From IMG/VR virus record IMGVR_UViG_3300030098_003195, positions 1-20,358 of that record: a DNA stretch of 20,358 nucleotides; one strand, given 5' to 3'. Below the pieces are notes generated by a model that had not been told where the DNA came from, made no database searches, and worked only from the letters and a program-made list of their open reading frames with translations. Shown here piece after piece: positions 1-20,358 of this stretch; positions within the stretch are counted from its first letter, which is position 1, and each line of letters opens with the position of its first letter. The DNA comes from a virus. A program made the position numbers and the translations under genes.

Positions 1-21
1 CAAATATTTTCTATTAATGTT

Positions 22-1935
22 TTAGAATTTATTTTTTTCATTTACAGAAAAATCTAATGGATCAGTTGCTGGATCGCTTAAATCAGGAAAATCATTACCA
101 GTAGCAGATGATTCATAAACATAATTTCCAGCATAACCTAATTCTCTAAATATATCTTTTATAATATAAAAAGGCATTCTGTTCCTGCGTTGTTCTTCGT
201 GTAACTGCCTACCAATTACATCTGCATAATAATCAGATTCCAATATATTATCCATCAACATAAAATGTTTATATAAAAAGTTGTGGAATCGAGTTCCTGC
301 ACCCATCTTTTCTTCACCATATTGTGACCCTAAATGTTTAATTCTTACATAATATAATAACTCATTAGAATTTTCTATTCTTATTGGTGAATCTGTTCCA
401 TTATAAGAATTATGTGTATGAGATTGGTCAGGATAAATTGTTCCAATCACATTTGGAACCTCAAATGTTCCTGATATTGTTTCAGCATTAAATTCCTCGA
501 AATAGCCATTATCACCTTTTTTATTTCCACCTAATCTTATTCTAAAATCTGTTGATGATTCACTACCATTAAATCTTGATTTATCATAAAAAAAAGCTGT
601 AAATCTTGTTTTTAATTGTCCAACATCATCTATATAAGCACCACTATCTAAAATAGGTAAAGTAATTGTGCAACCTATTATAGACATTTGAAATACTTGG
701 TTGTTGTTATAATCTGATAAATAAGCAACATCATCATTTTGCAAGTTTCCATTTATATCTTTTGAATATCCACTTACACCATCCCAAGTAGTGTAATCAT
801 TTTCTTTAAATATAGAACCAGCTATTTCATTTTCTTCATTTAATACTGTTGTATAAAATATTTCAGGATTAGTTGAACTTCCTCCACTACCTTCTTCATC
901 TTCACCTTCATCATAATTCATTGTAGATTTTTGCCTTCTTGGATTAATTACATAATCCCTTATCTCATTAATTGCAATAATCTGATTCTTTCCTATTGTA
1001 TTACTTGGTTCTATTTCCTGTCCTGTGCTGGTCGCTATTTCAGGTGATGATATTAAAGTAATTGTGTTTTCTGATATATCATACTGCTCATTAGCTGTAA
1101 ATGAATTTACTGGATTGTCATCGTCATCTTTTTCGCTAAAGTTGATTAATCCGTGAGAACTTGGGATATTACCATAGCCATTAGATTTATAAATATATAA
1201 AGGTGGATTCCTACTTTCATTATTATCATCTATATCATAAGGAAAACTAACAGTAGAATCATTATCAGGAATTATATCAATATTTCCAGCATCTATATAA
1301 TTTTCTGCATCTGTTGCTGGTGCTGATTTTATAACACAAGGTGCTTTTGATACAACACCATAAACCATAGGGATTGGCTTGTTTATATATTTTTTAGGAA
1401 CATCATCTTTTGCACCAGTATTTAATATTGGTAAATCCTTATGCAATTTAGATTGGCTTATATCTTCAACTGATATTGTAGCCTTATCATCTGTATGGCT
1501 ATAATCTCTAATTTTACCTACATAAATTAATAAAAAATCAACCTCATTATTATTTTCTCCACCTTCCCAATATGCTCTATGTGTATTTGGGCTTGTCCAA
1601 TATATTCTAATCTCTTTATTAACAAGTGAAGATGTAATACTTTCTGAAAATCGCACTCCATTATATTTAGAATTACTGATATTTAAAGTAACACTTGATA
1701 TAGTATATTTTCTATTTTCTAAATCGATGGATTCTTTTAATGTAGGGATATTTAATAATATAGGTTTTGCTGTATAACTTTCAGTTTTATCTAAATTATA
1801 ATATGTTAATGAATTTGTGCTTAATCTGATAGGACTGACAACCTGATTGCCTTCCATATTTCCTATTACAACTAATGGAACAAGCTGTGTATTATTTCCT
1901 TGAATATCATTTAAAAAATTTTCTGATATATACAT
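22..1935 (-). CDS. Tail tip/hub structural protein (putative)
   Basis: A 637-residue protein encoded directly after the tape measure gene, the usual place for distal-tail or hub proteins that close the tail tip and carry adhesion parts. Residues 1-190 look like a compact beta-rich domain. It contains a stretch near 139-170 (VGKIRDYS, then SVEDISQSKLHKDLPI) followed by KKYINKPIPMVYG, a pattern I associate with tail proteins of uncultured marine siphophages. Residues about 340-355 form an acidic, Gly/Ser-rich linker, and a second, mostly beta, region follows. There is no signal peptide or membrane segment. The ATG overlaps the tape measure stop by one base (TAATG), which suggests coupled translation. 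The TAA stop lies at 22-24. The structural role rests on position and composition. The precise part (distal tail, hub or tip attachment) cannot be decided here. Confidence 0.6.
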   Translation of the reverse strand: MYISENFLNDIQGNNTQLVPLVVIGNMEGNQVVSPIRLSTNSLTYYNLDKTESYTAKPILLNIPTLKESIDLENRKYTISSVTLNISNSKYNGVRFSESITSSLVNKEIRIYWTSPNTHRAYWEGGENNNEVDFLLIYVGKIRDYSHTDDKATISVEDISQSKLHKDLPILNTGAKDDVPKKYINKPIPMVYGVVSKAPCVIKSAPATDAENYIDAGNIDIIPDNDSTVSFPYDIDDNNESRNPPLYIYKSNGYGNIPSSHGLINFSEKDDDDNPVNSFTANEQYDISENTITLISSPEIATSTGQEIEPSNTIGKNQIIAINEIRDYVINPRRQKSTMNYDEGEDEEGSGGSSTNPEIFYTTVLNEENEIAGSIFKENDYTTWDGVSGYSKDINGNLQNDDVAYLSDYNNNQVFQMSIIGCTITLPILDSGAYIDDVGQLKTRFTAFFYDKSRFNGSESSTDFRIRLGGNKKGDNGYFEEFNAETISGTFEVPNVIGTIYPDQSHTHNSYNGTDSPIRIENSNELLYYVRIKHLGSQYGEEKMGAGTRFHNFLYKHFMLMDNILESDYYADVIGRQLHEEQRRNRMPFYIIKDIFRELGYAGNYVYESSATGNDFPDLSDPATDPLDFSVNEKNKF

Positions 1936-3671
1936 TATGAGAAAGAAACTCCTCTACGAACTGCATCTTTAATTTGTTCAGCTAATTCACCTTCTACAAA
2001 ATCTTGGCTCATTACATTTCCTGATATAGAAACATTAACTGAACCACCACCACCATTTTGATTCATTACAGGATTAAGAGGTGTAATATTTACAGATTCT
2101 GCACCAGCTTCACCTGCTAAAATCATTGTTGGCTGTGAAACTATTTCATTCATTCCAGTGGCTGCAACCTTTGGAACAACTTTTTCAAATAATTGCATAG
2201 CAGCAGCAGCACCAGCAGCACCAGTTGCTAAACCTAATAAACCTTTTTTACCTATCTGTTCTTTTAAAAATCCAGCAATCATTTCTGAAAAATAAGCCTT
2301 TACAACTCGCCTTACTGCATCAATCGCTGAATCTGCTGATGCACCTGTTGCAATAGCTGAATCTATGGTCATTTTCTTGACCTTATCTTTGGCTACCAAT
2401 TCTCCTTCTGCACCTTTTTTACCAGCATCTGTTTTCTTTTTATCACTTTTTTCTATTTCCTCATTCTGAACTATTACAGCATCAGCATATTTTTTATATA
2501 TTTCTTTTTGGGCTTCTATATACTCTCCAAAAGTATCTATATTGTCTTGTGAACCTTGTGTTAATAGTTCAACCATCTGCGAATTAGCCATAGATAAACC
2601 TTCTGTATCTATCAGCTTACTCATCTCCATAGGCTGTATATCAGCACCTAATTTATTAGCTATTTGTGCAAGTGAATTAAATTGCTCTTTAGCAAAATTC
2701 ACCATTCCAATAAAGAAATTCTTTACTTTAGCTATTACAATTTGTATTCCTATTCCTATTGGTTCCCATAAAAAAGCTGATACTGATTTAATTCCTTCCC
2801 ATAAAGCACCTAATGCTTTTAAAGATAGTGGAACCACTTTATTCATATAAAATCCAAATAAATCAGGAATAGTGCTAAAAGCTAAAGAAAAAAGGTCTTT
2901 AATTAATGTAGATAATGCACCCATATTAGTTTTCATATTTTCAAAAGTTGCACTAAAATCAATTTTACCAATAAAATCAAATGCTTCAATCACATCTTCA
3001 CTAAATTTTTTCATCACTTTTGCCCCATCAGTAGCCATAGGTAATAATAAGTTTCCTAATGATTCTGCTGCATCACCCATTGCATTTTTTGCTTGATCCA
3101 TAGCACCTGAAAATGTATGTATTTCTACTTCAGCAGCACCTTTAAACATTTCCCTCATAACTTCAATACCCTTACCAGCTTTTAATTCTTCTGCTGTTAA
3201 TTCTTTTAAGGGTCCAACACTCTCACCTAATTCACCAGTCATTCCAGATAATGTTTTAGCAGTATTCTTTACAGCCGATTCTAAACTCATACCAGTAGCA
3301 GAAGCCAAATCTAATGTTACTGGAATCATATCTTTTATTTGTTGTTCTGATAAACCTATTGAAGCAAGATATGCCTGTTGTTGTATAATAGCTTCATCAC
3401 CAAATCTTGATGTCTGCTGTAATGCCCCTGCCTGTTTTAATAAAGCATCAGTATTTGAACCTAATGCTTGTGCTAATTTTCTTTCTTGAATTTCCTGTTC
3501 TGCTGCTGCATCTGTTGCCTTCTTCATAGCGACACCTAATGCAACTGCACCACCAGCAGCACCCACCATTGCCACTTTTGACAAACTCATTAATGAACCT
3601 GATAATTTTCTTATTCCTGAAGATGCACCTTTAACCCCTCTTGTCGTTACATTAATTAAAAAATTAGGCAT
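1935..3671 (-). CDS. Tail tape measure protein
   Basis: A 578-residue protein that would fill the tail tube, set tail length and help DNA entry. The N-terminus (VTTRGVKGASSGIRKLSGSL) is the amphipathic start typical of tape measures, followed by a hydrophobic Gly/Ala segment at about residues 33-48. Residues 50-250 are long helical Ala/Gln/Glu-rich sequence. Residues about 250-330 are hydrophobic and could insert in the host membrane. A Lys-rich charged stretch lies near 405-435, and a Gly/Ala-rich hydrophobic stretch plus a short beta-like C-terminus (GGGGSVNVSISGNV) follow. By the roughly 1.5 angstrom per residue rule known for tape measures, 578 residues would predict a tail near 87 nm (inference). 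It follows the tail chaperone pair, with the start inside the end of the T frame (8-base overlap), and precedes the tail tip gene. This order is diagnostic for siphophages. Confidence 0.93.
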   Translation of the reverse strand: MPNFLINVTTRGVKGASSGIRKLSGSLMSLSKVAMVGAAGGAVALGVAMKKATDAAAEQEIQERKLAQALGSNTDALLKQAGALQQTSRFGDEAIIQQQAYLASIGLSEQQIKDMIPVTLDLASATGMSLESAVKNTAKTLSGMTGELGESVGPLKELTAEELKAGKGIEVMREMFKGAAEVEIHTFSGAMDQAKNAMGDAAESLGNLLLPMATDGAKVMKKFSEDVIEAFDFIGKIDFSATFENMKTNMGALSTLIKDLFSLAFSTIPDLFGFYMNKVVPLSLKALGALWEGIKSVSAFLWEPIGIGIQIVIAKVKNFFIGMVNFAKEQFNSLAQIANKLGADIQPMEMSKLIDTEGLSMANSQMVELLTQGSQDNIDTFGEYIEAQKEIYKKYADAVIVQNEEIEKSDKKKTDAGKKGAEGELVAKDKVKKMTIDSAIATGASADSAIDAVRRVVKAYFSEMIAGFLKEQIGKKGLLGLATGAAGAAAAMQLFEKVVPKVAATGMNEIVSQPTMILAGEAGAESVNITPLNPVMNQNGGGGSVNVSISGNVMSQDFVEGELAEQIKDAVRRGVSFS

Positions 3672-4077
3672 TATTTTGTTCCTTCTGTTTCTTGTTTGTA
3701 TATTGATTAATTTCTTCTTCTATAATAAAGAAATCATCTATAATATTGGCTGGTGTTTCGTATAAAGATGGATATGGAGGACAATTAAACTGCTTACAAT
3801 ATTGATACTCTTTTATTCTATTCTGAATATTAGTATCAACTAATTGACTGTGATCTGCAAAAAAGAATGATTGTGTATAAATTGCTTCTCCCACATTAAA
3901 ACCCTTTTGTTCTGCTTCATCTGATAGCTTCATAATTTCATCATAAACATCCGAAATTGACTTAAATTCAGCCTTTTGTCTTGTAGATGGACATAGTGCA
4001 GTATAAGGATAAGAAACACCTGTAAAGGCACTATTTTTTAATCCATTTAAGCTAATCCATACATTAATACGAAGCAA
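3664..4077 (-). CDS. Tail assembly chaperone, T-type extension (made by -1 frameshift)
   Basis: This is the downstream half of a lambda G/GT-like chaperone pair. The 137-codon ORF begins only with TTG, has no visible Shine-Dalgarno sequence, and lies in the -1 frame relative to the preceding 89-codon gene. That frame is open from 4095, just after an in-frame TAA at 4096-4098, so ribosomes slipping back one base on A AAA AAA (4095-4089) would enter it. They would read Lys-Ile-Asp-Glu-Leu before the residues listed here, giving a fusion of about 230 residues over 3664-4355. The extension is mixed alpha/beta with a Cys-containing part (YCKQFNCPPYPSLY) and an acidic helical tail. Known GT fusions bind the tape measure through the T part while G contacts tail tube subunits. 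Its position just before the tape measure gene agrees. Independent translation from TTG is the less likely alternative. Confidence 0.8.
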   Translation of the reverse strand: MLRINVWISLNGLKNSAFTGVSYPYTALCPSTRQKAEFKSISDVYDEIMKLSDEAEQKGFNVGEAIYTQSFFFADHSQLVDTNIQNRIKEYQYCKQFNCPPYPSLYETPANIIDDFFIIEEEINQYTNKKQKEQNNA

Positions 4078-4085
4078 TAATTCAT

Positions 4086-4355
4086 CTATTTTTTTTTATT
4101 AGCAAATTCAAATATCGTATTTGCTATGGCTATTATTTCATCAGTTGAATATTTATTTAATTCCGATTCTTTTAATTCAGTATATTTTAAAACTACACTA
4201 CCCCACCAAGAAAAAGAAGGCATTGATCCATTTGAATTTTCCTTGATCATCATATCATTTAATTCACATCTTTTCTTCCAATCAATTTCTTTTATAGGTA
4301 TTTGAAAAGTTTTAAAATCCTGATTCTCTGCTGGTTTTACTTTTATTTCAGCCAT
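4086..4355 (-). CDS. Tail assembly chaperone, G-type
   Basis: An 89-residue soluble helical protein between the tail tube and tape measure genes, the position of gpG-type tail assembly chaperones that keep the tape measure soluble during tail building. It begins with a short beta-like stretch (MAEIKVKPAENQDFKTFQIP), continues with helices around residues 25-80, and ends in three Lys codons followed by TAG. The Lys codons form an uninterrupted nine-A run on which -1 frameshifting into the next ORF is expected, so most product would be this short form and a minority the long fusion. The ATG lies two bases after the tail tube stop with no clear SD, which suggests re-initiation by ribosomes finishing the tail tube gene. 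The sequence itself is not one I recognise. The call depends on position, size and the frameshift signal. Confidence 0.8.
   Translation of the reverse strand: MAEIKVKPAENQDFKTFQIPIKEIDWKKRCELNDMMIKENSNGSMPSFSWWGSVVLKYTELKESELNKYSTDEIIAIANTIFEFANKKK
4089..4097 (-). promoter_or_regulatory. Programmed -1 frameshift slippery site
   Basis: The minus strand reads AAT followed by nine A residues and then TAG. The last seven A residues (4095-4089) fit the X XXY YYZ heptamer as A AAA AAA in the frame of the G-type gene, and the next zero-frame codon is the stop. Slipping back one base keeps full AAA pairing in both tRNA sites and continues as ATA GAT GAA TTA TTG into the T frame. No strong downstream hairpin is visible by eye in the following 60 bases. 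The adjacent stop codon and homopolymer may suffice. Transcriptional slippage on the A run would also give the fusion. Confidence 0.8.
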
Positions 4356-4357
4356 AA

Positions 4358-5389
4358 TTAACTTGCTGTGATACTAATAATTGTTGCTGTTGTATTTGCT
4401 GCTAATGCTCTAAAAGGAATAGTATGTGTTAATGCTGCACCACCATTATCTAAAGTTGAGGCATCTATCATCACATCAGGGCAATCAATAGCAAATCCAC
4501 TTGCTTCATCTATTGATAAATTAATTCCAGTTGAATCACCTTTTAGATTTGCAATTAAATCATAAGTATTATCATCAGCCTTGCAAGTTATTGATCCAGT
4601 TACCTCCCAAGCACCAGTCTGTGCATAAGCATAAGGCAAGAAACTTGAATAATCTTGTGATCCAATCCTTTCTATGCTTCTTGAGATAGTAATCTCCCAA
4701 GACAAAGGCATTATATCCTGACCACCTAAACCTATTGCACCTGCAACACTACCTGTATTTATATTAAATATACTTTTAGGTGCTGCTGCATCTACTGTAT
4801 CAACTGAAATACTATTAGCTTCTTCTGTTGGAGGATATGCTGTCCAAAATGTAGAATCTACTGTTAATTGTCCAGCATTACTTGCTACATCTTCTTTCAA
4901 TGTCATTGATTGGATTACTGCACCTCTTACTGCTAAATCTTCTGCTGTTGCATCTGTTCCACCATTTCTAAAAACTACTGTTGAATGATTAGTTGAAGTT
5001 GCACCGTGTTTCATTTGCATATCTCCAGCAGTTCCATTTCCGATACCAATCGCTGCTGTTAAATCACAAGCACTTGCACCATCACCAAAAGCCCATAAGC
5101 AATTCGCTAAAATAGTATTTGGCGAACCTAAAAATGATACATCAAAATTCCAAGTATTTAAATCAGGTCTATGCCTTCCTTGTGTTTCTAATTGCCCATA
5201 AACACCTGATCTATTTGGCGACATTTCTAAACTTGCACTATTATAAGGCATTGTATAAGAAATAACTGGTAAATCAAAATATGTATGAGCATCTTCGTGT
5301 GCTGTTCCTAATGCCTGTGCTGTACTTGCATCAAAACAGAATATAGGCTTTATTTCAGCACTGGATATTGTTTGAGCTTCTAATGCCAT
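4358..5389 (-). CDS. Major tail tube protein
   Basis: A 343-residue beta-rich protein, the size and position expected of a major tail tube subunit, located between the neck genes and the tail chaperone/tape measure genes. The sequence is rich in Ala, Thr, Ser, Asn and Gly with alternating hydrophobic strands, including SMTLKEDVASNAGQLTVDSTFW and SWEITISRSIERIG. The latter is the kind of strand-turn-strand seen in tail tube folds that stack as hexamer rings. Four Cys residues are present at scattered sites (for example ILANCLWAFGDGASACDL), without an evident metal-binding pattern. No signal peptide or membrane segment is seen. The ATG overlaps the stop of the upstream 65-codon gene by one base (TAATG). 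The length leaves room for an extra surface domain beyond a minimal tube subunit of about 150-200 residues, but I cannot place its borders. Confidence 0.8.
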   Translation of the reverse strand: MALEAQTISSAEIKPIFCFDASTAQALGTAHEDAHTYFDLPVISYTMPYNSASLEMSPNRSGVYGQLETQGRHRPDLNTWNFDVSFLGSPNTILANCLWAFGDGASACDLTAAIGIGNGTAGDMQMKHGATSTNHSTVVFRNGGTDATAEDLAVRGAVIQSMTLKEDVASNAGQLTVDSTFWTAYPPTEEANSISVDTVDAAAPKSIFNINTGSVAGAIGLGGQDIMPLSWEITISRSIERIGSQDYSSFLPYAYAQTGAWEVTGSITCKADDNTYDLIANLKGDSTGINLSIDEASGFAIDCPDVMIDASTLDNGGAALTHTIPFRALAANTTATIISITAS

Positions 5390-5586
5390 TATTTATTCTC
5401 CTTCTTTGTTTTTTTTATTTTTTTATTTAATTCATCAAAACAACCTTCAAATTCTTTAGGGATTTCATTCATAGTAACAGGAAGCCCAGCTACAAGCAAT
5501 CCGTGCTTACTATGGCTTCCTTTAGCCCTAAAATCTTTCTTTTCACCTAAATCAAAATACTTATTATTTGCTTTATATTGTGCCAT
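5389..5586 (-). CDS. Small basic protein between tail terminator and tail tube
   Basis: A 65-residue hydrophilic protein with a Lys-rich C-terminus (KKIKKTKKENK) and a short central hydrophobic patch (HGLLVAGLPVTM). No known family is recognised. It sits eight bases after the tail terminator-like gene, is preceded by a recognisable SD (TAGGAG), and its stop overlaps the tail tube start (TAATG). Its reading frame therefore appears constrained by both neighbours and it is probably translated with the tail genes. A role in tail assembly is suggested only by context. The lysine tail could bind nucleic acid or an acidic partner, but nothing in the sequence settles this. Confidence 0.65.
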   Translation of the reverse strand: MAQYKANNKYFDLGEKKDFRAKGSHSKHGLLVAGLPVTMNEIPKEFEGCFDELNKKIKKTKKENK

Positions 5587-5594
5587 ACTAACTC

Positions 5595-6032
5595 CTATGT
5601 ATAAATATTATTATGAATAATTGATACTGAATATTCTGCTATATTTAATTTATCATTATCTTCATTTTCTTCGTCTTGTATATTATATACTATATCTTGA
5701 ACTTGCAATTCTGCCCAATTATAAGTTGTGCTAACCTGATTATCTAATAAATGTTTTCTTAATCTATCTATTTTTGCTTTTATTGATTTATTAATCATTT
5801 CGTTATTAGTATCTGCTATATGATAATATCTTATATTAACTAAATATTCTCTTTGTTCTAAAGCACCAGTTTGTAATAATAAATTTGATGATTCTAAATT
5901 GATTCTTATACATTCAGTTCCAAGCATTTTAAAATCATTTCCAATATAAACATTCATAAATTCAGAACTAATAATTTTTCTTAATGCTAATTCTATTTCA
6001 TCGTATGCTATTTTATCATAAGTAACAGCCAT
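5595..6032 (-). CDS. Tail terminator / tail completion-like protein
   Basis: A 145-residue alpha/beta protein in the neck position between the head-tail connector and the tail tube gene. The layout fits tail terminators: an N-terminal helix (YDEIELALRKII), then strands (ECIRINLESSNLLLQ, REYLVNIRYYH), a long helix (NKSIKAKIDRLRKHLLDN), and closing strands (AELQVQDIVYNI, LNIAEYSVSIIH). In known siphophages this protein forms a hexameric ring that ends tail tube polymerisation and docks on the connector. Its ATG overlaps the connector stop by one base. A minor tail or head-completion protein of the HK97 gp10/Gp17 type is the main alternative. Confidence 0.65.
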   Translation of the reverse strand: MAVTYDKIAYDEIELALRKIISSEFMNVYIGNDFKMLGTECIRINLESSNLLLQTGALEQREYLVNIRYYHIADTNNEMINKSIKAKIDRLRKHLLDNQVSTTYNWAELQVQDIVYNIQDEENEDNDKLNIAEYSVSIIHNNIYT

Positions 6033-7033
6033 TAAATTCCATATCCTCTGCGAGTTAATTGAATTCCACCTGATTCAGCATTAGTAATTTTTCTTGTTTC
6101 TGAATATAGTCCAATCTCCCAAGTATCACCAGAGTTCATTGTTGCCCCTTGAAATCTGCAATACCAGCCACTATAAATTGATTGTAATCCACCTGTAATT
6201 TTAATATTAGTTTTTTCAGAACCTTGTATTTTGTCATTTCCAAAATGTGCTACCTTTACTATGGCAACACCATAAGCACCACCTGTTGTGCAAGTTATTA
6301 AAAGATTTTCATATGGCTCACCTACATATGCACCACCTGTTTCTACAATATCCATAGACCCACCATTTCCACTACCTGCTCTGATATTACCCTTGCTATC
6401 TCCTGAATCTACTTCATAGGCAAGTTTATAATCTCCCTTGTTTAAACGATCTGCTATACCAGTTCCATCTATATTAGTTACTTTATCATAATACATATCT
6501 GCTTCTTCAGATACTCCCTCTTTTGATCTAATTAAATTACTTGCTGCAATATAGCAAGTGGCTCTTACAATGATAGGATCATATTCAGGAACAGCAGATT
6601 CCGCTGTAGAATTTGCATCATACATAGGATGTTTTGGTATTGGTGTTGGGTATCTTTTATCAATAATATTATTTAATTCAAAAGAAGCATTTACAAGTTG
6701 TTGATCTATAAAAGTTGAAAAATCTATACCTGCTTCAAATACTTGTTCATTTATTGTTGTAGATGAATAGGAACTATTATAATATTCTACTTGATTTGTT
6801 GAAGAATTATAAAACCATTCACCATTTGTATCTACAGCACCTGAAGATGATTGTGCAGCAGCCAATTCTTCTCCATTTAAAAACAATGTATCTACATAAC
6901 CACTATCCCTAAATAAATGTAGATTACCTGAAGTTAGTGTTGGAAATATTTGAACCTTTTGATCGTAATCGCCAAACCTATTAAAATAATTTTTTAAATC
7001 TGATTGACTTGCATATTTAAAATCAGTAGCCAT
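6032..7033 (-). CDS. Head-tail connector (adaptor) with extra beta domains
   Basis: A 333-residue protein at the first position of the neck/tail block. Residues 1-30 (YASQSDLKNYFNRFGDYD) and 105-205 (FIDQQLVNASFELNNIIDKRYPTP, then VRATCYIAASNLIR and ADMYYDKVTN) fit the helical adaptor fold of gp6/gp15-type connectors, which attach below the portal. Two parts are additional. Residues 31-104 form a beta-rich insert between the first and second helical parts. After a Gly/Ser linker at 215-228, residues about 233-310 form a separate beta domain (GGAYVGEPYENLLI to NSGDTWEIGLY). Typical adaptors have 100-200 residues, so this one is long. The ATG is preceded by AAGGAG six bases upstream and overlaps the stop of a 20-codon ORF. 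The adaptor call is good; what the extra domains do is unknown. Confidence 0.7.
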   Translation of the reverse strand: MATDFKYASQSDLKNYFNRFGDYDQKVQIFPTLTSGNLHLFRDSGYVDTLFLNGEELAAAQSSSGAVDTNGEWFYNSSTNQVEYYNSSYSSTTINEQVFEAGIDFSTFIDQQLVNASFELNNIIDKRYPTPIPKHPMYDANSTAESAVPEYDPIIVRATCYIAASNLIRSKEGVSEEADMYYDKVTNIDGTGIADRLNKGDYKLAYEVDSGDSKGNIRAGSGNGGSMDIVETGGAYVGEPYENLLITCTTGGAYGVAIVKVAHFGNDKIQGSEKTNIKITGGLQSIYSGWYCRFQGATMNSGDTWEIGLYSETRKITNAESGGIQLTRRGYGI

Positions 7034-7095
7034 TAATATCTCCTTCTTTTAGGCTTTTTAGTTGGCTTTGGTTTTTTATATTTAGATTTAGGCAT
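7033..7095 (-). CDS. 20-residue polybasic microprotein
   Basis: An ORF of 20 codons lies exactly between the 528-codon structural gene and the connector gene. Its ATG overlaps the upstream stop (TAATG) and its TAA overlaps the downstream ATG (TAATG). The product starts MPKSKYKKPKP and ends KRRRY, with 8 Lys, 3 Arg and 4 Pro and no acidic residue. A good ribosome binding site, GGAAGGT at 7107-7101, lies five bases before the ATG. The last codons also contain AAGGAG, which serves the connector gene, so part of the ORF may exist only as a leader. Nothing this short can be assigned to a family by eye. A nucleic-acid-binding or assembly peptide is possible. The alternative is a coupling leader that carries ribosomes from one gene to the next. 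Confidence 0.5.
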   Translation of the reverse strand: MPKSKYKKPKPTKKPKRRRY

Positions 7096-8681
7096 TAATC
7101 ACCTTCCACTTTTATAGAACCTGACCAATTTTGACTTGTAATATTCCCATAAATCTTATTTAATTGATTTTTCTTATCTGCATCAGTAGCACTTGCTTTA
7201 CCAGTAAATGCCCCTGTATGAATAAAGGAATATCTGAAATCTGATGTTGGATATGCTGTAAATTTTATTTCTCCACTCTCATAGTTGACCTCTCCATTAC
7301 CAGCTTCACCAAATATATTACCTTCTCCATCATCATATAAAAAATCTTTTGTATTATAAGCTGATTCATAAGTTACTGAATCATAGGTCTTTTTAGGTGC
7401 ATATCTTGTTGCAACTGCTGAAGGTATTGTTGCAGGAAATACTCCAAAAGCATTACTTGTATCAAATAACTCATCAGTTCCACTTGTTCCATCTGTATTA
7501 GTTGTAACAGATATTGCAGATGTAGCTAATCTTTGTCCTGATGTTACTCTTATATTCCCATCTATTAATTCAACCTTTGCTTTTTTACCAAAACCATTTT
7601 TAGCTGGATTAGAATATAAAGCATCTATTGCTTCCTGCAATTTATATATTAACCCACCTGAACCACCAACATTTAAATTAGAACCCATAGTAAAAGTAAT
7701 TTTATCAGTTGTTCCACCATCAATGCTTACACTTAAATAATATGTTATAGCAGTTAATCCTGAATCTGTATTGGCTGTTAAATTTCCTAATTTAGTTAAA
7801 TTCTGATAACCTGCTTCCCTGAATTGTATATTTAAAGAACCAGCTAATATGCCTGATAATTTAGTTGCAGCCCTACCTCTACCCCAAGCATTAGTAATAT
7901 GATACCTTCCAGCATTATCTGTGCAAGATGTAGAAAAAGAATTATATTCATTCCCAGCAGCATTAAAGAAAGGGAAATAAACTTTAGCACCACTTACAGC
8001 ACCACTTGTTCCATTGGTCTGTGCATCTTTATCAGCAGCACTTGTTCCATATAAAGCCCTCTCAACAATTAAATTATTTGTAGCTACTGTCACTACTCTC
8101 ATTATTTCAATCCTTGTTGCAGTAGTTGTATTAATTCCTACTTGAATTAAATCGCCATCTCTAAAATAATCACCATCATTAACATTAAATTCTGTATCAC
8201 TATCTTCTACATTTTCAGCTAATGTTGCACCACTATCAACATATAAATTTCCACTATTTCTATCTGCTGGTGCTTCATCTGTTACTACTGTTCCATTTAA
8301 TGGCTCTATCTCTGTATCACTTATCAATCCTCTTGTAGTGGGTAGGTTTAATGTTTGACCTGCTGATAATAAATAATGAACGTGATAATTAGTATCTGAA
8401 TCTGCTGATGCACTTGTCCATAATGTATAAGATAAAATTGCATAAGCTGGAACATCTCCAGTATTGGTGATTTTTAATGATCTTGGAGTTGATGTTACTG
8501 CATTAGTTTCATCTGTTGCTGTACTTAAATCTAAAATTAATGTGTTATCTGTTGCTGAATAACCAATCTTTTTTTCTACTGATACTGTTGGTGCTGTTTT
8601 CCTTACAATAGCCCTTGCATTTTTTCCTCTAACTCTCCTATATCTTCCAGCACTCCCACCTATTGAACCTATTTTTGACAT
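7095..8681 (-). CDS. Large beta-rich virion appendage protein
   Basis: A 528-residue structural-type protein, rich in Thr, Ser, Asn, Gly and Ala and poor in Cys. It begins with a basic segment (GGSAGRYRRVRGKNARAIVRK, residues 9-28), which may anchor it to other virion proteins, followed by beta-strand-rich domains. Residues about 310-400 include an IDGGTTDKITFTM strand pair, a helix (GLIYKLQEAIDALY) and IRVTSGQRLATSAISVTT. I compare this loosely with flagellin/hook-like insert domains that also occur in phage tail proteins. The C-terminal part (YESGEIKFTAYPTSDFRYSFIH) is a further beta domain. It is the last of four appendage-like genes before the neck genes and carries an upstream SD (AAGGAG). 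A fiber, baseplate or capsid appendage role is inferred. No enzymatic motif is seen. Confidence 0.55.
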   Translation of the reverse strand: MSKIGSIGGSAGRYRRVRGKNARAIVRKTAPTVSVEKKIGYSATDNTLILDLSTATDETNAVTSTPRSLKITNTGDVPAYAILSYTLWTSASADSDTNYHVHYLLSAGQTLNLPTTRGLISDTEIEPLNGTVVTDEAPADRNSGNLYVDSGATLAENVEDSDTEFNVNDGDYFRDGDLIQVGINTTTATRIEIMRVVTVATNNLIVERALYGTSAADKDAQTNGTSGAVSGAKVYFPFFNAAGNEYNSFSTSCTDNAGRYHITNAWGRGRAATKLSGILAGSLNIQFREAGYQNLTKLGNLTANTDSGLTAITYYLSVSIDGGTTDKITFTMGSNLNVGGSGGLIYKLQEAIDALYSNPAKNGFGKKAKVELIDGNIRVTSGQRLATSAISVTTNTDGTSGTDELFDTSNAFGVFPATIPSAVATRYAPKKTYDSVTYESAYNTKDFLYDDGEGNIFGEAGNGEVNYESGEIKFTAYPTSDFRYSFIHTGAFTGKASATDADKKNQLNKIYGNITSQNWSGSIKVEGD

Positions 8682-8695
8682 CTTTTCTCCTTATA

Positions 8696-9484
8696 CTAAA
8701 TATTTATATGATAACGAGCCTGAATAGATACAGAAACATCATCTGTGTCTGTTGCATTCTCAACGAAAGCTATCACAACTTTATTTGCACTTATTGAAGC
8801 ACTATCCAATGTGCAAAGAACTTTTTTAATCTGTGCATTGGTGCAAGTAGTTGATCCTGAAGCGTGTACTGTTCCATCTGATAAATCTCCGTGATTACTA
8901 CTTGTATCTAATGTGTAACTCATCAAATGTAAATTTATTGTGGCTGCATCACTATCATCACAAGCAACCAATCCTGTAACTGAATCTAATGTTATGGCTG
9001 CTGGAACTATCCAATAAACTGCAACTGCATTCTCTTGCTGTGTTAATCCACTTACATCTAATGTTGTTGCTGGATCAGTTCCATTACCCCAATCATTATC
9101 TGCATCAAATGCTGTTGCACTTGCTGGAATAAACATATTATTTGCTACAAGTGGATAATGATAACCAGCAGTAGGACTTAAATCATAAATACCAAATTCT
9201 TTTATCATCGTTATTACATTGAAACTACCTGCTGTTACTGTACTTGCACTTGAATCTACTGTTAGTTTTGCAGTTCCACTTTTATCCAAACATCTTAATA
9301 CTCTACCATCAGCTGTATTTGGCTGTAAATCTATTCCATTAGTGCCTAATTTAAGAGATGTATTTACACCAGTTCCATCTTGAACTACTGTTGCTGTTGG
9401 TGATGCACCTAAATTTCCTGCATTCCCTATTTGTAATATTTTCCTCCACCAGCTACTCGGTGCCTGATTTTCTATTGAAGGCAT
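8696..9484 (-). CDS. Beta-rich appendage (fiber-like) protein
   Basis: A 262-residue protein with a distinctive N-terminus (MPSIENQAPSSWWRKILQIG) that resembles an assembly or anchoring segment. It is followed by repeated short strands (SLKLGTNGIDLQ, GRVLRCLDKSGTAKLTVDSS) of the type seen at the start of phage fiber and spike proteins. From residue about 105 onward a second domain of about 155 residues has jelly-roll-like alternation (AVAVYWIVPAAITLDSVTG, then ANKVVIAFVENATDTDDVSVSIQARYHINI). It contains no catalytic motif, signal peptide or membrane segment. It lies in a row of four such genes between the lysis and neck genes, with a short gap to each neighbour. A virion surface role, possibly host attachment, is likely from composition and context. 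The exact structure is not assigned. Confidence 0.55.
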   Translation of the reverse strand: MPSIENQAPSSWWRKILQIGNAGNLGASPTATVVQDGTGVNTSLKLGTNGIDLQPNTADGRVLRCLDKSGTAKLTVDSSASTVTAGSFNVITMIKEFGIYDLSPTAGYHYPLVANNMFIPASATAFDADNDWGNGTDPATTLDVSGLTQQENAVAVYWIVPAAITLDSVTGLVACDDSDAATINLHLMSYTLDTSSNHGDLSDGTVHASGSTTCTNAQIKKVLCTLDSASISANKVVIAFVENATDTDDVSVSIQARYHINI

Positions 9485-9493
9485 AAATCCCCT

Positions 9494-10135
9494 TTAAAAA
9501 TTTGTTCCTAAAAATGGTGCATTATATGTTACACCTGATTCATATGTTATTTCTAATGTAGGCTTATTAATAGCACTATTAGAAAAAGTCATTGTTTCGA
9601 AATAATCTTGCGATATACCTAAATTTCCATCATAATCTTCCTCTGATACTATAGCTACTCTAAATAATCCACTACCTACTGCACTTTGGATCGCTGATAT
9701 TCCATCACTATTTATAGTATAAGTATCATAGCCAGCACTACCAGACGATAATACCTCTGCACTATATGCTGTCATAACTGCCGAAGCTCCACTTCCAGAA
9801 GTAAACACAGAATCAAAGTCACCTGTTGCTAATGAAGATGATGAGCTACCCCATTCTACTGCTCTAAACTTTACTGTAGCATTACCAGCTTGATACACTT
9901 TTAAATCTGCTGAATCTACTGTTCCAGATTCACTACCTAAATCAAAAAAATAAAATGCTCTATAATATGTATATGTTGCACCACGACCAGCAGGCACTCT
10001 ATCTATTCCAACTCTATTTGTATTGTCTCCAGATTCAACTGTTCCTGTTGATGAAAGTCTTGCCCCACCAACCATAAAATGATTCTTATAGATTACACCA
10101 TCATTAGAATGGCTATATATTGTAGAATCAGGCAT
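9494..10135 (-). CDS. Jelly-roll-like surface protein (DNRLRE-like, putative)
   Basis: A 213-residue Ser/Gly/Thr-rich protein. Its core resembles DNRLRE/carbohydrate-binding-module-like jelly rolls: TYYRAFYFFDLGSESGTVDSADLKVY (about residues 56-81), TVKFRAVEWGSS, DTYTINSDGISAIQSAV and a closing NKPTLEITYES. In such folds the strand KPTLEITY forms the final beta strand after a FRVAIVSEEDYDG-type loop; the second element is present here at about residues 157-169. This points to a binding module displayed on the virion that could contact sugars, but no binding residue can be proven from sequence. The ATG overlaps nothing upstream except the stop of the preceding 168-codon gene by one base (TAATG). 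It is grouped with three other beta-rich appendage genes. Confidence is moderate for the fold and low for ligand. Confidence 0.5.
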   Translation of the reverse strand: MPDSTIYSHSNDGVIYKNHFMVGGARLSSTGTVESGDNTNRVGIDRVPAGRGATYTYYRAFYFFDLGSESGTVDSADLKVYQAGNATVKFRAVEWGSSSSSLATGDFDSVFTSGSGASAVMTAYSAEVLSSGSAGYDTYTINSDGISAIQSAVGSGLFRVAIVSEEDYDGNLGISQDYFETMTFSNSAINKPTLEITYESGVTYNAPFLGTNF

Positions 10136-10641
10136 TATGAAAAATCCAAACTTGCGACACCATAATAATTAGTGCCATCAAAATAAAAACTTACAATGTC
10201 TATGTTTCCTGATCCAGTTGAAAGAGTAGGTGCTGATCCTCCAGCCCATTTTATAGAACTATCCCAAGTTCCAACAGTATCTGATCCATCACCCTGAACC
10301 ACTTTTAATAATAAATTACAAGCACCTAATGGATCAGTAAAGCTAACTGTACATCCAGTTCCAGTAATAGTTAGGTTCTGCTTTTGACTTGTATTCCAAT
10401 CTATTATAACAGTTCCAGTAGTTACAGAATTTGAATGTTCGCCTTGAAATGTAATTGTTGTTTCTGAAGATATATTGTTAGTAATTAATCTACCAGTACA
10501 ATTCAAATCACCAGTAATTTTAGCACCATTATCTTTTGAAGATATTTCTAAAGAAGATGGCTCTCCATTTATTTTTAATGGTCTTATATTGGAATCCAAT
10601 CCCTGACCTTCTTGTAATACTATTTCATTTGGCTTCATCAT
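10135..10641 (-). CDS. Fiber-like beta-strand protein
   Basis: A 168-residue protein beginning MMKPNEIVLQEG and continuing with short repeated strands (PSSLEISSKDNGAKITGDLNCTGRLITNN) typical of trimeric fiber shafts or fiber head-joining segments. The rest is a compact beta domain (TGTVIIDWNTSQKQNLTITGTGCTVSFTDP, then GNIDIVSFYFDGTNYYGVASLDF). This pattern recurs in my experience in uncultured marine phage structural proteins, where its role is undefined. The start overlaps the end of the upstream 64-codon gene by 17 bases. Two adjacent ATGs (10641 and 10638) are possible, and the choice changes one residue. The stop overlaps the next start as TAATG. Function is inferred only from composition and from neighbouring appendage genes. 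Confidence 0.5.
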   Translation of the reverse strand: MMKPNEIVLQEGQGLDSNIRPLKINGEPSSLEISSKDNGAKITGDLNCTGRLITNNISSETTITFQGEHSNSVTTGTVIIDWNTSQKQNLTITGTGCTVSFTDPLGACNLLLKVVQGDGSDTVGTWDSSIKWAGGSAPTLSTGSGNIDIVSFYFDGTNYYGVASLDFS

Positions 10642-10819
10642 TCTTCACTATCTCACTTAAAGCATCTAATTTTAAATGTAATTCTATTATTTTCAATTCT
10701 AATTCTTGACATTTTTTATCTGCCTCATTTGGTTCATCTTTATATTTAATCAGAGATTTTCCTACATCACTTGCTATAAATGCTTTTAAGAATTGTTTTA
10801 ATACAGCAGCTTGTATCAT
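10625..10819 (-). CDS. Small helical/coiled-coil protein near lysis genes
   Basis: A 64-residue protein with no family I recognise. Residues 1-25 could form an amphipathic helix (AAVLKQFLKAFIASDVGKSLIKY) and residues 33-60 a coiled coil (ADKKCQELELKIIELHLKLDALSEIV). One Cys is present. Its ATG overlaps the stop of the upstream 66-codon gene by four bases (ATGA). It is the last of four small genes following the endolysin, so it may belong to the lysis group, but it lacks a convincing membrane segment. It could equally be an accessory of the appendage genes that follow. Confidence 0.55.
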   Translation of the reverse strand: MIQAAVLKQFLKAFIASDVGKSLIKYKDEPNEADKKCQELELKIIELHLKLDALSEIVKNDEAK

Positions 10820-11016
10820 TTTTTATTAATATCCTCTAAAAATTCAACAAATATAGAAATGAATGCAGATGCTAACTCCTTTTCTCTCTTTTCATTAAGC
10901 ATAGGAATATCTTTTGAATCTGCAAATTTCTTTGCTAATAAATCTTCATTTTCCTTAATATAATTAATCGCCAAAGGAAGCGATAATTTTTTCATAATTG
11001 CTATTAACTTCTTCAT
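10816..11016 (-). CDS. Small helical protein in lysis cluster
   Basis: A 66-residue protein, predicted helical throughout, with a basic amphipathic N-terminus (MKKLIAIMKKLSLPLAINYIKEN) and a C-terminal hydrophobic-acidic helix (ASAFISIFVEFLEDINKK). Neither stretch is long and hydrophobic enough to be called a transmembrane segment with confidence. The start overlaps the stop of the upstream membrane protein gene by one base (TAATG) and its stop overlaps the next start by four bases, so it is embedded in a tightly coupled run. Function is unknown. A peripheral membrane or holin-associated role is possible but unproven. Confidence 0.55.
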   Translation of the reverse strand: MKKLIAIMKKLSLPLAINYIKENEDLLAKKFADSKDIPMLNEKREKELASAFISIFVEFLEDINKK

Positions 11017-11348
11017 TATTTACCTTTCATTGTTAAATCTATATACACCTTTAAGTCTGATTTAATTTCACTACACCACTTCTTTATCTTCTCCGTATCA
11101 TCTCTTTCTTGGTCAAATCTGAGGTGCATTTCTTTTTTAATTTCATTTATTTCTTTTATTATACGTTCTTCAACACCATCAACTACTTTAAGTAACAAAT
11201 CGTGTCGATTCGAGAAATTTTTAAGAGTTCCCTCGACCTTATCTCGAAGTATATACCTCATTACCCAAGCTAACATCCCTAAAGCAGATACTGCTATTGC
11301 TATTGGAAATCCTAATTCTTTAATTAATACAATTAAGTCTTGGGTCAT
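11016..11348 (-). CDS. Holin-like membrane protein with coiled coil
   Basis: A 110-residue protein with one clear membrane segment at residues 5-31 (LIVLIKELGFPIAIAVSALGMLAWVMRY). It is followed by basic residues (RDK) and a charged, mostly helical region (EERIIKEINEIKKEMHLRFDQERDD) likely to form a coiled coil. This architecture is found in small holin or holin-accessory proteins such as BhlA/XhlA-type families. An inner-membrane spanin component is the other possibility, though no partner or lipoprotein gene is evident. It follows the endolysin and the two-segment membrane protein and overlaps the latter by four bases (ATGA). It probably takes part in membrane permeabilisation at lysis. The exact class is not resolved. 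Confidence 0.6.
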   Translation of the reverse strand: MTQDLIVLIKELGFPIAIAVSALGMLAWVMRYILRDKVEGTLKNFSNRHDLLLKVVDGVEERIIKEINEIKKEMHLRFDQERDDTEKIKKWCSEIKSDLKVYIDLTMKGK

Positions 11349-11797
11349 TTTTTAAGTTTATCTCCTGATCCATATAATATATCACTTGATACTACTGCTT
11401 TAATATCTCCATCTACCACTTTAATTGCTTTATCATCTAAAACCATTTCTGTTGATTTTGATCTTTCTGTTTTAAGAATTTCTAAAAAAGATTGATTTTG
11501 TTTTTCTTGCATTTTAATAATTGCCATTACTGGATCATCTTTCTTATCTGCACCTGAAAATGATGCTAATATAGATATAAGAGCCATAGATGTTGAACTG
11601 GTGGCTGAAGCAATAATCGCAATCATAGCTGCATCCTCAATGTATATAATGGAACCTACCAATCCAGCAAATAACAATATAATTGTAGGTAAAGACCAAT
11701 TTGTAATTCTAACAACAGCCTTATCTTTCATAATGGCTACTTGTGTTTGCCTTTCCCTCTTAATCTTATCTACATCTATATTTGCTTTTAAACTCAT
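11345..11797 (-). CDS. Putative holin, two membrane segments
   Basis: A 150-residue protein with two adjacent hydrophobic segments, residues 34-53 (WSLPTIILLFAGLVGSIIYI) and 56-80 (AAMIAIIASATSSTSMALISILASF). They are separated by a very short turn and flanked by a basic N-terminal region and a charged C-terminal region. A hairpin membrane protein right after an endolysin is the classical setting of a holin, which forms the lesion that lets the endolysin reach peptidoglycan. The endolysin lacks a signal peptide, so a holin is needed. The start overlaps the endolysin stop by four bases (ATGA). The protein is longer than many two-segment holins (about 70-110 residues) because of the C-terminal tail of 70 residues. 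It is assigned by topology and context, not by recognised sequence. Confidence 0.6.
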   Translation of the reverse strand: MSLKANIDVDKIKRERQTQVAIMKDKAVVRITNWSLPTIILLFAGLVGSIIYIEDAAMIAIIASATSSTSMALISILASFSGADKKDDPVMAIIKMQEKQNQSFLEILKTERSKSTEMVLDDKAIKVVDGDIKAVVSSDILYGSGDKLKK

Positions 11798-12219
11798 TCC
11801 TTTATTAACTCAAAATGTGGTAAATCATCAAATGTATTCTTGCTAAAATCTATTTTTCCATTTTCAAAACCTCTCCAATTTCCACCCCATCTAACCTTGT
11901 GTTTCATCTGCCCTACATCATATAACATATCAGCCATAGCCAACACCATCCCTGCAAAATAAAAGAATCTTTCTCTATCATTCCAATCAACTGGATAAGG
12001 AACAACATCAACTGCATTTGAAGGCATCGCATTGTGCCTACCATTTGGATATTTAGCTTTGGAATGTCCTTCAGCTACTGCTTTATCCTGATCTTTTTTA
12101 TTCCTATATCCACATAATACAGAACAATCAACTTGCTCTATTACTTGATTGAATAATATTTTTAAATCAGTATGACAAGTATTTAATCTTTTTTTTGATG
12201 TGCTTCCGAATTTAGGCAT
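11794..12219 (-). CDS. Endolysin, M15 family peptidase (VanY/L-Ala-D-Glu type)
   Basis: A peptidoglycan-cleaving endolysin of the zinc peptidase M15 family, which cuts peptide cross-bridges in the cell wall. With the start used here it has 141 residues. Numbered from an upstream ATG at 12234, the visible zinc ligands are H67 (in GRHNAM), D76 (in NAVDVVPYP) and H140 (in DDLPHFEL). D137 lies three residues before the last His, as the catalytic Asp does in known endolysins. The block RWGGNW at 115-120 is also typical. I prefer the ATG at 12219 because family members begin MPKFG, and this start overlaps the upstream stop by eight bases. The 12234 ATG has no SD and would add five residues. There is no signal peptide, so export depends on the neighbouring holin-like proteins. 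Confidence 0.88.
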   Translation of the reverse strand: MPKFGSTSKKRLNTCHTDLKILFNQVIEQVDCSVLCGYRNKKDQDKAVAEGHSKAKYPNGRHNAMPSNAVDVVPYPVDWNDRERFFYFAGMVLAMADMLYDVGQMKHKVRWGGNWRGFENGKIDFSKNTFDDLPHFELIKE

Positions 12220-12451
12220 CAGAATCCCAATCATTTATATTAGTGAAATTTAATATTTGTAATATCTGTGAGTGATTATACTCTGCTTCACCTGCTAATT
12301 CTGATGGCTGTGAACCATCATATTTTAATAGTGCTTTTGTTCCATCTACTGTTAATCTGCAAGTTGATTTTGATTCTTGCAATACCTTGCTAAAATCTAC
12401 CTCATCTAATTTTGATTTATTAACAATAACCCATCTTCTATTTGTATACAT
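12212..12451 (-). CDS. Conserved-looking small protein between LamG and endolysin genes
   Basis: A 79-residue soluble protein with a beta-strand pattern at the start (MYTNRRWVIVNKSKLDEVDFSKVL), a strand pair in the middle (CRLTVDGTKALLKYDG) and a helix near the end (YNHSQILQILN). I have the impression of a family common in marine phage structural regions, but no function is known to me. It contains no membrane segment and no catalytic motif. Its 3' end overlaps the endolysin start. It lies eleven bases after the LamG-fold gene. It may be a virion or morphogenesis accessory because of its neighbours. That is context only. Confidence 0.6.
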   Translation of the reverse strand: MYTNRRWVIVNKSKLDEVDFSKVLQESKSTCRLTVDGTKALLKYDGSQPSELAGEAEYNHSQILQILNFTNINDWDSDA

Positions 12452-12462
12452 ATTTATACCCC

Positions 12463-13209
12463 TTATGGAACACTTGTTGAGAATGTAGCATCAGCAACTG
12501 CTGAACCTGAATTAGAGTTAGTAGAACTATCAGTATAATCACCTTCAAATCTCCAATAAGCTACTAAACTACTTGTTCTATCTGTATCATAAGATGCAGA
12601 ATCTGTTAAATCATTTGGTTTTCCACTATTATATATTGATGTAGCATCATCAGCAGACAAAACAGCATCCCAAATTGCCACCTCATCTATATTTCCATTC
12701 CAAAATTTTGAACTGCTTGTTTTACTATATGTTCCTACTACCAAATTTTTGCTTGATTGATTTATATCTGCCTTTAAGCCTACTGTATTAAGAGAGGGTG
12801 GTGATCCTTGTGCAGAACCATCTATATACATAATTAAACTACCACTTCTATCTGCTGTTACCAGACAATGATGCCAATTACCATCAGTTAATGTCGAACC
12901 AGATGTAGCTGAAACTTTATTTGAAGCATCTATCATATGTTCAAAATCTAATTTGTTATCATCACCTTTTATCTCCATTGTCCATCTTGGAGTATCACCT
13001 TTGCCTACTATGTGCATATTAGTATCTTCTGTTGATGTTTTAAACCAAGCAGATACACTATATGGACCTTCGCCATTAGCACCACCAACTATATCAAGAT
13101 CACCAAAATTTACATAATCCCCAGTTCCATCTAATATTAATGATTGAGTATTGAATTCTGTTTCTGCTAATGCTTGTCCTGATATTAGATTATTTCCTAA
13201 ACCTAACAT
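12463..13209 (-). CDS. LamG / concanavalin A-like domain protein
   Basis: A 248-residue protein built almost entirely of a LamG-type (concanavalin A-like) jelly roll. Diagnostic pieces appear in order: SLILDGTGDYVNFGD (residues 23-37), YSVSAWFKTS (50-59), DGNWHHCLVTADRSGSLIMYIDG (109-131), GNIDEVAIWDAVLS (172-185) and LVAYWRFEGDYTDSS (215-229). Such domains bind carbohydrate or protein ligands and occur on phage virions as capsid decorations or appendages. There is no signal peptide or enzyme motif. It follows a 112-residue protein that itself follows the capsid gene, with one base between the two genes, so a capsid-surface role is as likely as a tail role. The ligand is unknown. The fold call is strong and the virion location is inferred. 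Confidence 0.8.
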   Translation of the reverse strand: MLGLGNNLISGQALAETEFNTQSLILDGTGDYVNFGDLDIVGGANGEGPYSVSAWFKTSTEDTNMHIVGKGDTPRWTMEIKGDDNKLDFEHMIDASNKVSATSGSTLTDGNWHHCLVTADRSGSLIMYIDGSAQGSPPSLNTVGLKADINQSSKNLVVGTYSKTSSSKFWNGNIDEVAIWDAVLSADDATSIYNSGKPNDLTDSASYDTDRTSSLVAYWRFEGDYTDSSTNSNSGSAVADATFSTSVP

Positions 13210-13210
13210 C

Positions 13211-13549
13211 TTAACCTACATAAGCTATTACTTTACCTGATGCAAGAGTAAAGCCTGTCCATCTTCCATAAATAGTAATTCCCTTTGGAAATGTTTCACC
13301 ATCTATTGCAGCACCATTTGCTGAAACTAAACTTGAAACCCCAGCATCATCAGGATAAAGCTGTTCTGTTTCTGCAACTAATCCACCACTTCCTGATGCA
13401 AATACTGTATCTTCTAAAAATTGAATTGCTATGAATACTTTTGCACCAGTTAAACAGCTAATTGCACTTGTACCTGCAACTAATATTGAACCAGCTTGAC
13501 CGAGTGCTAAATTTTGTGCTTCTATTACTGCTAATGATCTTGATCCCAT
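13211..13549 (-). CDS. Capsid-proximal small structural protein (possible decoration)
   Basis: A 112-residue Ala/Gly/Ser/Val-rich protein with beta-strand alternation (GSILVAGTSAISCLTGAKVFIAIQFLEDTVFAS) and a closing GITIYGRWTGFTLASGKVIAYVG. The region ending in a short aromatic turn (YGRWTGF) followed by a final strand recurs in small proteins encoded just after capsid genes in many uncultured phages, where a decoration or appendage-attachment role is often proposed. An SD-like GGGAG lies upstream of the ATG. It sits between a Lys-rich 49-residue protein and the LamG-fold protein. No known family name can be assigned with confidence, so the decoration idea rests on position, size and composition. 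Confidence 0.55.
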   Translation of the reverse strand: MGSRSLAVIEAQNLALGQAGSILVAGTSAISCLTGAKVFIAIQFLEDTVFASGSGGLVAETEQLYPDDAGVSSLVSANGAAIDGETFPKGITIYGRWTGFTLASGKVIAYVG

Positions 13550-13607
13550 TGATTTTCTCCCTCTCTAAAGTTAATGGTTGAACTATGAACGAGCCTTAAA
13601 GTGATTA

Positions 13608-13757
13608 TTACTTTTTAGCCTTCTTTTTTGTTTCTTTTTTTAATTTTTTACCATTTTTATCACATTCTTCAAATCTTTCTTCTAATGATTTAATATCGTG
13701 ATATTCATTTACTTGAACTACTATTCCATTTGGTTTTTTAAAATATCTTTCAGCCAT
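13608..13757 (-). CDS. 49-residue Lys-rich protein after the capsid gene
   Basis: A short ORF of 49 codons, with a very good ribosome binding site (AAAGGAG, then five bases, then ATG). The N-terminal half reads MAERYFKKPNGIVVQVNEYHD, the middle is an acidic helix (SLEERFEECDKNG), and the last 12 residues are mostly lysine. Similar small proteins follow capsid genes in many siphophages, often with the pattern HD.xSL..RF.EC and a Lys-rich end, and have no firmly known role. It lies between a perfect hairpin just after the major capsid gene and the 112-residue protein. Its lysine tail could contact DNA or the capsid interior, but this is speculation. The ORF is real in my view because of the SD and the conserved-looking arrangement. 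Confidence 0.7.
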   Translation of the reverse strand: MAERYFKKPNGIVVQVNEYHDIKSLEERFEECDKNGKKLKKETKKKAKK

Positions 13758-13773
13758 TTATATCTCCTTTTAT

Positions 13774-13812
13774 AATATGAGGGTTAGACCTCGACAACCC
13801 AACCCTCATATT
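13774..13812 (-). promoter_or_regulatory. Post-capsid intercistronic hairpin
   Basis: A perfect 12-bp inverted repeat (AATATGAGGGTT at 13774-13785 and AACCCTCATATT at 13801-13812) with a 15-base loop lies ten bases past the capsid stop and seven bases before the SD of the 49-residue protein. A second copy of GGGTT lies in the transcript directly after the 5' arm, giving an alternative pairing. No run of U follows on the transcribed strand, so it is not a canonical intrinsic terminator. A role in mRNA stability, processing or partial termination after the highly expressed capsid gene is plausible. Confidence 0.6.
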
Positions 13813-13822
13813 TGACTATTAT

Positions 13823-14833
13823 TTATGATACATCTGTTAATATATAAACACCAAAGGCATCTTTTATTTCTGTTTCAGACCAGAAACCAACAGCAACATA
13901 TTCAGTAGTTCTGAATGAAGCATTTCGTTCTGTTTCTAATCTGAATAGACCTTGTGGACCAACTGCCAAACCAATAGCACCTTTAGAAAATGCAAATCCA
14001 GCTGCATCACCACCTGACCCTACATCTTCATCTATTTGGTCGGACCAATACACATTGAAACCAGCAATAGAGCCAACTAATCCATTTGCCATAGTTTCTT
14101 CACCTTTCAATCCCATTAAAGACATTGGTTTCGCATTACTTCCAGTAACCGCTGCATCTTGTAATAATCCTGATAATCCCTTTGCACCCCAAACTTGCTT
14201 CGGAGATAATACTAAATTATATGGAAACGGTGCTCCTGCTGATCTTAATTGCCTCATAGAGCCAAATATATGTGATAAAGCTAAAGCTGTTCCTGCACTT
14301 GATTCAGTTTGAGAAAAACCTTTACCTAATTCCACTAAATCATCATCTAATTTTGCACCAACTGCATTACCTAATATAGCACCAACATTACCAGTTAAAT
14401 CTTCTGCATTACCCATTACTGCAAGATCAGATACATCTGCACGAATAACGTGTTCTGATACTGTAGTACTTCTTGCTGCAGTTGTTATTGATGTTACGGT
14501 TGTATAATCCCCACCATCTGTACCAGCACCAACTGAACTGGCAGCCACTTTTGTATAATCAGGGAATTGAACTGTAATTGCACCCTTTACTGCCTGCTTA
14601 ACTGTAACAAGTGGAAACATTACATTAGTTTTATTGAAAGCAATAACAGCATCGCCTATTGTTTTGCCTAAACCACCTTGAGCAACACCAGTATCGGTTT
14701 CAGCACAGTAAGCCCAGCTACCAGAATAATCATCAAAAGCAGCCGATACTTCCACCATTCGATTTAATTCTTCAGACCATTGCCATATAACTTCAGTATA
14801 TAACCGTTTAGTCTGATTTAATAAATTAATCAT
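13823..14833 (-). CDS. Major capsid protein
   Basis: A 336-residue protein at the canonical capsid position, after a coiled-coil scaffold and a small protein. It forms the shell, probably with the HK97 fold. The order of elements is consistent: a short N-terminal helix (YTEVIWQWSEELNR), a Gly/Ser/Thr region near 100-125 with strands (TVSEHVIRADVSDLAVM), the axial helices (LDDDLVELGKG, LALSHIFGSMRQLRSAG), NLVLSPKQVWG, IAGFNVYWSDQI and the C-terminal strand pair (IGLAVGPQGLFRLETERNASFRTTEYVAVGFWSETEIKDAFGVYIL). The start is preceded by AAAGGA about seven bases upstream. A perfect hairpin lies just after the stop, as expected for a highly expressed gene. No protease domain is fused to it and none is encoded nearby. 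The scaffold is a separate protein. Confidence 0.85.
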   Translation of the reverse strand: MINLLNQTKRLYTEVIWQWSEELNRMVEVSAAFDDYSGSWAYCAETDTGVAQGGLGKTIGDAVIAFNKTNVMFPLVTVKQAVKGAITVQFPDYTKVAASSVGAGTDGGDYTTVTSITTAARSTTVSEHVIRADVSDLAVMGNAEDLTGNVGAILGNAVGAKLDDDLVELGKGFSQTESSAGTALALSHIFGSMRQLRSAGAPFPYNLVLSPKQVWGAKGLSGLLQDAAVTGSNAKPMSLMGLKGEETMANGLVGSIAGFNVYWSDQIDEDVGSGGDAAGFAFSKGAIGLAVGPQGLFRLETERNASFRTTEYVAVGFWSETEIKDAFGVYILTDVS

Positions 14834-14848
14834 ATCTAAATCCTTTAT

Positions 14849-15079
14849 TTATTTTTTATAATTTTTGTTTAAAGTTCCTTTGCCAAACCCTGAAAAAACT
14901 CCCAGTACACCCTGCCTTTTTTTTGAACTTTCAGCTCTTTCTTGCATTTCATCTAAATAAGAATTATAATTTAGCTTTGAGCCTTTATAAGTGGCATCAA
15001 TATCACCATCTGGAGTTATTTTGTGATCAAAATCTCCTCGTGGGTCTAAATCTATATTTCCTAATTTATTATTCGCCAA
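14849..15079 (-). CDS. Small protein between scaffold and capsid, TTG start
   Basis: A 76-residue hydrophilic protein between the scaffold and capsid genes. It contains short Asp/Gly-rich strands (GNIDLDPRGDFDHKITPDGDIDATYKG), a helix (SYLDEMQERAESSKKRQG) and a basic C-terminus. No family is recognised. The only start in its N-terminal part is TTG at 15079. An in-frame TAG lies two codons upstream and the first internal Met is near residue 45. A strong SD, GGAGGT at 15098-15093, precedes it by 13 bases, and the ORF overlaps the scaffold 3' end by 11 bases, which suggests coupled translation. Its role is likely in capsid assembly because of its neighbours. Frameshift extension of the scaffold was considered and judged less likely. 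Confidence 0.65.
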   Translation of the reverse strand: MANNKLGNIDLDPRGDFDHKITPDGDIDATYKGSKLNYNSYLDEMQERAESSKKRQGVLGVFSGFGKGTLNKNYKK

Positions 15080-15665
15080 AAGCTATTTTTACACCTCCAC
15101 TTGTTTGTACTGTGTTAGCCTTTTCATAACCATCTGGGTCTTTTAATGCCCAATCTGTCATTGAGCTATATCCACCAAATTCACCTTTAGCAGTTGTTCC
15201 TGCTCTTGATGGATCGGTTTTACCTGCATTTTGAGTATCTGATTTTGCTTTTTCCATTTCATAAAACTTTTCTGCTTTATCAAATGGCAATGCACTATAA
15301 ATTTCCCTTTTATCTTCAGATAACTCTTCCAGATGCGACTGGCTTCGTGCAGTTTTATATTCATCCCATTGCTTTACAGATTTTGTAAGAGAAACTATTT
15401 CAGCCTCTTTCCTATCCAATATAGTTTGAAATTCTCCTTTTTCCTTCAGAAGTTTTTCTTGTTCAGCTTTTTCTTTAGCTTTGTATTCAGAAAGTTCCCT
15501 TTTAGTTTCTATTGCTTCATCTTTCCATTGATTTTTTTGACCTATTAATTCTTTAAATCTTGGATTTTTATGCAATGGATTTTCTTGCTTTTCATCAGCT
15601 TGAGTGCTTGGATTTGTTTCGCTGTTTCCTTCAGCTTGTGGTGTATTTTTTATTTCTTCTGCCAT
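15069..15665 (-). CDS. Capsid scaffolding protein
   Basis: A 198-residue, highly charged, helical protein without Cys, directly upstream of the capsid gene block. Such proteins template procapsid assembly and are then released or degraded. An acidic, disordered N-terminus (residues 1-30) leads into LHKNPRFKELIGQKNQWKDE, a typical scaffold motif. A long coiled coil at about 38-105 (Glu, Lys and Gln rich) follows. The C-terminal region is low-complexity (TQNAGKTDPSRAGTTAKGEFGGYSS) and then a small helix and strand (SMTDWALKDPDGYEK). The SD AGAGGA precedes the ATG. It follows the virion-morphogenesis-like gene after a 50-base AT-rich gap that contains no ORF and no convincing promoter. Confidence 0.85.
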   Translation of the reverse strand: MAEEIKNTPQAEGNSETNPSTQADEKQENPLHKNPRFKELIGQKNQWKDEAIETKRELSEYKAKEKAEQEKLLKEKGEFQTILDRKEAEIVSLTKSVKQWDEYKTARSQSHLEELSEDKREIYSALPFDKAEKFYEMEKAKSDTQNAGKTDPSRAGTTAKGEFGGYSSMTDWALKDPDGYEKANTVQTSGGVKIAFGE

Positions 15666-15715
15666 TTTAAAATCCTCTTTTGTGAGTTATATCATATTTT
15701 TAATTTAATAATTTA

Positions 15716-16180
15716 TTAGTTAATATTAATATTAATTTTTTTTCTTCTTATCTTTCTTCTTATTTTTTTAAATGCACCTTTTACATCTTTATCTAATTCC
15801 TTCATCACAAACTTTTCACATTCATCAGGCAATACTTTACTTTTAGTATATAAAACTCTACCCATCTTTGCAAGTTTCTCTATCTTACCTTTTTGGGCTA
15901 TTGCACCAAATCCAAACCCAGTTTTATGTGATTTAAATGCTTTAAAATCTCTTAATAAATCTGATGTTAATACTGGTGATCTTGATTCTTTAAATTCTGA
16001 TGCTTGTCTAAATAATCTTCCTGATTGTTTTCTTTGCTCATACTTTTGGCTGTATCTATCATAAGGCTTCCCATATATATCTTTAGCATCTCTACCTTTT
16101 GATGTTGTTCCAAATATATGCTTACGATAACAAGCTACTGTATCTATTCCTAAACCTGCCCAAAATTTAGCATCAAGCAT
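15716..16180 (-). CDS. Virion morphogenesis / tail completion-like protein
   Basis: A 154-residue basic protein after the MuF gene, overlapping it by eight bases, with an AGAGGA SD inside that gene. The N-terminal part (FWAGLGIDTVACYRKHIFGTTSKGRDAKDIYGKPYDRYS) and the centre (SRSPVLTSDLLRDFKAF) recall Mu gpG/phage virion morphogenesis proteins and HK97 gp10-type proteins, which have a 'Y...K....L..TG.L..S' core. The end is Lys/Arg-rich (KKIRRKIRRKK) and then INININ, encoded by an AT repeat. It lies in the head gene block although some relatives act in tail completion. The resemblance is by pattern and not certain. Its function as a neck or head-completion component is inferred from position. 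Confidence 0.5.
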   Translation of the reverse strand: MLDAKFWAGLGIDTVACYRKHIFGTTSKGRDAKDIYGKPYDRYSQKYEQRKQSGRLFRQASEFKESRSPVLTSDLLRDFKAFKSHKTGFGFGAIAQKGKIEKLAKMGRVLYTKSKVLPDECEKFVMKELDKDVKGAFKKIRRKIRRKKINININ

Positions 16181-16901
16181 TTATTAATTCCTCTGCTTCT
16201 TCTCTACGATAGAATTGAGCCCTTACATCTCTTGATACTGGTTCCCATCCGTGTCTGCAATTTATTCCACCACCCTCTGTTAAAGAAAATCCCCAGCCCA
16301 TAGATTCTATTTGATCTTTTGTAATTGGTCCAGCCTGTATAGCAGACAAACAAAAATCTCTTGTTCTATCATCTGCTGGTCCTATATAAATATATTTAGT
16401 ATCATCAGGTGCTTCTTCCATCATCATCCTTGTTACACTTCTTGAATAATTATTTAATCCATCTCCTATTATTCTTTTCATCCCAACATCTGCTGCATAT
16501 CCTTTTTTACCTAAAGCTACTACAATATCTTCTGCTGTGCTTTTATTCATTATCCCAGTAAACACCTCTTGCCTTATCACATTAGACATAGCTGTTATTT
16601 CTCCAGCTAAATATCTTTCTGATTGTGTTATTAGTGCTAATAAATCTGCTTCAGATATTTCAGCAAAGATTTGTTTACCTAATAATAATCCAGCATTACC
16701 TGATGTGTATCCACTTACAATATTTGATGTTTTAGCCTTCATTACCTGATCTATATTTAAATCATTTAATATTTGTAGTGCCTGTGTATTTGTTTTTCCT
16801 TCTACTAATTTCAATATACCTTCTATTGCTTCTTTCTGTGCAATAGCCATTTTGCCTGATAGTTCTTTTATTATACCTTGAATATATTGTTGATCAGCCA
16901 T
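16173..16901 (-). CDS. Minor head protein, Mu gpF-like (MuF)
   Basis: A 242-residue head morphogenesis protein immediately after the portal gene, the normal place for MuF/SPP1 gp7-type minor head proteins carried inside the capsid. The N-terminal half is helical (residues 1-160). The C-terminal MuF motif is visible: YIGPADDRTRDFC at 172-184 and, after a loop, GGINCRHGWEPV at 211-222, with Asp177/178, Arg179, Arg181, Cys184, Cys215, Arg216 and His217 as the key residues. The DRTR...C...NCRH arrangement is characteristic. No toxin domain is fused to it. The ATG follows the portal stop with no gap (TAAATG), and its own end overlaps the next gene by eight bases. Confidence 0.85.
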   Translation of the reverse strand: MADQQYIQGIIKELSGKMAIAQKEAIEGILKLVEGKTNTQALQILNDLNIDQVMKAKTSNIVSGYTSGNAGLLLGKQIFAEISEADLLALITQSERYLAGEITAMSNVIRQEVFTGIMNKSTAEDIVVALGKKGYAADVGMKRIIGDGLNNYSRSVTRMMMEEAPDDTKYIYIGPADDRTRDFCLSAIQAGPITKDQIESMGWGFSLTEGGGINCRHGWEPVSRDVRAQFYRREEAEELINA

Positions 16902-18236
16902 TTATACTGGTGTTGTTAATGCCTGTAATAATGGTGATGTTGGTTCTTCTTCTGTTTCTTCTACTCCTGATCTTTCAGCCAAATAATCTAAAGCATCTTG
17001 TCTTTCAGGATATTTATCAGGATTTTGTTGCATCAATATATCAGCTTTATCTATCAATCCATTAGCTAATTCCCAATCCCATTTAGCCCTCTTTTCTTCT
17101 TCTGATAATATTTCAGTTGATTCTTCAAAATCTACACCTAATAAAAATCCAGCATCCTGACCTTTTTCAACTGCTATTATTCTTTCTTCTATTTCAAATA
17201 TCTTACTTTCAATCTCTTTCCATCTTACTACATCACTTCTTCTGCTATCCATTAACTCTTGATTCCTTAATCTTAAAGCAACACCTGATTCAGCAGTAGT
17301 TCCTTCTACAAATGAAACTGATAGATGATAATTCTGTGCTAACATTTTATAACTTTCCTTAATTGAATCAGTTAATGCTGGAACACTATTAGGAGGTGCA
17401 ACCATATTCAATACTCCATCGTGTCCTAAAAATGACCACTTATCCTGACCTATATCTAATTGCTCTTTTTCAATATTGCTACCAGTTATATATCCAAATC
17501 CGAATGACTGGAACATAATATTAGCATTCTTGTTATATTCAGCTACATTGATTGAAGTATTGGTAGCTATCAAACAAGAAGAAGCATCTGTATCAAAATA
17601 GCTTGATTCAGGCTTACCATCTCTATAACATTTAACGAAAGGTAGCATATTGTAAGGATTCACCATATCTTCATTACCATCTTGAGCCATCTTTTTACCA
17701 GTTCCTTTTTCATAAATAAAATGATTCTCCATATCCCAATAAGCCCATAGTTCAGCAGTCGTATCTAATACAGATGATCTAACTTGTAATGGATAAGTAA
17801 TAGCAGTTGGCTCTAATGGATCATCACCATAAAACAAAGGTTCCCAATCTCTGATAATATCGTATTCAATATGTTCATTTCTCCAAGTAGGTTTCACCAA
17901 TACACATTCCAGTAAATTAGTTAATCTTTCCAACCTTTGCATTTTAAAATCTTTATGATGAAAGAAATCAATTACATTCTCATTAGAGTATTCCCTGATC
18001 GGTGCCTTCATATATACCAAGCTAATTCTGTCTATCACTCTTTTAGTAATATTAATATTAGGGCAAGGTATTTGCTTATTTAAACTGCTTGAGAAGAAGG
18101 CTTTAGTATATGCTTCAGTTCTACCTTTATAATAATTGTAGGCTTTTTCTCTTGTTTGCAACCACCTCTTTTTTTCTTGATCTTGCCATTCTACTTTTGA
18201 CATCTCTACTGCTAATTGGGCTGTTGAAGGTATCAT
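16902..18236 (-). CDS. Portal protein
   Basis: A 444-residue portal subunit, the size expected for siphophage portals (about 400-500), which forms the dodecameric ring for DNA entry and exit and docks terminase. It overlaps the large terminase stop by four bases (ATGA), as is common. Recognisable features are the N-terminal charged helix (VEWQDQEKKRWLQTREKAYNYYKG), the ring-building core with NINITKRVIDRISLVYMKAP at about 60-80 and the long C-terminal helical part containing TTAESGVALRLRNQELMDSRRSDVVRW and an acidic region (EESTEILSEEEKRAKW). The C-terminus is acidic and Pro/Leu/Gln rich (EETEEEPTSPLLQALTTPV). The first residues MIPSTAQLAVEM start at an ATG in the TerL stop region. Confidence 0.87.
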   Translation of the reverse strand: MIPSTAQLAVEMSKVEWQDQEKKRWLQTREKAYNYYKGRTEAYTKAFFSSSLNKQIPCPNINITKRVIDRISLVYMKAPIREYSNENVIDFFHHKDFKMQRLERLTNLLECVLVKPTWRNEHIEYDIIRDWEPLFYGDDPLEPTAITYPLQVRSSVLDTTAELWAYWDMENHFIYEKGTGKKMAQDGNEDMVNPYNMLPFVKCYRDGKPESSYFDTDASSCLIATNTSINVAEYNKNANIMFQSFGFGYITGSNIEKEQLDIGQDKWSFLGHDGVLNMVAPPNSVPALTDSIKESYKMLAQNYHLSVSFVEGTTAESGVALRLRNQELMDSRRSDVVRWKEIESKIFEIEERIIAVEKGQDAGFLLGVDFEESTEILSEEEKRAKWDWELANGLIDKADILMQQNPDKYPERQDALDYLAERSGVEETEEEPTSPLLQALTTPV

Positions 18237-19468
18237 CTTTGAATACTCCCTGTTATAGGTTTAATTATTGGAAATTCATAATCAATGGCATATCTCAAAC
18301 CATCTGAAAAGTGAGTTCTATCTTTATTGCTTTTGTCAATCTCTCTTGTTCCTTCTTTATTAACTGTCTGCTCTAAATCTGTTACTAATCCTTTACATCT
18401 TGGATCAATTATTAAATCATTTTCACATATCTTATTAACTGCATTAACACTATCAATAATTCTTGGTGCTTTAGGCTTCACCATAACTTTAAATCCATTC
18501 TGTCTTAATATATCGTGATCTGTATGTAGTGCAGATGTATGCCTTTGATTAGCTGGATCAGGATAAACTATATATTCTTTATTAGGATATTTACTTTTAA
18601 TCTCTTGAGCCATTCTTTCAGTTAAGATTTCGGATCCTCCGCTATGATGTAATTCAATTTCATCGAACACCCTGACTTTCGGTGTGTTGTTGTAGGTTTG
18701 GAATATTGAACAAGCCATTGGGGAAACATTGAAGTCAATCGCTGCTCGTATCGGTAAGGAAGGATTATATTTGTTTTCTTTGACATTATCACCTCTATTA
18801 AAATTGTAATATGTAGCACCTTGTTGAAGATTAACAAATTCACCATCAAGATATGCTTTTAATAATGTTTCATCATAGTTCTGTTTTAAGCTATCTATAA
18901 ATTCCTGTGGTAGCATTGCATTATCTTCTGTTTTACCTCTGATTAATTTGTATCCATCTGTGGGATTATCTCCCCAATACTTATAAACAAACTTAAAGCC
19001 TTCAGGGGTTCCACTACCAAATGCAGTTAATGTGTTACCATCTCTTAATCTTGATAATAACATTTTCCAAGCCCTGTCATCTCTTAACTGATCTGCTTCA
19101 TCTATACCACCAGCAGCTAAATTTAATCCAGCCCATCTTTGATAAGATTCACAACTTCTCATAATAACATCACACCAACCCTGCTTCCAATATACTCTAT
19201 ATTTTGTAGCTGATGCTGTATATTCATAATTAAATCCAGCTTGTCTTAATACTTGTTCAAATGTTGGCTGTAATACATCTCTAATCATTGGATAAGTAGG
19301 CTCTGCAAGTAATATTGTTTTACCAGCATTTTTAGCACATTGTTTTAAAGCAAATACACAAAATCCATAAGTCTTTCCTGAACCATATCCACCTAATAAG
19401 AAAGGATATTTATCTTCACTCATTACATAATCTAACTGGTGTTGAAATAATTTAAATGAGTTCGACAT
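18233..19468 (-). CDS. terL: Large terminase subunit (ATPase-nuclease)
   Basis: A 411-residue terminase large subunit, the motor that translocates DNA into the procapsid and cuts concatemers. The ATPase domain shows Walker A GGYGSGKT at 26-33, Walker B with Asp123 and Glu124 in GGIDEADQL, and the coupling motif GSGTPEG at 151-157. The nuclease domain shows Asp245 in AAIDFNVSP, Asp304 in VYPDPAN and Asp389 in HFSDGLRYA, the three acidic residues expected in an RNase H-like active site. The full length agrees with typical proteins of 400-550 residues. The small terminase gene precedes it and overlaps by 17 bases; the portal gene follows with a four-base overlap. All catalytic residues are present, so it appears functional. 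Confidence 0.97.
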   Translation of the reverse strand: MSNSFKLFQHQLDYVMSEDKYPFLLGGYGSGKTYGFCVFALKQCAKNAGKTILLAEPTYPMIRDVLQPTFEQVLRQAGFNYEYTASATKYRVYWKQGWCDVIMRSCESYQRWAGLNLAAGGIDEADQLRDDRAWKMLLSRLRDGNTLTAFGSGTPEGFKFVYKYWGDNPTDGYKLIRGKTEDNAMLPQEFIDSLKQNYDETLLKAYLDGEFVNLQQGATYYNFNRGDNVKENKYNPSLPIRAAIDFNVSPMACSIFQTYNNTPKVRVFDEIELHHSGGSEILTERMAQEIKSKYPNKEYIVYPDPANQRHTSALHTDHDILRQNGFKVMVKPKAPRIIDSVNAVNKICENDLIIDPRCKGLVTDLEQTVNKEGTREIDKSNKDRTHFSDGLRYAIDYEFPIIKPITGSIQR

Positions 19469-19763
19469 TAAAGCCTTCAGGTAATTCTGTTGTTGTTATC
19501 TCTTGTTTATCAGTCATACCAAGATATTGCTTACTTAACCAAATCTGCATAGTAACATTACCTCTTTCTGCTGATTTCCATAGAAACTGCCTTAATCTTA
19601 TTTTTCCCTTATCTTTTCCTTTTGCTATAAATTCGGAATAACTCTTTCTAATAAGCGATTCATCACAACCAAAAAAAGAAGCAATTTCAGTATTACTACA
19701 CCCAAAGGATGCTAACTTTTCTACTTGTTCTTTATCTATATTATATTTTTTAGGTCTTGCCAT
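19452..19763 (-). CDS. terS: Small terminase subunit
   Basis: A 103-residue DNA-recognition terminase subunit. The N-terminal helix-turn-helix region is visible at about 6-35 (YNIDKEQVEKLASFGCSNTEIASFFGCDESLIRK), a pattern typical of phage small terminases that bind the packaging site. A basic middle (GKDKGKIRLRQFLWKSAERGN) and the segment MQIWLSKQYLGMTDKQE follow; this last is characteristic of the small terminase C-terminal half. It lies directly before terL, which it overlaps by 17 bases. Its ATG is one base after the stop of a 31-codon ORF, with a GGGAT-type SD upstream. The relative order methylase, microORF, terS, terL suggests coordinated expression. Confidence 0.88.
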   Translation of the reverse strand: MARPKKYNIDKEQVEKLASFGCSNTEIASFFGCDESLIRKSYSEFIAKGKDKGKIRLRQFLWKSAERGNVTMQIWLSKQYLGMTDKQEITTTELPEGFNVELI

Positions 19764-19764
19764 T

Positions 19765-19860
19765 TTATAATCCCGCTATTGGTACTTTTACATTTGTATT
19801 CAAGATATTATTAGTTGTTTTTCCTCCACCGCTCCCACCATATCCTTTTGTCCACTCCAT
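19765..19860 (-). CDS. 31-residue microprotein before terS
   Basis: An ORF of 31 codons between the methylase and small terminase genes. Its ATG overlaps the methylase stop (TAATG), and its stop is one base before the terS ATG. A GGAG lies ten bases upstream inside the methylase gene. The product begins MEWTKGYGGSGGGKTTNN and contains GGSGGGKT at residues 8-15, which fits the P-loop consensus GxxxxGKT. At this length it cannot form a P-loop NTPase fold, so the match is probably coincidental or a short Gly-rich loop. No function can be assigned. Its placement in a run of coupled genes supports it being translated, perhaps only as a coupling leader. Confidence 0.45.
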   Translation of the reverse strand: MEWTKGYGGSGGGKTTNNILNTNVKVPIAGL

Positions 19861-20358
19861 TAAACTATTTCTCCAGATATATCTTTCAAGGTCAATTCTT
19901 CTCCATAACTTGATTCAAAATCTTCAATCTTGTAGTCAAGTTCTAATGAAGGAAAATTCTTTCTTATATTTTTTACATCTCCCTTGTAAAATACTAATAT
20001 ATTTTGATGGACTTTTGTTACCTTCCTGTTTTTAAATATTCTTGCTGCTCTTAATGCTGCTGTGCCACCTGCTTCAAAATATATTATATCATTGTAAAAT
20101 TCCATTCCTGCTTCTTTAAAAGACGATATTGTGTCAGATACAAAATCTCTATATATTCCTTGTTTATCTCTAATATTAGTTACTACAAAACAAGCAAAAC
20201 GATCATCTTTTAATAGTTTAACAGATTCATTAATTATATGAGAATAATTTTTTAGAAACTCATCATAAGTTTTATACGCACTTAACTCTCCATCAAGCAC
20301 CTTGATATTCCAGGACGGGACATGTTCGCTTCCAAGCTCCATTGTTCCGATTGGTTCA
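19860..20358 (-). CDS. DNA methylase, C-terminal part (cut by window edge)
   Basis: The C-terminal 166 codons of a phage DNA methylase of the type often fused to a ParB-like N-terminal domain. The visible segment contains YSHIINESVKLLKDDRFACFVVTNIRDKQGIYRDFVSDTI, then AGMEFYNDIIYFEAGGTA, and VTKVHQNILVFYKGD. This block lies after the catalytic motif IV in family members I recall. The frame is open through the window edge without a start being required at 20342, so the DPPY-type catalytic motif and the SAM-binding motif should lie beyond position 20358. Amino-methylation of adenine or cytosine would protect phage DNA or mark it for packaging, but the target sequence cannot be told. It precedes terS, with a TAATG overlap to the microORF. 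Confidence 0.75.
   Translation of the reverse strand, partial: EPIGTMELGSEHVPSWNIKVLDGELSAYKTYDEFLKNYSHIINESVKLLKDDRFACFVVTNIRDKQGIYRDFVSDTISSFKEAGMEFYNDIIYFEAGGTAALRAARIFKNRKVTKVHQNILVFYKGDVKNIRKNFPSLELDYKIEDFESSYGEELTLKDISGEIV

Follow-up and report, generated by a model that had tools for sequence, protein, structure and literature searches.

A tail assembly chaperone pair that is made by a change of reading frame is known from phage lambda, in which two overlapping frames, G and T, lie between the genes for the major tail protein and the tape measure protein; T has no start of its own and is entered by a -1 shift on the sequence GGGAAAG, close to where G ends. The yield of GT in lambda is 1 in 30, and the survey by Xu et al. 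(2004) is said to be the standard one for G/GT sites. The lambda-type shift has been described as ribosomal (PMC5009743), A_AAA_AAA is among the heptamers known to recode in bacteria (PMC3711429), and AAAAAAA has been proposed as the heptamer in the tail assembly genes of Paenibacillus larvae phages (PMC6256562). Bacterial RNA polymerase also slips efficiently on nine A's (PMC5009743), with insertions that grow exponentially with run length (PMC5574713), and in tssM an A11 run ahead of the stop slips at the RNA level at 20 to 25% (PMC4256274). In reporters for magnesium chelatase genes, a run of seven A's gave 10% shifting and a run of nine gave 40% (PMC3711429), and in a purified E. coli system there was little ribosome sliding on A9 or A10 (PMC4363877). 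The slippage sites of Thermus dnaX, Shigella mxiE/spa13 and Citrobacter tssM share with the locus described here an A/T homopolymer of about nine or more, an extension in a second frame and independence from a stem or a Shine-Dalgarno (SD) stimulator; unlike it, they lie in cellular genes, are backed by RNA-level or reporter proof, and include no phage tail chaperone. No phage tail chaperone ascribed to transcriptional slippage was found in the open-access papers searched.

The locus lies in a stretch of 20,358 nucleotides (hereafter the window), positions 1 to 20,358 of the 22,185-base virus record IMGVR_UViG_3300030098_003195, which is AT-rich (32% G+C). Its layout resembles that of lambda in the overlap of two frames flanked by the genes for a putative major tail protein and a tape measure protein, in the -1 relation near the end of G and in the lack of a start for T (Table 1); it differs in that the slip run is A9, or A10 in some relatives, and in that G stops at the slip or within five codons of it. 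Read on the minus strand, G ends AAU AAA AAA AAA UAG (N K K K stop), and the -1 frame reads UAA, then AAA AAA AUA GAU GAA, and stays open for 141 codons counted from AUA, which begins at the last A of the run. An annotation drawn up earlier from the sequence alone (the first-pass annotation) had pointed out the nine-A run ending in A AAA AAA directly before TAG and the TAA of the -1 frame, both of which are present as described; the open -1 frame that it reported also stands, its length of 137 codons being that obtained by counting from the UUG at 4077, the earliest codon that could serve as a start. A single A9 in such a window is unremarkable by chance (one found against 2.6 to 4.3 expected under Markov models), and it is its retention at this position by 44 non-redundant loci, the window included, that exceeds chance. 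Elsewhere on the minus (coding) strand, four A8 runs occur, at 5409-5416, 12189-12196, 14917-14924 and 15736-15743, and a second A9 was not found in the window.

Table 1. Features of the chaperone junction and flanking genes in the window
Feature	Coordinates	Strand	Evidence
G, tail assembly chaperone, 89 aa, N-terminal part of GT	4086..4355	-	ORF; gene position; predicted fold pLDDT 91; IMG/VR relatives
A9 slip run	4089..4097	-	A at 9/9 positions in 42/42 core loci
Slippery heptamer A AAA AAA, in-frame	4089..4095	-	Sequence; L025 has A AAA AAG
UAG, zero-frame stop of G, abutting the run	4086..4088	-	Immediate stop in 26/44, 2-5 codons later in the rest
UAA in -1 frame, upstream of the heptamer, where it closes the T frame	4096..4098	-	Sequence
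T, 141-codon -1 extension without own start (stop included)	3664..4089	-	phrog_9001; protein conservation from codon 1; predicted fold pLDDT 95
Tape measure protein, 578 aa, start overlapping end of T	1935..3671	-	phrog_991 E 4.5e-12; Pfam TMP_2 E 5.6e-5, short of the family cut-off
Putative major tail protein, 343 aa	4358..5389	-	Called by position only; unmatched in Pfam and PHROG

We assign G and T, from sequence and gene order, to the G/GT tail assembly chaperone pairs, as the predicted product of programmed -1 recoding in an uncultured siphovirus-like phage. The assignment follows from several lines of reasoning: (i) the gene after T is clearly that of the tape measure protein; (ii) phrog_9001, "tail assembly chaperone", is matched by T with E 1.3e-4, and 10 of its 31 members reach E<=0.01; (iii) the confidently predicted fold of G weakly matches BFVD models whose names are tail assembly chaperone or tape measure chaperone (TM about 0.5, E 0.3 and above); and (iv) the first helix of the predicted T fold starts at residue 2, directly at the slip. 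Two of the features by which a G/GT pair is recognized were found, T following the end of G in the -1 frame without a start of its own and a slippery sequence being conserved at the frame change. The proposal of a G/GT pair in the first-pass annotation is thus supported by the run kept in homologues, by T without a conserved start or Shine-Dalgarno sequence and by the lack of a conserved downstream stem. Among PDB folds, G gave a weak match only (5ir0_B, Z 5.5) and T nothing useful; the sequence of G matched no known family, Pfam held no convincing match for G or T, its chaperone families included, and a PDB sequence profile search returned nothing convincing. T and the putative major tail protein were unmatched in 50,697 phage records, as was T in genome_contigs. 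A single Rfam match, to snR87, fell below the gathering score and is regarded as chance.

Relatives were collected from IMG/VR with T as a single query and then with profiles (up to 53 loci per scan); the junction was readable in 54 loci besides the window, and removal of near-copies left 44 non-redundant loci, which share ancestry, so that the counts given here are not independent. The same layout is common to all 44, with A9 in 36, A10 in seven and A8 followed by G in one (L025); set against the length of about 8-9 or more A/T required of a slipping homopolymer, 43 of the 44 thus have A9 or A10 and one has A8. The A9 stands in the phase of the window in 35 loci and in another phase in L062 (GUA AAA AAA AAU), the heptamer is in frame in every locus (as A AAA AAG in L025), and no locus has only seven A's. 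In the 42 core loci, the codons of G adjoining the nine invariant positions vary freely, and the junction is still kept where G has fallen to about 21-35% identity to that of the window and T to 41%. On a tree of T, run length changed at least six times and stop position at least seven times; A10 and the place of the stop thus changed repeatedly, and the run never shrank below A8 plus G. Conservation of the A run in homologues, a check that the first-pass annotation had proposed, therefore came out in its favour; its signal of homopolymer plus adjacent stop was upheld for the run, but the place of the stop is not constant, being immediate in 26 of the 44 and 2-5 codons later in the others.

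The zero frame of G is nevertheless closed within five codons in all 44 loci, whereas the same frame elsewhere in T meets a stop at once in 7% of cases and within five codons in 36%; it closes more often here than elsewhere in T, and G therefore appears meant to end there. The T protein is conserved in alignment from the first codon after the slip, and differences in the codons right after it amount to 0.41, 0.21 and 0.53 at positions 1, 2 and 3; with the third position most variable, T is therefore evidently meant to be read. Three members call for separate mention. L025 (2985-3000) is the sole one with a broken run, its A8 and G being followed by UAA. L062 (2986-2994) is the most distant, and its zero frame ends NPVKKNGNSV, five codons past the slip. 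L005 (2756-3417) lies on a 4.9-kb contig in which part of T also matches the opposite strand, directly adjoining, and was excluded from the counts, the assembly being probably chimeric.

That the junction serves -1 recoding, whichever machine slips, we hold to be almost certain. Most ribosomes would halt at UAG and yield G, while a minority of products would go on in the -1 frame at A9 to give a G-T fusion; if lambda is a guide, this fusion would connect the major tail protein with the tape measure protein. In the explanation that we favour, RNA polymerase would, by adding one A, create a substantial part of the GT messages, beside ribosomes slipping on A AAA AAA. Dependence on run length, and hence a substantial share of the polymerase, is suggested because nine or ten A's are kept though the ribosome needs seven, and because the other genes read contain no run of nine or more. 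When synonymous codons were shuffled within the 208 other genes of these loci, with the proteins kept, 9.6 runs of nine or more A's were expected and none was found, while A7 and A8 were only mildly reduced; had the in-frame heptamer alone counted, a reduction of the longer runs to the same degree (to about 0.6) would have left about six, on counts that come from related, non-independent sequences. One A9 does occur elsewhere in the loci, outside the ORFs of the shuffle count. A Markov test that had pointed to no avoidance whatever of A7 and A8 was superseded by the synonymous-shuffle test, which shows mild avoidance.

Competition from RNA polymerase slippage had been raised in the first-pass annotation, and the strict run length favours the polymerase as at least a contributor. 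On this comparative evidence we lean, by a little, towards a substantial polymerase share in the making of GT messages; -1 recoding and a mechanism dependent on homopolymer length, taken jointly, appear probable. The further proposition, that the whole phage family makes its chaperone fusion mainly by polymerase slippage on A9/A10 and that the G:GT ratio is set in transcription, seems to us unlikely. Several considerations count against the polymerase: (i) other genes contain 20 in-frame A AAA AAA runs no longer than seven, fewer than the 31.9 expected (the other phases being as expected), which, together with A AAA AAG in L025, is what ribosomal slipping would lead one to expect; (ii) the needs of the protein could explain why the first lysine is kept; and (iii) efficient polymerase slippage on A9 would yield far more GT than in lambda. 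A fusion peptide cannot tell the polymerase from the ribosome, because both yield the same NKKK-I junction.

The strongest alternative is that, in the manner of classical G/GT phages, the ribosome alone shifts to the -1 frame on A AAA AAA and that the two extra A's are incidental or kept for the protein; we regard it as quite possible, if somewhat improbable. The heptamer is in frame in all 44 loci, its variant in L025 is the E. coli dnaX heptamer, in-frame heptamers are mildly avoided in other genes, and the use of A_AAA_AAA in bacteria and its proposed use in P. larvae phages, cited above, give it precedent. Such a heptamer would, however, not need nine A's, yet none of the 44 loci has just seven, and L062 kept the length of its run despite the move in phase; the scarcity of ribosome sliding on A9 and A10 in the purified system also speaks against it. 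Nor was a downstream stem-loop or an upstream SD-like element, as in the stimulated -1 frameshift of the dnaX type, found as a shared feature: no downstream structure is common to the family (mean fold z -0.02 to -0.54), in agreement with the first-pass annotation, which had seen no obvious stem in the window, and an SD-like upstream stimulator occurs in 1 of 42 loci only. The segment upstream of the A run (4097-4149, minus strand) folds better than its shuffles in the window (z -2.8), a property not shared by the family (mean -0.6). A nascent hairpin upstream of the run could in principle help polymerase slippage.

It is very improbable that T is instead translated separately by reinitiation after the stop of G. 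A UUG lies at 4077 in the window, 8 nt past UAG, and UUG occurs among T codons 4-6 of a few relatives, but in 25 of the 44 loci the first 30 T codons hold no ATG, GTG or TTG (in L030 there is none for 127), and reinitiation therefore cannot make T in these 25. Neither a conserved start nor an SD for T was found among the 44 loci, the first-pass annotation had rightly noted the lack of ATG and SD ahead of T in the window, and the conserved residues of T begin at codon 1, so that most of the family can have no separate start. Some sequencing platforms are prone to errors in homopolymers, but that an assembly or sequencing error splits what is truly one frame has a negligible chance and is set aside because the same frame relation repeats in 44 independent contigs from many metagenomes, all with a zero-frame stop within five codons, which loci with A10 retain through the phase of the run.

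With -1 recoding at the junction, a group of uncultured phages joins those that recode G/GT, by a well-known phage trick and with an ordinary kind of system; it also provides 44 sites for comparison, among which nothing but the slip run is invariant. Should the polymerase be what slips, the stoichiometry of the tail chaperones would be fixed at the RNA level in these phages. Here T would be cut short or overlooked by annotation pipelines that demand a start codon for it.

Other phages, too, have an A9 where G passes into GT. In the Fernvirus Arcticfreeze, a phage of P. larvae (L074, 1428-1436), the published heptamer sits inside an A9 (GCA AAA AAA AAG), and phage Dash likewise has A9 followed by G; Arcticfreeze and the present family thus both have A9 at the tail chaperone junction, with no sequence relation shown between them. 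The distant relative Geobacillus GR1 lacks the A9, and LincolnB has GGAAAAAAC, whereas the family described here keeps the run throughout, and, as judged from the sequences compared, it is this persistence across a diverse family that is unusual. As to the wider affinities of the phage, the large terminase of the window (18233-19468) has its nearest matches, at 36-38% identity, in siphophages of marine cyanobacteria (among them S-H1, KBS-S-2A and MED4-184).
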